Part shown: one piece after another, positions 1 through 64,000 of the stretch
Layout of the letters: every line of letters starts with the position of its first letter
How positions within the stretch are numbered: the first letter of the stretch is position 1
Source: Leptolyngbya ohadii IS1
Lineage (GTDB): Bacteria; Cyanobacteriota; Cyanobacteriia; Elainellales; Elainellaceae
Reading direction: 5' to 3'
Length of the DNA stretch: 64,000 nucleotides
Assembly (NCBI RefSeq): GCF_002215035.1
Contig: NZ_NKFP01000001.1
Coordinates: 1,299,501-1,363,500, forward strand
Notes under the pieces: generated by a model
Seen by the model: only the letters and a program-made list of their open reading frames with translations
Database searches by the model: none
What the model was told of the DNA's origin: nothing
Made by a program: the position numbers and the translations under genes

Positions 1-2073
1 GGCTCCAGTTGCGGCAGGGTTAATGCTGCTGGTTGCAACGACTGCACCATCCTCCACTCGCAAGCGACCTGTTTCAATTTGAATATTGCCACTGCTGCCC
101 GTAGCGCCCCGCACTTCTCGAAATCCTGATCCAGGAAATCCACCAGAAATGGCAGTAATTCCCGTCGGGATTAAATTTGCAGGTGCCTGTCCATTCAACT
201 CAATAAAATCCGCAACGCGGACGATAATATTCCCGGCATTGCCGCTGCCAAAGGTATTGGTTTGTAGAACGGCTCCATCGCTGAGTCGCAGGCGATCGGC
301 TTCCACGCGCAACTGTCTGCCATTGCCAGTCGAACCCGGTGCTGCCCCCGAAAATAGCCCACTGGGATAGGGTAAACGACCATCCTTCAGCGAGGATAGA
401 AACGGAGAGCCCTCGTCGTCCAGGGCAATTCCCGTTAGCTCGATTTCGCTGGCTCGTACCGTTAACCGTCCGGCATTGCCGCTGCCTGCCGTAGAGGAGG
501 CAATCTGTCCGCCATTCTGCAACAGCAGGCGATCGGTCGCGATGGTAATATTGCCCGCAGCTCCCGCATTGTCCCCGGCTGCCTGGGTTTGGGCTAACAA
601 ATTGCCGCCCCGCTCAAAGTCAAACAGACCCGAAATGGTAGAAATGCCAGTAATCGTCACCGAATCAGCGGCATTAATTGTGACATCTCCGCCTCGCCCC
701 ATGCCAGCGGTAATTGAGCCAACCTCACCGCCGCTGCGAATGTTCAGTTGCCCGGTCGAAATTTGTAAATTTCCCGCCGCTCCACCGCCAAACGCAGAGG
801 TCAAAATTCGGGTACGGAAGGGCGTATTATTGCTCAGTCCTGTGTCGATCACGTCAACGGTTTCAGCAGCTCTGATTTGCACATCTCCCCCTCGACCTGC
901 ATCAAACGATTCCGACCCCAGATCCGAGGTGCCGCTCATTCGCAGATGTCGAGTCAAAACCTGAAGATCGCCTGCTGAACCGCCTGCGATCGTTGCCGTG
1001 TACAGCGAACTTCTAAAGGCATCATCTGATGATCCAGCTAAGACCACGCGATCGATCGCATTGACGACTAATGCGCCGCCCTCCCCGGTTCCCTGCGTCA
1101 GAGAGAAGATTTGCGATCCTCCAGTCAAGCGAACCGTCTGCCCCCGTACTGCGATCGCGCCGCCATTGCTCCCACTGGTATTGACGATCGCCCCCTGAGA
1201 GAGGTAAATATCATCGAAATTTCGTACCCCTGAAAATCCCAGATTCCAGCCCCCTAAATTGGGCACTGAATTGGAACTTAAACCGGGAGAGAGGCTGACC
1301 GTTTCATGGGCTGCGATGCTTGCTAGCTCGACCTGCCCACCGGGTAAAGCTGCCTCCCCCCCTGCAACCAACCAGCCTCCTACTAAAGAGAGCCGACCCC
1401 CCACCAAAGCCAGGGTACGACCGGGCAAAACTCGCAGTCCTAATAGCTCGTCGCCAGCCGAGTCGCGCAAAACCTCGTCGGTACTGGTGAAATTCTGCGC
1501 CACAGATCGGTTGATGATCCGTCCCGGACGATCGCCAAACTGTAAGCCGATCGGTGTACTAACGGTGAGCAAAGGTGATGCCTGGGGATTCGTGGCGCTA
1601 AACTGCGTTCCATCCGCAAACCGAAGCCGATCGGCACTGCTGGCAATAAAGGAGCCGCCCAGATTCAGACGGGCATTGGGACCAAAGAGAATCCCGTTGG
1701 GATTGAGCAGAAATAGATTCGCAGGACTGATAGCACCATCCGGCTGCAAAACTTCGATCGTGCCGTTAATGTTAGAGCGGAGCCGTCCTGTCACTCGCGC
1801 AAAAACATTGCCAATCTCTGAATTAATCTCCTGAAACGAGGCAGTATTATTTTCAGGAACCGAAAACGTTTCAAAGCTATGAAATAAATTTGTGCCCCGT
1901 TGCGTTCCCTCCGTAATAATCCAGCGGTTTCCCTCAACTCTCACTTGTGAAGACCGAGGCAGCGTTCGATCGCCCCGCACCTGAGCATCGGCAGCGGAAT
2001 AGCTATCCAGCCAGCCACATCCTAAAAGGCTAATGGGCAGGCAAAGACCAAGACGAAGCAGCGCATACTTCAT
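1..2073 (-). CDS. Filamentous haemagglutinin N-terminal domain exoprotein, C-terminus beyond window
   Basis: The frame is open from an ATG at 2073 to the left edge, giving at least 691 residues. An N-terminal hydrophobic segment (LCLPISLLG) precedes the mature part and ends in a possible lipobox (LLGC). Residues about 30-170 form the secretion domain of two-partner-secreted exoproteins, with the hallmark stretch NPNGILFGPNA followed by LGGSFIASSA. The rest is Gly/Asn/Ser-rich repeats (for example GATGSSGNIQIETGRL), as expected for a right-handed beta-helix. Such proteins cross the outer membrane through a TpsB/CdiB-type pore and act in adhesion or contact-dependent functions; no pore gene is visible here. 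It points away from the sigma/DUF1822/CHAT genes, a neighbourhood I recall for this family in cyanobacteria. The lipobox may be coincidental. Confidence 0.85.
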   Translation of the reverse strand, partial: MKYALLRLGLCLPISLLGCGWLDSYSAADAQVRGDRTLPRSSQVRVEGNRWIITEGTQRGTNLFHSFETFSVPENNTASFQEINSEIGNVFARVTGRLRSNINGTIEVLQPDGAISPANLFLLNPNGILFGPNARLNLGGSFIASSADRLRFADGTQFSATNPQASPLLTVSTPIGLQFGDRPGRIINRSVAQNFTSTDEVLRDSAGDELLGLRVLPGRTLALVGGRLSLVGGWLVAGGEAALPGGQVELASIAAHETVSLSPGLSSNSVPNLGGWNLGFSGVRNFDDIYLSQGAIVNTSGSNGGAIAVRGQTVRLTGGSQIFSLTQGTGEGGALVVNAIDRVVLAGSSDDAFRSSLYTATIAGGSAGDLQVLTRHLRMSGTSDLGSESFDAGRGGDVQIRAAETVDVIDTGLSNNTPFRTRILTSAFGGGAAGNLQISTGQLNIRSGGEVGSITAGMGRGGDVTINAADSVTITGISTISGLFDFERGGNLLAQTQAAGDNAGAAGNITIATDRLLLQNGGQIASSTAGSGNAGRLTVRASEIELTGIALDDEGSPFLSSLKDGRLPYPSGLFSGAAPGSTGNGRQLRVEADRLRLSDGAVLQTNTFGSGNAGNIIVRVADFIELNGQAPANLIPTGITAISGGFPGSGFREVRGATGSSGNIQIETGRLRVEDGAVVATSSINPAATGA

Positions 2074-2163
2074 AGCATCATAGGAATAGTAACTGCACAA
2101 GGCTCCAGGAAAGACTGCGCGATGCATCCGGGAATGAGCCAGGTGAAGCAGAGGGAAAGCCGA

Positions 2164-3558
2164 TTAGAAAACTTCAACAGAAATAAAATCACGCACCAGG
2201 CTAACATTGGTTGTATCCCGCACAATTCCAATGCGATCGCGGTTACCGCTAGCGTTCGTGAAATAAATTTCCGTATCCTGTGCTGCGGAGCCAATGCCGC
2301 TTACACTCTTAAACTCCAGGCTGTAGCTTTCGCCAGAAACCGCTTCCTTCACCTGAATCCTATCCTCACCGGGCGTCCAGTCTGTGATCACCGCATAGCC
2401 GTCTCCCTCTTCTACATAGGCAACATAGCTAGACCCACCCAGAACAAAAACATCGCTCCCGCCGCCACCCGTCAAAATATCGAACTGGGGCGACGTACTA
2501 TCTGAGTAACCAAAGCCGTTCAGCTGATCATTCCAATCCGTTCCGACCAGCGTATCATTCCCCGTTGTGCCGTCTATCCGAATTATGTCATTCGGATCTG
2601 TACTCCTACTGGTCACTCGATCGAAATCGCGCTCTACGCTCACATTAACCGTGTCCTTAACGATCGCAATCCGATCCCTGGAACCGCTTGCATCGGTAAA
2701 GTAAATTTCGGTGTCCCGCGCGCTAGAGCCAATACCGCTCACGCTCTTAAACTCTAAGCTGTAGGCACCGTCGGGCACATCCTCCACTCGAATACGGTCT
2801 TCACCGGGCGTCCAATCCTGAATCACGGCGTAGCCGTCTCCTGGCTCTACATAAGAGACACCCCACACGCCGCCCAAAATAAATTCATCACGCCCCGTTC
2901 CCCCAATCAGGGTATCGAACTGGGAAACCGTACTCGCAACGGTGCCAAACCCATTTAGCTCATCATCGCCATCTCCGCCAATTAAAGCGTCATTTCCTCC
3001 TGCTCCCCCCAGCAAATAATCATTGCCACCCTTGCCATCGATCGTGTCATTGCCGTTTCCTCCCTGAAGGAAATCCCGTGCTGCGGTGCCTTCAATATTG
3101 CCGCTGCCCGCTAAGGCAATTCCTTGGTTAATCTCAAGGCTGTTGAAATAGAAATCAGCATTCTGGTTCCAAATTTGAGGAGTCGGTGCCCCTAAGGTCA
3201 GGCTGCGCTGATCAGAGTTGGAATCGATCGTCAGCGTTACCCTGTATCTGTCGTAGAAAACAGGCGTCGAATCGTCTGGATCAGGAACAGAATTGATGGA
3301 AGGGATACGCTGAACTCGTGCATTCACGAGACCACCCGGCTCATCTCCCATCGTAAAGGTCATGGAATAGAGCCAATTGGTTGGGTAAAAGATTCCGGTT
3401 ATTCCAGGGGCGCTATCGATATCTTCAAAGGTATAGGTAACGGTATATCGAGTATCGGACTGTTGTTCGATCGTATATTCCAGATCAGAATCCTCGAAAA
3501 ACTTCTCAATATGTCCGTTGGGATTCTTTCGTCCTCGTCCCGACATTTGAATTGGCAT
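2164..3558 (-). CDS. RTX-like calcium-binding repeat protein with internal duplication
   Basis: 464 residues, started by an ATG with a strong AAGGAGG Shine-Dalgarno. Residues 1-155 are a unique N-terminal beta-rich region without a signal peptide. Residues 157-203 carry haemolysin-type nonapeptide repeats (GGNGNDTIDGKGGND, GGDGDDELNG) that bind Ca2+ in a parallel beta-roll. Then come two tandem copies of a roughly 100-residue module (about 213-312 and 358-458), each containing GDGYAVI-DWTPGEDRI, YSLEFKSVSGIGS and DTEIYFT. Lack of a signal peptide and the RTX repeats fit type I secretion, but no ABC/HlyD genes are in view. Function is probably extracellular or surface; the substrate or partner is unknown. 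It lies just upstream of, and co-directional with, the haemagglutinin gene. Confidence 0.8.
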   Translation of the reverse strand: MPIQMSGRGRKNPNGHIEKFFEDSDLEYTIEQQSDTRYTVTYTFEDIDSAPGITGIFYPTNWLYSMTFTMGDEPGGLVNARVQRIPSINSVPDPDDSTPVFYDRYRVTLTIDSNSDQRSLTLGAPTPQIWNQNADFYFNSLEINQGIALAGSGNIEGTAARDFLQGGNGNDTIDGKGGNDYLLGGAGGNDALIGGDGDDELNGFGTVASTVSQFDTLIGGTGRDEFILGGVWGVSYVEPGDGYAVIQDWTPGEDRIRVEDVPDGAYSLEFKSVSGIGSSARDTEIYFTDASGSRDRIAIVKDTVNVSVERDFDRVTSRSTDPNDIIRIDGTTGNDTLVGTDWNDQLNGFGYSDSTSPQFDILTGGGGSDVFVLGGSSYVAYVEEGDGYAVITDWTPGEDRIQVKEAVSGESYSLEFKSVSGIGSAAQDTEIYFTNASGNRDRIGIVRDTTNVSLVRDFISVEVF

Positions 3559-3905
3559 AGATTTCCTCCTTATCCCTCTCCTTACCCGTCTCCTTATCCC
3601 TCTTTATCCCTTTAAAGATGAGCCGTAGTGACGGGCAATCCAATTAATCTTTACAACAATCCAGATACCTCTAGATTACGGACTTATCGGGGAATGCTAC
3701 AAGATTTATGCAAATGTCTTTACGGTTAAACAAACTTAACAAACAAGCGATGACATAAATGTAACGATCGGTGACGCAGAAATCACCGTACAATCAATCA
3801 AACTGGCAGTCAAATTGGCAGTCAAATTGGCAGTCAAATTAAATAATTCTGCTCCAAATCTGCATTCCTATCTAGCGAAACTCTAGCGAAGCGATTACAA
3901 AGCGA
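3559..3905. other. Divergent intergenic region
   Basis: 347 bp between the leftward RTX-like gene and the rightward sigma-like gene. The RTX side has a purine-rich leader on the minus strand with repeated GGATAAGGAG-type blocks. The sigma side has three tandem 12-bp repeats (separate entry). No open frame looks genuine. It probably holds both promoters, but I cannot point to convincing -35/-10 pairs. Confidence 0.5.
3804..3839. repeat. Three perfect 12-bp tandem repeats
   Basis: TGGCAGTCAAAT occurs three times head to tail, ending 66 bp before the start of the sigma-like gene. The position suggests either a slippage-prone leader or repeated binding sites on one face of the helix. Confidence 0.85.
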
Positions 3906-4553
3906 ATGGGTGAGCTTGACCAGCAGCTACGAGAACTTGTAATAGAAGCCTGTCAGCATCCTCCGGGCAGTCCTAAGCGGCAGCGTGCCCTCACAAAAGT
4001 GATCCGGCTCGCCTCCTCTAAGCTCTGGCGCGACAGTTCACCCCACTATGCCGATGCGCTCCAGCAAACCTGGGTGTACTTTTGTCAAAACGTCTGCGAA
4101 GCCAAAACGGGCAGCCGCTACGATCCCAGCCAGAGTACTGTTCCGACCTGGCTCAATGCTTACCTGAAGCGCCGCCTGCAAGATTTTTATATCGATACGC
4201 AAAAGCAGCAGGCGACCCGCGCCCTGCCCCAAACCTGGCAAACGCGATCGGGCGACGTTGAAGAACTTGATCCGATCGCCAATCTGCCTGCCGAGCCAGA
4301 CGTTCCGCCCCTGCTGGAGGAAGTGCGAGCCTGGGCAGAAGCCGACAAAAGCGGAGAACTGCGGCGCGTTCACATTGAGGGATATCCCCAGATCAACTGT
4401 CAATTACTCATTCTGCGGCGACTGCCCCCCGAAGCCAGCTGGAAAGACCTGGCAGCAGAGTTTGGCTTAACTGTTTCCACACTCAGCAGCTTTTATCAGC
4501 GGCAGTGTATGCCTCGCTTGCGTAAATTTGGTGAGTCCGAGGGATATCTCTAA
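3906..4553 (+). CDS. Sigma-70-like factor of the cyanobacterial DUF1822-linked type
   Basis: 215 residues. The N-terminal half (about 25-105) resembles sigma region 2: a helical block with HYADALQQTWVYFCQN, then PSQSTVPTWLNAYLKRRLQDF. The C-terminal end (about 175-210) resembles region 4, with a helix-turn-helix around SWKDLAAEFGLTVSTLSSFYQRQ and a basic tail. The middle is variable. It is followed after 17 bp by the DUF1822 gene, with the Shine-Dalgarno AAAGGAGG overlapping its stop, so the two are an operon. Inference: an ECF-like regulator for the envelope genes around it. No strong ribosome site is seen before this ATG, so the exact start is less certain than the frame. Confidence 0.7.
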   Translation: MGELDQQLRELVIEACQHPPGSPKRQRALTKVIRLASSKLWRDSSPHYADALQQTWVYFCQNVCEAKTGSRYDPSQSTVPTWLNAYLKRRLQDFYIDTQKQQATRALPQTWQTRSGDVEELDPIANLPAEPDVPPLLEEVRAWAEADKSGELRRVHIEGYPQINCQLLILRRLPPEASWKDLAAEFGLTVSTLSSFYQRQCMPRLRKFGESEGYL

Positions 4554-4570
4554 AGGAGGCTTGCCAACCC

Positions 4571-5611
4571 ATGACGCAAAGCAACGCATTTGATATGACT
4601 CTTGCCATTCCCTTACCGATTCCCCAATCTGCGATCGCCCGTGCCGATCGATTTGCCCAGTATCAGCCCAATCCGCAGAAGGCAAGCCAGGTTCGCCAGA
4701 ACACCCTCGCCGTGTGCGTTATGCAGGACTATTTGCAGATGATGGGCATCGACAGCCAGTTGTCCGGCGATAGCTGGAATCCGGTCACTCAAATGATGGC
4801 AGACGTTGCCGATCTGGAAGTTGAGGGCTTAGGGCGGCTGGAATGTCGTCCAGTTTCCCCCAATGGGGTTGCCTGCCCCGTTCCGCCAGAGGTCTGGCAC
4901 GATCGCATTGGCTATGTGGTAGTTCAAATCAATGAGCCGCAGCGGGAAGCCCAGCTCTTAGGCTTTGTGGAAACCGTGGAAGCAGAAGAACTGCCGCTGA
5001 GTCAGCTCCAGCCCCCTGAGAATTTGCTTGATCACCTCGATCGCCTCACCCATCCCGCTACTGCTGCCCAACCGACGATCGCCGCCCAAACCGAATCCCA
5101 ACCGCTCGAATCCCAACCGCTCGAACCTCAATCACTCGAACAGGTTAACCGTTCGCTCACGTCCCTCAGTCAGTGGCTTCAGAATCGCTTTCAGGAAGGC
5201 TGGGAAACGATCGATTCTCTGTTCAGCCCGCGAAATCAGCCTGCCTACGGTTTTCGGAGCAGTGCCTCCACCGTGGAACCCAGTGCTGTGGAGCCAAATA
5301 GCATCCGACGCGCCAAGCGAGTTAATCTGAGCGGTCAGGCGACAGCGCAACCTTTGATTCTTGTGGTCGAAATTCTGCCCCATCCTGAAGAAACAGCGAT
5401 CCGGGTTCAGCTCCACCCTGAACTGAGCGCCTATTTGCCGTCCGGTGTGCGGCTTGCGGTGCTGGACAACATGGACTCGGTGTTTCTCCAAGCCGAATCT
5501 CGCTCAAGCGATAACTATCTCCAGCTCGAATTTAGTGCGGCGACCGGAGAAGCGTTTAGTGTCCAGGTTCAGTCTGAAGGATCGATCGTGACCGAAGCCT
5601 TTGTGATTTAA
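4571..5611 (+). CDS. DUF1822 family protein
   Basis: 346 residues, preceded by a strong AAAGGAGG site. It has the features I associate with cyanobacterial DUF1822: an N-terminal segment with IPLPIPQSAIARADRFA, then LAVCVMQDYLQMMGID, a Trp-containing GYVVVQI strand and QLLGFVETV. A Pro/Gln-rich linker around 165-195 contains short SQPLE repeats. A C-terminal beta-rich domain (about 255-346) includes LILVVEILPHPEE and VRLAVLD. No signal peptide or membrane segment is visible, so it is likely cytoplasmic. DUF1822 proteins are typically coded beside sigma-like and CHAT genes, as here. A regulatory role, for example as an anti-sigma or signal-sensing partner, is inference only. Confidence 0.8.
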   Translation: MTQSNAFDMTLAIPLPIPQSAIARADRFAQYQPNPQKASQVRQNTLAVCVMQDYLQMMGIDSQLSGDSWNPVTQMMADVADLEVEGLGRLECRPVSPNGVACPVPPEVWHDRIGYVVVQINEPQREAQLLGFVETVEAEELPLSQLQPPENLLDHLDRLTHPATAAQPTIAAQTESQPLESQPLEPQSLEQVNRSLTSLSQWLQNRFQEGWETIDSLFSPRNQPAYGFRSSASTVEPSAVEPNSIRRAKRVNLSGQATAQPLILVVEILPHPEETAIRVQLHPELSAYLPSGVRLAVLDNMDSVFLQAESRSSDNYLQLEFSAATGEAFSVQVQSEGSIVTEAFVI

Positions 5612-5681
5612 CAGATTTAACAGAATTGAGAGGATTGAGAACGTCACGCAATTTATCGAATGCTGCCGTAGGGGGTCAGGT

Positions 5682-8411
5682 ATGAAGCGCAGAAAAGGAC
5701 GGTTTTGGCGGTTCATCTGCATTGCAGGCATCACGGCATTTCTCTGTGGGCTGACTCACGGTATTCCGGATCGGGCGATCGGGGCAACCCTTCCTGCGTC
5801 TAGCCTGACCTCGACTTCAATTGCGCCAGCAGCAACTCCGCAAGAACTCCCTTTCTCGATCGCCCAAATTTCTGATTCCCAAACCCTGCTGCAACAGGCT
5901 CAGCGGCTTTATGAGGCAGGACAGTATCAGCAGGCAATTCCGCTGCTTCAGCAAGCCGTTTTGCTCCACGGCACAGAGGAAAATTGGCTTCAGCAAGCCC
6001 TGGCACTCAGCAACCTTTCGCTGACCTATCAGCAGCTTGGTCAATGGACAGAGGCTACACAGGCGATCGAAACCAGCCTGGAGCGGTTAGCAAGCCTGAA
6101 TCGGAGTCCGGCACAGCTTAGTGTTCTGGCGCAAACCCTTGATATTCAGGGGAGACTTTACCTGGCGCAGGGACAGCCCGATCGCGCCCTGCCGGTGTGG
6201 CAACAGGCAGCAGATGTCCATCAACAATCCGGCAATTCCCTGGGTGCCGTCCAGAGCCAGATCAATCAGGCGGAGGCATTGCAGCAGCTTGGCTTATACC
6301 GTCGTGCGATTGCCCAATTAACTGAAGTGGCTCCAGCCCTGACGGAGCAGCCCAACTCTCTTTCTAGCATCATTGCGCTTCGCAGCCTGGGAAATGCCTT
6401 ACTCGTTGCGGGTGATCTGGTTCAGGCACGGCAGAGGCTTGAACAAAGCTTAGCGATCGCTCAGTCGTTTTCCGATCCCGCTGCCCCTAATGAATTGGCT
6501 ACCAGTTTGCTCAGTCTCGGCAATTTAACCCGTGCCGAAGCCCTGGCGCAATTCAGCCAGCAGGGTCGCTCTATCCGCGATGCCATCGCCACACCGCGCA
6601 ACACAGCCCAGCCCGCCTATCAAACATTGCTTGCAGCCCTCGATCTTTATCAGCAAGCAGCAGAGCAGGCACAGACGCTTCAAACTCGGATACAGGCGCA
6701 GCTCAATCGGCTTCAGCTCTTAATCGAGACGCAACAGTGGCAGGCTGCCCAGCAGCTCTATCCCGTGATCCAGGCACAGTTGCCAGCCCTTCCCCCCGGA
6801 CGCAGCACCCTGGAGCAGCAGATTCAGCTTGCCGAAATTGTGATGCAGCGCAGCGAGGATTGGAACCTGACGCCTCAAATTGCCCAGCTTTTAGAAAATG
6901 TCTACCAGCAGGCTTCTGCTTCAAGCGATCGCCGAACCCAATCCTATGCGCTGGGAATGCTGGGCAAACTGTATGAGCTACCGCAGCCAGAACAGGCGCA
7001 AACCTTCACGGAAAAGGCTTTATCGCTGTCGCAGGCGATCGGCGCAACGGATATCTCCTATCGCTGGCAGTGGCAGCTTGGACGACTGCTCAAGGCACAG
7101 GGAAAACGGGACGCTGCGATTGCTGCTTACGATGAAGCAATTCGATCGATTCAGGCATTGCGGAATGATCTGGTGAGCATTAATCGGGATGTCCAGTTTT
7201 CGTTTCGCGAAGCGGTAGAACCCGCCTACCGAGAGTTTGTCAGCCTGCTGCTGCAACCGAATGCCGGTGCCCAACAGTTAATCCGCGCCAGGGAAATCAT
7301 CGAAGGGCTACAGATTGCCGAACTCGATAATTTCTTTCGAGAAGCCTGCCTGGATACTCAGTTTCAGCTCGATCGTGTGGTGGAACAGGAAAATCTTTCC
7401 GCTGCTATTCTGTATCCCATCATTCTTGACGATCGGCTGGAGGTTATCGTCAAACTGCCCCAGCAGCCGCTTCTGCACTATACTGTCTCCGTATCTCAGG
7501 AAACGGTTGAAACCACCGTCGATCGCTTACTGATTGAGCTGAAACGCCCCTTCACGACGCGCAACTTCCAACAGCTCTCGCAGCAGATGTATGAGTGGCT
7601 AGTGCAGCCGATCGCCCCGCAGCTGGGCAACGATTCTGAAGGAACTACAGCCGATCGCCGAATCGATACCCTGGTCTTTGTTTTAGACGGAACGCTGCGA
7701 AATATTCCGATGGCGGCTCTGTATGATGGTAATCATTACCTGGTAGAGCGATACGCCGTTGCCGTTGCTCCCGGACTCCAGCTTCCCGATCCCAAGCCCC
7801 TTCAGTCTCGCAAGGTTCAAGCCCTGGTTGCCGGACTCAGCGAAGCCCGGTCGAATTTCCCTGCCCTGACCTATGTTCAGCAAGAGGTGGAAACTATTCG
7901 TAGCGAACTGGTTAGCACTGTCCTCTTCAATCAGAGCTTTACCCGCAGTAACTTACAGCAGCAGATCCGGTCTGATGCTTACTCGATCGTTCATATTGCA
8001 ACCCACGGGCAATTTAGCTCAAATGCCGAGGAGACGTTTATTCTGGCGTGGGATGACCCGATTAACGTGAATGAACTCCGCAATGTGCTGCAAGCGAGAG
8101 ACCTGAATGCAGAACCGATCGAATTGCTCGTCCTGAGTGCCTGTCAAACCGCAGTGGGCGATCGGCGGGCAGCGTTAGGGTTAGCAGGAATCGCAGTTCG
8201 GGCTGGATCAAGGAGTACGATCGCATCACTCTGGAATTTGGATGACGAATCGGGCGCAGAGTTCATGAGTCGCTTTTATCAAGAACTGCTTCAGCACCCT
8301 ATCTCGAAAGCAGAAGCCCTCCGACGGGCGCAGCAAGCCCTCCTTCAATCCCCCCAATACGCAGCTCCCCGATTTTGGGCACCTTTTATCCTGTTGGGAA
8401 ACTGGCTCTAG
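5682..8411 (+). CDS. Secreted TPR-CHAT (caspase-like) protease
   Basis: 909 residues. Residues 1-34 form a signal peptide (basic MKRRKGRFWR, hydrophobic core, AIGA cleavage region). Residues about 63-500 are tetratricopeptide-type helical repeats (LYEAGQYQQAIPLLQQAV, LYRRAIAQL, GDLVQARQRLEQSLAIA). The C-terminal third is a CHAT domain of the caspase/separase clan with an intact dyad: His775 in HIATHGQF and Cys821 in LSACQTA. It ends with the usual RFWAPFILLGNW. It follows DUF1822 by 70 bp and shares its strand with that gene and the sigma-like gene. The likely role is regulated proteolysis of a periplasmic or outer-membrane partner; the exported haemagglutinin is the obvious candidate. Substrate and activation are not shown by the sequence. 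Confidence 0.88.
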   Translation: MKRRKGRFWRFICIAGITAFLCGLTHGIPDRAIGATLPASSLTSTSIAPAATPQELPFSIAQISDSQTLLQQAQRLYEAGQYQQAIPLLQQAVLLHGTEENWLQQALALSNLSLTYQQLGQWTEATQAIETSLERLASLNRSPAQLSVLAQTLDIQGRLYLAQGQPDRALPVWQQAADVHQQSGNSLGAVQSQINQAEALQQLGLYRRAIAQLTEVAPALTEQPNSLSSIIALRSLGNALLVAGDLVQARQRLEQSLAIAQSFSDPAAPNELATSLLSLGNLTRAEALAQFSQQGRSIRDAIATPRNTAQPAYQTLLAALDLYQQAAEQAQTLQTRIQAQLNRLQLLIETQQWQAAQQLYPVIQAQLPALPPGRSTLEQQIQLAEIVMQRSEDWNLTPQIAQLLENVYQQASASSDRRTQSYALGMLGKLYELPQPEQAQTFTEKALSLSQAIGATDISYRWQWQLGRLLKAQGKRDAAIAAYDEAIRSIQALRNDLVSINRDVQFSFREAVEPAYREFVSLLLQPNAGAQQLIRAREIIEGLQIAELDNFFREACLDTQFQLDRVVEQENLSAAILYPIILDDRLEVIVKLPQQPLLHYTVSVSQETVETTVDRLLIELKRPFTTRNFQQLSQQMYEWLVQPIAPQLGNDSEGTTADRRIDTLVFVLDGTLRNIPMAALYDGNHYLVERYAVAVAPGLQLPDPKPLQSRKVQALVAGLSEARSNFPALTYVQQEVETIRSELVSTVLFNQSFTRSNLQQQIRSDAYSIVHIATHGQFSSNAEETFILAWDDPINVNELRNVLQARDLNAEPIELLVLSACQTAVGDRRAALGLAGIAVRAGSRSTIASLWNLDDESGAEFMSRFYQELLQHPISKAEALRRAQQALLQSPQYAAPRFWAPFILLGNWL

Positions 8412-8836
8412 AAGAATTTTTCCGTTCAAGCATTAGAACTTACTTTAACTGCAAATAAATCCCTCAAGTAGATGGTTATTGGAACGGAAACCCAGTCCCT
8501 AAGGATTGCAAGTTTAAGCATCACAGCTCTGTAAACAGATGCTAATTTTTCTCCTTAAAGATTGTTTGAAGTATTGTAAGAGGAACAACCGTAAAAGAGA
8601 ACTGTTATTAAAATTATCGAAGAAATAAAATAGGTAAGTCAGAAATACTACTCACATAAAATTTAATTAAGTCATATTTTTCCCAGATAGCAAAAAAGAG
8701 TATAGATGACTTGAAATACTCTTCTCACTGCAAATTTTTTTGATTCATAAAAGTACCCCTTTGGGTACGGTTAGGGAACAAGCGCTGCATCAAAATAAAG
8801 CTAATAATTATTTTCCTGTTGATACAGGAGGGATTT
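8412..8836. other. AT-rich intergenic region before the peroxidase
   Basis: 425 bp, noticeably AT-richer than the flanking genes, with no credible gene. It contains a short perfect hairpin 70 bp before the peroxidase start (separate entry). It probably carries the peroxidase promoter. Confidence 0.5.
8753..8768. promoter_or_regulatory. Short perfect inverted repeat upstream of the peroxidase
   Basis: GTACCC-CTTT-GGGTAC, a 6-bp stem with a 4-base loop, lies after a T-run and ends 68 bp before the ATG. It could be an operator or an attenuator-like leader hairpin. Confidence 0.4.
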
Positions 8837-10378
8837 ATGCAGACAACTGTGAAGCCATCATTTCAGAATCTTCCCATGTTCGAGGACTCACTATACCGCA
8901 GCTTCACTCCAATGATGGAAGTAGCTCGCTCGGAAGAAGGCGATTTTGGCAAGCTGTTTCCTGACTTACCCTCTTTTGCGGAAGGACAGAATCGGGCTGA
9001 TGTGCTGCGTCGTCTGCGCGAACTGGGAAAGAAAGGGGGACTGATGGATGCCCAAGATCCGCTTGTGACAATCACAAACCCACTGGACGCGAACTTGAGG
9101 CTTAACCCGGACAACAACAACCCAGAAATGACAGTTGGCTTCACTTTTCTGGGACAATTTTTGGACCACGACATTACCTTTGATCCAACGCCACTTAATT
9201 CGACCGTCACGAATGGTAAAAACCTGCGATCGCCATGCTTCGATCTGGATAGTGTGTATGGACGAGGTCCAGATCGCGACAGCATTCTATACGATCGCTC
9301 CCCTGAGCTAGAACGTCCAGCCCCAACCAAGTTTCTGATTGACATGGATGCTGCCAGCGACCTTCCTCGAACAAGCCAGCAGCGTGCCATTATCGCCGAC
9401 CCTCGCAATGATGAAAACGTAATTATTTCCCAGCTCCATTTGGCATTCCTCAAGTTTCATAATCAGGTAGTCGATTATGTTGTAGAACACAATCCTGCGA
9501 ACGCCAATCCCAAGCAGCTGTTTGAGGAAGCCCGCCATCTGGTGCAATGGCACTACCAATACATCATCGTTAATCAGTTTCTCAAAGCGACGCTCGATCC
9601 TATGGTTTATAGGCAGGTCAAGACAAATGGTCCTACCCTCTTTCAGCCATGTGCAAAACCAAAAATGCCGCGTGAGTTTCAGATTAGTGCCTATCGATTT
9701 GGACATAGCCAGATTCGACCGGGTTACAAAATCAATCAGGGATTTGGTGCGCCAATTTTTGACCCGGTAGTTGATCCACAGGATGGAGACCCGAACGACT
9801 TGCGGGGTGGACGACGAGCACCGCGACGATTTGTGGAGTGGGATGTCTTCTTTAACTTTGGTGTTCAAGAGGTTGCGGTGAAAGATGGTAAAGCTGTTGT
9901 GCAGCCCAAAGTAAAGCGAAACAAGCGAATTGATCCGTTTATTTCTTCCCCGATGTTTGCTCTGCCCGTTGGTCCTGGCTTGCCTGAGCCAGTAGAGGAC
10001 GTTAGAACCCTTGCCGGTCGCAATCTAGAGCGACACCTACAACATGGAATTCCTTCGGGTCAGGCGATCGCTCAGGCTTTAGGATATGCACCGCTAACAT
10101 CGACAGAAACCGCAGAACTCAGGGATCTCAATTTCCACAACAATACCCCGCTGTGGTACTACATCCTGAAGGAGGCGCTGGTGCAGCAGGGTGGACAAAG
10201 ACTGGGGCAGGTCGGTAGCCGAATTGTTGCCGAAGTCTTCTTTGGGCTGTTGCTGAGCGACCCAGACTCCTATTGGAGCAAGAATCGAGCCTGGAATCCT
10301 ACGCTGCCGCGCCGAAATGGAAGAACAGACGGAGACTTTACGATGGTAGATCTCCTGACCTTTGCCAGGGTTGCGTGA
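8837..10378 (+). CDS. Animal-type haem peroxidase (peroxidase-cyclooxygenase superfamily)
   Basis: 513 residues from the ATG at 8837, chosen because AGGAGGG sits 4 bases upstream; an earlier in-frame TTG at 8819 would place this ribosome site inside the gene. Distal site: GQFLDHDITFDP, with His111 next to the Asp that bonds the haem in mammalian enzymes. Proximal His290 lies in AYRFGHSQIRPGY. Other family marks are LYGRG-like VYGRGPDRDS, PRNDEN and LHLAFLKFHNQ. No signal peptide or haemolysin repeats are present, so this is the short single-domain bacterial form. It oxidises halides or phenols with H2O2. It stands alone with its own promoter region, so pathway context is missing. Confidence 0.9.
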   Translation: MQTTVKPSFQNLPMFEDSLYRSFTPMMEVARSEEGDFGKLFPDLPSFAEGQNRADVLRRLRELGKKGGLMDAQDPLVTITNPLDANLRLNPDNNNPEMTVGFTFLGQFLDHDITFDPTPLNSTVTNGKNLRSPCFDLDSVYGRGPDRDSILYDRSPELERPAPTKFLIDMDAASDLPRTSQQRAIIADPRNDENVIISQLHLAFLKFHNQVVDYVVEHNPANANPKQLFEEARHLVQWHYQYIIVNQFLKATLDPMVYRQVKTNGPTLFQPCAKPKMPREFQISAYRFGHSQIRPGYKINQGFGAPIFDPVVDPQDGDPNDLRGGRRAPRRFVEWDVFFNFGVQEVAVKDGKAVVQPKVKRNKRIDPFISSPMFALPVGPGLPEPVEDVRTLAGRNLERHLQHGIPSGQAIAQALGYAPLTSTETAELRDLNFHNNTPLWYYILKEALVQQGGQRLGQVGSRIVAEVFFGLLLSDPDSYWSKNRAWNPTLPRRNGRTDGDFTMVDLLTFARVA

Positions 10379-10439
10379 TCTGGGGTTGTGTGATCTGAGG
10401 TTGTGTCGCAAAAACTGTTGAAAGACAAGCGATACTTAG

Positions 10440-10523
10440 CAAGGGCATCGCCTTAAGCAATACGCCAAAGAGTGCTTCGGTAAATCTGACCTGAAGGACA
10501 CTGCGCCCTGATCGATGCCCTTG
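10440..10523. repeat. 11-bp perfect inverted repeat spanning 84 bp
   Basis: CAAGGGCATCG at 10440-10450 is matched by CGATGCCCTTG at 10513-10523. It could be the ends of a small non-autonomous element or a large stem-loop terminating the peroxidase transcript. Confidence 0.55.
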
Positions 10524-10561
10524 ACTTGCTCTTGACTTGCGCTTAACTTGTCCTTGACTTG
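10518..10561. repeat. Four tandem 11-bp repeats
   Basis: Four successive units with the core CTTGACTTG (third unit CTTAACTTG), 11 bp apart. It overlaps the right arm of the inverted repeat. Confidence 0.8.
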
Positions 10562-10712
10562 TCCTCTTCAGATTATGTTCGTTTGAACAAGCGATCGAAT
10601 TATGAACGATTTATCTTCGTATCTTTGTTGTAACGAGAGAGAACCGCTGAAGGTCTTCTGCTCTAGTTCTGCAAACCAACCCAAATCGTAGGGAAAGCCG
10701 CTTATCCTCAGC

Positions 10713-11081
10713 TCAAAACAAAATCCCAATAAATGCAAGCAGCCCAACCAGAATGAGGGCGATCGCAACCACGAAAGTCAGGGAGAGCCGTGAAGTGTAG
10801 GTGAAATTTCCTCGATTGATCCGGCGTAGCGCCTGTTTATGCTCGAAGGCAGCCAGCAACAATGCTAAAGTGCCGATCGCGATAAAGCAAAGTCCAATGT
10901 TGCGCGAGAGACTGACAGCCTCATTTCTATCTCCTGAGACTCCCTGGAGCGCCGACACGATTTGGTCGATCCCAAACCCGAAGGAAATTAAGGATAGACT
11001 CGTGCGAATCCATGCCATGAGCGTTCGTTCGGCAGCGGCTCGGCTGCGCTCTTTCGCAAGTTCATTCGTGATTTTGCCCAT
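10713..11081 (-). CDS. DUF202 (YidH-type) membrane protein
   Basis: 122 residues. The N-terminal part has the DUF202 pattern: ELAKERSRAAAERTLMAWIRTSLSLISFGFGI, an amphipathic helix leading into the first membrane segment. Two further hydrophobic segments follow (IGLCFIAIGTLALLLAA; LTFVVAIALILVGLLAFIGILF), giving three transmembrane helices. The molecular function of the family is unknown. It begins 3 bp after the stop of the radical-SAM maturase and is the last gene of the sulfatase operon. Confidence 0.85.
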   Translation of the reverse strand: MGKITNELAKERSRAAAERTLMAWIRTSLSLISFGFGIDQIVSALQGVSGDRNEAVSLSRNIGLCFIAIGTLALLLAAFEHKQALRRINRGNFTYTSRLSLTFVVAIALILVGLLAFIGILF

Positions 11082-11084
11082 GTT

Positions 11085-12413
11085 CTAAGCCCCAAATCCA
11101 ACTGGTTTGCGCTTCCCTTTTTGTTCTTGTTTAGATTGTTCTTGTTTAGATTTTTCTTGTTTAGATTGTTCTTGTTTAGATTTTTCTTGTTTAGAAGTTT
11201 GCTTCTGCTTCGATAACAGTTTCATCACTTCATCCGCATAGCGTCCTTGACGCAGCAAACTTGCCATCATCTGCATCGGCTCCGCGACATGGTTGAAAAA
11301 CGCTCGATAGCCCGCGCACAAATAGTTCAATCCGGGTTCTCCGGCAGGAGTGGTGCTAAAGCGATTCTTTGGGCAACCGCCATTGCAAGCAAAACGGACT
11401 TCACATTGGCAGCAGTATTGCGGCAAGTCGTCAGATTTCGCCTGTCCAAATTGGCGCTGCTTTTTTGATGCCACCAGTTCCCGCATTGGTGTTTCCTGAA
11501 TGTTGCCTAGCTTATAGTCTGGTTCGACAAAGTGATCGCAGCAATAGAGATCGCCATTATGTTCCAGGGCGAGTGCCTGACCACAGGTTTTGGCAAAAAT
11601 GCAAACTCCGGGTGTGACGCCAACCCAGTTTGCTAAAGCCGCGTCAAAATGCTGAACAAAAACCGTTCCTACATCCCGCCGCACCCATTCATCGAAAACC
11701 GTGATCAGAAATCGTCCAAACTGCTCTGGTTTCACCGATCGCTCTGTGACGCGGTTTCTTGCCTGAACTGCGGTAGAGCCATCCTCGTTAATGCGCTCAA
11801 CGATCGGAATAAACTGAATGTGTCTCGCTTTTAGCTGGTCGCGAAAGAAGCGGTAAACTTCCAGCGGATAATCTCCATTAACGGCATTCACGGTACAAAG
11901 AATGTTGAAATCCACCTTGTACTTCTGGAGGATTTTCCAGCCCTGCATCACGCGATCGAATGTGCCTTGTCCTCGTTTATCCACGCGATACGCATCATGT
12001 AGGTGCTGAGGTCCATCCACGCTTAACCCAATCAGAAAGTTGTGCTGTTTGAAAAAACGACCCCATTCATCATCTAATTTTGTGCCGTTAGTTTGCAGGG
12101 TATGGCTCACAATCTGCCCTGGTTTTTTGTATTGCTCAATCAGGTCGATCGCACGGCGGAAGAAATCCAATCCCATCAATGTGGGTTCACCGCCCTGCCA
12201 GGCGACGGTCACTTCGGGAGTGCGATGAGCGTTTAGAAGCTGCTGAATGTAGCTCTCTAGCAGATCATCTGCCATCCGAAACTTGCTGCCCGGATAAAGC
12301 TGTTCTTTCGCTAAAAAGAAACAGTATTCGCAGTCTAAATTGCAAATTGCTCCGGTCGGTTTTGCAAGCAGGTGAAACGCCGGAGGGACAGGATCGGGAG
12401 AGGTCGATATCAT
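11085..12413 (-). CDS. Anaerobic sulfatase-maturating enzyme (radical SAM, SPASM)
   Basis: 442 residues, started by an ATG behind AAGGAAAC. The radical-SAM cluster motif CxxxCxxC is at C24, C28 and C31 (AICNLDCEYCFF). The GGEP-type SAM motif (VAWQGGEPTLMG) follows. The C-terminal SPASM region is Cys-rich (CIFAKTCGQ, YCCDHF, QYCCQCEVRFACNGGCPKNRF) for the auxiliary Fe-S clusters. The enzyme oxidises the active-site Cys of type I sulfatases to formylglycine in the cytoplasm without oxygen. The substrate is evidently the sulfatase encoded 38 bp upstream. The last 35 residues are a Lys/Gln/Glu tail built from repeats of SKQEQ/SKQEK, coded by 15-bp DNA repeats, which is not part of the family fold. 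Confidence 0.92.
   Translation of the reverse strand: MISTSPDPVPPAFHLLAKPTGAICNLDCEYCFFLAKEQLYPGSKFRMADDLLESYIQQLLNAHRTPEVTVAWQGGEPTLMGLDFFRRAIDLIEQYKKPGQIVSHTLQTNGTKLDDEWGRFFKQHNFLIGLSVDGPQHLHDAYRVDKRGQGTFDRVMQGWKILQKYKVDFNILCTVNAVNGDYPLEVYRFFRDQLKARHIQFIPIVERINEDGSTAVQARNRVTERSVKPEQFGRFLITVFDEWVRRDVGTVFVQHFDAALANWVGVTPGVCIFAKTCGQALALEHNGDLYCCDHFVEPDYKLGNIQETPMRELVASKKQRQFGQAKSDDLPQYCCQCEVRFACNGGCPKNRFSTTPAGEPGLNYLCAGYRAFFNHVAEPMQMMASLLRQGRYADEVMKLLSKQKQTSKQEKSKQEQSKQEKSKQEQSKQEQKGKRKPVGFGA
11113..11193. repeat. 15-bp tandem repeats inside the maturase gene
   Basis: The core TTCTTGTTTAGA recurs five times at 15-bp spacing, coding alternating SKQEK and SKQEQ pentapeptides near the protein's C-terminus. 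In-frame unit length means copy-number changes leave the frame intact. Confidence 0.85.
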
Positions 12414-12451
12414 GTTTCCTTCCTACATCATGGGGGCTAGCAAACCTACTG

Positions 12452-14785
12452 TTATTGAATTGCCATCGCAATATCTGCTTTTGCTGCGCGATCGTCAAAC
12501 GTTGCTCCACTCAGGTCTACTAGCACTCGTTCGATCGTCCCTGTGAAAGTAAAGGGAGATTCATACGCATCCGATACTGGACTGATTGTGTCGCACCCGA
12601 CATCGAAGGTTTCGTTAAAAGTAAACCAGTAGGGAACCTGCTTCTCAAACCGCCCTTCGCCCACAACCTGTTCGCCCACTCGCAGCGTCACCGTGCCGCC
12701 CGTACCGGGTTTGCCTTCCTCATCGACTTTCACTTCCGCAGAAACAATGCAGTGCCCCAGAGGCAGAGATTCTGTGGAAGAAACGCGATAGCGATCGCTC
12801 GTGAACCAGTTATGCTCCCAGTGCAGCTTGTTGTCTTTGATAAACAGCGTGTAACCAGCGGCTAATCCTCCACAGGCAACCAGTACCCCTTCCGCACCGC
12901 TTTCAGGAATCACAATTTCCGCTGCTAGGGTATGGTGAACATTTTTGGTGTTAGGCGACGTGGCTTCGGGCAAACGAACGGTTTCCGGTAGATAAACGAA
13001 TCGCTGTTTGCCTTTAATATAACTGGGACGCAGGTTGGTATCGGCGCGATTGGCAAAGCGATCGTCCAGGGGTAGCACATTGTACTTTGCTGCTTCTGCC
13101 ATGAACAGATCTTGTAGCTCCCGCAGCTTCTGGGGATTTTGACTCGCCAGGTCATTTGCCTGAGCGAAATCCCGCTCAATGTTGTATAGCTCCCAAATGT
13201 CCTCCTCGAAATCAGTCCCGCCAGACTCCTGCCAGGGGAGTTTCCCGTGACGACAGCCTGCCACCCAGCCGTTGTGATAAAGTGCCCGATTGCTCAAAAT
13301 CTCGAAGTATTGCGTTATGCGGCGACTCGGTGCATCTTTGTCGTCCCAGGTGTAGACGATCGATGTGCCTTCGATCGGTTTTTGCGGCACGCCGTTTACC
13401 TCACGGGGTTCAGGAATGCCTGCGACTTCTAGGAGGGTTGGCGCGAGGTCAATCACATGATGGAACTGCGATCGCAAGCTCCCTTTATCCTTGATTCTGG
13501 CTGGATAGGACACGACCATCGGATTGCGTGTGCCGCCAAAGTGAGACGCAATTTGCTTCATCCACTGAAACGGCGACGACCCTGCCCAACCCCAGGCAAC
13601 GGGATAGTTGTTCTCAAAGCGAGGACTACCGATCTCGTCAATGTGCTTCAGCATTGTGCTGACATCATCCGGGAAGCCCTGCATCGACTTCATCCCGTTC
13701 AGGGTTCCGGTGAGCGAGCCTTCAGGACTGGGACCGTTATCGCCGACGATGTAAATAATCAGGGTATTCTCGCGTAAATTCATCGTCTCCAGTGTATCGA
13801 CGACCCTACCGATCTGCGCGTCTACGTGCTCTATGAATCCGGCGAAGACTTCCTGCATTCGGGCATAGAGCCGCTTTTCATCCGGGGAGCAATCGTCCCA
13901 GGCAGGAATCGAATCGGGGCGAGGCGTAAGCTGGGTATCGGATGGAATCACGCCAAGCTGCTTCTGACGCTCAAACGTAATTTCGCGCTGCCGATCCCAT
14001 CCGTGATCAAATTTGCCTTCATAGCGATCTGCCCATTCCTTCGAGACATGGTGAGGCGAATGACCTGCACCGGGTGCCCAATAGACAAAAAAGGGCTTAT
14101 CGGGTGCGGCAGCTTTTTGTTGAGCAATCCAGGTGACGCATTTTTCCGCCATGCCTTCTGAAAGATGCCAGTTCGGGTCATCCTGCGGCTTTTGGGTCGG
14201 GATTGTGTTTTCGTACAGCGGAGGATTCCATTGATCGGTTTCCCCGCCGTGGAAGCCCCACCAATACTCGAATCCTAAGCCCGTTGCCCAGCGATCGAAG
14301 GGTCCCGCGACACTGGTTTCATAGATCGGCGTCAGATGCCACTTGCCAAACGCAGCCGTGTTATAGCCATTTTGTTTCAGAACTTCGGCAATGGAGGCGC
14401 AATCCTTTGGAACCACACCGTCGTATCCTGGATAGGCAGTCGCCATTTCCATCACGACCCCGGTATGAGCCGTATGGTGGTTGCGTCCGGTTAATAGCGC
14501 GGCACGAGTGGGAGAACACAGCGCAGTTGTATGAAAGCGGTTGTAGCGTAACCCTTCATCTGCTAATTTTTGTAGCGTCGGCATATTGATCGAACCGCCA
14601 AAGGTACTGGCATGTCCAAAGCCCACGTCATCCAGCAAAACCACAAGGATATTGGGGGCATTCTCTGGCGCGGACAGCACTGTTGGAACACCGGGCTGGG
14701 AATCTTTATAAGTAATGCCGATCTGTCCCTGAAACTTCTGGGGCGGCAGCGGCAAACGATCTGATCGGCGGGTGGTGTCAGTCAT
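12452..14785 (-). CDS. Type I arylsulfatase, Cys-type
   Basis: 777 residues from the ATG at 14785, chosen for the AGGAGA site 6 bases upstream; a further upstream start would add 32 residues without support. Metal-binding Asp pair: NILVVLLDDVGFG. The sulfatase signature CSPTRAALLTG has Cys90 as the formylglycine precursor, followed by NHH. Other metal and sulfate ligands: YIVGDNGPSPEG and GTRNPMVVSYPA. The C-terminal quarter is a beta-rich domain. Length is large, as in AtsA-like alkyl/arylsulfatases. No signal peptide is visible, so the enzyme appears cytoplasmic, consistent with maturation by the cytoplasmic enzyme coded next. It liberates sulfate from organic esters. Sulfatase, maturase and DUF202 form one operon. 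Confidence 0.93.
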   Translation of the reverse strand: MTDTTRRSDRLPLPPQKFQGQIGITYKDSQPGVPTVLSAPENAPNILVVLLDDVGFGHASTFGGSINMPTLQKLADEGLRYNRFHTTALCSPTRAALLTGRNHHTAHTGVVMEMATAYPGYDGVVPKDCASIAEVLKQNGYNTAAFGKWHLTPIYETSVAGPFDRWATGLGFEYWWGFHGGETDQWNPPLYENTIPTQKPQDDPNWHLSEGMAEKCVTWIAQQKAAAPDKPFFVYWAPGAGHSPHHVSKEWADRYEGKFDHGWDRQREITFERQKQLGVIPSDTQLTPRPDSIPAWDDCSPDEKRLYARMQEVFAGFIEHVDAQIGRVVDTLETMNLRENTLIIYIVGDNGPSPEGSLTGTLNGMKSMQGFPDDVSTMLKHIDEIGSPRFENNYPVAWGWAGSSPFQWMKQIASHFGGTRNPMVVSYPARIKDKGSLRSQFHHVIDLAPTLLEVAGIPEPREVNGVPQKPIEGTSIVYTWDDKDAPSRRITQYFEILSNRALYHNGWVAGCRHGKLPWQESGGTDFEEDIWELYNIERDFAQANDLASQNPQKLRELQDLFMAEAAKYNVLPLDDRFANRADTNLRPSYIKGKQRFVYLPETVRLPEATSPNTKNVHHTLAAEIVIPESGAEGVLVACGGLAAGYTLFIKDNKLHWEHNWFTSDRYRVSSTESLPLGHCIVSAEVKVDEEGKPGTGGTVTLRVGEQVVGEGRFEKQVPYWFTFNETFDVGCDTISPVSDAYESPFTFTGTIERVLVDLSGATFDDRAAKADIAMAIQ

Positions 14786-15696
14786 TGAGATTCTCCTGAT
14801 GGATACGCGATCGACAGCAATCAATAATGCACATTGACAGACACCCCCGGCAGCCGCCACGATAATACGATGGGAACACATTCGACTGTCGCTACCATCA
14901 AGAGCGCTATTACCCCTAACCCTAATCCCACACCGCCTTTTGCAAGCTGCACGAGTTTAGCCATCTCCAGCCAAGATGAATCAGGGTGTTTGTGCTTATT
15001 GGGGCAGTACAGTCTTTGTAGAATGCGCTCTTCAAAGCATAATGCGTGAGATGCTGAAATTTTGATATGTCACAGCTAAGCCTAACCCGTTCTATGTTTT
15101 ACTCCGTTTTCCTACCTATTTCCTGTTATTTCTGCTTTTAGATAACCGACTATCGTTCAATTCAACCTCTGGCTATAGGAGGAGATCTAAACTTAAGAAA
15201 CTAAATTTCAGCAATAAAATAGTATAGAAATTAAAAGAACTGTTTACTTTGATGATTTTTCAGGTGTTCTGATTATTAATTCCTTGTTACGCTGCTGTTC
15301 CTGTACTGTTCTTCCTGAGATAAGTGAATAGTAAGAAAGTTGAAGGAAAATGCTTTCTTGATTTCGGAAAATTCACCAGTCTAGAATTTGAGAATTGCTT
15401 CTATTGTTCATTGCATCGTTCGTAAAACGTTTGCGCTGTTCTGTTGCAGCAAGGTTTGGATTTCCGATCGCAGTGCTAGATAAAGCTCAAGATGAGCAGG
15501 GGAATATTCAGCTACTCATCTAACCGAAGCATTTTCCGTCGTTCCTGATCGCCAGGCAGTTCATCTCGGTTCAAGCTGTAGCAACCTGCATCAGCTTTCG
15601 CCACTGCTGCTTGACTTCTCCCTTAAGTGTGACGTAATCCTGACATTCCGTTTGGTTTACTGAAAGAGAGGAGAAAAATCAGCCCATGCACAGCCT
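14786..15696. other. Long intergenic region without a recognised gene
   Basis: 911 bp between the divergent sulfatase and receiver genes. An isolated ribosome-site-like TAGGAGGAGA occurs near 15177 with no start codon behind it. The part from 15050 to 15400 is AT-rich. I see no coding segment I can defend; the right end precedes the receiver gene with GAGAGGAG as its likely ribosome site. Confidence 0.5.
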
Positions 15697-16128
15697 ATGC
15701 AGTCCCATCCTGCTCAATCCAAAGCTTTTACCAAACAGGCATCATTAGCCGAGCCTTTAAGAGGAGTGCGCGTCTTGCTTGTGGAAGATGAGCTTGATGT
15801 TGCCACTCTGCTGCTGTTCATCTTGACAGAAGCCGGAGCCGAAGTTGCCTGGGTGGCTCAATCTGCCGATGCGCTGATTTGTCTACAGGATGTCCATCCC
15901 CATATTCTTATTTCCAACGTCAAACTGCCTGACTACGATGGAGACTGGCTGATTCAAGCGATTCGGGCGACAGAATTGGATAACCACCATCACCTCCCCG
16001 CAATCGCCATCACCTCGCATACTAGAGATATTGCTGAACAAAGAATGCTCGATGCAGGATTCGAGCGATTTCTGCCCAAGACCTTCGAGCCAGACCAACT
16101 GATTGCTGCTATTCTCGAATTACTCTAG
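15697..16128 (+). CDS. Single-domain receiver lacking the phospho-acceptor Asp
   Basis: 143 residues: a 20-residue tail and then one complete receiver domain. The acidic pair is present (LLVEDELD), as are the switch Thr (AIAITSH) and the conserved Lys (FLPKTFEP). The acceptor position reads ILISNVKLPDYDG, so Asn74 replaces the phosphorylated Asp. It is therefore an atypical or pseudo-receiver unless the Asn is deamidated. It lies 0.8 kb upstream of a histidine kinase on the same strand, and a very similar receiver with the same substitution follows that kinase on the opposite strand. Confidence 0.85.
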   Translation: MQSHPAQSKAFTKQASLAEPLRGVRVLLVEDELDVATLLLFILTEAGAEVAWVAQSADALICLQDVHPHILISNVKLPDYDGDWLIQAIRATELDNHHHLPAIAITSHTRDIAEQRMLDAGFERFLPKTFEPDQLIAAILELL

Positions 16129-16198
16129 CGCCCCTGGTTGGCGGACAAAAGGCAATCGCAACAGCAATTATTACTTCGGTGGTTAAATAGAAGACTAT

Positions 16199-16567
16199 TT
16201 ACAGTCCAGCATAAGCAATGGACGGATGCTTAAAATAATTCCGAATCTGCTCAGGCAACTTCTGTAGTCGATGCAGTTGTGAACCGACTCTTTGCTTCAA
16301 CTGTTCCAGGTTTTGAGTCGGCGCTTGACTATGAACGCCTTGCTTAAGTGAGTTGTTCAAGTACTCTGCTGGATTCAATTCCGGGGAATACGTCGGCAAG
16401 AAAAACATCTCGATTTGATTAGCATGTCGCTCTAACCATCGCTGCACCTTGGCTCTCTTATGCACCGGATGCTGGTCGCCAAGCCAAAACAGTTTCTTGG
16501 TACCTCCCTGGATCAACCGTCCCAGAAACTGAATCAAAACATCAGCGCTGAATTGACACAGCTTCAT
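16199..16567 (-). pseudogene. IS630-family transposase, C-terminal fragment
   Basis: The 122-residue frame covers only the second half of a DDE transposase: FWLGDQHPVHKRAKVQRWLERH, then IEMFFLPTYSPELNPAEYLNNSLKQ with the terminal Asp/Glu of the catalytic triad. The N-terminal half, including the first Asp, is missing; the sequence upstream of 16567 is unrelated. It is a dead remnant. Confidence 0.85.
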
Positions 16568-16773
16568 CGGACAATGGGAAAGGCGGAAAGAGCGGCTTAA
16601 ACACTACAGGGTTCACGGTCTATCGCGCACCTCACTGCATCATCATTCGTCCAGGCTGTGCAGATATTCCTGGCTGGCGCGTCATTTGTAGCTGTCGATT
16701 ATATGAACAAGCCCTGAAAGTGGCTCAAAAAGCAGCGATCAATCACCAACTGCCCCTCAAAACTAGTCATTGA
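16564..16773 (+). pseudogene. Unidentified gene remnant facing the IS630 fragment
   Basis: An open stretch without a start codon runs to a TGA at 16771-16773. It reads NGKGGKSGLNTTGFTVYRAP, then HCIIIRPGCADIPGWRVICS, then LYEQALKVAQKAA. Composition and codon pattern look coding, and it begins where the IS630 fragment ends, so it may be the 3' end of a gene broken by that element. I do not recognise the family. Confidence 0.3.
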
Positions 16774-16938
16774 TGATAAAGCAAGGGAAGCCAACCAGGA
16801 GAAACCCGATCGGGCAATTTCTGCTCCAATCCCTTCAAAGGTTGAAGTCCGAATGCGACACCAGGAACAGAGATTGTTACTCCCCTCAGCGTAGAATCTA
16901 AACAAACTGGCATTGAGGGAGAGAAAAGGTGAATCCAA

Positions 16939-18075
16939 ATGGCTGATCCAGCATCTGAGCGGCTTCAGCAGAATGCGGAGCGCATCATGCAACTGTGGGA
17001 AGAACGGGCACGAGCTGAAATCAGTGCCTCCCTGCATCACGACTCGCTGGTCTTGCAAAATTCGCTGCCGCACTACTTAGACTTCCTCGTGACTGAACTA
17101 TCAACCACCATCGACCGCACTCCTGCCCGGATCAACGCCGATAAAGTCGAAAGCGATCGAATTGGGAGAAAGCATGGACGAGAACGGGCAGGCTATGCCG
17201 ACTACTCCATTACCCAACTGATTTTTGAGTATCACATTCTCCGCCAGGTCGTCTTTCAGGTACTGGAGGAGGATGTGCCGTTAACTCCACGGGAACGCGA
17301 CATTATCATCGGTTCCATCGAGCAAGCCGTTAATGATGCTGCCACCCAGTTCTCGCAAACGCTGAGTGAGATTCAAGAGTTGTTTATGGTGACGCTGACG
17401 CATGATCTCAAAAATCCCCTTAATGTGGTCAGAATGGGCACACAACTGATGCTCCGTCGATTGGAACGAGGCGATACCCAGTTTGATGTCGCAGCCCGGA
17501 TGATCGGGGCGCTCGACCGCCTGGACGGGATGATTCAAAATTTGCTCGATGCCAGTCGGCTGCGGGCAGGACAAAGCTTGAAGCTAACGTTCGAGCATTG
17601 CGATTTACACCAGCTCCTGCAAGAGGTTGTAGAGGATCTGAAATTTGCTTATGCAGACCGTTTTGTTCTAGTTTCGGAGGTTGCCGTGGAAACTCGCTGC
17701 GATCGCAAGGAATTACGACGGGTGATTGAAAACATTGCCACGAACGCGGTCAAGTATGGGGCTTCTGATACGCCAATTACCATTGCCCTTCAGCACACGG
17801 CAAAGACAATCCGTATCACCATTCATAACGAGGGTCAGCCGATTTCCCCGGAGGCGCAGTCCATTCTCTTTCAACAGTTTCGTCGAACGACAACTGCCGG
17901 GGAGCAAAAGGGATGGGGCTTAGGCTTATTCCTGGCAAAGAGCCTGGTTGAGGCACATCAAGGAACTATTGAGGTTGAAAGTGCCGAGGGCAAGGGGACA
18001 AGCTTCATCATCACGCTACCCATCGTCCCACCTGACACAACTCAACCGGAGTCAAACCAGATCGAGAATGGTTGA
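16939..18075 (+). CDS. Sensor histidine kinase with RsbRD-like N-terminal domain
   Basis: 378 residues, soluble. Residues 1-140 are all-helical and resemble the RsbRD/RsbR N-terminal sensor (MQLWEERARAEI, HGRERAGYADYSITQLIFEYHILRQVV). HisKA box at about 155: FMVTLTHDLKNPL, with the phospho-His. The ATPase N box RRVIENIATNAVKYG and the G boxes (GWGLGLFLAK, GKGTSFIITLP) are complete. There is no attached receiver. The natural partners should be the two flanking single-domain receivers, yet both lack the acceptor Asp. The 3' end overlaps the oppositely oriented downstream receiver by 24 bp. Confidence 0.88.
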   Translation: MADPASERLQQNAERIMQLWEERARAEISASLHHDSLVLQNSLPHYLDFLVTELSTTIDRTPARINADKVESDRIGRKHGRERAGYADYSITQLIFEYHILRQVVFQVLEEDVPLTPRERDIIIGSIEQAVNDAATQFSQTLSEIQELFMVTLTHDLKNPLNVVRMGTQLMLRRLERGDTQFDVAARMIGALDRLDGMIQNLLDASRLRAGQSLKLTFEHCDLHQLLQEVVEDLKFAYADRFVLVSEVAVETRCDRKELRRVIENIATNAVKYGASDTPITIALQHTAKTIRITIHNEGQPISPEAQSILFQQFRRTTTAGEQKGWGLGLFLAKSLVEAHQGTIEVESAEGKGTSFIITLPIVPPDTTQPESNQIENG

Positions 18076-18486
18076 AATAATTTCTTCTGGGTCGAAGTGC
18101 TTGGGCATGAACCGATCAAACCCGGCTTCTAACACCTGGGTTGCAGCAACGTCTCGCGTGTAGGACGTAATAGCAATCGCTGGCAGGCGAGGCATCTCTA
18201 CTGATTCGGCTTGACGAATTTCCTGAATCAGCCAGTCGCCATCATGATCCGGCAGTTTGATGTTAGAGAGCAGAATGTCTGGGTGAAAGTGATCCAGGCA
18301 ATCAAGGGCTTCCCTCGACTGCACAACCCAAACCGCTTCTGCCCCAGCTTCAAGCAGGATGAACAGCAGTAAAGTAGCAATGTCAAACTCATCCTCAACC
18401 AGCAGGACTTGTACCCCGGCTAAAGGTGTCTCGCCATCAGGTAGTGCCTTACCAGTAGCGTCTACTTGTCCAGGATGATGCTTCAT
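18052..18486 (-). CDS. Second single-domain receiver lacking the phospho-acceptor Asp
   Basis: 144 residues, close paralogue of the receiver at 15697. Acidic pair LLVEDEFD, Thr in AIAITSY and Lys in FMPKHFDP are kept, while the acceptor site reads DILLSNIKLPDHDG with Asn75 in place of Asp. The two copies share the block LPD-DGDWLIQ-IR and the same N-terminal extension style. It is convergent with, and overlaps by 24 bp, the kinase gene. The shared substitution in two separate genes argues for selection rather than random decay. Confidence 0.85.
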   Translation of the reverse strand: MKHHPGQVDATGKALPDGETPLAGVQVLLVEDEFDIATLLLFILLEAGAEAVWVVQSREALDCLDHFHPDILLSNIKLPDHDGDWLIQEIRQAESVEMPRLPAIAITSYTRDVAATQVLEAGFDRFMPKHFDPEEIISTILDLV

Positions 18487-18837
18487 GGCTTATCTCTCCC
18501 TTTACTTTAGTGGAACAGATTCGGCAATCCGACTGCCTCACTCATCGGGGAGAGAAGGGTAAAAAAGCGAACAATAAAGCGGAGCTGATGCGGTGAACTT
18601 GCTTTGCTGAACCAGAGGGGCGATCCCATTCACCAGCACAGCGAAGTCTAGTAATTTCTGGAGAATGCAGCCGAAACCCTCAGATAAAGCGACATGTGTG
18701 TTTTCAGGCATGGCTTCCAACGACTCTCCAATGCTGAACAGTAAAGCGATCGAAGGAATAAATTCCACAGCAAAAAGCCCCAGTACTGAACTGAGGCGAA
18801 TCAATTAGGAAATGTCCAAACAAAATGAAAAGGCTGA

Positions 18838-19182
18838 TTAGCTCACCGCAAAGGCTGTCAGCAGGGTAACGGTGATAAACAGAACGGCGATCGCTCCTTG
18901 TAGTGCATACTGGCGTGCCTGCTCTGGAGAGGGGAAGGCGGCATAGTAAAGGGCGGGTTCCACAGCATAGTTATTGGCTAACCCTTCCCGGTCAATGGTT
19001 GTGCCATTAAGGGTCGAACGACGCAGGAAGTTTTGTCCTTCCCGTTGCATCCGGACACGAACTTCAGTGGGGGTCAGTTCAGTGCCATTGCTCACTCCTG
19101 ACTTGAGGGTGAGTCCTCGGTTTGTTCCTAATTCGCGAGCGATGGAGACGAAATCAAGGGCGGAGTCAGCGGCGTAAGTCAT
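18838..19182 (-). CDS. Ssl1498-like light-harvesting-related protein
   Basis: 114 residues from the ATG at 19182, preferred over 19212 because GAGGTCGCC lies just before it. The C-terminal part matches the small Ssl1498 family: REGLANNYAVEPALYYA, then FPSPEQARQYALQGA and a single membrane helix (AIAVLFITVTLLTAFAVS). The N-terminal half contains ALDFVSIARELGTNRGLTLKSG and LTPTEVRVRMQREGQNFLRR, a DNA- or protein-binding-looking basic segment not found in the short family members. Role in thylakoid or pigment-protein assembly is inferred from the family name only. Confidence 0.6.
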   Translation of the reverse strand: MTYAADSALDFVSIARELGTNRGLTLKSGVSNGTELTPTEVRVRMQREGQNFLRRSTLNGTTIDREGLANNYAVEPALYYAAFPSPEQARQYALQGAIAVLFITVTLLTAFAVS

Positions 19183-19288
19183 GGCGACCTCTTCTGTAAA
19201 CTTGTGTAACAAAAATGTAACACTTTGTTAAAAAAATTGCAAATATATTTTGCTTATGCTAAACATCCTATTCTGGTATTAAGCAGTT

Positions 19289-19645
19289 CTAGGGTGACTT
19301 ATGGGGGTTTACCAGGCTCACAAGCTGAGGCACATCCTGGTAAACGCTACCGCTGGCAATTTGCCGTTCTGCGGATTGATTAAATGCCTGACGGACGATC
19401 GCTGCGTACTCGTCACGATTCACAGGACGATCGGGTTGAAATGTTCCGTCTGGATATCCAGCTAAAATCTGCTGCTCGGTCAGTCGCTGAACAAAAGGCT
19501 GTGCCCAGTGATTTTGAGTATCGGGATAGGCAGTTCCAGGATTCGAGGTGGCAAAAACGGCAGTTGAGGGAATGATTGCACCTGCGGCTAACCCAGTGGT
19601 GATGATTGCGGCTCCGGCAATCGACCAGCGAGAAAATTGAAACAT
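19289..19645 (-). pseudogene. SLH-domain protein, truncated after one repeat
   Basis: 118 residues. A signal peptide (WSIAGAAIITTGLAAGAIIPSTAVFA) leads into one S-layer homology repeat: YPDTQNHWAQPFVQRLTEQQILAGYPDGTFQPDRPVNRDEYAAIVRQAF. The second repeat starts (VYQDVP) and is then replaced by an unrelated tail ending in NPHKSP. Cyanobacterial SLH lipoprotein-like proteins normally go on with a second complete repeat, so this is probably a 3'-deleted gene. It could still be exported and bind peptidoglycan. Confidence 0.65.
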
Positions 19646-19853
19646 CGGTTTCTCCTACTTATTTTGATTTCTTCTCTTTCTGGATCAGCGTAACAAGCAT
19701 GATCATTCAGCCTCTCCTTCGATCGATAGAGAAAAAAGAATCAAAAACAATATGATGTAAAAACCGATAATGCTATCACTTTTTCGTCACATTTGTTATT
19801 CATCTTGAAATTACAGCATCAGTAACTAATACATTACAGGCAGATTTTTGATT

Positions 19854-20549
19854 ATGAATAAACTCCGTTGCAAGTATCTTCTTTCTGTTGTTGGTCTAGC
19901 TGGCGTTTTCTCGATCGTTGGAACGGGGGCAGCTCAGGCTGAATCTTTGCAAACCAGCTCCCAGTTGATTCAGTCTTCCACCAGTGCCTCTGAACCCGTC
20001 CCGGCATCAGAACTGAGTGCCGATCGCCTTGAAGCTTCAGCCCTGCAAACCGAAACCCTGACTGCACAGGCGGTTGACATAACACCTGACGAAAGCTAAG
20101 TTGCTCAGACCTCTGTAGCTCAGAACTTTGCACCGGGTCGGGCAACGCGATCGGGTGAAAGCTACGTCGCAGTCGGCGGGAATATTGGCTTTGGCGGCAG
20201 TACTGGTGTTGGCAGGGGCAATGTTGCAATTACCAGCAAAATTGGCTTAACGAATAATTTCTCCGCACGTCCAGGGGTTCTAATTGGCGATCGCGCTACG
20301 TTTCTCGCACCCGTTACTGTAGATTTTCCGACTGCATCAGTTGTGGATAACGGACGGGTTGGCGTTGCTCCATTTGTGGGCGGCGGTGTCGCAATTTCAA
20401 CTGGAAGCGATAGTTTGATTCGACCCATGATCACTGCGGGTGTGGATATTCCAATTACCAATCAAATTACAGGCGTTGCCAGTGCCAATGTTGGTTTCTT
20501 CCGCCAAACCGATGTCGGACTTGTTCTGGGTGTTGGCTACAACTTCTAG
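19854..20549 (+). pseudogene. Outer-membrane beta-barrel protein interrupted by one stop codon
   Basis: A continuous frame from the ATG at 19854 (MNKLRCKYLLSVVGLAG, signal peptide ending AAQA) to the TAG at 20547 is broken only by a TAA at 20097-20099. After the stop the frame resumes with VAQTSVAQNFAPGRAT, alternating strands such as SYVAVGGNIGFGG and PFVGGGVAISTG, and a terminal FFRQTDVGLVLGVGYNF ending in aromatic Phe as outer-membrane barrels do. It resembles small OmpA/opacity-type barrels. With the stop, only an 81-residue exported peptide would be made. Confidence 0.75.
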
Positions 20550-20583
20550 CGAGAGATTTGGGATGAAAGAAAGGAGAATTAGA

Positions 20584-21261
20584 ATGTCTTTCAAATTTGT
20601 ATCTCTCAAATCAGTTACCCGATCGCTATTGGCGGGAATTGGTATTTTCGGTTTGGCGATCGCGGGCTGTACGCCACAGCGTAATTTTGAGACAGAAACA
20701 CCTCCTGCCACAAATCAGGATTTCCAGGCGAGTGCGCCAGAGAATCAAACGACCACCAATGCGACTGCTGAAGCTCCGACTCGTCGCCCTGATGTGATTT
20801 ACGTGCCTACGCCGACTCCCGTAGTCAATGAAATGCTGCGCTTAGCTGACGTTCAGGCAGACGATGTGGTTTATGACCTGGGCAGCGGAGACGGACGGAT
20901 TGTAATTGCGGCTGCTCAAGAGCGAGGGGCAAGAGGGGTTGGCATTGATATTGACCCGCAGCTTGTTCAGAAAGCCAACGAAAACGCACAGCAGGCAGGG
21001 GTCAGCGATCGCGTCGAATTCCGCCAGCAGGATCTGTTTGAAACCGACTTTAGCAGTGCCACCGTCGTTACACTCTATCTCCTACCAGAGCTAAATGTAC
21101 GGTTGCGTCCCAGACTTTTACAGGAACTCAGACCCGGTACAAGAATCGTGTCCCATGCGTTTGATATGGGGGAATGGGACCCGGAACAGGTCGTGCAGGT
21201 CGGTGGCAGAACGGTTTACTACTGGACGGTGCCAGAAAATCTGCCGGAAAATCTGCTGTAG
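20584..21261 (+). CDS. Class I SAM-dependent methyltransferase with lipoprotein-like leader
   Basis: 225 residues from the ATG at 20584, behind AAAGGAGA. The leader (LLAGIGIFGLAIAGC) ends in a lipobox-like AIAGC, followed by a Thr/Ala-rich linker. The catalytic domain has the SAM motif I VVYDLGSGDGRIVIAAA, the acidic loop GVGIDIDP and motif VEFRQQDLFE; VTLYLLPELNVRLRP corresponds to motif IV/V. It resembles the cyanobacterial methyltransferase proteins with exported N-termini. A SAM enzyme outside the cytoplasm would lack cofactor, so either the leader is a membrane anchor or it is not processed. Substrate unknown. Confidence 0.75.
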   Translation: MSFKFVSLKSVTRSLLAGIGIFGLAIAGCTPQRNFETETPPATNQDFQASAPENQTTTNATAEAPTRRPDVIYVPTPTPVVNEMLRLADVQADDVVYDLGSGDGRIVIAAAQERGARGVGIDIDPQLVQKANENAQQAGVSDRVEFRQQDLFETDFSSATVVTLYLLPELNVRLRPRLLQELRPGTRIVSHAFDMGEWDPEQVVQVGGRTVYYWTVPENLPENLL

Positions 21262-21320
21262 CACGGTTGGGTAATCCCATGTCTTAGTTTTAAACCTGAA
21301 AGGGCAAGGAGAAATAAAAT

Positions 21321-21541
21321 TATGACACTGATTGCGATCGAAGAACTTTTCACACTGGCAACCGAAGCCAATGCAACCTGTCTTTCGATTTATTGCAATT
21401 CACCCTCAACCAGAGATAGGTGACGAAAATTTACTGGATTTGGCAGCATTACACACATTAATCAATGGGGGAACCGTCTACGCAGGTGAACCGGGAAGCG
21501 TCCCCGACGATCAACCCCTTGCCGCCGTTCTGCGCTACTAA
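21321..21541 (+). pseudogene. Small unknown gene with an apparent frameshift
   Basis: An ATG at 21321 with a good AAGGAG site starts MTLIAIEELFTLATEANATC but stops at about 21422. A second frame open from 21371 continues with RFIAIHPQPEIGDENLLDLA, then ALHTLINGGTVYAGEPG, ending at 21541. Joined by one frameshift near 21385 they would give a protein of about 73 residues. Family not recognised. Confidence 0.3.
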
Positions 21542-21584
21542 CGAAACCCAATGTTGTGCCAGACCCGATTTCTTAAGCCTGCTT

Positions 21585-21737
21585 CCTTCAAAAGATGGCT
21601 GGCGATCGTTATTGATCACAGCTTCACTGACTGTATCAGAAGGGCTGTTCTTCGCTGATGTTGTCGTGCGGGGACAGCCTGTTTTTCAGGTGGGTGGATC
21701 GTCTAATCTCAGTGCAGCCGATCGGGCACAGATTAGA
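21585..21737 (+). pseudogene. N-terminal fragment resembling a cyanobacterial MscS-type channel
   Basis: The frame reads a leader-like SLLITASLTVSEGLFFA and then DVVVRGQPVFQVGGSSNLSA and ADRAQI, the kind of periplasmic start found in cyanobacterial mechanosensitive channel proteins. It is cut at the left end of the IS5-type element at 21738. The remainder of the gene is not present on the other side. Confidence 0.4.
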
Positions 21738-22776
21738 CTTAATCGGAAATAGGGTAGGCTAAAAGGCAGGTGCAGGGGACAGAGATAGGGCAGGAACGAT
21801 GCTGAGCAATGCCAGAGTGCAAAATAAGCCCCGCGTGTTGCAAAGCTTGACCGGGCTGAGTGTGAGCGAGTTTGAGCAACTGTTTGTGAGCTTTGAGCAG
21901 GCATGGCAGAACTATCTAGAGCAGCATCACATCCAAGCACCGAGGGCAAGACGCTATGGCGGTGGGCGCAAACCGCAGTTGCAAGACAATTGAGATAAGC
22001 TGTTGTTTATCCTGGTGTACTTTCGGCTGTACCCGACGCAGGAAGTGCAGGGCTTTTATTTGGCATCGGGCAACCCCAGGCGCATGAGTGGGTGCACAAG
22101 CTGACCCCAATCCTGCACAAAGCGTTGGGATACGAAAAACAATTGCCCGAACGCAGTCCTTGGCGATTGGAGCGGGTGCTGAAGGAATACCCCATGCTGG
22201 AATTGATCATCGACGGTACCGAGCGGCGCATCACTCGCCCCCAAGATAAAGAGGAGCGCAAGCAGTATTACAGCGGCAAGAAGAAGACCTTCACGGTGAA
22301 GAATTTGGTCATCACTCAGCGTAAAGGCAAGGTGCTGTACCTGAGTGACACGTATGAGGGAAAGAAACATGACAAAGCGATTTGTGACGAGGAGGATTAC
22401 CGTTTTCCCAAAGGCATCCAGTTGTGGAAAGACCCAGGCTTTCAGGGCTATGAACCCGCAGGGGTAAAGACGCATCAACCGAAGAAGAAACCCCGCAACG
22501 GCGAATTAAGTGAGGCAGACAAACAGCGCAATCAAGCGATATCACGGGAACGGGTAGAGATTGAGCATCACATCGGGGGCATCAAGCGGTGCAATATTGT
22601 GGTGCATCCCCTCAGGACTCGAACGGATCACTTTACCGATGCGGTCATGGAAATTGCTTGTGGGCTGCACAACTTCCGGTTAGCTCAGCGCCAGCAGACA
22701 GTTGCCTAACGCTAATAGAGGGCAGAGAGACAAACTGTTTTTCCTGCTTACCTTCTCCTTCCTATTTCCGATTAAG
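21738..22776 (+). mobile_element. IS5-family element, copy 1 (defective)
   Basis: 1,039 bp bounded by perfect 16-bp inverted repeats CTTAATCGGAAATAGG at 21738-21753 and 22761-22776. It separates a channel-like stump from a response-regulator stump, so its flanks are not one interrupted gene. A second, inverted copy lies at 52678-53717; the two share GGCTATT just outside the right end, so the true end may be a few bases further out. No target duplication is evident. Confidence 0.85.
21799..22709 (+). pseudogene. IS5-family (DDE_Tnp_4 type) transposase, disrupted
   Basis: The N-terminal part ends at a TGA at 21991-21993 (after KPQLQDN). Translation resumes in the same frame (DKLLFILVYFRLYPTQEVQG), then a one-base deletion near 22050 shifts it. 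The catalytic part is intact from 22092: MLELIIDGTERRITRP, KKTFTVKNLV, LYLSDTYEGKKHDK and ERVEIEHHIGGIKR. Two lesions make it non-functional. Confidence 0.85.
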
Positions 22777-22782
22777 GCTATT

Positions 22783-22860
22783 AAATTAGAGGCTGACAAT
22801 CCAAAACGCTTGATCCATACGATTCGTGGTGTAGGCTACGTCCTCCGAGAAAGCGTATAG
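22783..22860 (+). pseudogene. C-terminal stump of an OmpR-family response regulator
   Basis: Immediately right of the IS element an open frame reads KLEADNPKRLIHTIRGVGYV and LRESV before TAG. This is the recognition helix and wing of the winged-helix output domain. Everything upstream of the last 25 residues is missing. Confidence 0.8.
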
Positions 22861-23032
22861 TCTGTCCAAGAAATATATCTGAGTCTATTGCCTGCGAATA
22901 AACGCGGTCAGCAACCCAATGGTTGAGTTAGCTGTCTTTTTTACATGAGAGTGAGAGGCGTTAGCCTTAGCACTTGCACTTCTTATTGATAGCAGGCTAG
23001 GTTGGTGCATATATTTACAACCATCACTTGAT

Positions 23033-25336
23033 ATGAGTATCGATGGCAACCCCGATCGCCCTGCTTCTGAGACGGTTTATTTGGAATTATCAGATGGTCA
23101 ATCCCACAAGTTTTATGAGGTAACGGTGCTTGGGACAGTAGTAACGATTCGCTATGGACGAATTGGTACACTAGGGCAATCATCAGACAATACTTATGCA
23201 ACACCGGAAAAAGCTCAGACTGAGGCAGCGAAGAGAATCAATGAAAAGTTGAGAAAAGGCTACGTGCGTGTCTCAGTGGAAAACGATCGCCCAACCTCAT
23301 CTGATCAGTTGCCCGCCCCAGCTACATCTCCAACGCCCAGCGGAATCAGTTCACGCATGATTAATCTGGCTGAATTGCCGATCACAATGTCTGGCGGTCG
23401 TAGTGCTCTAAAGTTTCCTCTCCAGCGATCGCTAGTAGCGGTAGAACTTACAGCAACTTGCAACCAAGCTACGTTTACTATCAACCTGCGTATTGGTTCT
23501 AACATTGCCTATCACTTTGATGTTCGTTCCCATCAAGGGCAAGTTGTGCAGAATACCTGCATCACGGGGGGATGGGGAGCCGAAGAACGCCTGCCAATTC
23601 CGGCTGAGTTTATTTCTGATCAACCCTTTACGCTCAGGATTACGGTTGAGCAAACTCTGGTCATTTATCTTAATGGTCAAGTTTTGAGTCGTTATGCTCA
23701 TCGCTTGCCGCCGACCCAGATTAGTACTGTTGAAATTAGCTATCCATCCGGCAATTTGCAGATGCAGTCGGTGCAGGTGTTTGAACAGGTGGAGGGCGAG
23801 ATTGCAGAGCCAACAGGCAATTTCCCTGGGGCTGCATTGGACGATTTCCGGAATCAGGAGCCAACCAGCCTGCCAAACTCTACACCGTCACTGCCAGCGA
23901 TAGATCCAACCATTCCTTTCCCCAGCGGTGAACTCTTGCATAAAGCAGTTCGCGGACTAACCTTTTTACCCCGCATCACCCAAAGCCATTTGCCTGCCGT
24001 CAGGTATCCATTGGGTTTTGTCTTCTTTGAGCGGCGATCCTACGATCTAACCATTCCCCTGGCGAGATCGCTGGTTTGTTTCGAGATGGTTGGCACCCTT
24101 ATCAACATGAATTCTGGTGGCTTTACATTATATTTAGCGGCGAACCAGGAGACCTACTATCATTGTGAATTCCGTCCCCATGAGGGGCAAATTAAACATT
24201 GGGTCAGTGTGCGTGGAAAGAGTAGTCCACCCGAACACATCAGCATCCCCAGTACGATCGCACCTGGGCAAATTTTTCATTACGTTCTAACGATGACTGA
24301 GAGCAATATCATTGCTTATCTCAACAATCATCCAGTCTTCCACAATCCTCGACCCCAACCTTTTGATCTGCCAGACACGCTGCACCTGAATTACAATGCG
24401 TCTGGATTAAGGCTGCAACTCGCCAGAGTGTTAGAACCTGTAAAGGATGAAATGCGGGCTGCTTGTCCAGGCGAAGCGATCGTCACTCCAAACCCTCAAC
24501 CTACAGAAACTCAGGCAGCGATCGCAGGCTCTCCATTGCTGGAAACGTTACCGTCCCGATTCGAGCCGTTGCGACCTTACATTGAAGCTAAGTTGCAGTC
24601 TTACATCAAAATCCATTTGGAAGAACAGGCTCAATGGCTGGATTCCGCCTGGATTGGAGACCCGCTAGAACCCTGGCAGAGCAAAATTGGCGGCTTTCCC
24701 TACCTGCCTGAAGGAACAGACTATCCCACCGATTGCGAAACGGGTGAGATGATGCTATTTCTCATGCAGATTAACTGTGCCGACCTGCCCATAATTGACG
24801 GGCTGGCTCTCCCTCGCCAGGGAATCTTACAGTTCTATTCAGGCTTGAATGTGCCAATGTGTGAGGTGAGTCCTGAACAACATCGCATTCTCTACTTTCC
24901 AGAAGTTTCGTATGACAGGAACGACTTAATCACCGACTTTGGCTTTTTGGTAGAGTATGCCGAAACGGAAGAATGGTATGCCGAAGTTTATCCGTTGACC
25001 TTTTCTGCACACCAGGATTTCTTTTGCGTGACACGGGCTGGTTACACTGAGTCTCTCAATGTTCCTAAAGAATTGGAAACGCTCTCTGAGGAATTTATAA
25101 CGTGGTTGGATGAGCAAGATGACCAGGAAACGATCGATCGGCGCGTCAACAAACTTGGAGGAGAAGTAGAGTATCATTCCTATGTTGATGAAACAGTAGG
25201 AGAAGCAGGAGGAGCGTTGCTTCTGGAACTGAACCACCCATGTGATTGTGATGATTATTTTTACTTTTTCATTGAGACTGAGGATCTGGCTAATTTAGAC
25301 TTTAGCAATGTCGAATCCTACTTTATGCGTCAGTAA
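23033..25336 (+). CDS. WGR / galectin-like / galectin-like / DUF1963 multidomain protein
   Basis: 767 residues, no signal peptide. Residues 14-80: WGR-type domain (VTIRYGRIGTLGQ, with Tyr for the usual Trp). Residues about 115-252: a galectin-like beta-sandwich. It carries HFDVR (His161, Asp163, Arg165), Asn174 and WGAEER (Trp181, Glu184, Arg186), whose spacing equals the galectin HxNxR and N-x6-W-x2-E-x-R sugar-binding residues except Asn to Asp at 163. Residues about 330-470: a second copy of the fold with HCEFR but no W-E-R triad. Residues about 500-767: DUF1963/YwqG-like (WQSKIGGFPYLPEGTDYP, LLELNHPCDCDDYFYFFIETED). The WGR domain suggests a nucleic-acid or modified-protein link and the first galectin domain a beta-galactoside ligand; the combined function is unknown. 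No operon partners. Confidence 0.75.
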   Translation: MSIDGNPDRPASETVYLELSDGQSHKFYEVTVLGTVVTIRYGRIGTLGQSSDNTYATPEKAQTEAAKRINEKLRKGYVRVSVENDRPTSSDQLPAPATSPTPSGISSRMINLAELPITMSGGRSALKFPLQRSLVAVELTATCNQATFTINLRIGSNIAYHFDVRSHQGQVVQNTCITGGWGAEERLPIPAEFISDQPFTLRITVEQTLVIYLNGQVLSRYAHRLPPTQISTVEISYPSGNLQMQSVQVFEQVEGEIAEPTGNFPGAALDDFRNQEPTSLPNSTPSLPAIDPTIPFPSGELLHKAVRGLTFLPRITQSHLPAVRYPLGFVFFERRSYDLTIPLARSLVCFEMVGTLINMNSGGFTLYLAANQETYYHCEFRPHEGQIKHWVSVRGKSSPPEHISIPSTIAPGQIFHYVLTMTESNIIAYLNNHPVFHNPRPQPFDLPDTLHLNYNASGLRLQLARVLEPVKDEMRAACPGEAIVTPNPQPTETQAAIAGSPLLETLPSRFEPLRPYIEAKLQSYIKIHLEEQAQWLDSAWIGDPLEPWQSKIGGFPYLPEGTDYPTDCETGEMMLFLMQINCADLPIIDGLALPRQGILQFYSGLNVPMCEVSPEQHRILYFPEVSYDRNDLITDFGFLVEYAETEEWYAEVYPLTFSAHQDFFCVTRAGYTESLNVPKELETLSEEFITWLDEQDDQETIDRRVNKLGGEVEYHSYVDETVGEAGGALLLELNHPCDCDDYFYFFIETEDLANLDFSNVESYFMRQ

Positions 25337-25597
25337 GTAGACAAACATGATTAAATCATGCAAGATTACCTGCTCCTCTGCCACTCAACCGGAACGTTAG
25401 CTGTTTCCGCGTTGAGTCCTTGCCCTGGTGTTTCAGTTCATTGTTGAAGCGGTAAAACCTCAAGGATGAAGAAAACCTAATGCGTGTCAGATTTAAAGGT
25501 AAATAGCCAGATTTTGACACACATCAAAACAATGATGCAGGCTTAGCTTAATGGCATGACACCGACCAAGGTGGCTCAGTACGTGGAAGCGATGCTT

Positions 25598-26995
25598 ATC
25601 CCTCTTCCATCATTTAAGCAGAGTTAAAGAGGACGCGCCGTAGCAAAAGGTCATGCATGATGGGGCAATAAAACTGCTGCATCCGCTGGATTAATTGGAT
25701 AAATCCCTGGATGAAGGATGGGATTTCAAACACCTCAAGCCAGGGTTTGAGTCGGTTTAAAGCAATCCAGGGCTCAATCACTAAGCGCAGGTTGTTCAGC
25801 AGGTGTTTCCAACCCCGTTGGCTATTCCACCAAGAGTGTTGGGCAAATATCTGGTGAGACAAAGGGCATTCCCGATTGAAGGCATCAGCGAACAAACTCA
25901 CCATCGTGAAAGCACTCATGACAATCTCCCACCATCGCTCAATCTGCTTGTAATGGGTCACGCGAAAATCCGCCCATCCCAGAGCATCTTTACTCTGCTT
26001 GAGTCCATACTCAATCCAGGTTCGTTCGCCGTAGCGATCCCCAATCTCATCGAGTTTGACCTCCGGCGCATTGCTCATTACATAAGTGGTTGAGTTGTCC
26101 GGTAACGTTTGTGGGTTAGTCGTTAACAACCAGTAGCGAACCGTTCGACGTTTCCCATAAATAATCTCGCTGCGATAGCGAACTTCGGTTTTGCCATTGC
26201 TAAAGGTCCGCCGAAAGGCTTGCCAGGGTTCACAGGTTACCTCTTGGTCTTGGGGCAACCACATCCCGTGGTTCGACCGGATCGCCACGATGTAGGGCAG
26301 ATTCAACGACTCCAATACACGGATAAAGTTGACTTTACTTTCGCCGTACAGACTATCGGCAAGCACTAATTCAAACCGAAATCCCAGCGATAGCAGTTCA
26401 CGGATCATCTCCGCAGCAATCTGCGGTTTCGTTTTGTACTCATCACCCGCTTTGAGCCGCTCTTTGGGCTTGTAAACCTCAAACGATAGGGGCAATATCA
26501 TGCCACGAAATAGGGCATAAGCGGTCACTGCCACGATGCCATTTTCCTTCTTACCCACATTGCCGATGTATTGTCGCTTGACGTAATCGGTGTGCTTCCC
26601 CTTTTTACAGTCGCCCGTTTCGTCAATCAACAGAATCACGGCTTGCCCGTCTAGGAGCTTGAGGATGAGCTTTAAGCGAATCTGTCGCAATCGCGTCACC
26701 GACCAGGGCGATTTCGTCAATAGGTGGTGTAAGCCTTGCTCATTGTCTAAGCCCACTGCTTTCGCAATGGCTGGTAGCGTTTTGCGTTTTAGTTCTGAGA
26801 TCATGCCCACATGCAGGTATTTGAAGGCTTCAAAGCTTCGCACTTCGGGAAACAACGGGGCATACCATTCACAATATTCATCGACAAAGCGCAGGGTAGG
26901 ACGAGCCGCACGAGGTTCTACCATCACCGCCTCCACGTCTGCAAGAACCACCCTTCTAGTCTAATTTTTCCTCTCCAATATGATGGAAGAGGGGT
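25598..26995 (-). mobile_element. IS701-family element, copy 1
   Basis: About 1.4 kb with perfect 14-bp inverted repeats CCCTCTTCCATCAT at 25600-25613 and 26980-26993. The ends read TAT and TA outside the repeats; TAT may be a short target duplication. The transposase gene is intact, so the element may be mobile. Confidence 0.85.
25614..26924 (-). CDS. IS701-family transposase
   Basis: 436 residues from the ATG at 26924, chosen for GGAGG five bases upstream; this gives the same length as the paralogue at 49506. DDE residues: first Asp in AVILLIDETGDCKKG, second in FELVLADSLYGES, Glu in WIEYGLKQSKDALGWADFRV. It ends close to the left inverted repeat. It is about two-thirds identical in sequence to the 49506 transposase by eye, so the two are different elements of one family rather than recent copies. 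Confidence 0.92.
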   Translation of the reverse strand: MVEPRAARPTLRFVDEYCEWYAPLFPEVRSFEAFKYLHVGMISELKRKTLPAIAKAVGLDNEQGLHHLLTKSPWSVTRLRQIRLKLILKLLDGQAVILLIDETGDCKKGKHTDYVKRQYIGNVGKKENGIVAVTAYALFRGMILPLSFEVYKPKERLKAGDEYKTKPQIAAEMIRELLSLGFRFELVLADSLYGESKVNFIRVLESLNLPYIVAIRSNHGMWLPQDQEVTCEPWQAFRRTFSNGKTEVRYRSEIIYGKRRTVRYWLLTTNPQTLPDNSTTYVMSNAPEVKLDEIGDRYGERTWIEYGLKQSKDALGWADFRVTHYKQIERWWEIVMSAFTMVSLFADAFNRECPLSHQIFAQHSWWNSQRGWKHLLNNLRLVIEPWIALNRLKPWLEVFEIPSFIQGFIQLIQRMQQFYCPIMHDLLLRRVLFNSA

Positions 26996-27094
26996 ATGCA
27001 ACGCCTCCTCACCTTACCATTCGCTAGTTTTTGCGACGCAACCCTGTAGCGTGGGTATAGTTCATATTAGTTTTTCAGGCTTCAGCGAGCATCT

Positions 27095-27754
27095 TCACAA
27101 TTCAACTATACAGCTTGTATAGCTAGGACTGATATTTTTCTGGATGTTCTGTTTAATGGTGTCGAGATCAACGTAATGATCAGCAACGTTGATCAGGCTA
27201 TCACTTGTCATTGAACGCAAGCTTACGACTGCAACGCGAACTCCTCGATAAGCAATGGAATTGACAGCATAGGCTAAATCTCCATCGCCGCTGACCAGAA
27301 TAGCAGTATCAATATGGTCAGCCAGCGTCAACATGTCTACTGCAATTTCCACATCTAAATTTGCTTTTTTGGAGCCATCGGGCAACTGAATTAGATCTTT
27401 TGTGATGACGCGATAGCCATTGCGACGCATCCAGAGCAAAAAACCCTGTTGCTTTTCATTGGCGCGATCGACACCGGTATAGAAAAAAGCCCTGAGTAAC
27501 CGAGCATTTGCAGTTAATTGACAAAGCAGCTTCGTGTAGTCAATTTCAATTCCAAGCTGTAAGGCAGCATAAAAGAGGTTTGAACCGTCAATGAAAATCG
27601 CAGTTCGACCGGGATCTAGGGGGTGATGATCTGACTCATAATTCTGCGGCATTTTGATCGAATTGTTTTTATCGGCATTTTTCAAATGTTCTGGATAGCA
27701 TGGCTTTTCGAGGAGGATGTCTGAAGTTGCTGTGTGCGTGTAAGCTGTCGCCAT
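27095..27754 (-). CDS. NYN-domain (LabA/DUF88-type) protein
   Basis: 219 residues, ATG behind GAGGTACTC. The PIN-like nuclease core has its acidic residues in place: AIFIDGSNLFYAA, KANLDVEIAVDMLTLA and AILVSGDGDLAYAV, followed by GVRVAVVSLRSMTSD and a C-terminal helix. In Synechococcus the founding member LabA takes part in negative feedback on kaiBC expression, while other NYN proteins are ribonucleases or flippase-like RNA processing enzymes. The first 45 residues are not conserved. Which role applies here cannot be read from the sequence. Confidence 0.88.
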   Translation of the reverse strand: MATAYTHTATSDILLEKPCYPEHLKNADKNNSIKMPQNYESDHHPLDPGRTAIFIDGSNLFYAALQLGIEIDYTKLLCQLTANARLLRAFFYTGVDRANEKQQGFLLWMRRNGYRVITKDLIQLPDGSKKANLDVEIAVDMLTLADHIDTAILVSGDGDLAYAVNSIAYRGVRVAVVSLRSMTSDSLINVADHYVDLDTIKQNIQKNISPSYTSCIVEL

Positions 27755-27798
27755 GAGTACCTCAATTTTTGAGAAAAACTCTCTTCCATGAAATTGGA

Positions 27799-28083
27799 TT
27801 AGTAATAAAGCGTTACGTCTTCGCCACAGTGGTCTGCCAAATAAACTAGGGATTTGAAGCGAAGATTCACGATTTGATCGTAGAAGGGATTTAATTTACA
27901 AAGCGGCGGAATCCGAATCAGCGTGTAATCAAATAGTTTGATTTGTCGTTCAAACGGACAACGAGCTGGAATGATCTTGCAGAGTGACCGTGCTGTTTGA
28001 GGATTGGAAATTTCGATCGATTCCAGCCGCTGTCGAATTGGGTGAAGGAGAGAGCCAAGGTAACGAATCGCTGGGTGTTTCAC
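27799..28083 (-). CDS. Mo-dependent nitrogenase C-terminal-domain family protein
   Basis: 94 residues with a GTG start. It has the conserved order of this small cyanobacterial family: LLHPIRQRLESIEI, LCKIIPARCPFER, IPPLCKLNPFYDQIV, LRFKSLVYLADHCGEDVT. Despite the family name it is a stand-alone protein common in cyanobacteria whether or not they fix nitrogen; function is unknown. No nif gene is near it. The two conserved Cys (in LCKIIPARC and PLCKLNP) could bind metal. Confidence 0.85.
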   Translation of the reverse strand: MKHPAIRYLGSLLHPIRQRLESIEISNPQTARSLCKIIPARCPFERQIKLFDYTLIRIPPLCKLNPFYDQIVNLRFKSLVYLADHCGEDVTLYY

Positions 28084-28236
28084 GGTAAGTCAGGCAGTAA
28101 TGCCATCAGGGAAACAATCTGTCGAAGGCTAGATGAAAAGCTTATACTTCACCTCCACCTCCGATTACTTTCTAAGTTAGAACTCAAAAATGCAGAACTT
28201 GTGCAGACAAAAAATCAAGCTGGCGATCGTCTGGTT

Positions 28237-28614
28237 CTAGCTCCAATCGAGTAGCTTGGCAATTTGCTCTGGAAGTTTCATTGCCTTGAAGGGTTTTGTG
28301 ATAATTCCTGCCACAGCGAGTTCTGCAAACCGTCGTTGTTCTGCGGCTTGAACCTTTGCCGTCATTAAAATCACGGGGATCGACTGGGTTGCTGGGTTGG
28401 CTTGCAGTGCGCGAAAGGTTTCAATCCCGTCCATATCCGGCATCATCACATCGAGCAAAACCACGTCTGGCTGCTCATTGGCTGCTTTTGACAATCCTTC
28501 ATGACCAGAGGAGGCGATCGAGACTTCCCAGCCCCCAACCGTTTTCAAGGTCAGTTGAGCCACTGCCCGAATATCATATTCATCATCAATAATCAGAATG
28601 CGTCTGGTGGTCAT
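28237..28614 (-). CDS. CheY-like single-domain response regulator
   Basis: 125 residues. Complete receiver: acidic pair LIIDDEYD, phospho-Asp in VVLLDVMMPDMDG, Thr in VILMTAK and Lys in GIITKPF. Its start lies 29 bp inside the end of the upstream hybrid kinase (GGAGGCAGTCTCG as ribosome site), so translation is coupled and it is the likely phosphate sink or relay partner of that kinase. It has no output domain. Confidence 0.93.
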   Translation of the reverse strand: MTTRRILIIDDEYDIRAVAQLTLKTVGGWEVSIASSGHEGLSKAANEQPDVVLLDVMMPDMDGIETFRALQANPATQSIPVILMTAKVQAAEQRRFAELAVAGIITKPFKAMKLPEQIAKLLDWS

Positions 28615-31600
28615 CGAGACTGCCTCCTGTCTTACCGTGAATCATTCGGTTGAGCAGGCTAATCACTCTCTGCTCAAATTCCTGGGGGGTAATGCGTCCT
28701 TTGGTCAGAAATAGGGTTTGTCCCAGTCTTAGCCGTTCGCGATCGCAATCGTTGAGATCACGGGCAGTATAAACGACCAGCGGTACCCGGCAGAGGCGAT
28801 TGTGCTGCCGCAACCAGTCTACAACGGCAAAGCCGTCATCGGCAGGTAGCCCCAGATCCAGAACGAGCAAATCAGGAATCACCTGCTGGCTGAGCTGAAT
28901 AGCGTCTCGTCCGGTTTGAGCATGAAATGTTTCGATTTGATGGCGGGAAAACAGGGCTATGAGAACCTGCGCCAAATCTAAATCATCCTCAACGATCAAA
29001 ACTTTCAAAGACTGGTTATGGCTGGACAGGGCACGCTCCAGTGCTTGCCGCAACATCCTGGGATCTGGCGGCTTCACCACCCAATCGCTAATTCCAGCAT
29101 AGGGTGCCTTTCTGGCATCGGGCAGCAGCCCGCTCAAAATGACCACTGGAATCGTTTGCGTTTCAGGTTGCTGCTTCAAAACTGCTAGCGTTTCCCAGCC
29201 ATTCATACCGGGCATCAGCAGATTGAGCAAAATTACATCTGGATGATGGGTAAGCGCATGTTCTACAGCTTCCTGTCCCGAAGCAGCCGTCAGCACCTGG
29301 TAGCCCTGCCGTTCCAACATGACCCGCACCAATTGACGAATCGAAGCATCATCGTCACAGAGTAGCACCTGCGGCAATTGGGGTTCGGATTCTAGTCCGG
29401 GTGTTGAATCGATTAATTCAGAATCTAAAGTTGATAGCTGCGAACTCTCAAAATGAGAACTTTCAAAATCATTGAGAATCGGTAAGGTGAAGCAGAAGGT
29501 GCTGCCCGCTCCTAAGGTACTTTCTGCCCATATTTGCCCTTCGTGCTGCTGAAGAATGCGGCGACAAATGGCGAGTCCCAACCCGGTGCCACCCTTGCGC
29601 CGCGAATCTGAGGCATCGACTTGCTGAAACCGCTCGAAGATGGATTCTAGCTTGTCCGATGGAATGCCGCGTCCCTGGTCGGTGACTTTGATGAGGAGGG
29701 CGGGGAGTGGGAGCGCAGGAGAGCAAGCAAGCGGCAAGACGACTGAATCCTGAGTCTCTAAATTTGGGGTGCGAGGGGTTTCTGGATTCTGGGCTGTGAT
29801 CAATTCTGCGGTCAACCCAATCGTGCTTCCGGGCGAGGAAAATTTGATGGCATTGCTGAGCAAGTTTGTCAGGACTTGAATGATGCGATCGGGATCTGCC
29901 CACAGGCGAATCGAGAGAGGCACAACAGAGAGCGTGATTTCGGCTCGATCTGCCATCTCTTGCATCGCTTCTACGGATTGATGGATCAGGTCAGCAGCAT
30001 TGCAAACCTGTTTCGTCATCACGATTTTGCCGGACTCGATCCGCTCAATATCCAGAATGTCGTTGATCAGGCGCACGAGACGATCAGTATTGTTTGCCGC
30101 AATATTCAGCATATGCTGAGCATCTTCGGGCTGATTTTGCAAAACGCCTCCGGCTAAGAGATCTAAAGCAGCGGAAATCGAGGTGAGTGGCGTTCTCAGT
30201 TCATGGCTGACAATAGAGATAAATTCATCCTTCATGCGTTCAATTTCGCGGCGTTCACTAATGTCTTTGACAAAACAATAGTTGCCATCAAATTGCTGTT
30301 GCGGGTCATAGGCTTTCACCATCACAATTTGCTTATCGAGAATGGTGCCATCTTTACGAATTGCCCTTGCCTCTGCTTCCGCCTTGCCAGCCTGGATCAT
30401 TTGCTGATAGGCAGCCTCCACGATTGCAATGTCATCTGAGTGAACTGTTTGCTGCCATTTCACGCCCAATAGCTCTTCGGGTTGGTAGCCTAGCATATCG
30501 GCATAGGCACGATTGACTTGAACATATTCTCCTTGTGTGTTCAATCGAGCAATAGCTTCAATGGCACTTTCTAATGCCTTACGAAGATTCTGAAGCTGCT
30601 CTTCAGCTGCTTTGCGCTCAGTAATATCGGTAGCAATTCCTAGAAATCCCGTGATTTGATTGTCTGCATCTTTAAGGGCAGTGATGGACAACAACACCGG
30701 AAAGCGCGAACCATTTTTGCGAATATAAGTCCACTCATTCTCGTCCAGTTCTCCTCGGCGTGCCCTGACAATAAACACGTCAAATCCTGGGTCAATGGGT
30801 TCTCTTAATTCCTGGGATAGGGATTGCGATCGCTGCACAATTTCCTGCCAATCATGAATCAGGACGGGTGTGTTTTTTCCAATCACTTCTGTTGCTGGAT
30901 AGCCGAGCCACCGCTCTGCTGTGGTATTAAAGGTGAGAATTGTGCCGTCAACGCTAGTTGAAATAATGCTGTAGTTGGCACTGTTTAGAATCGCTCGCTG
31001 AAATGTTAAGGTTTCGCGGAGCGTTCGTTCTGCTGCTTTTCGCTGGTCGATGTTGCGAAAGTAGACGGATAGTCCGTCGGTGGCAGGATAGGCATGAACC
31101 TCAAACCACTGGTTCAAAGGTGGGTAAAATGCTTCAAACTGAACAGTAACCCGCTCACCAACAGCCCGATGATACTCGCGGTAAAAGGCAGAATGAACCG
31201 CCTCTGGAAACTCATCCCAGATTACTTGCCGCAGCAATTCTTCTCGTCTTCGCTGCAAGAGCAACTCTGCCTGCCGATTCAGGTAGGTAAACCGCCACTC
31301 CTGATCCAGGGCAAAAAAAGCATCTGTAATGCTTTCCAGGATATTTGCAATCTGGTTACGGGCAGTTTGTGCTTGCGCGAGAAGCTGGATGCGGGCTTGC
31401 TCTGCTTGCTGTAACTCGGCTGTCGTTTGCGCCACCTGAACGAGATGACGCCGTAGCTCTAGCTGGGAAATGACCTGACGACTTAAGGCTTGCAATGCCT
31501 GAATTTGATCGGCATTCAGCTGTCGAGGCACCCGATCGATCACACACAAAGTCCCCAAAGAATAGCCGTCTGAGGTGATCAGCGGAGCACCGGCATAGAA

Positions 31601-31933
31601 TCGGATATAGGGTTCGCCAGTGACTAAGGGATTGGTCGCAAATCGTTCGTCGTGCAGCGTGTCTGGAACAATCAAAACATCGTCAGGCTGCAAGATGGCG
31701 TGGGCACAGAATGCAAAATCGCGGGGCGTTTCTATCGCCTCTAACCCCAATCGGGATTTGAACCACTGGCGGCAGTCGTCAATCAGGCTGACTAAGGCAA
31801 TGGGTGTCCCACAAATAAAGGCAGCAAGCCGGGTTAAATCATCAAATGCCGCTTCAGGAATCGTATCTAGAATGTTGTACTGTTGAAGGGCATTGAGTCT
31901 ATCTGCTTCGTTGTCTGGCAAAGGGGCTTTCAT
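28586..31933 (-). CDS. Hybrid histidine kinase GAF-PAS-PAS-PAS-HisKA-HATPase-REC-REC
   Basis: 1,115 residues, no membrane segment. Residues about 20-170: GAF (LVSLIDDCRQWFKSRLGL, FCAHAI). About 190-560: three PAS units, each followed by PAC-type strands (ITDAFFALDQEW, SIISTSVDGTILTFN, AIARLNTQGEYVQVNRAYADML). HisKA: FISIVSHELRTPL; N box NLLSNAIKFSSPG; G boxes DQGRGIPSDK and GTGLGLAI. First receiver (about 865-975) keeps the acidic pair LLCDDDAS but reads VILLNLLMPGMNG, so Asn904 replaces the phospho-Asp. The second receiver (about 985-1095) is normal (LLVLDLGLPADDG). Starts four bases inside the upstream regulator (ATGA overlap). The sensor is cytoplasmic; the signal is unknown. Confidence 0.93.
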   Translation of the reverse strand: MKAPLPDNEADRLNALQQYNILDTIPEAAFDDLTRLAAFICGTPIALVSLIDDCRQWFKSRLGLEAIETPRDFAFCAHAILQPDDVLIVPDTLHDERFATNPLVTGEPYIRFYAGAPLITSDGYSLGTLCVIDRVPRQLNADQIQALQALSRQVISQLELRRHLVQVAQTTAELQQAEQARIQLLAQAQTARNQIANILESITDAFFALDQEWRFTYLNRQAELLLQRRREELLRQVIWDEFPEAVHSAFYREYHRAVGERVTVQFEAFYPPLNQWFEVHAYPATDGLSVYFRNIDQRKAAERTLRETLTFQRAILNSANYSIISTSVDGTILTFNTTAERWLGYPATEVIGKNTPVLIHDWQEIVQRSQSLSQELREPIDPGFDVFIVRARRGELDENEWTYIRKNGSRFPVLLSITALKDADNQITGFLGIATDITERKAAEEQLQNLRKALESAIEAIARLNTQGEYVQVNRAYADMLGYQPEELLGVKWQQTVHSDDIAIVEAAYQQMIQAGKAEAEARAIRKDGTILDKQIVMVKAYDPQQQFDGNYCFVKDISERREIERMKDEFISIVSHELRTPLTSISAALDLLAGGVLQNQPEDAQHMLNIAANNTDRLVRLINDILDIERIESGKIVMTKQVCNAADLIHQSVEAMQEMADRAEITLSVVPLSIRLWADPDRIIQVLTNLLSNAIKFSSPGSTIGLTAELITAQNPETPRTPNLETQDSVVLPLACSPALPLPALLIKVTDQGRGIPSDKLESIFERFQQVDASDSRRKGGTGLGLAICRRILQQHEGQIWAESTLGAGSTFCFTLPILNDFESSHFESSQLSTLDSELIDSTPGLESEPQLPQVLLCDDDASIRQLVRVMLERQGYQVLTAASGQEAVEHALTHHPDVILLNLLMPGMNGWETLAVLKQQPETQTIPVVILSGLLPDARKAPYAGISDWVVKPPDPRMLRQALERALSSHNQSLKVLIVEDDLDLAQVLIALFSRHQIETFHAQTGRDAIQLSQQVIPDLLVLDLGLPADDGFAVVDWLRQHNRLCRVPLVVYTARDLNDCDRERLRLGQTLFLTKGRITPQEFEQRVISLLNRMIHGKTGGSLDDHQTHSDY

Positions 31934-34302
31934 GGTGAACTCCCCTCAGAACGGGTTCCATGCTCAGCTTGGCTGAGGCGATCGCGGGCAGTCTGGTACA
32001 GCATTTGAAGATCCGCACCGTCCTGCGGATACTGAACCACCTCCGCTCTCAGACCGACTTGAAACGAAGTACTCTCCGCCTCGAACTCAAACCGCTGCCA
32101 CGACTGCTGCAAATCGAGGATGCGCTGCATTCCATCCGCCTGGGTCATGCCTGCCATGCCGATAATAAATTCTCCGCCCCCCCACCGACCGACGATATCC
32201 TCAGTGTGAAACGATCGCCGCAACAGCTCTCCAAATCGCGCTAGGACTTGATCCACCGCCGCATGACCGTACTGCTGATTGATGGGTTTCAGGGGGTCTA
32301 GCTCTATCAGTGCCAGGCAAAACGGCTGCTGACAATGCTCACACCACTGAAGAAACTGAGACAAGGCTTCAGTAGACTTGCGACGATTTGCCACGCCAGT
32401 CAGGGCATCCATCTCCGCAAAGCTCTTGAGCAAACGGGTACGCTCCAGGCGATTGAAAATTCGCGTGACCAGTTCTGGACCGACGATCGGTTTGCTGACG
32501 AAATCATCTGCGCCGACTGCAAAGACCTGATACATGGTTTCGGCATCGGTGTGAGCGGTCAGAAATAGAATCGGTAGCCCACTCCAGCACGGATCATTGC
32601 GAACCACCTGGCAGAGTTCCAGTCCACTCACACAGGGCATTTCAATGTCCAGAACCAGGAGATCCGGCGGATTTGCCTCCAGGGAATCTAGAAACAAAAG
32701 CGGATTGTCGAGCACCGAGACGTGAAGCCCCCAGGGAATCAGTAAACGCTGGAGTGCTGTCAAGATTTGCACATCATCGTCTACCACCAGCACCGTTGCC
32801 TGGATGGGGCGGGCCTGTTGCAGCACTTGATTGACTGCTTCCAGGACTTGAGTGGCAGTGATGGGCTGTTGGAGCCGTCGCCCGCCCAAGCGAGTTACCT
32901 TTACCCGATCGATTAATCGATCTTGGTCGGTTAACACCAGCACAGGAACCGGGGGCGTGCAAGCCCTCAGCTCAGACAGCAGCATCAAGTGATTGTCAGT
33001 ATCGGCGGCGTTAGCAAAGTCAAGTAACGCTACATCTGGATGCGCTTTAGTGATTTGCTCTCTGGCAGTCACCGGGTTGGATATAATTTGAACCCGAAAG
33101 CCCCAGCCAGAAGACTCATTCTGTAATTGAGCCGTGAAGGTCGAATTGGAACTGACGACTAACAACCAGGGACGCTCATCAACGGATTGATCGACTACAG
33201 CAACCCCAGACGGCTCGCTGCTTAGATTATTGTTCAAATCATTTAGATGCTGCAATTCCTGCCGTAGGGAGTTGACAAGTTTAGAGAGGCGCTGAACTTG
33301 CTGACGCGTTAGCGATCGCCCCTTTTGAAAGAGAGGTTCAATTTCTTGGGCTAAACGGGAACCTTGATCCGCGCCAAACATACCCAGCGATCCTGCCAAC
33401 TTATGAGTTGCCTGTTCTGCCTGCTGTCGCAGTTCCTCGCTCAGCTTATTTTGCCGCAACAGGACGACTGCCTGCTCAACGACTGAAACCCGACGATCGA
33501 CCGCCTCTTTCACCTGATTCCAAACCATGCTGAGACCCGTTAAAGTCTGCGATGCGATCGTGGTTTTACCTTCGTCCTGCCTCTTCTGACCTTTATCGCT
33601 CCGTGCCTTTTCCTCCCTAAGCTTTTCCTCTGCGGGTCTGAGCCGATAGCCAAGACCATATACCGTTTCGATGGGATCATCTAGAGCGCCTGCTGCCCTC
33701 AGTTTTTGCCGCAGTCCTTTAATGTGGGAACGGATGGTGTCCTCGGTGGGGGTTTCCTCAAAAGACCAAATGTGATCAATCAGGGTGCCCGTGCTAAAAA
33801 TGCGATGCGGATTGCGCAGAAATAGCTCCAGCAACCCATACTCTTTGGGCGTTAACCGGACTAATTGACGATCGCAGGTGACTTCACAAATACTGGGATC
33901 AAGCCCTAGATTTCTCCATTCCAGCAAGGGGGGTAAGGCAGTATCGCCCCGTCGCAGCAGTGCCCGAACCCGGGCTAATAGCTCCTGTAAATTAAATGGT
34001 TTAGCGACATAGTCATCTGCCCCAGCGTCTAGCCCTATCACTTTATTCAGGCTGGCACTCTGGGCAGTCAACAAGAGAACTGGGGTTTGCTTGCCCTGCG
34101 ACCGTAATCTTCGACACAAACTAATGCCATCCAGCTTTGGCAGCCCCACGTCTAGCAAAATCAAGTCATAGGCAAAAGATTCCAACAAAGCCCATCCGGT
34201 CTCGCCGTCTGCTGCGACATCTACAGCGTAGTGTTGCTCGGTCAGAGCTTTGACAAGCGGTTCACCAATTAGCGAATCATCCTCCACCAATAGAATTTTC
34301 AT
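31930..34302 (-). CDS. Response regulator REC-wHTH-Hpt-REC-REC-GGDEF
   Basis: 790 residues. REC1 is normal (LLVEDDS; LILLDVGLPKLDG). A winged-helix OmpR domain follows (RLTPKEYGLLELFLRNP, ETVYGLGYRLRP). Then a linker and an Hpt domain with the relay His in ATHKLAGSLGMFGAD. REC2 (about 375-500) has lost the acidic pair (VVSSNS) though an Asp remains. REC3 is normal (LVVDDDVQ; LLVLDIEMPCVSG). The C-terminal GGDEF domain keeps DALTGVANRR but its signature is RWGGGEF: the third motif residue is Gly, so cyclase activity is doubtful. First gene of a coupled three-gene relay with the hybrid kinase and CheY-like protein. Confidence 0.92.
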   Translation of the reverse strand: MKILLVEDDSLIGEPLVKALTEQHYAVDVAADGETGWALLESFAYDLILLDVGLPKLDGISLCRRLRSQGKQTPVLLLTAQSASLNKVIGLDAGADDYVAKPFNLQELLARVRALLRRGDTALPPLLEWRNLGLDPSICEVTCDRQLVRLTPKEYGLLELFLRNPHRIFSTGTLIDHIWSFEETPTEDTIRSHIKGLRQKLRAAGALDDPIETVYGLGYRLRPAEEKLREEKARSDKGQKRQDEGKTTIASQTLTGLSMVWNQVKEAVDRRVSVVEQAVVLLRQNKLSEELRQQAEQATHKLAGSLGMFGADQGSRLAQEIEPLFQKGRSLTRQQVQRLSKLVNSLRQELQHLNDLNNNLSSEPSGVAVVDQSVDERPWLLVVSSNSTFTAQLQNESSGWGFRVQIISNPVTAREQITKAHPDVALLDFANAADTDNHLMLLSELRACTPPVPVLVLTDQDRLIDRVKVTRLGGRRLQQPITATQVLEAVNQVLQQARPIQATVLVVDDDVQILTALQRLLIPWGLHVSVLDNPLLFLDSLEANPPDLLVLDIEMPCVSGLELCQVVRNDPCWSGLPILFLTAHTDAETMYQVFAVGADDFVSKPIVGPELVTRIFNRLERTRLLKSFAEMDALTGVANRRKSTEALSQFLQWCEHCQQPFCLALIELDPLKPINQQYGHAAVDQVLARFGELLRRSFHTEDIVGRWGGGEFIIGMAGMTQADGMQRILDLQQSWQRFEFEAESTSFQVGLRAEVVQYPQDGADLQMLYQTARDRLSQAEHGTRSEGSSP

Positions 34303-35177
34303 AACTCGCTAGCTGCAACGATAAGGCGTAGCTCAGTCTGCCATTCACAGCACTCCTCCGTTAAGGCTAACTCGAATCAAACCCCGGTAGTTTGTAGATT
34401 TGTTGGGTAACTTCAGCAGGGCAGTTCAGCAGCAAGCCACCAGTATCCGGAAAGCGATAAGCATTGCTTGGATACGGGCAACCTCTCATAGAAAAGATGA
34501 CACTTCTTGAAGAGAAAGAAAAGGTAAAGATTTATGACTGCTATTGTGTAAGGAAGTGGTCGTAATTATTTGTGAGATAGAGAGGGTCTGGGCTTCTCCC
34601 CAAGGCGGGGGCACAGCCACCACCCCTAAATCCATCCGTTATTTAATTGCGCCCAGCTACTGACGTGCGCCGAAAACGATAGACATTGGAAAATTAGGGG
34701 CAAGATCTCGATCCCTCTCACCTTACTATCAACCTTTTCTTGCGGCACAACCAGATGTCCTCATACTGCCGTGCACAGTCACTAAGTTTGCTGAAATTCG
34801 CGCAAACAGTTCTCTAACTTATTGGATATCGACGATCGCCAAAAACATTACTACAATGATCAGTATAAAGTTGATATAACAAAAGTCTCTTTTCTAAGCG
34901 AATACGTCATTTCTTCTCACGCAGTTAAACTTGCTTAAGCTAACGAAAATAAGCAACAAGCAGTACTGCTTGGGCGATCGCTACACGACGTAAACCCTTA
35001 ATATAAAACCCTCAACGGTAAAAACCTCAAAAAATTATTTCCGACCAGCAGCATTTGGAGTTTGGTTGGCTCCATCTCTTTTTGCTTCATTTCAATGGTG
35101 AAAGGTATCTGCCTACTCTTTGTCAGTGGTAGATCCTTGTGCTGCTGGAATCCATTTAGGTGAGGCAGTTGAATCCA
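34303..35177. other. Long intergenic region without a recognised gene
   Basis: 875 bp between the divergent relay operon and the dioxygenase. Near 34500 a good ribosome site (GAAAAGGTAAAG) precedes an ATG that runs only five codons, perhaps a gene start cut away. The part from 34800 to 34960 is AT-rich and probably regulatory. No coding segment can be defended. Confidence 0.5.
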
Positions 35178-35876
35178 ATGGTGAATCTTTCTCAATCCCA
35201 AGCATTTATTAAACCAGAAGCAAATTGTCTGGCAAGCTATGTTTTGGAGTTTTTAACGGCGATCGATGTCAAGCCACTCCAGCCTTCTTTTGCCAATTTG
35301 CCTGCTGATCCCTATCTGGAGGGCGGTTATCGGCTCCGGCGACTTTCTCACTTTACTGTGGATAGCGATCGATTGATTAAACAACCCCATCGTCGTTTGT
35401 TCCAGAGTCGGCAGTACAACCCCTTACTTGGGGATGTGGTTCGAGAGTATGACGAGTTGGATAATGAGCTGATTCAGCTAGAAGGGTTTCAGCGCTTAGT
35501 CTGGGAATTTTTCCAGTTCTGCCAAGCTTGCTCCCCTCACAAGGAGATTGGCGTACATCAAATTCGGACAACTGCTTCCTCTGAAAAGCTGGGAAATCCG
35601 GCTCCCGAAGGTATTCACCGGGATGGAGTCGATCTGGTTGGTATTTTCTCCGTTAATCGCCACGATGTTGACGGCGCAGAAACCCACCTCTATTCAAGCA
35701 AAGAGGGCGGACAACCTGTATTGAGCAAAGTGCTGCATCCGGGAGAATTTCTGATTTTTAAGGACGATCAATATTTCCATTACACCTCCCCGATACGTGC
35801 GATCGGTTTTGGTCAGGGCACTAGGGATGTCTTTGTGTTGACTTGCCCTGGGCTGTTCCCACCGGATGAGGAATAG
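35178..35876 (+). CDS. 2OG-Fe(II) dioxygenase of the amino-acid hydroxylase (PF10014) type
   Basis: 232 residues from the ATG at 35178; an in-frame GTG at 35160 is the alternative. Iron site HxD...H: HRDGVDLVGIF (His and Asp) and YFHYTSPI (distal His), followed by RDVFVLTC whose Arg should bind the 2-oxoglutarate carboxylate. The N-terminal block YRLRRLSHFTVD is typical of this family, which includes bacterial L-isoleucine and related free-amino-acid hydroxylases. It precedes an aminotransferase stump and the threonine-degradation genes tdh and kbl on the same strand, which suggests a free amino acid as substrate; which one is not shown. Confidence 0.85.
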   Translation: MVNLSQSQAFIKPEANCLASYVLEFLTAIDVKPLQPSFANLPADPYLEGGYRLRRLSHFTVDSDRLIKQPHRRLFQSRQYNPLLGDVVREYDELDNELIQLEGFQRLVWEFFQFCQACSPHKEIGVHQIRTTASSEKLGNPAPEGIHRDGVDLVGIFSVNRHDVDGAETHLYSSKEGGQPVLSKVLHPGEFLIFKDDQYFHYTSPIRAIGFGQGTRDVFVLTCPGLFPPDEE

Positions 35877-36071
35877 ACGCAAGCCCTGAGCGATCGAGGC
35901 ATTTTTGTCTGGCATGGGCACTTCTATGCATTGAATCTGGTTCAGCGGCTTGGGCTAGAAGCCAAGGGAGGAGTGCTCCGAATTGGCTGCACTCACTACA
36001 ACACATCAAAGGAAGTTTATCGTCTGTTATACAGGCTGCATGAGTTAGCAAGACATTCGGTTGCGGCATGA
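35877..36071 (+). pseudogene. C-terminal stump of a class V aminotransferase (cysteine desulfurase-like)
   Basis: Directly after the dioxygenase stop the same frame continues for 64 codons: ALSDRGIFVWHGHFYALNLV, then QRLGLEAKGGVLRIGCTHYN and TSKEVYRLLYRLHELA before TGA. This matches the last sixth of cysteine desulfurase-like PLP enzymes (pattern GIFVWxGxxYA ... GGxxRIGxxHYNT). The PLP lysine and the rest of the protein are absent, so the gene has lost its 5' part by deletion. No start codon is available. Confidence 0.8.
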
Positions 36072-36081
36072 GGTTCGATCG

Positions 36082-37071
36082 ATGAACAAAATTCTAGTTA
36101 CAGGTGCGAGGGGACAGCTCGGCAGCGATTTAGTCACTGCATTACGCCAGCAATATGGAGCAACCAACGTGATTGAAAGCGGTTGGAGAGTTCCCTCCGA
36201 TCGCTCCAGTTCTTTTGCCTTTGAGGTTTTAGACGTTACCGATCGAACCCAGCTGCAAAAGCTAATTGAACATTATCACATCGATACTGTTTACCATTTA
36301 GCAGCGATATTATCCGCGAAAGGAGAACAATTGCCCGATCGATGCTGGGAGGTTAACGTGAACGGATTGCGGCATGTTCTAGAGGCTGCACAGCAATTCA
36401 ATCTGCAAGTCTTTTTTCCCAGTTCGATCGCAGTTTTTGGACCCCATACCCCCAAACTCGATACGCCCCAGGTAACGGTGGAAGATCCAGCCACCATATA
36501 CGGCATTACGAAGGCGACGGGAGAACTTCTGTGCCACTACTATGCCCACCGCTACGGGGTTGATGTCCGGAGTCTGCGCTTACCCGGCATCATTAGCTAC
36601 AGTGCTCCTCCAGGCGGGGGAACTACGGATTTTGCGGTCGAAATATTCCAGGCAGCCCTGCACTCAGAAACCTACACCTGCTTTGTTCGCCCAGAGACGC
36701 GCCTCCCCATGATGTATATCTCTGATGCGATTCGTGCCATTTTAGGTATTATGCAAGCGGACTCCAACGCGATTAAGATCCGGTCGAGCTACAACGTGAC
36801 CGCGATCAGTTTTTCTGCCGCAGAACTGGTTGCTGAAATTCAAACCCACCTGCCCTACTTCACCTGTCGCTACGTTCCCGACTTTCGGCAAACGATCGCC
36901 GACTCCTGGCCCTCCGTGATTGATGATTCAAAAGCGCGAGCCGACTGGGGGTGGCAGCATCATTATGATTTAGCCGCGCTCGTGACCGAGATGCTGGAGA
37001 AACTGCGTGCCCAAAGTCAAAATTCCCATCAGAGTGCCCGGAGCCAAGAAACAGGAGTCCTGCGATCATGA
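36082..37071 (+). CDS. tdh: L-threonine 3-dehydrogenase, short-chain (epimerase-like) type
   Basis: 329 residues from the ATG at 36082 (GAGG upstream). NAD-binding motif [15 protein letters not shown]; active-site [11 protein letters not shown] and [15 protein letters not shown] (Tyr-x3-Lys); LPGIISY and [12 protein letters not shown] are characteristic of the SDR-type threonine dehydrogenases. It oxidises L-threonine to 2-amino-3-ketobutyrate in the cytoplasm. Its stop overlaps the start of kbl (ATGA at 37068-37071), which takes the product to glycine and acetyl-CoA. A UDP-sugar epimerase is the main alternative, but the kbl partner decides against it. Confidence 0.92.
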
Positions 37072-38270
37072 ATAAAACTGCTGTAAATAAAACTGCACTT
37101 TCCTTGTTTGGTGCGTCTCTCGATGAAATTCAGCAAGCCAATTTGGCAAAGGAAGAACGTGTCTTAACCACCCCTCAGGATGCTGAGATCAGGATTGAGG
37201 GTGATCGGACGGTACTTAATTTCTGTTCAAATAATTATTTAGGACTTGCCAATCACCCGGAAATTATTGCAGCAGCCCATCGAGGACTCGATGAGTATGG
37301 GTTTGGTTTAGCATCTGGTCGGTTTATTTGTGGCACTCAAACTATTCATAAGCAATTAGAGGCAAAAATTTCCGCATTTCTGAATACAGAAGACACAATT
37401 TTATATACGTCCTGCTTTGATGCGAATGGAGGATTATTTGAAACGCTGTTGGATGCAGATTGTGCGATTATTAGTGATGCGCTGAACCACGCCAGCATTA
37501 TTGATGGAATCCGGCTTTGCAAAGCGCAACGCTATCGATTCGCCCACAGCAATATGCAGGAATTAGAAAACTGCTTACAGCAAAGCCAGAACGCCAAAAT
37601 TCGCCTCATCGCAACGGACGGCGTGTTCAGCATGGATGGCGATATTGCCAGGCTAGAACAGATTTGCGACTTGGCAGAAACCTATGATGCGCTAGTGATG
37701 GTGGATGACAGCCATGCTACGGGCATAATCGGTACCACGGGACGCGGTTCTGCGGAACACTGTGACGTCATCGGACGAGTAGACATCGTTACCAGTACTC
37801 TGGGTAAAGCGTTAGGCGGCGCATCGGGTGGTTTTACCTCCGGACGTAAAGCCATTATTGACCTGCTGCGACAGCGATCGCGTCCCTATCTGTTTTCTAA
37901 TACCCTGGCTCCGATGATCACCTACACCAGTCTCACAGTCCTTGACATGCTGGCTCAGTCTAGTGAACTCCGCGATCGGCTCATGGAAAATACCCGCTAT
38001 TTTCGACAGCAGATGCAGGAACGGGGCTTCGAGATTAGAGCAGGGGTACACCCCATCACGCCGATCATGCTCTATGATGCAAAGCTGGCTCGCAATATGG
38101 CGCAGGATTTACTGGCGGAGGGTATTTACGTCATTGGGTTCAGCTATCCCGTTGTGCCTCAGGGACAGGCTCGGATTCGAGTCCAAGTTTCGGCTGCCCA
38201 CACGCAATCGCACCTCGATCGCTGTATTGAAGCATTTACAAGAGTAGGACACCACTATGGCTTGCTCTAA
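37068..38270 (+). CDS. kbl: Glycine C-acetyltransferase (2-amino-3-ketobutyrate CoA ligase)
   Basis: 400 residues, the usual length of alpha-oxoamine synthases. [14 protein letters not shown] and [21 protein letters not shown] mark the N-terminal part; [27 protein letters not shown] (PLP Asp/His) and [13 protein letters not shown] (PLP Lys) form the active site. It cleaves 2-amino-3-ketobutyrate with CoA to glycine and acetyl-CoA. Translationally coupled to tdh. The short duplicated start [10 protein letters not shown] arises from a 12-bp near-repeat. Confidence 0.95.
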
Positions 38271-38671
38271 TAGAACTTGCAGGGTTGGCTCTGGCTGTCC
38301 CCGGCTCTGGTAAGCTTTCTGTCGTCGTTTTGCGTCACCCACGATCGTTCCCCCTTCAGCAATAGTTTTAGGTTTCCCCGTCATCAAGTATCCAGAGCGC
38401 AAACAAATCGAATCACAGCTCCCCGCTCAAGCCACATTTTCTCTCTGTGAGCGGAAAGTTATTAGAAAGTGTGTTCCACGATAGACACAAAACCCCTGAA
38501 GATATACTTCAATTTTGCCCTTGAACAAAGGAGTGAACGTTAATTTATTAAAAAAGCATTAAACAAAGATCAAAGTCTTAATGCCAAAACAATTGATAAA
38601 CACCAAAAACCAGCTTCCCTCACTTCCTTTTGGGAAACTGATTTTCGGTTTAAGAATTTTCCTATAGCCGT
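38271..38671. other. Intergenic region between convergent genes
   Basis: 401 bp between kbl and the leftward SSB-like gene. AT-rich near 38520-38600. No gene and no clear hairpin terminator recognised. Confidence 0.5.
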
Positions 38672-39226
38672 CTAAGCCGGAGCGGTTGCAGAGGATGCAG
38701 ACTTCCGCGCTCTTGCAGAACGAGTATTTGACCGAGAAGCAGCTCGAGGCGCAGCAGGTGCAGCAGGCGCTACAAGTTCAGGGGCAGCTTCAGGCGCAGG
38801 TTCAGCTACCGCTGTATCGGTTACGGTACCCTCTTCTGCTGGCAAAGCCGTCACTGTCTCAACTGAAGCTGCAAGATCTGACGAAGATGTGCCGATCGCC
38901 GCCTGATGCTCGCTTAATGTTGTGACCTGAGAAACCAGAATTTCAACGGCACGCTCTTTGTACTTCCCCCCTTCTTTCTCAACGGTATGGGTGGAGAGCG
39001 TACCCACCACAAAAATGCCTTCGCCCTTTCTGACATTTGCCAGGGCTTCAAATGTGCCGCCCTCGCGCTCAGCACTGCCCCATGCCAGCAGGGGAACGAT
39101 ACCCATCGCTTTTCCCTCGGCATCAAAGATCTGCATCCAGGCTTTTGATAACTTCTTGCTGGGGTCTTCTAGACGTTCAACTCGCCCTTCTGCGTAAACC
39201 TGCCCAGACAATGTAATCGAGTTCAT
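38672..39226 (-). CDS. OB-fold single-stranded-DNA-binding-like protein with acidic/Ala-rich tail
   Basis: 184 residues. Residues 1-105 look like an OB fold: MNSITLSGQVYAEGRVERLE, KAWMQIFDAEGKAMGIVPLLAWGS, GEGIFVVGTLSTH. The rest is a low-complexity region (PAPEAAPELVAPAAPAAPRA) ending in an Arg/Lys/Ser-rich basic tail. It lies 98 bp downstream of a canonical ssb on the same strand, so it may be a diverged partner. Unlike normal SSB it lacks the acidic C-terminal tip used to recruit partner proteins. Confidence 0.65.
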   Translation of the reverse strand: MNSITLSGQVYAEGRVERLEDPSKKLSKAWMQIFDAEGKAMGIVPLLAWGSAEREGGTFEALANVRKGEGIFVVGTLSTHTVEKEGGKYKERAVEILVSQVTTLSEHQAAIGTSSSDLAASVETVTALPAEEGTVTDTAVAEPAPEAAPELVAPAAPAAPRAASRSNTRSARARKSASSATAPA

Positions 39227-39295
39227 AAAATAAGTCCTTGCACAGTGAATCCATACTCAAATCGCGATCCGACAATCCATTCGTTAACTTAATGC

Positions 39296-39327
39296 TTTGG
39301 TTAACCGCTAACCAAAAACTTTGGTTA
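39296..39327. promoter_or_regulatory. Inverted plus direct repeat between the two SSB genes
   Basis: TTTGGTTA-ACCGC-TAACCAAA (39296-39316) is a perfect 8-bp inverted repeat; a third TTTGGTTA follows at 39320-39327 and overlaps the ssb stop codon. It is either an operator for the downstream SSB-like gene or an attenuating hairpin. Confidence 0.4.
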
Positions 39328-39684
39328 AAACTCTTCGTCTACTGGACTGCTTGATCCATCGTTGTCACGCTTAGCGCCCAGCAGTTCCAGGCGATCGGCT
39401 CGAATAACGGGAGCAGAGCGATCAGCACCTGTTGCCCGGTCGTTCCATCGGTCAAACCGCAATGCCCCCTGAATCCCAACCTGCGAACCTTTCCGCACAT
39501 AATTCGCAGCCACTTCAGCCGTCTTGCCCCAGATCTCGATCGTGAACCAATCGGGTTCATCCTCCCGTCGCCGCCGGTTCACAGCTAGCGAAAACTTCGT
39601 TACTACACTACCTGACTCGAAGTACTTGACCTCTGGGTCACGTCCAACGCGACCGACTAAATTAACCACATTGAGAGAAGTCAT
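39325..39684 (-). CDS. ssb: Single-stranded DNA-binding protein
   Basis: 119 residues, the short cyanobacterial form. OB fold with MTSLNVVNLVGRVGRDPEVKY, VVTKFSLAVNRR, DWFTIEIWGKTAEVAANYV and GSQVGIQGALRFDRW, all standard SSB blocks. It ends in the acidic PVDEEF tip that binds partner proteins. Upstream of the second OB-fold gene on the same strand. Confidence 0.93.
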   Translation of the reverse strand: MTSLNVVNLVGRVGRDPEVKYFESGSVVTKFSLAVNRRRREDEPDWFTIEIWGKTAEVAANYVRKGSQVGIQGALRFDRWNDRATGADRSAPVIRADRLELLGAKRDNDGSSSPVDEEF

Positions 39685-39851
39685 TTTTTACCCGCACTGC
39701 CTTGAATGTTAAGGGTTAGAAACACAGTACGTCGGTATTAAAAAGCCCTGCAATGAGAAACCTACGGAACCCCCAGCCCTCTGTTTGTGCAGAAGTACGG
39801 GTATTCCGCAGGTGTAGTAACTCACTGAGAAACTGATTGAGATCTCGCCCT

Positions 39852-40068
39852 TCAAGCGTTCCCTGCTTCAGGTAGATGGGCACCAAAATCAAAGGGCATT
39901 TCATCAGACAGGCTGCCAGGACGCTGCTCCATCCAGGCTTGCTGCATTTGTTTCACCCAGGCTGGAATAGCACTCATCCCATAACGCTCGTCGAGAGACT
40001 GCGCTTTAGCCGAATCGGGTTTGGAATAAACGATCGGGAAGGTATAGGAAAAGGGATCAGCAGGGAGC
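39852..40068 (-). pseudogene. Unidentified gene remnant cut by ISKra4
   Basis: An open frame reads out of the left end of the ISKra4 element: DPFSYTFPIVYSKPDSAKAQ, then SLDERYGMSAIPAWVKQMQQ and AWMEQRPGSLSDEM before its stop at 39852. It looks coding but lacks a start and is not the continuation of the GNAT gene on the other side. Family not recognised. Confidence 0.3.
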
Positions 40069-40132
40069 ATCCCACTTATGCAGAAACAGAGAAGGGGGCG
40101 ACAATAAAGGAGTTGGACAAGAGGTGAAATCG

Positions 40133-40342
40133 ATGACTCCAGAAGAGCAGGAACGAATCAGGGCTTGCAGCCAAGAGATCGCAGAAATTCTGTATCGCAA
40201 TAGCGACAAAGCCAGCCTAAACACGCTGGAGGGGATCGAGCAAACCGTCCGACAACAGATGCTCGATCACGTCAGCCCGGAAGTTGCCCTTTTTTTGTCA
40301 ACGGTGCAGTCCGACCGGGCAAAGGACGAACCCGAAAGCTAA
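40133..40342 (+). CDS. ISKra4 small upstream protein
   Basis: 69 residues from the ATG at 40133 (AGGTGAAATCG upstream). Helical, charged: MTPEEQERIRACSQEIAEIL, ending QSDRAKDEPES. It lies wholly inside the element and ends 8 bp before the transposase start, so it is the accessory first frame seen in some members of this family. Confidence 0.7.
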   Translation: MTPEEQERIRACSQEIAEILYRNSDKASLNTLEGIEQTVRQQMLDHVSPEVALFLSTVQSDRAKDEPES

Positions 40343-40350
40343 GGAGTCTG

Positions 40351-41199
40351 GTGGGTCAGTTGCGCTTGCAGAAACATCAAGCCGAACGATTAGGAGTCAA
40401 GCCCCGCAGTCGGATGAGTGGAGGGTTAGAGAAGGCATGCTTACGCCTGAGTGCGAATGAGTCATTCCAGGCTGCGGCAGCGGACATTGCGGCACTAACC
40501 GGGATAGCCGTGGGGCACTCGACCCAACAACGCCTGGTTGGACGGCAGGCATGGGAGTTGCCGGATGCGAAACAAGGTGTCAGTGAGATCAGTGTTGATG
40601 GCGGCAAAGTGCGCCTGCGTGACCTGAAAGACAGCGACAGCCCGTGGCGAGACTACAAAGCGGTGCGGTTGTGTGGGACATACTATGCTGGCTTTTATCA
40701 GGACAACGAGAGCTTGGTGGATTACCTCAATGCTCAACGGTTGCTCAAGCCTGTGGTGTGTTTAGGCGATGGGCATGATGGGGTATGGAATCTGTTCAGT
40801 GCCGTTGCCTGCCCCGATGAACGCAGAGAGATTCTCGACTGGTATCACCTCAAGGAGAATCTCTACAAAGTGGGTGGGTCGTTCAAACGCCTGAAAAAAG
40901 CCGAATCCTTGCTGTGGCAGGGGCAAGTGGAACAGGCGAAGGTATTGTTTTCCGATTGTCAAAGAAAACAGGCGCGGAATTTTGAAGCCTATCTCGACAA
41001 ACATCGTCCCCGGATTGTCAATTATGCCGATACCCAGGCTCAACAACTTTGCTCGATTGGTTCAGGAGCGGTAGAATCGGCAGTCAAACAGATTGGACGA
41101 CGCTTACAAATATCGGGGGCGCGGTGGAACACTGCCTCAGTGAATCCGATGTTGAACCTGCGCTGTGCATACCTCAACGGGCTGCTCGCTATTGCGTGA
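40351..41199 (+). CDS. ISKra4-family transposase
   Basis: 282 residues with a GTG start behind AAGGAG. Catalytic features: EISVDGGKVRLRD (first Asp), VVCLGDGHDGVWNLF (second Asp) and SGAVESAVKQIGRRLQ with the terminal Glu; ILDWYHLKENLYKVG is typical of the family. A frameshift fusion with the preceding small frame is possible. The gene looks intact. Confidence 0.88.
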   Translation: MGQLRLQKHQAERLGVKPRSRMSGGLEKACLRLSANESFQAAAADIAALTGIAVGHSTQQRLVGRQAWELPDAKQGVSEISVDGGKVRLRDLKDSDSPWRDYKAVRLCGTYYAGFYQDNESLVDYLNAQRLLKPVVCLGDGHDGVWNLFSAVACPDERREILDWYHLKENLYKVGGSFKRLKKAESLLWQGQVEQAKVLFSDCQRKQARNFEAYLDKHRPRIVNYADTQAQQLCSIGSGAVESAVKQIGRRLQISGARWNTASVNPMLNLRCAYLNGLLAIA

Positions 41200-41216
41200 T
41201 TTTGCATAAGTGGGAT

Positions 41217-41484
41217 ACTCCCCATCTGGATGTAAGTAAAGCTGCTCGATCCACCCTGTTTCTTCGGTCGTTGCCAATGCCATCATGCCAATAATTTCGT
41301 TGCCTCGCTCTACCACTTTTACCTGGTTTCCGGGAATCAAGATGTTGCGAATCCATTCGTACACTGCTGCCTCAGAATGGGCGATCGGAGCAAATGGAAC
41401 AAACGCTTTTCGAGAACTGAGATAAACTTTTGCGACACCTTCAGTGTCAGATAGAGTGGCGGAACGAAACCTGACTGAGTTCAT
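41217..41484 (-). pseudogene. GNAT acetyltransferase truncated by ISKra4
   Basis: Start ATG at 41484 with a TAGGAGA site. The readable part is the N-terminal half of a GNAT fold: VRFRSATLSDTEGVAKVYLS, NQVKVVERGNEIIGMMALA and WIEQLYLHPDGE. Just where the acetyl-CoA loop (R/QxxGxG/A) should follow, the ISKra4 right end begins, and translation runs 27 codons into the element before stopping at 41137. No second half is found at the other end of the element. Confidence 0.8.
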
Positions 41485-41495
41485 ACAGTTCTCTC

Positions 41496-41885
41496 CTAAA
41501 CAGGTTGATTGATCCACTGAACCAGTTGAATGACTACCCCATTCGGGTCTGTCACTTGAAAGAAGCGTTCACCCCAAGGTTCAGTCTCAATTGGAGTCGT
41601 AATTGGTACACCTTCAGATTGCAGTCGTGCATATTCAGTGTCAATATCATCGACAACAAATGCGATCAGCAAACCATCGGCTCGATGTTCACGCATATGA
41701 ATGGGTTTGAAGCTTCTCAATTCCGTTTTCAAAAACACAAGATTAAACCCAGCATCTTCTCTAGCAAGAGATACAAAGCCGTCGGCTGACATTTGTTCCT
41801 TGAAGCCAAAATGTTGTTTGGCAAAGTTAGCCGATGCCGTGACATCATCCACATTCAACGAAATCGCGGAGGCAGTAATTTTCAT
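41496..41885 (-). CDS. VOC-family (glyoxalase/bleomycin-resistance fold) protein
   Basis: 129 residues. Two beta-alpha-beta-beta-beta modules: ITASAISLNVDDVTASANFAKQHFGF and LLIAFVVDDIDTEYARLQSEGV, ending in PWGERFFQVTDPNGVVIQLVQW, the usual VOC closing strand with a metal-site Glu/Gln region. Substrate unknown; could be an antibiotic-binding or lyase-type protein. It ends 12 bp before the truncated GNAT gene on the same strand, and a MarR regulator lies upstream, so the three probably formed one small detoxification operon. Confidence 0.88.
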   Translation of the reverse strand: MKITASAISLNVDDVTASANFAKQHFGFKEQMSADGFVSLAREDAGFNLVFLKTELRSFKPIHMREHRADGLLIAFVVDDIDTEYARLQSEGVPITTPIETEPWGERFFQVTDPNGVVIQLVQWINQPV

Positions 41886-41923
41886 TGTTTTTCCTCAATA
41901 GAATGATGGACGGGCGATCGCCA

Positions 41924-42388
41924 TTATTCTCCTAGTTCATCAGTTTTATGGCTTTCGAGACGTTCTCCAAGCTGTCGCAGGACTGTAACAGCAGTCTTTA
42001 ATGTTTCTAATGAAAGCGTTTCACTGACTTGATTTGCCCAATCCACCTGACACTGCTGTACGTAGTCCAGTGCTTTACGACCTTTGGGTGTAATGGTCAT
42101 TAATTTGGCACGACGATGGTGAGGATTGTCGGTATAGGCGATAAATCCATCGTTTGCCAGAGCATCAGCGGTTTGCTGAACACTTTGTCGAGTTAGCCCC
42201 ATGATCCGAGCAACATGAGCAACGGGTGTCGGTTGATGCTCCACAACGCCAAGCACCTGCCAGCGGGCACTGCTGAGACCAACCGGATCGGTCAAGCGAT
42301 CGCCCGCTTCTAATAAAATCCCGTTTAAACGAAAGACCTCAAGGATGAGTTCGGTAAAGGCACTGCCATTGGCACTCGGCTCACTCAT
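41924..42388 (-). CDS. MarR-family transcriptional regulator
   Basis: 154 residues from the ATG at 42388. Winged helix: LSSARWQVLGVVEH, then VAHVARIMGLTRQSVQQTADALANDGFIAYTDNPHHRRAKLMTITPKGRKAL, which is the standard recognition helix plus wing. Flanking helices form the dimer interface. It precedes the VOC and GNAT genes on the same strand and probably represses that unit. Confidence 0.92.
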   Translation of the reverse strand: MSEPSANGSAFTELILEVFRLNGILLEAGDRLTDPVGLSSARWQVLGVVEHQPTPVAHVARIMGLTRQSVQQTADALANDGFIAYTDNPHHRRAKLMTITPKGRKALDYVQQCQVDWANQVSETLSLETLKTAVTVLRQLGERLESHKTDELGE

Positions 42389-42484
42389 ATGACAGCAGCT
42401 TACCAAATCGACAGGAGACTGTCAATCGATCGACGGCGATCGATCGGTGTCATTCCTCAACCTGCTCAGGACCTCCAATAAGTT

Positions 42485-42853
42485 TTATCGTTGACGCTCA
42501 AGAAGTTGTTCTCGGTGATACAGGAAGAATGGTAGAGAACAGCACAGTCCGACTCCAAAGGTTAAACCGATATACAGAATCATCCAGGAACGAGAGGCAT
42601 TCAATCGCTTGAGTTCAATCCATACCAGGCAAAAGAAGACGACGGCTGAGATTAACAAATCTGTTGCCCATGTACTCGCGATCGCATTAGCAAAAGTTTG
42701 TTGAAGAAATAGGGGAGGGGATAGTAACGCAGGTAAATCCTGTAATAGCCAGAACCAGGGCGCAATTGTTCCGGCGATCGCAAACAGCAAATACAGTGAC
42801 TTCATTGAGCCAGATGAAATGGTTGTTGAAGCTTGAGTTGTTTTTAACATCAT
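42485..42853 (-). CDS. DUF2834 membrane protein
   Basis: 122 residues with AAAGGTAAGA before the start. Three membrane segments: LYLLFAIAGTIAPWFWLLQDL, ATDLLISAVVFFCLVWIEL and SWMILYIGLTFGVGLCCSLPFFLYHRE, as in DUF2834 proteins. Function unknown. It is divergent from the XRE regulator with a palindrome between them, so it may be that regulator's target. Confidence 0.85.
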   Translation of the reverse strand: MMLKTTQASTTISSGSMKSLYLLFAIAGTIAPWFWLLQDLPALLSPPLFLQQTFANAIASTWATDLLISAVVFFCLVWIELKRLNASRSWMILYIGLTFGVGLCCSLPFFLYHREQLLERQR

Positions 42854-42906
42854 TCTTACCTTTAGTCGGTATGCCTCTATGATGAGAAAAGGAGATAATC
42901 AAAGCA

Positions 42907-42923
42907 ATTACCTCTCAGGTAAT
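42907..42923. promoter_or_regulatory. Palindromic operator candidate between DUF2834 and XRE genes
   Basis: ATTACC-TCTCA-GGTAAT, a perfect 6-5-6 inverted repeat, sits 4 bp before the GTG at 42928 and 53 bp from the DUF2834 start. It is flanked by the direct repeat TAATCAAAG. The position fits autoregulation by the XRE protein. Confidence 0.5.
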
Positions 42924-42927
42924 CAAA

Positions 42928-43782
42928 GTGATTGGTTGTGAACGTTTTATGATGCAGCACCGAACTTCTCCCTCAGAACAACTCGACTCATTTGGACTGC
43001 TGCTGAAGCAATGGCGCAGTCAAAGGGGATATAGCCAGCTTGATTTAGCTGTAACCAGTCAAGTCTCTCAACGGCACATTAGCTTTCTTGAATCGGGGCG
43101 TGCCAAGCCCAGTCGAGAGATGGTGCTGCAACTGGCAGAAGTTCTAGAAATTCCGCTGAGACAGCAAAATCTGATGCTGACGGCTGCCGGATTTGCGCCC
43201 ATTCATGCGGAAACCGATCTCTTGGCTCCTGAAATGGCAGCTATTCGTAAAGCTCTAGATTTTATGCTGCGCCAGCAAGAACCCTACCCCGCCATCGTGG
43301 TCGATCACTACTGGAATCTCCTGCTCACAAACAACGCTGCGACTCAGTTGCTATCTACGTTCATTACTCCAGAACAACTGCAAATTCACTTTTATCGAGA
43401 CGGAAAAGTCAATCTCATGCGAGCGATGTTTCATCCTCAAGGGTTGCGTCCATTTATTATGAACTGGGAAGATTTCTCAGGACATTTGCTGCAACGGTTG
43501 CACCGAGAAGCAATTGCCGATGGAGAAAGTGAGCAATCCAGAGCGTTGCTGGATGAGTTGATGAATGATCCTGGTATTGCTGAAACCTGGCAACAGAGCA
43601 ATCGAACCGCCCAAAATACGATGCTGCTCACCGTTCATTTCAAACGAGCAGATTTGGAGCTACAATTTTTCTCCACGATCGCCACCTTAGGCACACCCTA
43701 CGACATTACGCTGCAAGAACTGAGGATAGAATGTTTGTTTCCCGCTGATGAAGCGACAGAACAAAACTGGAAAAAAAATTAG
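42928..43782 (+). CDS. XRE-family regulator with MmyB-like ligand-binding domain
   Basis: 284 residues from a GTG; ATGs at 42949 and 42952 are alternative starts. Residues 20-80: helix-turn-helix (LLLKQWRSQRGYSQLDLAVTSQVSQRHISFLESGRAKPSREMVLQLAEVL). The rest has the MmyB-type PAS-like region: PYPAIVVDHYWNLLLTNNAA, LRPFIMNWEDFSGHLLQRLHREA, with a final LGTPYDITLQELRIECLFPAD. These regulators bind fatty-acid-like or other small hydrophobic ligands. Target likely its own promoter and the divergent DUF2834 gene. Confidence 0.9.
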   Translation: MIGCERFMMQHRTSPSEQLDSFGLLLKQWRSQRGYSQLDLAVTSQVSQRHISFLESGRAKPSREMVLQLAEVLEIPLRQQNLMLTAAGFAPIHAETDLLAPEMAAIRKALDFMLRQQEPYPAIVVDHYWNLLLTNNAATQLLSTFITPEQLQIHFYRDGKVNLMRAMFHPQGLRPFIMNWEDFSGHLLQRLHREAIADGESEQSRALLDELMNDPGIAETWQQSNRTAQNTMLLTVHFKRADLELQFFSTIATLGTPYDITLQELRIECLFPADEATEQNWKKN

Positions 43783-43840
43783 TCTTATCAGCGAAAATAA
43801 CAGCTTCTTTAACGGTTAGTGACGTTGGGCTAAGTTTCGG

Positions 43841-44239
43841 TTATGGTTCTGAGCGTGCTGTCCCTTCTCGATCGTGCTCATATCGGCGGGCAACGTTGAA
43901 CGGAGGTAGCCAATCCTCTCGACGACAGAGCCAGAGTTCATAGGTGGGTGCCACTTGATTCGGCATATCGAAGATGCCAGCAGGGATTTCGATTTCGTCA
44001 GCAGAGCGACCGAAGACTGAGGAGCCACAAACTGGGCAGAAATAGCGTCCGCGATAGTCGGATACGGTACCGGTGATGCTGACCGCATCGGCAGGAAAAA
44101 TCGCAACCGTATTGAATACTGCCCCGTGGTGCTTGCGACAATCCATACAATGGCAAATGCCCACCCGAAACGGCTCAGCAGCAATTTCCAGACGAACTGC
44201 TCCACAAAGGCATCCCCCGCGATAGTGCGCTTCTCTCAT
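43841..44239 (-). CDS. GFA-family (CENP-V/GFA) zinc protein
   Basis: 132 residues. Zinc-binding motifs in the family order: GGCLCGAVRLE, GICHCMDCRKHHG and RYFCPVCGSSVFG. The family name comes from glutathione-dependent formaldehyde-activating enzyme, but most members have no proven activity. It stands alone. Confidence 0.92.
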   Translation of the reverse strand: MREAHYRGGCLCGAVRLEIAAEPFRVGICHCMDCRKHHGAVFNTVAIFPADAVSITGTVSDYRGRYFCPVCGSSVFGRSADEIEIPAGIFDMPNQVAPTYELWLCRREDWLPPFNVARRYEHDREGTARSEP

Positions 44240-44771
44240 ATGTCATCTATCGTACGCTGCTATTTAGATTAGTTGCTGATGCCGACTCACGCTTGGCAAC
44301 CGAGAGAGGCATACCAGGCTGATAGTTCCTCACCAATCAAATGCGTTCCCCCCTCCAATCTTCAAACCGCTGTTCTGGTCCTGTAAACGAACCGCTTGAA
44401 TTTGCCAGTTTTGAGGGCATGGACTTGCCCTTAATCGCTGGTTAATAGAGCATGAGTGGCTAACGTTCGATCGCGCTATGCGGATCCAGTCTTGGTTGAT
44501 CGCACGGATTCACGCGGAGCAGGCACACTCGTGTCGCGTCCATCTGAAGGTTTTGCAAGCCTGCTTTGCGTCAGGAGAAATTCCCTCAGATCCCAGCACA
44601 CTAGACTATTTTGAGGATTTGCGATCACTGTATTGCGATCACTGTATAAGGAGGGGCGGTATGAGGAAATGCTGATTCAGCTTTACCAGCTCGATCGGAA
44701 AGATGCTAGAAAACCAGGAAATCCAGGATGAGCTAAGAATAATTCTGCTGTCCTCAAAATAGCTGGCAAAA
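44240..44771. other. Intergenic region with possible gene debris
   Basis: 532 bp. Around 44480-44675 a frame reads EQAHSCRVHLKVLQACFASG and DPSTLDYFEDLRSLYC, which looks like a coding remnant, with a short direct repeat GCGATCACTGTAT at its end. I cannot assign it to a family, and no intact gene is present. Confidence 0.4.
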
Positions 44772-44772
44772 T

Positions 44773-45128
44773 GCGATCGCTCACACAGCACAACAGCACC
44801 CAGACCGATCACTTGGAATCGTTTTCCTCATCTAAATCAAGCTATGGGGAGATGATCTGATCGATAACGGCAATCGATTGCAGCGTTAATAGAAAAATGA
44901 TCAGGACAGAACTCCCAACATAATTACTTGAGGATGATCCGCAATCTAAGTTGGATGCTGTTATTTGAGACAAGATATGCACAAAACAGAACTATAAAGA
45001 ACCTCCTTTGCAATTATGAGCTGAAGAGATTTGAATTGCACTGGAAGCCTGATCGCTTCATAGGTTTAGAATACGCCGAAAGCGATCGCATCTACCAGAA
45101 AGAGAACAAAGTTTACGATCGCCTTCGA
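44773..45128 (+). repeat. Long diverged repeat, copy 1
   Basis: About 356 bp that align along their length with 56688-57045 in the same orientation, by eye around four-fifths identical. The best-kept part codes KRFELHWKPDRFIGLEYAES followed by QKENKVYDRLRP in copy 1; copy 2 keeps FELHWK, FIVLEYAENDRI and QKENKLYDRF. The upstream half carries stops in all frames. It may be a remnant of a repeated gene or of a mobile element I do not recognise. Confidence 0.75.
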
Positions 45129-45212
45129 CCTTAGCCTCAGAAGCGATTGCAGCTTGATGCTGCATCTGCTACCAGATGCAGAATTCCTCTGGCAACAGGC
45201 TGTTCCAGTTAG

Positions 45213-45293
45213 CCTTTTTCTGATACGGTTCAATCAAGGCACAATCCTCAGTCAGTTCCAATCCTAGCTTGTAAATTCTGTATCAGAAAAAGG
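45213..45293. repeat. 14-bp perfect inverted repeat upstream of the CoiA-like fusion gene
   Basis: CCTTTTTCTGATAC at 45213-45226 and its exact complement at 45280-45293, separated by 53 bp; the right arm ends 9 bp before the ATG at 45303. It could be element ends, a recombination or operator site, or a leader stem sequestering the start region. Confidence 0.7.
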
Positions 45294-45302
45294 GGCGCTC
45301 CG

Positions 45303-46511
45303 ATGTGGCTTCAATATGGGCTAGATGCGAATGACTCTCTTGTATCGATCGAATTCGTTCAGCGAGGTAAGACCCAACTGCAATGCCCCTATTGTCGGGG
45401 TGGATTGACGGCAAAAAAAGGGATGGTCTTGCAGCATCACTTTGCTCACACTGAGGAAACATGCCGCTCTGCTGCTAGAAGTGAGGATGATCTCCCTACC
45501 CCTCCTCTGTATGACAAGTTTGATCTATGCCTTTCCAGTAAGGATTTAGCCAAACTTACTGAATTGTGGGAGAAGTCGAATTGAGGCGAGGAGTCAATCT
45601 GGTTCTTTGACCCGCCTGATTACATTAAACGTTTCCGCAAAAGAGGACTATTGAAGAAATCAGGCTCAGCGTTCCGGTTCACAGATCTGGGACGAATCCC
45701 ATTGGGGGGACCCAAGCTCAAGGAGTTTGAGGAGATTCAGTCAGGCAGCATCAGCGGCAAGCTGCATGGGCTGACCGAGGATGTCAAAAAATGCTTTCAG
45801 CATGGGTTTATTAACCTGCTAGAGGCATTAACCGACTTGAAGATTCTAGCTCAGATGCGTCGCCCCCTGTTGCTGACGCTGCATTGTCTGGAAGTTCAGG
45901 TAGATGGACAAACCCTCTATAAAATTGGGGTGACTCGGCGGGAGATGGACAACCGCCTAGCTGAGATTGAAGCACAGCTACGGCAATACTTTCAGACGGT
46001 AAAGCTTAAGGTGAAAGGGACATGGCTGCACCGGGGCAATCTGGAACTCTACTTCAAACACCGCTACAAAAGCTTTCACTACCCAAGTGCGAACCTGACC
46101 GAATACTATCAATTTGACCCGGATCAAATTAAGGATGTGCTGAAAGACCTGAAGCGACTGAAGCCGAAGGTGTTGAGCGACCTGAACCTGGACAAGTCGA
46201 TTCTGGAAGGTAAACCACTCCTGATTGAGCGACAAATCGAGGCAGAACGGCAACAGTATTTTGCTCAAGCGTGGCAACGGCAACGCTCGCAATCGATTCG
46301 CACGGGGATGGAGCGGGCAAAGCGCTGGGGGAAGCATGTTGGGAGACCAGTCGGAGCAGAAGAGACTCCAGGGCAGTTTCTAGCTAAGCCATCCAGTCAA
46401 CGCGTGATGGAAGCCCTAGAGAATGGGCGATCGCTTCGCCAAGCTGCGGCTGAGGCAGGCGTGTCAGTCAACACAGTCCGAAAAGTCAAAGCAATGGCTA
46501 GCAAGCATTAA
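45303..46511 (+). pseudogene. CoiA-like zinc ribbon / GIY-YIG nuclease / resolvase-type HTH fusion, one nonsense codon
   Basis: A single frame of 402 codons broken only by TGA at 45582-45584. Residues 1-93: CoiA-like start with a zinc ribbon and His motif (LQCPYCRGGLTAKKG, HHFAHTEETC). Residues about 175-280: a T5orf172-like GIY-YIG nuclease (LYKIGVTRREMDNRLAEIE, catalytic-type Glu in GNLELYFKHRY, EYYQF). Residues about 330-402: a segment like the C-terminal part of serine recombinases, with the linker GMERAKRWGKHVGRPVG and a helix-turn-helix (MEALENGRSLRQAAAEAGVSVNTVRKVKA). The combination suggests a DNA-cutting protein guided by a resolvase-type DNA-binding end. Without suppression the protein stops at residue 93. 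Confidence 0.7.
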
Positions 46512-46554
46512 AAAGTCAAGTAAAATTCTTCCAAAACCCTTGCTATTGCTAGAT

Positions 46555-46884
46555 ATGCCGCTTTTCCTCGTTACCAGCCTCTACGATGAAGGCATTTCTC
46601 TCAATCTGCTGTGGGTAGTGGAAGCAGAATCCGTAGAAGCGATCGCGGTTCATATGCTGAGTCATTTGGATACCTGGGGCTACTTCCTTGAACGTTCCTT
46701 TGGCGAAGACTTACCGATCGGCATCCCCACGCCCGCAGAACTCTTGAGCTGCATCAACCGCACCTTTGTAGACGGAGACTCAACGGCACAGCTTAGAATC
46801 ACGCCCATTACCGTACAGTCGCTCGACGAGGTTGACACACTTCCCTCATTCCATCCCAACGCCCTGTTTTCGGATTTTGGTTAA
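46555..46884 (+). CDS. Conserved-looking hypothetical protein
   Basis: 109 residues from the ATG at 46555. MPLFLVTSLYDEGISLNLLW, then VVEAESVEAIAVHMLSHLDTWGYFLERS and TPAELLSCINRTFVDGDSTAQLRITPI. It reads like a compact alpha/beta protein; no catalytic motif or signal peptide. It starts 43 bp after the fusion gene and is followed immediately by a decayed nuclease gene. Function unknown. Confidence 0.6.
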   Translation: MPLFLVTSLYDEGISLNLLWVVEAESVEAIAVHMLSHLDTWGYFLERSFGEDLPIGIPTPAELLSCINRTFVDGDSTAQLRITPITVQSLDEVDTLPSFHPNALFSDFG

Positions 46885-47359
46885 ATGATGACCTCTCTAC
46901 TGCTTCACCTCATACAGGATCAGTTCAACCTTCAGCTAGTCCAGACCCGATTGCCTCTGGTGCGTCCTGATTCACACCCAATCTCCCCCTTCTGCCGAAC
47001 GATGATGGAATGGGGACTGGAGTGCGTCACGCCCAACAGCAATGAACGCACCCGCTGCGAAGTCATTGTTGGGCAGATCATGACGAATGTTGCAATCGAT
47101 GCGAAAGTGAGTTTGTTTCTACCCGCTTGAGGTAAATCCTCAGCTTGGCTTGGTCGGGAGCTGCGACTCCCTCATCAGTCGATCGCCCCTGACCTTTCGG
47201 ATTCACTCGCCGATCGCCCTCATTGTGGAAGTCAAGCGAGATCTGGCGCGTGCTTTGCCCCACTGCCTGCTGGGTCTGACTGCGGCTCAACAGTTAAACG
47301 CCTCGTCGCAGAGAGTTTGTGGCAGCAATTCTCATTTTGGTACTTTTGTACAGATTTAA
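46885..47359 (+). pseudogene. Decayed PD-(D/E)XK-type nuclease-like gene
   Basis: The first part reads FNLQLVQTRLPLVRPDSHPI, then MMEWGLECVTPNSNERTRCEVIVGQI and stops at 47130. In another frame the text resumes at about 47150: CDSLISRSPLTF, then PIALIVEVKRDLARALPHCL and LGLTAAQQLN. The order (RCExIV..., SLF, CDFLISRSP, IVExK, AAQxxN) matches a common cyanobacterial protein with a restriction-type nuclease core; IVEVK would hold the catalytic Glu-x-Lys. At least one frameshift and a deletion after SLF separate the pieces. Confidence 0.55.
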
Positions 47360-47645
47360 GCGTTTTGCAAGCATTGGAGTCAACGAGAGAATCAGCTTTT
47401 CAGCCCCTAGCGTTGAGGGAGAAATGAGAACTGTTCTCATAATGAGAATTGCTGACATCGGTAGGAGCATCAGTACCTCTTCTCGGCAATGTGTTAGGAT
47501 GATATTCTGCAACTTACTTCCGGTCTGTTGTTGCATATTGGCTCTTGTTTGTTCGAGCCATCTCTAGAAATAATCAACTTACTGCTCTTAGGCTGGTCCC
47601 AGTGCTGCATTGGGGATAGGGGCACAACTAGGAGCAATCTAATTC
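47360..47645. other. Intergenic region upstream of the RNA helicase
   Basis: Contains the palindromic ATGAGAA array (separate entry). No gene seen. The helicase has no strong ribosome site; AGGAGCAATCTAATTC before the ATG is the likely one. Confidence 0.5.
47424..47449. promoter_or_regulatory. Fur-like array of alternating ATGAGAA half-sites
   Basis: ATGAGAA-CTG-TTCTCAT-A-ATGAGAATT contains three half-sites in alternating orientation: two overlapping palindromes with centres of 3 and 1 bp. The second, TTCTCAT-A-ATGAGAA, is a perfect 7-1-7 palindrome like Fur/PerR-type boxes. It lies about 200 bp upstream of the RNA helicase start; another TTCTCATT occurs near 47331. Confidence 0.5.
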
Positions 47646-48938
47646 ATGACATTTCAAACTCTCGGTCTTTCGACCGAACTGCTGCGTGCTGTTAACGACG
47701 AAGGCTACACTACAGCAACGCCAATTCAGCAGCAGGCTATTCCTGCGATTTTGCAGGGACACGATATTTTTGCGAGTGCCCAAACTGGAACTGGTAAGAC
47801 TGCCGGGTTTACGCTGCCATTACTGCAATGCCTGAACCTCTCATCCTCCAGAAAAGGCGATCGCAATCCGCGTGCCTTGATTCTGACCCCAACTCGTGAA
47901 CTCGCTGCTCAGGTCGGTGATAGCGTCAAAACCTATGGCAAATATCTGGCTCCTAAGTCAGCGGTGATTTATGGCGGTGTTGGCTTTGTGCCGCAAGTAC
48001 AAGCGTTGAAACGGGGCGTAGATATTGTCGTCGCGACTCCCGGACGGTTACTAGACCACGTCACACAGAAGACCGTCGATCTGTCCCAAATTGAGATTCT
48101 GGTGCTAGATGAGTGTGATCGCATGTTAGACATGGGGTTCATCCACGACATTCGCAAATTATTGGTAAAACTGCCTGCCTCTCGGCAAACGTTAATGTTC
48201 TCTGCCACCTTTTCGCCCGCGATTCGGCAACTCGCTAGCACCTTGCTCAAACAGCCTGTGCAAATTGAAGTAGCACCTCGTAATACAGCAGCTGAGCAAG
48301 TCGAACAAATCGTGCATCCCGTTGACCGCGCTCGCAAACGAGAATTGCTATCTTACCTAATTGGCTTTAATAACTGGAAACAGGTGCTGGTTTTTACCCG
48401 GACCAAACACGGGGCGAATCGGCTGGCTGAACAATTGGCTCAAGATGGGCTGAAAACTGCTGCAATTCATGGGAATAAAACCCAAGCTGCCCGGACTCGG
48501 GCATTGGCTGACTTTAAGCAAGGGAAGGTGCGAGTTCTGGTTGCCACCGATGTTGCCTCGCGAGGGTTAGACATTGATCAGCTTCCTCATGTCGTGAATT
48601 TTGAACTGCCCAATGTACCTGAAGACTATGTGCACCGGATTGGTCGAACGGGTCGTGCGGGACATGCAGGACGGGCAATTTCTCTGGTCTCGCAGGATGA
48701 AAACTCCCTGTTAAAGGGGATCGAGCAGCTATTAAACCGAAATCTGACAACAGATGTCATTTCAGGCTATGAACCGACGGATTCTTCTCGGTTACAGTCA
48801 GAGGCGAAACCGGCTCAACCCCGATCGAAGCAGCGCCGAGGTGGACAGCGCCAAACGCACGTTGCTCCATCCCCTTCCCGTGGAAAAAAATCTGATGCGA
48901 CTGGAAGCCGTAAGCGCAAACAGCTTCGCGCGATTTAA
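47646..48938 (+). CDS. DEAD-box-type RNA helicase (RhlE/Crh-like)
   Basis: 430 residues. Motifs in order: Q motif [14 protein letters not shown], motif I AQTGTGKT, Ia PTRELA, Ib TPGRLLDH, motif [15 protein letters not shown], motif III SAT, motif [11 protein letters not shown], motif [12 protein letters not shown]. Motif II reads D-E-C-D instead of D-E-A-D. The C-terminal 60 residues are basic and Arg/Lys/Ser-rich, as in RhlE, for RNA binding. It unwinds RNA duplexes with ATP; in cyanobacteria one such enzyme (CrhR) is induced by cold and redox state. The long leader with a Fur-like array suggests regulation, but no assignment to CrhR is justified. Confidence 0.93.
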
Positions 48939-49031
48939 TTCTATTTTTTCTCATCGGTCACTTACAAGGGCAGCAGGTTGATATTCACAGGTACGCTCTT
49001 GTAGGTTCGCTGCTGTGATTGAGCAAAATAT
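48939..49031. other. Short spacer before the MITE
   Basis: 93 bp between the helicase stop and the MITE; it ends with the left copy of the 8-bp target duplication CAAAATAT at 49024-49031. No hairpin terminator recognised. Confidence 0.4.
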
Positions 49032-49215
49032 GGCGTTGCTGAATTAAGGGATGAATGGTGCAAATCGAAGTCCTGCACGCCCCCTAAATCCCCCAAATTT
49101 GGGGGACTTTGAAATCGGCAGAATTGCCTGCCGCTATGGAAATGCTGGCATTTGTTTGGTTCCCCCCAGAATTGGGGGGTTAGGGGGGCGATTTATACGC
49201 CTATTCAGCAACGCC
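49032..49215. mobile_element. 184-bp MITE with 8-bp target duplication
   Basis: Ends in inverted repeats GGCGTTGCTGAAT / ATTCAGCAACGCC and is flanked on both sides by CAAAATAT (49024-49031 and 49216-49223), a perfect 8-bp duplication. The interior has G/C-run hairpins, including the palindrome TCCCCCAAATTTGGGGGA. It codes for nothing and must depend on a transposase elsewhere. It sits behind the helicase gene. Confidence 0.85.
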
Positions 49216-49505
49216 CAAAATATATTGCGCAGTTTGCGAATGAGTTGTGTAATTCTCACTTCTGCAACAGATAAAGGGGTTGAGCCGAGATACGTGTGAT
49301 TTTTTATCACATAGCCTTGAAACATAAACCGAATAAGCGCTCTAGCCTTTTTGTCTTTAGCCGTAATCGCTGAAAGCTCTAATTAGTACAGGTTTGGACT
49401 ACTTTTGGACGCTGTACTAGCGAAAAATGGTTAGTCCCTCTTCAATCACTCTGCTGAGAGCTATCTAGGATAGAGGTAGCCCTCTTTGTGTTGGAGATTT
49501 GCCCT

Positions 49506-50816
49506 ATGCCTCCCTCCAGAGATGCCCGTCCTACCTTGACTTTTGTGGATGAGTACTGCCAACTGTTTCAATCGCTATTTCCTGAAGTGCGAAGCTTTGA
49601 AGCCTTCAAGCTGTTGCATTTGGGACTGATCTCAGATATTAAACGTAAATCCCTTCCTGCCATTGCCAAGGCAGTAGGACTGGATGACCCACAAAGCCTG
49701 CATCATTTCCTCACCGAATCCCCTTGGTCAGCCCAAAAGTTTCGCCGAGAGCGTCTACAAGTCACTCTAGACCTGCTGAAAGGCGCAGCGATGATGTTGC
49801 TCATTGACGAAACGGGAGACCGTAAAAAAGGCAAAACCACAGATTATGGGAAACCACAGTACATCGGTAATGTCGGCAAAAAAGAGAATGGGATTGTGGT
49901 TGTTACGGCATACGGATTGTACAAAGGCATGATCTTGCCGTTGAGTTTCGAGGTGTACAAACCCCATGAGCGACTTAAACCCCCTGAAGCTTATCGCACC
50001 AAACCTCAAATTGCGGCTCAAATGATTCGAGAGCTACAGGCGATAGGATTTCGATTTGAACTGGTGCTGGGCGATAGTTTATATGGCGAGAGTGATGGCA
50101 ATTTTGTCAGTGTATTGCATCAATTAGGATTGCCTTACATTCTGGTAATCCGCAGCAGCCACGCCATGTGGGTGCCCAAAGACCAGCACGTGAGAATGAA
50201 TCGATGGCGCAAATTTGAACGAACTTTCACCAACGGTGAAACCGAAACCCGCTATATTCGCGAGCTTATTGATGGACAACGCCGGGAAGTCCGTTATTGG
50301 CAGTTGACCAGCGATCCTCAAACTCTCCCTGGCAATTCGACCTGGTATGTCATGAGCCATGTCTCAATGCTCAAGTTCAACCAAGTGGGCGATCAATATG
50401 GCTTTAGAACCTGGGTCGAGTATGGTCTCAAGCAAAGCAAAGACGAATTGGGATGGGCAGACTTTCGCATGACGAGTTACGAGCAGATTGAGAAATGGTG
50501 GGAAATGGTGATGAGTGCCTTTCTCATGGTTAGACTGTTCGCCGAGCAGTTCAATGATTGTTGCCCTTTGTCCCATCAAGTTTTGGCGCGACATCCTTGG
50601 TGGGATAATCAGAAGGGTTGGAAGAATTTGCTCAACAACCTGCGCTTAATCATCCAACCGTTAATTTGCTACAACTGGCTGAAGCGATGGTTAGAGGTCT
50701 TTATCATTCCCCACCTCTCAATCGGATTTGCGCGGCTCATTGAGCAGATGAATCAGTTTGTTTGTCCGGCAGTGCGTTGGCTCAACTTGGATAGACTTCT
50801 CTTTTCTTCCGCATAG
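49506..50816 (+). CDS. IS701-family transposase (second element)
   Basis: 436 residues from the ATG at 49506 (TTGGAG upstream), the same length as the 25.6-kb paralogue. DDE residues: MMLLIDETGDRKKG, FELVLGDSLYGES, WVEYGLKQSKDELGWADFRM. The coding frame is intact; the IS1380 insertion begins right at its TAG stop codon, so the protein is unaffected though the element's right end is now 1.6 kb away. Confidence 0.92.
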   Translation: MPPSRDARPTLTFVDEYCQLFQSLFPEVRSFEAFKLLHLGLISDIKRKSLPAIAKAVGLDDPQSLHHFLTESPWSAQKFRRERLQVTLDLLKGAAMMLLIDETGDRKKGKTTDYGKPQYIGNVGKKENGIVVVTAYGLYKGMILPLSFEVYKPHERLKPPEAYRTKPQIAAQMIRELQAIGFRFELVLGDSLYGESDGNFVSVLHQLGLPYILVIRSSHAMWVPKDQHVRMNRWRKFERTFTNGETETRYIRELIDGQRREVRYWQLTSDPQTLPGNSTWYVMSHVSMLKFNQVGDQYGFRTWVEYGLKQSKDELGWADFRMTSYEQIEKWWEMVMSAFLMVRLFAEQFNDCCPLSHQVLARHPWWDNQKGWKNLLNNLRLIIQPLICYNWLKRWLEVFIIPHLSIGFARLIEQMNQFVCPAVRWLNLDRLLFSSA

Positions 50817-52444
50817 CCTGAATTATTCACGAGGGTTAAGGAAAATACAGGAAAGAGAGCTTGAAACGGAATAGAATCAAGCTCTCTAAGATTTTTTGCG
50901 TCTTCATTGTGCCATGACAGTCTGTGAAACAGAACTGCCCTACGATTTTGTCACCCCTCGTCCCCTGGTTATCCGCTTTTCCGACTTGGAATTGAGTTCA
51001 GACGCAGGCATTCTCCTAGCACGACAAGCCGAGGAAAAGGTGGGCATTTGCCGTGTCATTGCTGGGTGCATTCAGGAATGGCGTGACCCTGACAAAATCA
51101 CGCATAGCCTGTACCAGTTGGTGAGTCAGCGCGTGTATCAGTTGGTGGGGGGATATGAAGATGCTAACGATAGCAATCAGTTGCGGCATGACCCGATTTA
51201 CAAGCTCGCCTGTGAACGATTGCCCCTGCCGAACGAGGAACTGCTGGCAAGCCAACCGACGATGAGCCGATTGGAAAACCGAGTCCAGAAGCGGGAGGTG
51301 AGCCAAATGCGAAGCGCAGTGGTGGAGAGTGGTGGAGACGTTTATTGAGAGCTATCGCACAACTCCCGAAGAGATCGTGCTGGATGCCGATGGCTGGGAT
51401 GCAGCAACGCATGGGACACAACAGTTGAGCTGCTTTCATGGCTACTATGGACAGCACATGTACTTCCCGGGTTTGATTAGCGAGGCAAGCAGTGGCTATC
51501 CGTTAGTGCTGCAACTGCGAGCCGGCAATTCTCACCCGGGTAAGGGCGTGGCAGGGCTATTGCGGTGGTTGTTCTGGCGACTGAGAAAAGCGTTTCCTGG
51601 CGTGCGAGTTATGTTTCGTGCCGACGCTGGCTTTGCCTTGCCGGAAATTCTACGGGTGTGTGAGCGTTCTGGGGTAGGGTACGCCATCGGCTATGCTCGC
51701 AATGCCGTCACCGAGCACAAGATCGCCCCCTTACTCGAACGTGCCCGCTTACAGTTTCATCAAACCCAAGCGAAGGCAAGGCTGTTTGATGATGTGTACT
51801 ATTCAGCAACCACCTGGGATGAACCTCGCCGGTTGGTAATGAAGGCGGAATGGTTGCCCAAAGGTGCCAATCCTCGCTTTGTGCTCACCAATCTCGACCT
51901 GCCACCGCAGGAGTTATATGACCGATTCTACGTGCAACGGGGGGCGGACAGTGAACATTGCATCAAGGAACTCAAGCTTGGCATTCATGCAGACCGCCTC
52001 AGTTGCCACCACTTTATTGCCAACCAGTTTCGCTTGCTGTTGTCCCAAGCGGCTTACATCTTACTGCTTGCAATTCGCCAAGCGGCACAAGGAACTGAAT
52101 TTGCCAACGCTCAGGTCGAGCGCTTACGGTCAATGCTTATCAAAGGGGCAGCCAGAGTCAGAGTATCAGTGCGCCGAGTGCTGGTCGAGCTTGCTGCCTA
52201 CTGTCCCTTTGCCGCCCAGTTACGTCAGATTGTGCAGCAATTAGTCTCTGCACAACCCCAGGCTTTGGGCTAATTTCTAACCCTTTGTAGGATCAGTGTG
52301 TCTACTGGCAGTTCATTTCCATTGTTTTGGTCATTCTCCATGCCGTTGGCACCCTTGTAACCCGTTCTCACCTCCAGTTTTTCCTTCCCATTCTCCAGAT
52401 TACCAACCTTGCCTTCTAGGGTCACACCTCATGAATAATGCAGG
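50817..52444 (+). mobile_element. IS1380-family element nested in IS701
   Basis: 1,628 bp. Left end CCTGAATTATTCACGAGG at 50817 and right end CCTCATGAATAATGCAGG ending at 52444 are inverted repeats with two mismatches. TAG precedes the left end and CTAG follows the right end, a possible short target duplication. It is inserted exactly at the stop codon of the host transposase. Confidence 0.85.
50914..52273 (+). pseudogene. IS1380-family transposase with a 10-bp duplication frameshift
   Basis: The first part (from ATG 50914) covers LVIRFSDLELSSDAGILLAR, LVGGYEDANDSNQLRHDPI and PTMSRLENRV, the IS1380 DDE_Tnp_1 start. The second part covers EEIVLDADGWDAATHGTQQL, MFRADAGFALPEI and RGADSEHCIKELKLG. 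They are in different frames because GTGGTGGAGA is present twice in tandem at 51319-51338; deleting one copy restores RSAVVETFIESY. Otherwise complete. Confidence 0.9.
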
Positions 52445-52466
52445 CTAGAGTGACTGAAGAGGGTAA

Positions 52467-52661
52467 AGCACTTGTGCAGCCTTTCAGGTTCTTCAAACCG
52501 ATGTTCATGTTTTTTCTAGTTTGACTGATATTGATGATGAGCATAAACATACAAAACGGATCTATGAAAGTAATAGAGCGCAAAATTATCAGGTTTTACA
52601 AGATGTTGGAAAATTGAGAATTGAATTTGTTTCAATCCGGCTATTAATTGCTGCCTCATAA
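52467..52661 (+). pseudogene. AT-rich gene remnant between IS elements
   Basis: Directly after the IS701 right end an open frame without start reads QVLQTDVHVFSSLTDIDDEH, then KHTKRIYESNRAQNYQVLQD and VGKLRIEFVSIRLLIAAS before TAA. It is clearly AT-richer than its neighbours. It looks like the C-terminal end of a gene removed by the IS activity. Family not recognised. Confidence 0.4.
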
Positions 52662-52677
52662 ATCAATGTGGAATAGC

Positions 52678-53717
52678 CTTAATCGGAAATAGGAAGGAGA
52701 AGGTAAGCAGGAAAAACAGTTTGTCTCTCTGCCCTCTATTAGCGTTAGGCAACTGTCTGCTGGCGCTGAGCTAACCGGAAGTTGTGCAGCCCACAAGCAA
52801 TTTCCATGACCGCATCGGTAAAGCGATCCGTTCGAGTCCTGAGGGGATGCACCACAATATTGCACCGCTTGATGCCCCCGATGTGATGCTCAATCTCTAC
52901 CCGTTCCCGTGATATCGCTTGATTGCGCTGTTTGTCTGCCTCACTTCATTCGCCGTTGCGGGGTTTCTTCTTCGGTTGATGCGTCTTTACCCCTGCGGGT
53001 TCATAGCCCTGAAAGCCGGTATCCTTCCACAACTGTGTGCCTGCGGGAAAACTGTAATCTTCCTCGTCACAAATTGTTTTGTCATGCTTTTTCCCCTCGT
53101 AAGTATCACTCAGGTACAACACCCTGCCTTTGCGCTGGCACATCACCAGATTCTTGACGGTGAAGGTCTTCTTTTTGCCACTGTAATACTGCTTGCGCTC
53201 CTCTTTGTCTTTGGGTCGAGTAATCCGCCGCTCCGTGCCGTCGATAATGAGTTCCAGCATTGGGTATTCCTTCAGCACTCGCTCCAATCGATAAGGACTG
53301 CGTTCTGGCAGTTGTTGTTCATACCCCAACGCAGTATTGAGAATCGGAGTCAGCTAATGCACCCACTCATGCGCCTGGGGTTGCCCGATGCCAAACAAAA
53401 AGCCTTGAACTTCCTGCGTCGGGTACAACCGAAAATACACCAGGATGAACAACAGCTTATCCCGACTGTCTTGCAACTGCGGTTTGCGCCCACCGCCATA
53501 GCGTCTTGCCCTCGGTGCTTGGATGTGATGCTGCTCCAGGTACTCCCTCCACCTCGTTCAAAGCTGACCCATAACTGCTCGAACTCGTCTACGCTCATTC
53601 CGGTGAGGCTTTGCAGAACTCGGGGTTTGTTTTGAACTTGAGCATAGTTGAGCATGGTTCCTCGCTGCCTCACACTCATTAGGTCGTGCTTCAAACTCTA
53701 CCTTATTTCCGATGAAG
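52678..53717 (-). mobile_element. IS5-family element, copy 2 (defective)
   Basis: 1,040 bp, inverted relative to copy 1 at 21738. Its transposase 3' end is at CTTAATCGGAAATAGG (52678-52693), identical to copy 1; the other end, CCTTATTTCCGATGAAG (53701-53717), is slightly diverged. It truncates the 3' end of the lipase gene on its right. Confidence 0.85.
52745..53655 (-). pseudogene. IS5-family transposase, disrupted
   Basis: Homologous throughout to the 21.8-kb copy (MLNYAQVQNKPRVLQSLTGM; MLELIIDGTERRITRP; KKTFTVKNLV). It has at least three lesions: a frameshift near 53560 (after FEQLWVSFE), a TAG at about 53354 in place of the Lys codon of HKLTPIL, and a TGA near 52943 in place of the Leu codon after PRNGE. 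The lesions differ from those of copy 1, so the two decayed independently. Confidence 0.85.
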
Positions 53718-53718
53718 T

Positions 53719-54817
53719 TTAATGGCTCAGGCTAACACTGCCCTGTGCGTAGTCCAAGAACACCCATTCTTCTCCAAAATGGCTGTACTACTGTTCTACA
53801 AGATTCGCTGGTGGCACCATCGTGACCATGTCTGCCATGTTCAGGATTCGGTAGCTGTTTGGGGCAATCGTCCCCAGAAATTCGACAAAGGCTTGATTGT
53901 CTACCCTGGGTGCACCATAGCTGTAGAGCTGAATCCGTTCTTTAATCGTCGGGTAGTTGTAGGCGAGATCAGCCGCTGCTAGCGTTGCGAGTGCCCCTCC
54001 TAAACTATGACCTGCAATGAACCAAGGAGGTGATGGATTGAGTGTATTAGCCGCCCGCCGCACCTGTCTTGACAGTCGATTATACAATCGCAAAAAACCC
54101 GTATGGACACGACCTCGCACAACGCGCGACTGCACATACAGCAATCCTTTGCAGGATTTGAACGGGGTACAGGGGCTGTGACCCTGCCTGGGGGCGAAGC
54201 CCCCACACCCCCTTGTTCACAAACAATTTGTGAATGCTGTAGTTACTCTGACCCAACTGAAAGTTCGCCATCCACTCCTTCGGATTTGATGTTCCGCGAA
54301 ATAGAATAATATTATTAGTTTCTGATGCCAGCACAAAGCCAATAAAAGCAGGGGTTGGGGGAATCACTCTTTGAGCAACCCTTCTACCAAGCTGGCTTAA
54401 GTCTGGCAGTAGCGTGGTTGTCGCATCTAGCTCAACGCTAAACGTAGCGACCTGAGTATATTGCTCCAGCTCAGAAGAGAAACCCTCCAATGCACGAATC
54501 GAACCATCATATCTCCGATCGCTTTGTCCCTGAGCAAACTGTTCTATCCCCAACCGACTACAGCGGATCAATAGGCGAGACATGGCTCGATCATAGGGAA
54601 TTGAGGGAGATGTGGACGGAGCCGGAAGGTTAGCGGAAGGCGGACTGGAAATTATACGCTCTGAGCCTAGAAGGGCATCTAACGTGTCGTCAGCTGCAAG
54701 AATTTCATCAGTGGTGGGCTGAGAAGGCTGCGCTTGAGCGGAACGGGTAATTTCCCTGCTTGCAAGACCTGCCGTTACGCCCGCAAACAGGAACTCGCGG
54801 CGACCCATATTAGCCAT
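53719..54817 (-). pseudogene. Class 3 lipase with Tat-type leader, broken three ways
   Basis: Start near 54817; the leader MGRREFLFAGVTAG has a twin-arginine motif. The alpha/beta-hydrolase core shows IILFRGTSNPKEWMANFQLG, VHTGFLRLY, nucleophile elbow PWFIAGHSLGGALATL and catalytic Asp region NMADMVTMVPP. A 101-bp MITE at 54139-54239 interrupts it after QLGQSN; removing the MITE and one TA restores the frame exactly (NYVQSRVVRGRVHTG). A TAG at 53788-53790 follows NLVEQ, after which the same frame continues YSHFGEEWVFLDYAQGSVSL with the catalytic His. The 3' end abuts the IS5 copy. Confidence 0.85.
54139..54239. mobile_element. 101-bp MITE with TA target duplication
   Basis: Begins CAGCAATCC and ends GAATGCTG, terminal inverted repeat CAGCA, flanked by TA on both sides (54137-54138 and 54240-54241). 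Internal perfect hairpins: AATCCT/AGGATT, TGGGGGC-GAA-GCCCCCA (54189-54205) and TTCACAAA-CAA-TTTGTGAA (54216-54234). A TA duplication is the mark of IS630/Tc1-type transposition. It shifts the lipase frame. Confidence 0.8.
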
Positions 54818-54995
54818 ATTTGAAAGATGAGAATTTAGAGAATGAGAGCATGAGAGAGAGTCTCAACGCACTTGAAAAGCGGTATTTAGAGTACAGCAGG
54901 GATGGCTTTAGAGCTTTAAAGCACCCACTAGCGGTTCAGGTAATAGTGCCCTTTAAAGGTTATCCTGGCATCGCCTCAGGATTGGGCATGGGACA

Positions 54996-55376
54996 TCATA
55001 TCAATTCCTCCAACAGGTGAGCAATTTGCCCGGACAGGGTGGAAGGGTTAAACGGCTTGGCGATCGCTCCTGCAAAACCCATCTGGCGCAGTTGCGGTGG
55101 GGTAAACCAGCTTGCTCTTGCCGTCATCAACAGGATAGGAATCGATCGCGTCATCGAATGCTGCTTGAGCTGTTCGGTAAAGATCAGGGCATCGGTTTCC
55201 GCAGTTGAAGTGTCCAGCAAAATGGCATCGGGTCGAATAGACTGACAAATTCGCATCCCTTCCTGAATTGAACTGGACAGGATCACCTGCCATCCACCCA
55301 ACTCGTGAAGACAGACGTACAGCACTTCTCGCAGGCTGGATTCGGGTTCAATCAGCAGAATGGATTTCGTGGGCAT
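54996..55376 (-). CDS. Degenerate single-domain receiver
   Basis: 126 residues from the ATG at 55376 behind GGAGGAGAGAGGGAACCC. Receiver fold with LGGWQVILSSSIQEGMRICQSIRPDAILLD, IPILLMTAR and GAIAKPF. The acidic pair is replaced (LLIEPES: Glu-Pro), and after the acceptor Asp the usual MPxxDG turn is missing (LLDTSTAETDA). Phosphorylation is therefore doubtful. Same subfamily as the CheY-like proteins at 28237 and 55709. Confidence 0.8.
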   Translation of the reverse strand: MPTKSILLIEPESSLREVLYVCLHELGGWQVILSSSIQEGMRICQSIRPDAILLDTSTAETDALIFTEQLKQHSMTRSIPILLMTARASWFTPPQLRQMGFAGAIAKPFNPSTLSGQIAHLLEELI

Positions 55377-55419
55377 GGGTTCCCTCTCTCCTCCGATGAG
55401 AACAGGAGCAGCTTCTCGT

Positions 55420-55653
55420 TCAATGGAATTGGAAAAGCTGTTCAAGCAGTTCTTCAGTCTGGAAGTGGAGGTCGAAGTCCAGTTGCAGTTCTTCTAAAAC
55501 CTGTCTGGCATGAGCGACTGTAACTTGCGCTGAAGCATAGTCATGCTCGTGCAGCTTTTTAAGTGCCTGCCCTAAAACAGTGATGGCTGCTTTAACGCGG
55601 TCAACCCTTGAGAAATCATCAGCGAACAGGGATACACAGGTAATTGAGCTGAT
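55420..55653 (-). pseudogene. Coding fragment without start codon upstream of the receiver
   Basis: An open frame ends at a TGA at 55420-55422, 43 bp before the degenerate receiver on the same strand. It reads FSRVDRVKAAITVLGQALKK, then LHEHDYASAQVTVAHARQVL and EELQLDFDLHFQTEELLEQL, an alpha-helical protein. There is no ATG, GTG or TTG before the upstream stop at 55654, so the 5' end has been lost or mutated. Family not recognised. Confidence 0.4.
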
Positions 55654-55708
55654 TTACTCGTCAGATTAGGAGAAAAAGATATGAAACCGATAGGAACAAA
55701 GACGGCAA

Positions 55709-56095
55709 TTATAGGGTTGACCAGCCTAAAATTGCTGCGACTTCTTGCCAAATCAGCATCGGGTCAAAAGGTTTAGTGATCACGCCTGCAATATTAAGCG
55801 AAGCAAGCTGTTGACGATCGCTCGGCAAAACTTTTGCTGTGAGGACAATCACGGGAATAGACTGAGTTTGAGCCTCCTGCTGGAGCGCTTCACAAACCTG
55901 AAAGCCATCAAAATCCGGCATGGAAATGTCGAGCAAAATGGCATCCGGTACAGCCGATCGGACGAGATGTAACCCTTCTGTTTCCGATGATACGGCGATC
56001 GCTCCCCAGCCTCCAAATTCCTCAAGAGACACTTGCACCACTGCGCGAATATCTTCCTCGTCATCAATGATTAAAATCTGCTTGGCTTGGCTCAT
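55709..56095 (-). CDS. CheY-like single-domain response regulator
   Basis: 128 residues. Complete receiver: LIIDDEEDIRAVVQ, phospho-Asp in AILLDISMPDFDG, Thr in VIVLTAK, Lys in GVITKPF. It follows a histidine-kinase stump by 12 bp, mirroring the intact kinase/CheY pair at 28.2-31.9 kb. The kinase has been lost, so the regulator is now orphaned unless another kinase serves it. Confidence 0.92.
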   Translation of the reverse strand: MSQAKQILIIDDEEDIRAVVQVSLEEFGGWGAIAVSSETEGLHLVRSAVPDAILLDISMPDFDGFQVCEALQQEAQTQSIPVIVLTAKVLPSDRQQLASLNIAGVITKPFDPMLIWQEVAAILGWSTL

Positions 56096-56107
56096 GAGAT
56101 AAGTTTT

Positions 56108-56437
56108 CTAACCATCCTCAATCGGCAGCGTAAAGTAGAAAGTGCTTCCCTCATCCAGAACACTCTCGACCCAAATTTTGCCGTCATGCTCCTGCACAAT
56201 TTTCTTCCAAATTGCCAATCCTAATCCTGTGCCACCCTTCTGTCGCGAATCCGACACATCGACCTGCTGGAATTGCTCGAAGATCGTTTCCTGTTTATCT
56301 TGTGGAATGCCGCGTCCCTGGTCTCGGATCATGAAGAGGATGAAGGGTGAATGTTCGCCTATCCACTCTGCTTTCAGCCAAACAGTGCTACCTGGGGTCG
56401 AAAACTTAATCGCGTTACTTAGCAGGTTCGTGACGTC
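56108..56437 (-). pseudogene. C-terminal stump of a hybrid-type histidine kinase
   Basis: The frame holds only the ATPase half: DVTNLLSNAIKFSTPGSTVW (N box), IRDQGRGIPQDKQETIFEQF, GGTGLGLAIWKKIVQEHDGK and GSTFYFTLP. It closely resembles the kinase at 28586. The sensor and HisKA parts are missing; the break lies near 56437, where another short frame on the same strand begins to read. Confidence 0.9.
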
Positions 56438-56589
56438 TTCTCGTACAGTTCAATATCTCTGCGCCGTAGGTAAGGCTTCCCGATCGGCAGTTCCTTGTCG
56501 TCTACCCGCCAGTATTGCTTTAGTTCTGCTGAGGTGAGGGTGGTTTGTGCTTCAGGGGATAAACAATCGCCTCGGACGTAAGTTCTCAT
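56419..56589 (-). pseudogene. Short N-terminal fragment of an unknown gene
   Basis: 56 residues: MRTYVRGDCLSPEAQTTLTS, then AELKQYWRVDDKELPIGKPY and LRRRDIELYEKTSRTC. It starts with ATG and stops a few codons after it runs into the kinase stump in another frame, so it appears to be the 5' end of a gene joined to the kinase remnant by deletion. Confidence 0.4.
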
Positions 56590-56687
56590 GCAGCACTTCT
56601 CTTAAACATCGGGCTGCTAGATATCGTGGCTAAACTTTAAGGCTGGGGACAACAGAATTGCCCTCAGCCTGACTAATAGAATACGAT

Positions 56688-57045
56688 CGTTCACAAAGAA
56701 TAACAGCATCGAGACCAATCGCTTAGAATCGTTTTCCTCATCTAAATCAAACTACATGGAGATGATCTGATCAATAACAGCAATCTACTGTAGCGCTAAT
56801 GCAGAAATGATCAGAGCAGAACTCCCAACATATTTAATTGAGGATGATTTGCAATCTTAAGTTGGATACTGTTATCCAATACAAAATACACACAAAACAG
56901 AAGTATAAATGACCTCCTTTGCAACCATGAATTGAAGAGATTTGAATTGCACTGGAAGCTCGGTTGCTTCATAGTTTTAGAGTACGCTGAAAACGATCGA
57001 ATCTCCCAGAAAGAGAACAAACTTTACGATCGCTTTCATCCCCTC
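56688..57045 (+). repeat. Long diverged repeat, copy 2
   Basis: Direct-orientation counterpart of 44773-45128, about 358 bp. Shared blocks include GTTTTCCTCATCTAAATCAA, AGAACTCCCAACATA, AAGAGATTTGAATTGCACTG and AGAAAGAGAACAAA. Both lie in the debris-rich accessory zone, near truncated genes. Confidence 0.75.
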
Positions 57046-57120
57046 CAGTTCCCCTAATCGCGGCAAAGTGGCAGAGGATCTTCAACCAGTGCCGACAGTG
57101 CGTTAAGCTGCCTATTTCCA

Positions 57121-57765
57121 CTAGAGCAGCGATGCCCTCACTGTCTCGTCGGTAATCTTGATTGGATCGAAACTATGCCCAATTAGTTCATAGAGTGGCA
57201 TTGCAAATAGTTCTTCTTCAGAGGGGCGATGTGTTTTTGCCAGGGCAACGATCGCTGCTTGACTTCCTTGCTCATACCCCACCAGCACCAGTGTCGTACT
57301 GCCGACTGTGCCGATCGGTCTAATGTCAGCAGCATCGAGAAAATCAACGTCGGGAAAGCGATCGCGGTTGCTGATGATCGGCTTCGTCTTCTGGGATACC
57401 GAGATTTTAGTGGGGCTCTCAACATCTCCGTCATCTACCATCTTTGCCAAAATGCGATCGATCTGCTCTGCTTCAGTCAGGCTAGAAGCAATGCCACCAA
57501 ACAACTCATACTCCACCTCCAGCGATCGATTGCACCGCTCAAGAAAGTCGCGCATTTTCTGCGGCAGGTTGTTCAGGCTATATGCCTCAAACGCTGCATC
57601 ATAGAGCTTCCGATAAGCTGCTTGATAAATCTTTTCGTTCTGCCTCAGTTCGTTCAATTCCTCCACATCCAGCAAAGATGCGGCAGCAGCCTTGAAATAG
57701 GCTGAAGACTGACACCGACTGAGCGATCGACAAAGTTCAGCATTTAATCCTCGCTTAGCAGCCAT
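57121..57765 (-). CDS. Hypothetical cyanobacterial protein
   Basis: 214 residues with a good GGAGGTC site. The first 110 residues are helical (AAYRKLYDAAFEAYSLNNLPQKMRDFLERCNRSLEVEYE), the rest alpha/beta (FPDVDFLDAADIRPIGTVGSTTLVLVGYEQGSQAAIVALA). No signal peptide, membrane segment or known catalytic motif. It stands alone. I do not recognise the family. Confidence 0.65.
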   Translation of the reverse strand: MAAKRGLNAELCRSLSRCQSSAYFKAAAASLLDVEELNELRQNEKIYQAAYRKLYDAAFEAYSLNNLPQKMRDFLERCNRSLEVEYELFGGIASSLTEAEQIDRILAKMVDDGDVESPTKISVSQKTKPIISNRDRFPDVDFLDAADIRPIGTVGSTTLVLVGYEQGSQAAIVALAKTHRPSEEELFAMPLYELIGHSFDPIKITDETVRASLL

Positions 57766-57993
57766 GCAATGACCTCCCTGCGTTTGCCATATTTTCCTCT
57801 AGTTCCACATACCCGGAACAATCCGCAATCGCTGATCCCCTCGAACATGAAGCTCACTCACCATTCACAGTAGCTTGCGGTAGGCACGGTAATCCATGAA
57901 ACCTCTTAACAATAGGTTTTTCTCTCAATGGGAATTGCTTTGAAAATGTAGGCAACTTTGACCCCGCTATGCGGAATATTGCGTGCATCGTCC

Positions 57994-58662
57994 TCAAACG
58001 CGCAGCCGATAGCCTGCACCGCGTACCGTTTCCAGCCGATCGTCGCCAATTTTGCGCCGCAAATGCCCCACGTAAACATTCACGATATTTGTGCCTGGAT
58101 CGTAGTCATAGCCCCAGATACGATCGAGCAGCTGTTCGCGAGTCATCACCTGCATAGGATGGCGCAAGAAGACCTCCAGCATCAAGAATTCGCGGGTTGA
58201 AAGCTCGACCGAACGATCGCCCACCCACACCTGCCGCGTCAATAAATCCAGGGTGATATCTGCTATCCGCAACTGGGTTTCTTGAGGCTTGCGGGACGAT
58301 CGCTGGTTGCGAAGCTGAACCCGCACCCGTGCCAGAAGTTCCTCAAAGCGGAAGGGTTTGGTCATGTAGTCATCTGCGCCGCTTTCTAGCCCTTCTACCG
58401 TATCGTCGAGTCCATCGCGGGCAGTCAGAATAATAATCGGCAGTATTGCCCCCTGCCCCCGTACAGTTGCCAGCACTTTCAATCCATCGGCATCCGGCAA
58501 ACCCAGGTCGAGGATCAGCAAATCAAAGTCTGTGCCGCTTGCAAATGCGATCGCTTCCTTTGCGGTACTCACAACGGTCGTGGTGTAGCCATTAGCCTGA
58601 AGTCCGGTTTCCAGGAAAGAAGTGATGCGCGGATTGTCCTCGGCGATCAGGATGCGATTCAT
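57994..58662 (-). CDS. OmpR-family response regulator
   Basis: 222 residues from the ATG at 58662. Receiver: LIAEDNPRITSFLETGL, LLILDLGLPDADG (phospho-Asp), IILTARD and MTKPFRFEELLARVRV. Winged-helix output: ELSTREFLMLEVFLRHPMQVMTREQLLDRIWGYDYDPGTNIVNVYVGHLRRKIG, then VRGAGYRLRV. Its first 69 bases lie inside the end of the kinase gene, so the pair is translationally coupled. Cognate of that kinase. Target genes not known. Confidence 0.94.
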   Translation of the reverse strand: MNRILIAEDNPRITSFLETGLQANGYTTTVVSTAKEAIAFASGTDFDLLILDLGLPDADGLKVLATVRGQGAILPIIILTARDGLDDTVEGLESGADDYMTKPFRFEELLARVRVQLRNQRSSRKPQETQLRIADITLDLLTRQVWVGDRSVELSTREFLMLEVFLRHPMQVMTREQLLDRIWGYDYDPGTNIVNVYVGHLRRKIGDDRLETVRGAGYRLRV

Positions 58663-60151
58663 GGGGTGTGATGGGGGGTTCCAGCGGAATAATAATCGTA
58701 AAGGTTGAGCCTGCTCCCAGGTGGCTTTGCAGTTCAACCCAGCCGTGGTGGGCATGGGCGATCGCCTGCACAATGGAAAGTCCGAGTCCGTAACCTTCAA
58801 ACTGGTTGTCTTGATTGGTGCCACGCGTGAAGCGTTGGAAGATCCGTTTCTGGTCTTGGGGAGCAATTCCTTCTCCGGTATCGCGCACCCATAAAGCAAC
58901 ATAATTATCGCGTACCGAAGAGCCGAGCGTAATTGTATCGTTTTCTTGAGTGTGCCGCACTGCATTCTGCACCAGATTCATCACAGCCTGGGTCAGGCGT
59001 TGGCGATCGCAGCGAATTGGGCTAAGTCCCTTCGATTCCAGCTTCCACTGGCGCGGAGCGAGCGAGCGGGCTTTGAGGTACAGTTCCTCGGTCATCCAGT
59101 CCAGTTCCTCGGTTTTGAGGTGCAGAAAGTTGGGATTTTCGGTTTTTGCCAGCAGCAGCAGATCGTTCACCAGGCGGCTCATGCGATCGAGTTCATCCAT
59201 CACCAGGACGATCGTTTCTTCTTGCTGGTTAGGACGGTATTGCAGCATCTCCAGATGTCCCTGAATCACGGTGATGGGGGTTCTCAATTCATGGCTGGCA
59301 TCTTTAAGAAATTCCTTTTGGCTCTCGAAGGCGACCTGAAGACGATCGAGCATTTCGTTAAAGGTGGTCGTCAGTTCTGCAATCTCATCTTTTCCCTGCA
59401 CGGGCAAGCGTTGGCTCATATCCGATTCGCGGATTGACTGCGCTGTTTTTGTCAATTGCCGTAGGGGAGCCAGCACCCGTCCTGCCGTAAACCAGGCAAA
59501 GATGAGGGAGATTCCCAAAAAAATGCTGACATCGCGCAGTAAGTGCAGCAACGCCTGTCTTCCCTGCTGAAAGTCTGAGGTGACATCGTAGAGAACAATC
59601 AGGGTTCCTGGCTGTTTCCCAGGGAGTCGAAAGCCTTGCGCGACAAATTGGAATCGCTGCTCCTCTAACTGAATCTGCCCCTTCTGACGATATTTCGCTT
59701 TTGCCCAGTCTGCAAGCTGGCTAGGATTTTGCTCCAGGAAGGCAGGCGTTTTTCCGGAGTAGGAGCGATAGTCGTGCAGTTGACCATCGATCAGCATAAT
59801 AAAGTATTCGTTGCGCGTCGGCGCGTAGATATTGAGAAATGCGTCGAAGGTTTGACTGGTAAAGGGCGAGAGTTTGCCGCTCTGCTGACGGGCTTTCACA
59901 AAAACGTCGAACTGGTCAAGCTGCTGCTTCATCGCCAGATTCGCTCGCGACACAATACTTTCGCGATAAATGCGATCGGCGGCGTTGACCGAAATCCCCG
60001 TCACGCACCCTGCCAGAAACAGATACCACAGCAATAGCCGAGTGCGAACGCTAAACAGCCAGCGATGCCAGCGCAAGTTCGTGATTTTTGCCAGGAGCGG
60101 CTGCGCTGATGTCGAGGCAGAAGCTTGAGGAGGTCTGGGAAGCAGTGGCAT
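58592..60151 (-). CDS. Membrane sensor histidine kinase
   Basis: 519 residues. Two membrane segments (LLLWYLFLAGCVTGISV near 40-56; VSIFLGISLIFAWFTAG near 210) enclose a periplasmic sensor of about 150 residues. Then HAMP (RVLAPLRQLTKTAQSIRESDMSQRLPV), HisKA KDASHELRTPITVIQGHLEML, N box NLVQNAVRHT, G1 DTGEGIAPQDQ and G2 YGLGLSIVQAIAHAHHG. The last 23 codons overlap the regulator gene in another frame. Signal unknown; the architecture is like EnvZ/QseC-type kinases. Confidence 0.94.
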   Translation of the reverse strand: MPLLPRPPQASASTSAQPLLAKITNLRWHRWLFSVRTRLLLWYLFLAGCVTGISVNAADRIYRESIVSRANLAMKQQLDQFDVFVKARQQSGKLSPFTSQTFDAFLNIYAPTRNEYFIMLIDGQLHDYRSYSGKTPAFLEQNPSQLADWAKAKYRQKGQIQLEEQRFQFVAQGFRLPGKQPGTLIVLYDVTSDFQQGRQALLHLLRDVSIFLGISLIFAWFTAGRVLAPLRQLTKTAQSIRESDMSQRLPVQGKDEIAELTTTFNEMLDRLQVAFESQKEFLKDASHELRTPITVIQGHLEMLQYRPNQQEETIVLVMDELDRMSRLVNDLLLLAKTENPNFLHLKTEELDWMTEELYLKARSLAPRQWKLESKGLSPIRCDRQRLTQAVMNLVQNAVRHTQENDTITLGSSVRDNYVALWVRDTGEGIAPQDQKRIFQRFTRGTNQDNQFEGYGLGLSIVQAIAHAHHGWVELQSHLGAGSTFTIIIPLEPPITPHESHPDRRGQSAHHFFPGNRTSG

Positions 60152-60746
60152 GAACAGTCGGGAGTAGGGGTGAATGAGAATAGGATGGGCGGTCAGACCG
60201 GGATGACAAAGATTCTAATGCAATCCTACAAATTGAGCAGTAAACCTCTGCACTAGAAAAGCACCAGAATTGTCTTCCTGATGCTAAACTCCGGGTTAAT
60301 TTAAGGGGGCTAGATCGAATGAATCGTCTGATCACAGACAATCTGAGACGATTTCACAGGACTGTGGATATCAGTGCCCGATCGCACCCCTCTATATTCG
60401 AGCGTCTTCGATGACCTGACTAACACTTCTCCAATATGACCCAATGAAATAAATGGTGCGTAAAAAGAAGATGAAAGATTTTTTATTAATCCTCCAGAAA
60501 TCGACCAGGCATCCTTCAACAGGAGCAGCGTCCCAATCGATATCCCCCGCTCGACATTTGTTTAACGCAGCAAACACTGCCTGAAGGTAAAAACTCGGTG
60601 TTCTTAGCCCGCAAGCAGTGCTGTTTTACCTACTCCATTAGGCAAGAAGCCAGGCACGCTTGTTCCACTCCAACAATAGGATTGAGTTCCAGCAATCTTA
60701 CCATCGTTGGGTTAGCTATAGCTGCCCGGTAGCCACTTCGAGGAAT
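60152..60746. other. Intergenic region, possible remnant
   Basis: 595 bp upstream of the kinase. On the minus strand near 60440-60577 a frame reads FAALNKCRAGDIDWDAAPVE, then GCLVDFWRINKKSF, which has a coding look but no good start and an AT-rich end. No hairpin or known element seen. Confidence 0.35.
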
Positions 60747-60998
60747 TCAAGCATTCAACGTCTCCCAACGTTCCTGCTCAAATCGATCGTTATTGGCGTT
60801 CAGTGTCTCCTGGCGTTCCTGCTCAAATCGATCGTTATTGGCATTCAGTGTCTCCCGACGTTCCTGCTCAAATCGATCGTTGTTGGCGTTCAGTGTCTCC
60901 TGGCGTTCCTGCTCAAATCGATCGTTGCTTGCAAGCGTCGGAACAGCAACAGCGCTAAGTGCCAGGATAGACAAAGATGCGAGGATCAGACGTTTCAT
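60747..60998 (-). CDS. Small exported protein made of 15-residue tandem repeats
   Basis: 83 residues, ATG behind AAGGAG. A signal peptide (MKRLILASLSILALSAVAVPTLA) is followed by four near-identical copies of NDRFEQERQETLNAN (Arg or Trp for one Gln). The repeats are highly charged and predicted helical; at 15 residues the period is close to four helical turns. The DNA repeats are 45 bp and nearly identical, so the array is recent and can expand or shrink in frame. Exported, presumably periplasmic or secreted. Function unknown. Confidence 0.75.
   Translation of the reverse strand: MKRLILASLSILALSAVAVPTLASNDRFEQERQETLNANNDRFEQERRETLNANNDRFEQERQETLNANNDRFEQERWETLNA
60763..60943. repeat. Four 45-bp in-frame tandem repeats
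   Basis: Core TTCCTGCTCAAATCGATCGT recurs every 45 bp with only single-base differences such as GTTATT/GTTGTT. It encodes the repeat protein on the minus strand. Confidence 0.92.
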
Positions 60999-61415
60999 AT
61001 GATTACTCCTTGATGTACGTTTTGCAGGAATAGAGATGCAAGGGAGCGTATCGAATCCGTTCTCTTGCTTTCATATTTTTAGTCTCGCGAATGAATCTAA
61101 ATTTATTGTAAAACGTATATTAAAGCTTTTTTACAATTTGTATTTTGAGTATATTTATCGGCTTGTAAAACTCAAATTTTTATCCACCGCAATATACAGA
61201 TAGTTTCAATGAAAATCTTGCAAAAGGCGTATTTTATACAAAGTTTTTTTGAAACCTCTTCGAGCAATCTTCGTTCCATTAATCGTTGCAAGTTGTATTC
61301 AGCGATCGAGCTGTCTTTAAGCCAAACTAAAACGACCCAAGCCTAAGTTAAGGCACTGGATCGTGAGCAGAATGATGGTAATCTGAACCGGGAGCGGAAG
61401 AAAGAGATGAGGTAC
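60999..61415. other. AT-rich intergenic region
   Basis: 417 bp between two leftward genes. The central part (61080-61270) is strongly AT-rich and likely contains the promoter of the repeat protein. No gene seen. Confidence 0.5.
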
Positions 61416-63260
61416 TTAGCTTACAACTTTCGATCGCTCTGATTGTTCATCTTTTGCTTTGGTCTTGCGCTGAGCAGCAGGGGATACGCTTGCCCAAGCT
61501 AAGAGCAATAACCATTTATCGCGCCGCTGCGACATTTCAAGCTTAACGAGAACAGTTGCCAGAATTGTGCTAATCCGAGGGGAAGAAACGATCGCCCGCT
61601 GCGTGCCCTCTAATTGCTGCAATTCAGCAACGAACCTGGGCGACAGATCAGTTGCAAGACGCAGCTTTAAATCATGAGTTGAGCGGAACTGTACATAAGC
61701 TGGCGTAAGAAAAGGACGGTAGTTTATAGCCTCCGGCGTTAGCTGCTGCACAAATGCCAGCGACAAGCCTTTTAACACTTGCCGTAGCGGTTCTGTTTCG
61801 TCGCTAGGACGTTCGCGCACAAACGCACTTTCCACCAGAGCTTGATTTAACGTACCCGGTGTTCCTGCACTAAGATGGGTCGCGCCGATCGCCGTAATCA
61901 GGTACTTCTCGGTCTGCATCTGCTCGAATGGTAAAAGCTGATGGCGAATCGGAGGGGTGAGCGTGTCTGCACTGTTGGACAGGACGATCGTCGGAACCTG
62001 GATTTGTGCCAGACTCTCTGACGTGAACAGATCGCCGACGACTGGATTGAGCGCAATAATCTGAGCGATCCGCTCATCCTGTAGGATAGGCAGATTATCG
62101 GGTAAGTCTGCGGCAGTGCATTGCAGCCAGTCGGCAGGAATTAGCCCAACCTGATCGGAACGATTGCAGAAAGTCCTGAGCTGATTCAAATCTAGTTCTG
62201 CGCCTGCCAGTGCCAGCGCCGTGTAGCCACCCAGCGAGTGTCCAATCACCGTCACTTGCTCGGTATTGAATAAATTAGAAAATCGCGATGACTGCCGTTC
62301 CAGTTGCTCCAGTTCGTTCAGCAAAAACTGGATATCTCTGGGGCGATCGACAAATTCTGAGGCAGGCAGAATGGCGCGTTGCTCGTCGGGAACCCATCTA
62401 CCGCTCGTCAGTCGATCGAACCAGCTGAGGCTGCTGCCTGGATGCTCGATTGCTGCCACTGTAAAGCCGTGCGAAGCCAGATGCTCCCCCAGGTACCCTA
62501 AAAAACGGCGATCGGCTGCAAATCCGTGGGAGAGAACAACGAGCGAACCGTGACGCCGACTGCTCCAGTACAGGTCAGCAGAAATCGTGCGATCGCGCTG
62601 CCAATCTCGAAAGGTCAGCGTCCGCTGCCGTACCTCAGCCGTGCCAGGAGCAGCCGGGTCAAGTGAATGCCGAAAGGGCAGGGTAAAAAGGGATAGTCCT
62701 TGATCCAAAGCTGTTCCAACTGCGCTTCGCGATTGATTCATCTGAAAGAGCAGGGCGATCGCTGCTTCCAAATCAACCCTTATTTGGTCTTGCGGATACT
62801 GGCGCAGAATTTCAATCAGGCTTAAGCCTTCGGGCTGCTGAGCCGCTTGAGTAATGGCGGTCGTAATATCCTCTCTGGTACTGCCAACGATCAGCCGTTG
62901 CAGCAAATTTAGCAGGCGATCGCCGTTTGTGGAGTCGAGCAAATCATAAATTAAATCGTCGCTGACAGACGGGTTTAGATTTGCCGTATTGCTAAGAGCC
63001 TGGCGGACTTCCTGAGTTAGGACAAAACGGTAGGGTTGTAGTGCAGGTGGCAATTGCCCAGTTTGGAGAAAGGTTTCCAGGTCAGCGATCGACACAGAGA
63101 CCCCGACAGAACTCACTCCAATATTGATTCGTTCAGCAGCGGTAGCTGGAGCAATATTCATGCCGACTGCCAATACTAGCCCGCTGATCACCGCACCCAG
63201 GGTTTGCTTCGCCGTTTCCCTGAGGGAGAATCGTTTCCGCTTCCAAACTCGTTGACTCAC
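61416..63260 (-). CDS. Exported alpha/beta hydrolase with DUF1400 N-terminal domain
   Basis: 614 residues from a GTG. Signal peptide about 1-42 (TLGAVISGLVLAVGMNIAPATAAE). Residues 43-180: DUF1400 (INIGVSSVGVSVSIADLETFLQTGQLPPALQPY). Hydrolase domain from about 215: oxyanion region VVLSHGFAADRRFLGYLGEHLASHGFTVAAIEHPGS, nucleophile elbow TVIGHSLGGYTALAL, Asp in LSNSADTLTPP, His in IGATHLSAG. This architecture is widespread in cyanobacteria; activity is probably on an ester in the periplasm. The C-terminal 40 residues are basic and poorly conserved. Confidence 0.92.
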   Translation of the reverse strand: MSQRVWKRKRFSLRETAKQTLGAVISGLVLAVGMNIAPATAAERINIGVSSVGVSVSIADLETFLQTGQLPPALQPYRFVLTQEVRQALSNTANLNPSVSDDLIYDLLDSTNGDRLLNLLQRLIVGSTREDITTAITQAAQQPEGLSLIEILRQYPQDQIRVDLEAAIALLFQMNQSRSAVGTALDQGLSLFTLPFRHSLDPAAPGTAEVRQRTLTFRDWQRDRTISADLYWSSRRHGSLVVLSHGFAADRRFLGYLGEHLASHGFTVAAIEHPGSSLSWFDRLTSGRWVPDEQRAILPASEFVDRPRDIQFLLNELEQLERQSSRFSNLFNTEQVTVIGHSLGGYTALALAGAELDLNQLRTFCNRSDQVGLIPADWLQCTAADLPDNLPILQDERIAQIIALNPVVGDLFTSESLAQIQVPTIVLSNSADTLTPPIRHQLLPFEQMQTEKYLITAIGATHLSAGTPGTLNQALVESAFVRERPSDETEPLRQVLKGLSLAFVQQLTPEAINYRPFLTPAYVQFRSTHDLKLRLATDLSPRFVAELQQLEGTQRAIVSSPRISTILATVLVKLEMSQRRDKWLLLLAWASVSPAAQRKTKAKDEQSERSKVVS

Positions 63261-63866
63261 AGTGCTACCCTATTGATCCAAATGGTAAGACAAAGCAGGA
63301 CGGGAGCAAAGCCCGACACCGCAAATGCTTCTTCACTCAGTGTTTGCGATATGGGTAAATGCTGAGTGAAACATGGATGAAAAAATTTTTATCTTTGATG
63401 GAGTCGATTTAGATGAGCTGCTGGCAAGAATTCGGGCACTGTTGCGACAAGGAATAGAGCAGCGATCGCCTGTTCTTTTAGCACGGTAATAAACCGATGG
63501 GGACAACAGAAGAACGGCAGGAGCGAAGCTGCACTATTGGATATTTTCCAATTCACACTACAAACGATGACAACAATTCTTCCGCGCCGATGAACTGAAC
63601 TATGTCGAACTGGCTCAAGCGGTTGTCAATCTGATGGCAAGCATCGTCCGCTATGGTTTCGACCCTCTCCGCCACATCGTTCTCAACTTGGATCACAAGC
63701 TGGATCACAAGATGAATGATTTCCGCCACGCTCTACAATTTTTGTCCTGTACTTAGGTGTATGGTATAGAAGCCAGCAATTGGATTGCGAGTATTCATGG
63801 CATGGACGATCGTGCAGCATCCAGGCGCAGGACAAATAGATTCATGTAATTAGAAGGCGATGAGCA
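63261..63866. other. Intergenic region with gene debris
   Basis: 606 bp. It holds a response-regulator scrap (separate entry) and, from 63571 to 63756, an open plus-strand frame without start reading DELNYVELAQAVVNLMASIV, then RYGFDPLRHIVLNLDHKLDH, that looks like another remnant of unknown type. Confidence 0.4.
63373..63489 (+). pseudogene. Internal scrap of an OmpR-family response regulator
   Basis: 38 codons: MDEKIFIFDGVDLDELLARI followed by RALLRQGIEQRSPVLLAR and a stop. DLDELLARIRALLRRG is the conserved junction between receiver and winged-helix domain. Receiver core and output domain are missing. Confidence 0.55.
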
Positions 63867-64000
63867 ATGTACGTTGTGATTGGGGGCGCAGGGATGATGG
63901 GGTTAAGTCTGGCTCAGCAGCTTCTCAAGCTGGGTCATACCGTCGCCATCATTGATATTGATCCGCTTGCCTGTCGATTTGCGCGGGAAAAGATTGGCGT
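63867..64000 (+). CDS. TrkA-N/RCK NAD-binding protein, start only
   Basis: The first 44 codons are in the window, ATG at 63867 with GAAGG upstream. MYVVIGGAGMMGLSLAQQLL is the Rossmann GxGxxG-type turn and VAIIDIDPLACRFA holds the acidic residue binding the NAD ribose. This is the N-terminus of the potassium-uptake regulatory (TrkA-N) fold. The remainder lies beyond the window, so whether it has one or two such domains is unknown. Confidence 0.8.
   Translation, partial: MYVVIGGAGMMGLSLAQQLLKLGHTVAIIDIDPLACRFAREKIG

Follow-up and report, generated by a model that had tools for sequence, protein, structure and literature searches.

The gene at positions 23033..25336 (+ strand) of the window, the 64,000-nucleotide stretch of Leptolyngbya ohadii IS1 DNA analyzed here, is an intact ORF that encodes a 767-aa protein in which Pfam domains and predicted folds follow the order WGR, galectin, galectin-like and DUF1963. 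The union of WGR, galectin and DUF1963 in this protein is a new domain architecture assembled from known families. Given that the Pfam scores for WGR, Gal-bind_lectin and DUF1963 were all far over the curated cut-offs, chance is excluded as their source. No signal peptide or transmembrane (TM) segment was seen in a hydropathy scan of the protein, which is thus most likely cytoplasmic, as had been proposed in the first-pass annotation of this DNA. On these features, the protein most likely serves as a cytosolic glycan-recognition scaffold, and the rearranged three-part combination found in other cyanobacteria suggests a family of sugar-sensing proteins inside bacterial cells. A full-length counterpart was identified in the cyanobacterial genome G450, with 51% identity across residues 7-764 of the window protein.

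The first galectin domain (residues about 107-256; 23351..23800, + strand) was delineated with PF00337, an AlphaFold2 model and galectins of the PDB. The best PF00337 stretch covered residues 140-247, and the scores were 78 bits for the whole protein (E 5.8e-22) and 72.1 bits for the isolated region, against a cut-off of 22.1. The best PDB sequence match for the galectin region was galectin-9 (E 3.3e-21). The AlphaFold2 model, which was built on an alignment (A1) of 13 cyanobacterial galectin domains, was confident (pLDDT 92; pTM 0.87). When this model was compared with the PDB, galectins made up all of the Foldseek matches listed (best E 3.3e-10), and VIA-align gave a Z of 19.0 to Caenorhabditis elegans LEC-6 over 130 residues with an rmsd of 1.8 Å. 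In the model, His161 lies in the strand 157-165, Asn174 in the strand 170-177, Trp181 in the loop that follows the latter strand and Arg186 in the strand 185-188; this predicted placement agrees with the order expected of a galectin sugar site. These strand positions and the Z of 19.0 are consistent with one shared face for His161, Asn174, Trp181, Glu184 and Arg186. By sequence and predicted fold, domain 1 is unambiguously a galectin. Placement of domain 1 in a LamG/concanavalin-like or other jelly-roll family was ruled out, as galectins came first both by sequence and by fold.

The sugar contacts of galectin-1 include His44, Asn46, Arg48, Val59, Asn61, Trp68, Glu71 and Arg73 (PMC11934519). 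In a site table based on galectin-1, the corresponding residues of domain 1 are H161, D163, R165, V172, N174, W181, E184 and R186 (23513..23590, + strand). The first-pass annotation had placed His161, Asn174, Trp181, Glu184 and Arg186 correctly. The site is a near rather than an exact match to galectin-1, with seven of the eight contacts kept; the exception is Asn46, for which domain 1 has Asp163 at the N position of H-F-N-P-R, so that the change falls on a direct sugar contact. Asp at this position is common to the window protein and its relatives in G571, G817 and G450; the G571 protein also keeps seven of the eight contacts, and those of G817 and G450 have lost Glu71/Arg73 as well. Hirabayashi and Kasai reportedly found in 1991 that Asn46Asp abolished binding by galectin-1, which makes lactose binding by the window protein doubtful. 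Classical lactose binding is also doubtful because the Asp recurs in close relatives, two of which are without Glu71/Arg73. In an alignment, the first domain of a Toxascaris galectin has HISVR at this position, and a sponge galectin has HIGVR (PMC13084444). Since natural galectins vary here, an altered ligand appears as possible for domain 1 as no ligand. All eight contacts are intact in the galectins of G826, G722, G660, G127 and G666, which argues that glycan binding is under selection in the wider family.

The second galectin domain (residues about 336-470; 24038..24442, + strand) was recognized by hhalign and by its predicted structure. The first-pass annotation had described it as a second copy of the galectin fold that had lost the W-E-R triad, and both parts of this description were borne out. 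Its family aligned to the family of domain 1 with a probability of 98.6% (E 1.2e-15), and its model (pLDDT 74) matched galectins first in Foldseek (1.4e-8) and in VIA-align (Z 14.8). In the region aligned by hhalign, domain 2 keeps His377 and Arg381; at the positions of Asn46, Asn61, Trp68, Glu71 and Arg73 it has Glu379, Trp, Ser, Pro and His, respectively. The PF00337 profile, which recovered domain 1 readily, gave domain 2 only 13.7 bits, under the 22.1 cut-off. Laminin_G_3 scored 14.4 bits for domain 2, sub-cut-off as well and tied with PF00337; this assignment is ambiguous by sequence alone, and the fold and profile comparisons favor galectin. Judged from its model and profile, domain 2 is therefore a divergent galectin that has no binding triad, though weaker by sequence than domain 1. 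A galectin of the domain 2 type is the sole galectin of the paralogue in the same genome and of the homologues in L001, L002 and G116.

The fusion of these galectin folds to WGR and DUF1963 domains was confirmed. The WGR domain (residues 14-80; 23072..23272, + strand) matched PF05406 with 59.5 bits (cut-off 22). In PARPs, WGR domains dock on DNA breaks. DNA binding by the WGR domain of the window protein is not assured, since the W of its motif is replaced by Tyr (RYGRIG; Y-G-R, not W-G-R). The DUF1963 (YwqG/TYPP) domain (residues 550-760; 24680..25312, + strand) matched PF09234 with 82.8 bits (cut-off 23) and possesses the GGFP motif (KIGGFPYLP, a GGxP motif) and a conserved Gln (LMQIN/ILQFY); the Bacillus subtilis YwqG structure 1pv5 matched residues 504-760 with an E of 2.4e-11. 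The YwqG domain has been proposed to be a protein-interaction or chaperone-like domain (PMC4275035). Genome-wide, WGR and DUF1963 each occur only twice, together in each case: once in the window gene and once in its paralogue.

PF00337 matches over the cut-off were found in 13 cyanobacterial genomes among those searched. In the overlapping samples used, the counts were 2/386 for the phylum, 3/36 for the order, 1/65 and 9/293. The genome searches were centred on cyanobacteria throughout, and the one contig scan gave cyanobacteria only. A WGR domain is in the same ORF as the galectin in nine of the 13 genomes by Pfam, with G710 as a tenth by eye, and all three domains share one ORF in 7/13 genomes, in two domain orders. 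As the first-pass annotation had invited, we searched for cyanobacterial proteins with the domain order of the window protein, and domain scans recovered the same WGR-Gal-Gal2-DUF1963 order in G450 and WGR-Gal-DUF1963 in G571, G826 and G660. In addition, the scans identified Gal-WGR-DUF1963 in G801 and G789, WGR-Gal in G722, G127 and, truncated and by eye, G710, Gal-DUF1963 in G817, galectin alone in G666 and galectin in a different setting in G476.

The DUF1963 domains of these proteins are of two types that are about 20% identical to each other: a Cys-poor type, to which that of the window protein belongs, and a type with CxxC motifs in G826, G660, G801 and G789. The cyanobacterial galectins form two supported lineages in our trees, in which those of G666, G801 and G789 are apart from the rest. 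With only six animal sequences included, a single cyanobacterial galectin clade was not rejected (p-AU 0.319), and we therefore make no claim of transfer from eukaryotes. The triple architecture is rare yet recurrent among the genomes searched. The simplest reading of these sequences is that galectin, WGR and DUF1963 were combined more than once, and such repeated combining would be evidence for joint function. In the one relative of the same genus sampled (G447), the window gene had no match, so the gene is dispensable. Galectin 1 had no match in the phage or plasmid collections, nor in viral contigs by a pattern scan, and a phage or plasmid origin was thus rejected for it. It should be noted that G328:C55 (L009 1200-1741) has a WGR gene that is cut short and an out-of-frame galectin remnant just downstream; the next ORF starts with an apparent C-part of a split DnaE intein.

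The window gene is flanked upstream by a DDE_Tnp_4 transposase gene (22092..22709, + strand; PF13359, 97.2 bits), which is outside the system. Downstream, a DDE_5 transposase gene (25614..26951, - strand; PF13546, 127.3 bits) occupies the place where relatives have a gene for a ~185-aa protein with five predicted TM segments (5-TM). The 5-TM gene is directly downstream of the homologue in L001, G571, G116 and G817 and of the paralogue in the same genome, and 328 bp downstream of it in G450; the adjacency is thus conserved in six loci. No Pfam family matched the two copies of the 5-TM protein scanned, and no match to this protein was found anywhere in the window. The paralogue (G000:C6:3482270-3484366, minus strand) consists of WGR, the domain 2-type galectin and DUF1963. 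The 5-TM gene beside it (L050 5779-6261, minus strand; G000:C6:3481763-3482260) is broken by a stop near codon 119 that comes after a short repeated stretch. The paralogue (L005/L050), L001 and L002 share the WGR, domain 2-type galectin and DUF1963 with the window protein but have a Trp-rich segment (HYWVYG...WEEYHKGQW; residues about 95-190 of the paralogue) in place of galectin 1, and no Pfam family covers this segment. In G826, a gene for a different small hydrophobic protein, without a Pfam match, follows the WGR-galectin-DUF1963 gene (L060 6647-6994).

The best explanation for these results, to which we assign a probability of about 0.42, is that the window protein is a cytoplasmic multidomain recognition protein that senses misplaced glycan. 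Galectin 1 would bind a glycan or glycoconjugate, probably not a plain lactose-type ligand given that Asn46 is Asp, while galectin 2 may be a structural or protein-contact copy. The WGR domain would dock on nucleic acid, by analogy with its role at DNA breaks in PARPs, and DUF1963 would recruit a protein partner. In most close relatives, the protein may work with the 5-TM protein encoded downstream, which would place the sensor at the membrane. The window copy may act alone or with another partner, as no 5-TM gene lies next to the window gene and the one next to the paralogue is interrupted by a stop codon. If the cytosolic galectins of animals are a guide, the likely role is to sense glycan in the wrong place, as a sign of envelope damage or of an invader. 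The proposal of the first-pass annotation, a glycan sensor or a protein of defense or damage response, is plausible. That the family as a whole conducts intracellular glycan surveillance, with galectin reading sugar, WGR reading nucleic-acid damage and YwqG signaling to a membrane protein, and that it was assembled more than once as a counterpart of cytosolic damage sensing by galectins, is an extension that we regard as improbable.

The leading rival, which we hold to be tentative at best, is that the galectin folds of the window subfamily have ceased to act as lectins and now provide scaffold or protein-protein modules, in the manner of the galectin-related proteins of animals that do not bind sugar. 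The change of Asn46 to Asp in the window protein, G571, G817 and G450, the loss of Glu71/Arg73 in G817 and G450, the absence of Asn61, Trp68, Glu71 and Arg73 from galectin 2 and the proposal of DUF1963 as a protein-interaction domain (PMC4275035) all fit this rival. It is, however, at odds with the seven of eight contacts retained in domain 1 of the window protein and in G571, with the eight of eight in the other branch and with the variation of natural galectins such as those of Toxascaris and sponge at the Asn46 position. The housekeeping alternative, in which the protein and its 5-TM partner would handle the cell's own sugar polymers or lipid-linked precursors of exopolysaccharide at the membrane, draws on the conserved adjacency of the 5-TM gene; the sporadic and rare occurrence of the family, the loss or breakage of the partner gene in this organism and the absence of polysaccharide genes beside the loci read make it very unlikely. 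It is scarcely credible that another jelly-roll family (LamG/concanavalin-like) was mistaken for galectin or that the gene is an assembly contaminant. The former has in its favor the sub-cut-off tie of domain 2 with Laminin_G_3 and is refuted for domain 1; against the latter are the location of the gene on a 1.5 Mb contig, an assembly completeness of 100% with 0.58% contamination and the orthologues in other cyanobacteria.

An anti-phage or conflict sensor, with a galectin that recognizes a glycosylated molecule of the invader (phage DNA or protein that has been modified) and a WGR that contacts DNA, is a third option, which we consider unlikely; it is encouraged by a conflict-type locus in G476 and by nothing at the window locus. 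The G476 locus (L045, G476:C248:17000-35000; genes 3085-4227, 4720-8592, 8935-10269, 11763-13163 and 13731-14828, minus strand) has galectins of the same lineage. One of its products is a 1290-aa protein that combines Laminin_G_3, galectin, OAA-family lectin and FGE-sulfatase domains; the others include a protein in which EAD1 is joined to galectin, an AAA ATPase and, by eye, a trypsin-like peptidase. A reverse transcriptase gene lies between two genes for FGE-sulfatase and may mark a diversity-generating retroelement. Such a gene set is similar to the ternary conflict systems described in PMC7159879 and PMC10907252, neither of which mentions galectins. The patchy distribution of the galectin among cyanobacterial genomes also accords with a role in defense. 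At the window locus, in contrast, the annotated flanks carry transposases and no defense genes, and PADLOC gave no full-length match of the window protein to any defense protein model; its match was weak and confined to the WGR part (WGR_XIII; residues 16-91 against 8-82 of 973). The lack of homologues in the phage collection and, by the pattern scan, in viral contigs also speaks against this option.

Compared with galectin-9, galectin-8 and C. elegans LEC-6, domain 1 shares the fold, strand order, spacing and 7/8 contacts, and galectin-8 and -9 have the same tandem two-domain arrangement as the window protein. The latter differs in being bacterial, in its fusion to WGR and DUF1963, in the Asp at Asn46 and in its degenerate second domain. 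To our knowledge, work on galectins has dealt almost entirely with those of animals and fungi. Occurrence of PF00337 domains ("Galactoside lectin family") in cyanobacteria was recorded in a survey that counted them by order, with 39 in its Table 1, and that did not mention WGR or DUF (PMC10655256). Fusions of WGR with YwqG (DUF1963/TYPP) were noted in 2014, with no galectin mentioned (PMC4275035). These fusions have an N-terminal WGR and a C-terminal YwqG-type domain as in the window protein, in which the galectin domains are inserted between both; L003 is the bare WGR-DUF1963 form. In the open-access literature searched, we found no paper that deals directly with galectins of bacteria or with their pairing with WGR, and no description of the WGR-galectin-DUF1963 combination. 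The first-pass view of the architecture as undescribed needs correction for its parts, which have precedents; what is new is the joining of all three domains, the fact that it recurs and the membrane protein linked to it.

The bacterial form of galectin bears on the origin of the family, and the repeated joining of the three domains is a functional clue for DUF1963 and bacterial WGR. A recurrent and apparently cytosolic bacterial galectin, with intact sites in several homologues, would permit direct tests of galectin action inside a bacterial cell. The galectin of G666 (L063 5728-6201, minus strand) is a stand-alone protein of 157 aa with all eight contacts, which makes it the simplest of the cyanobacterial galectins for a binding assay.

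Follow-up and report, generated by a model that had tools for sequence, protein, structure and literature searches.

The window, a 64,000-nucleotide stretch of the genome of Leptolyngbya ohadii IS1, holds one member of an old and mostly plasmid-borne nuclease family in which a serine-recombinase-type tail probably binds short DNA half-sites, mediates repression of the gene that encodes it and directs cutting, the whole seemingly moving as a unit. The tail would recognize 14-bp half-sites (GTATCAnnnAAAGG and variants) and, as two of these lie at the gene's own promoter, the protein would repress its own expression, as far as can be judged from sequence; the nuclease domain would then cut DNA in which the same half-site stands beside a cleavable sequence, in a manner comparable to I-TevI and Odn. 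The interest lies in the family more than in the window copy.

The gene is located on the + strand at 45303..46511 and comprises 402 codons, including one TGA, followed by TAA, with the order CoiA_N, winged helix, GIY-YIG and recombinase-type tail. The frame initially delimited at 45213-46511 is open except for this TGA (codon 94, 45582..45584, +), which had been noticed as a single stop at 45582 and is the only one in 45303-46511; intact homologues start at an ATG matching 45303, and 45213-45302 is therefore non-coding upstream DNA. At 45882..45884 (+), in a second lesion beyond the one originally noticed, a CAT codon (His) replaces the active-site Tyr (Y196 of homologue L090) that is found in 42/42 homologues of alignment A2, which consists of 42 homologue rows and does not include the window copy. 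Because of the TGA and the loss of this invariant Tyr, the gene is regarded as a putative decayed chromosomal relic whose half-sites are still perfect, and a sequencing error may be present at the TGA or at the His codon 45882-45884. The window is part of a 1.55-Mb contig of a cyanobacterial genome (7.9 Mb, 8 contigs), and insertion-sequence-like genes, named by eye, are present on both sides of the gene. An Rfam scan of positions 44000-47500 gave no match, and no promoter-like site was found in a search of the window copy. The surrounding stretch is rich in insertion sequences, with transposase-like ORFs recognized by eye at 40351-41199, 49488-50816 and 51329-52273.

The presence in one protein of a CoiA_N ribbon, a GIY-YIG nuclease and a recombinase-type tail, as stated in the original prediction, is borne out by Pfam and PHROG. 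The CoiA_N-type zinc ribbon (CPYC...HHFAH...C; 45363..45467, +, residues 21-55) is matched by Pfam CoiA_N at 4.6e-8 and 32.9 bits (cut-off 26.3) in the window protein, and its residues C28, C31, H46, H49 and C54 are invariant in 15/15 homologues and also in 42/42 rows of A2. The original prediction did not include the winged helix that follows, whose approximate borders (45525..45716, +) were transferred from residues 75-136 of the L090 model; in VIA these residues match the winged helices 1stz (Z 5.4) and 2x4h (Z 4.8), values below 8 that therefore give a fold hint only. The GIY-YIG core of the MUG113/T5orf172 type (45918..46148, +, residues 206-282) retains the active-site K, R and E and is detected in the window protein by Pfam MUG113 (7.1e-9, 36.6 bits, cut-off 22.3) and T5orf172 (8.2e-4, 20.3 bits, cut-off 20); one or both of these models exceed the cut-off in six of seven full-length homologues, L117 being slightly under on both. 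The active-site residues Y, K, R, E and E are invariant in all 42 homologues of A2, tail-less rows included. The model of the core has a pLDDT of 94.3; Foldseek against the PDB returned weak matches, with I-TevI (1ln0) at rank 21 (E 2.1), VIA listed no GIY-YIG entry for the core (best Z 4.4, unrelated) and a viral library listed T5orf172 and GIY-YIG proteins with a top E of 1.8e-4. The GIY-YIG assignment is based on the Pfam matches, the T5orf172 proteins listed by the viral library and the conserved residues.

The N-terminal domain is shared with the competence protein CoiA (Pfam CoiA_N), whereas the nuclease of the family is GIY-YIG; Pfam scans of the window and its homologues detected CoiA_N and no CoiA nuclease domain. 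The serine-recombinase catalytic domain, whose absence had been predicted, is likewise without a Pfam match in the window and the homologues. R.Hpy188I, which is not known to carry a recombinase-type tail, offers a further comparison. Like the family, it has an active-site Lys instead of the 'YIG' Tyr, according to PMC2630997, and differs from the family in being a Type II restriction enzyme.

The tail (46260..46493, +; PHROG 125) is composed of a long helix, a GRP hook and a helix-turn-helix, with the GRP motif at 46341..46349 (+) between the helix and the HTH; in serine recombinases this motif is the minor-groove hook. The window tail matches PHROG 125 'DNA invertase' at 6.9e-6 (residues 226-303 of the C part) and the same profile matches 15/18 family tails, with a best value of 2e-11. 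The whole-protein profile of alignment A1 identified Sin resolvase (2r0q) at 5.2e-5, with no other match under 0.9, and the tail profile placed Sin 2r0q at the top of 41 matches (4.6e-6), followed by a Trp-repressor-like chain (0.0026); moreover, hhalign of the tail against residues 138-206 of two plasmid serine recombinases gave Prob 95.5 and E 1.6e-8. In the AlphaFold2 model of L090 (42 rows, mean pLDDT 92.7) the nuclease is followed by a helix (308-336), a GRP-bearing loop and a helix-turn-helix, and the best VIA match of this tail is again 2r0q, with a middling Z of 6.0 and 2.3 A over 47 residues, the Tn3 (5cy1) and gamma-delta (1gdt) resolvases being found in the top 8 amid other HTH proteins. 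Pfam HTH_7 on the tail is sub-threshold only, and the sequence evidence for the homology with recombinases is stronger than the structure match. The agreement of Sin, hhalign and PHROG 125 on a recombinase-type tail speaks against the ordinary unrelated tail that had been named as the contrary case, and the N- and C-terminal parts, proposed to be joined, form a single gene in intact tailed homologues. The end of the long helix, the GRP hook and the helix-turn-helix are shared with Sin resolvase and DNA invertases; unlike serine recombinases, the family is devoid of the catalytic domain, and its half-sites, whose starts are 35-68 bp apart, do not constitute a crossover site.

Upstream of the window gene, the left half-site (GTATCAGAAAAAGG on the - strand) occupies 45213..45226 and the right half-site (GTATCAGAAAAAGG on the + strand) occupies 45280..45293, the end of the latter overlapping the likely ribosome-binding site. 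The inverted repeat had been described as perfect over 14 bp and is in fact complementary at 14/14 positions, with 53 bp between the arms and 9 bp before the ATG. Since an arm of at least 10 was obtained in 22/1170 mononucleotide shuffles of upstream regions, the repeat is judged not to be due to chance; the overlap with the ribosome-binding site would alone conserve part of the right arm. This inverted repeat, for which no role had been proposed initially, is probably the binding site of the gene's own tail. A dispersed repeat or MITE was considered and rejected, the left arm with partial spacer (27 bases, at most 3 mismatches allowed) being single-copy in the 7.9-Mb genome. The strict half-site has five matches in this genome, two of which are the known arms, versus eight in the reversed control, so the scan shows no additional sites; within the window, matches to the half-site at 2 mismatches are at chance level.

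The conserved half-site of the family is GTATCAnnnAAAGG and variants, and two copies stand before tailed nuclease genes; the inverted repeat, whose conservation before uninterrupted homologues had been raised as a point to follow, is conserved upstream of the tailed ones. The half-site of Hin is TTATCAAAAACC, and that of the family resembles it. When the window arm was used as query with at least 11/14 matches, it was found upstream of 12/28 tailed, 2/52 tail-less and 0/4 degenerate-tail copies, while 2% of the shuffles of the tailed and tail-less classes reach 11/14; this search covered 160 bp upstream, with the window outside the 28 and near-identical upstreams removed, and was restricted to upstreams of at least 60 bases and to copies with a clear start, apart from the broken tailed L026 and L042, which were kept. 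A half-site matrix, derived from hand-picked seeds and applied to each row without its own clade, recovered 22/30 tailed, 0/4 degenerate and 1/35 tail-less rows at p<=0.01, and 27, 0 and 1, respectively, at p 0.05 (Fisher 1.9e-10, a value that ignores kinship, one close Vibrio-type group accounting for 10/30 tailed rows). The tailed rows above p 0.05 are L030, L107 and L113, the first two of which carry GGTTCA half-sites by eye; only a single good arm is present in L043, L090, L070 and L013, and the tail-less L087, placed among tailed rows, retains one half-site. Since tailed copies carry matching sites at their own start, the enzyme may switch off its own gene. The recognition helix and the half-site also appear in matched pairs by eye: NTVRK-type helices pair with GT[AG]TCA, STVKR-type helices with GG[TG]TCA and the RTVQR helix of L028 with [AG]ATCA. 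In 10 of the 11 Vibrio-type copies inspected, L106 being the exception without TTGCA, the left half-site falls by eye inside the spacer of about 17 bp from a -35-like TTGCA[CT] to a TAAACT-like -10.

The orientation of the pair is variable (-+, +- and ++), as would not be the case for a strict palindromic operator, and half-site starts are 35-68 bp apart; spacings of 35-36, 55-57 and 67-68 are suggestive of helical phasing, with 41, 42, 44 and 60 as exceptions. An RNA hairpin in the leader, acting as attenuator or terminator in place of a protein site, is very improbable: folding of the window leader does beat its shuffles (z -3.1, 2/200 as good), but L014 and L035, where the half-site occurs as two direct repeats, have leaders that do not fold (z 0.44 and -0.51), which argues against it, and conservation concerns sequence and not pairing, the copies following the presence of the tail. 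In L014 four same-direction half-sites precede the nuclease (G116:C310:58973-59204), as two pairs each 56 bp apart.

Beyond single promoters, the pattern CCTTTNNNTGAYAC-N27..57-GTRTYANNNAAAGG was found in 386 cyanobacterial genomes at 4 places in 3 genomes, against 0 in the reversed control; these inverted pairs correspond to the tailed-nuclease promoters of the window, G167 and G197, and to a site in G197:C38 before a tyrosine recombinase. Such second inverted pairs upstream of a tyrosine recombinase are located at NC_019754.1:8583 in Crinalium pCRI9333.03 (L128:1501-1582, spacing 68) and at G197:C38:3743-3823 (L138, spacing 67), and suggest a common regulator or an additional target. Each of 7 Vibrio/Shewanella plasmids has a single strict half-site, located at the nuclease promoter; when six gamma records were scanned with a looser half-site, the matches were near the level of the reversed control and are uninformative. 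A protein acting chiefly as transcription regulator of its own promoter and sometimes of that of a tyrosine recombinase, with the nuclease fold no longer in use or active solely on the DNA bound there, would account for the second pair in Crinalium pCRI9333.03 and G197 and for the 7 gamma plasmids devoid of any further strict half-site, and a transcription factor retaining a nuclease fold by chance would be expected to give the same upstream picture. This explanation is nevertheless quite unlikely, as the catalytic set is kept in every A2 row, including tail-less rows without sites, and would not be needed by a pure regulator; in addition, the second pair is confined to one sub-lineage.

Uninterrupted homologues, the search for which had been proposed from the outset, occur in four phyla: intact copies with all parts are present in Cyanobacteriota, Chloroflexota (L102), Bacteroidota (L035) and Gammaproteobacteria, mostly on plasmids, and the identical architecture across these phyla indicates that the join of nuclease and tail is old and real. 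Homologues of the C part were detected in 16/386 genomes from the phylum, a count that includes the genome of the window, and in 66/72,556 plasmid records at E 1e-5 (80 at 1e-3); 50,697 phage records gave no match with the protein or with the tail. A scan of genome contigs with the window protein alone found no relative, and the alignment query found 74 loci. Among 106 non-duplicate loci, 87 have the length and start of an intact gene, 18 are broken, some possibly owing to contig ends or assembly, and one is ended by a contig edge; this count leaves out 8 duplicates and the ribbon-only L116, L118 and L119, and the window copy is an extra broken one. A contig classed as viral carries L117 (IMGVR_UViG_3300037506_000443), a tailed relative of full length that has the two half-sites. 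Short tail-only relics with no nuclease in frame were observed at G000:C3:223695-223781 (L002) and L125:3001-3195 (Stanieria); the former, an 80%-identical tail fragment, was rejected as a family member.

A quick tree built from 69 core sequences groups 29 tail-less cyanobacterial rows in a single clade (SH-aLRT 97) nested within mostly tailed rows, and the 4 degenerate-tail rows in another (100); the tail label takes 6 changes. The simplest reading would be an ancestral tail, lost later together with the half-sites; because the tree is long-branched and has no outgroup, we infer the direction, gain or loss, and do not read it off directly. Ten tail-less homologues (L006, L008, L009, L011, L024, L063, L077, L079, L081 and L094) have a GCGGGT...ACCTGC leader hairpin just 5' of the ribosome-binding site, with 6 pairs and no two-sided changes, which is perhaps a control element in place of the lost DNA sites.

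The comparison of L041 (V. vulnificus pYJ016) with nine relatives showed that the DNA becomes similar from -62 to -66 in 5/9 and from -79, -103, -105 and -859 in the remaining four, and that in 8/9 the similarity is lost no more than 10 bp from the stop; the neighbours and flanks vary from plasmid to plasmid and do not represent one conserved locus. With similarity edges near the promoter and the stop and with differing neighbours, a unit made up of promoter, half-sites and ORF seems to move between unrelated plasmids. Direct repeats resembling GGGGAAAACG flank the unit in L041, L029, L108 and L109, at about -100 and directly past the stop, the upstream copy of L109 having one change; they are possibly a trace of the unit's movement.

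The movement of the gene as a discrete unit is also what a strict homing endonuclease would produce, cutting an empty allele and having its gene copied into the break; PMC10448857 regards T5orf172/MUG113 proteins as homing endonucleases of phages, and the 18 broken loci of 106 would fit a cycle of gain and decay. Against this, the search for an empty site with matching flanks revealed breakpoints, one of them probably a transposon end, and no clean empty allele, and the flanks vary between plasmids, so that homing in the strict sense is a possibility of some weight and yet doubtful. A defence nuclease acting on phages or incoming plasmids and not steered by half-sites is unlikely: CoiA-domain and GIY-YIG proteins are among the E. 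coli defence hits in PMC9519451, 5/15 rows of A1 weakly resemble PADLOC DruB and restriction genes are near some plasmid copies, but no PADLOC model matched member 1, the best E among the members is 1.9e-4 and the neighbours are not constant between plasmids.

The preferred reading, a tail-guided and self-repressing nuclease, has its closest parallel in I-TevI, which, according to PMC2988022, binds its operator and its homing site alike and cuts the operator about 100-fold less. The likeness to I-TevI as described there includes a GIY-YIG nuclease, a zinc element and, at the C-terminus, a distinct DNA-binding part whose site overlaps the protein's own promoter, the corresponding sites here being predicted; unlike I-TevI, the family has an N-terminal CoiA-like ribbon, an extra winged helix and a serine-recombinase-type tail and, in contrast to the intron-borne I-TevI, consists of plasmid genes for which we infer repression. 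Odn (Gp88 of phage ICP1) similarly combines a T5orf172 nuclease with a DNA-binding domain from another kind of protein, as reported in PMC8263062; that domain is RepA_N and Odn cuts replication origins, whereas the family has a recombinase tail and, as a chimera, is old and occurs in several phyla. A limited literature search found no description of a GIY-YIG or T5orf172 nuclease with a serine-recombinase tail. A more specific proposal, put forward tentatively and rather unlikely as it stands, is that these are selfish plasmid nucleases with a recombinase address label, which would repress themselves and cut recombinase-type sites of rival plasmids, label and site covarying across four phyla.

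If the preferred reading is true, the logic of I-TevI, in which one DNA-binding end serves both repression and targeting, would recur in ordinary plasmids with a different DNA-binding end, and the family would supply a naturally occurring set of protein-site pairs that fit each other, alongside related clades in which tail and sites were both lost. The re-use of a recombinase DNA-binding domain as a nuclease guide would then be directly testable with this family, and a function would be provided for genes of Vibrio, Shewanella and cyanobacterial plasmids whose annotation goes no further than 'GIY-YIG nuclease family protein'.
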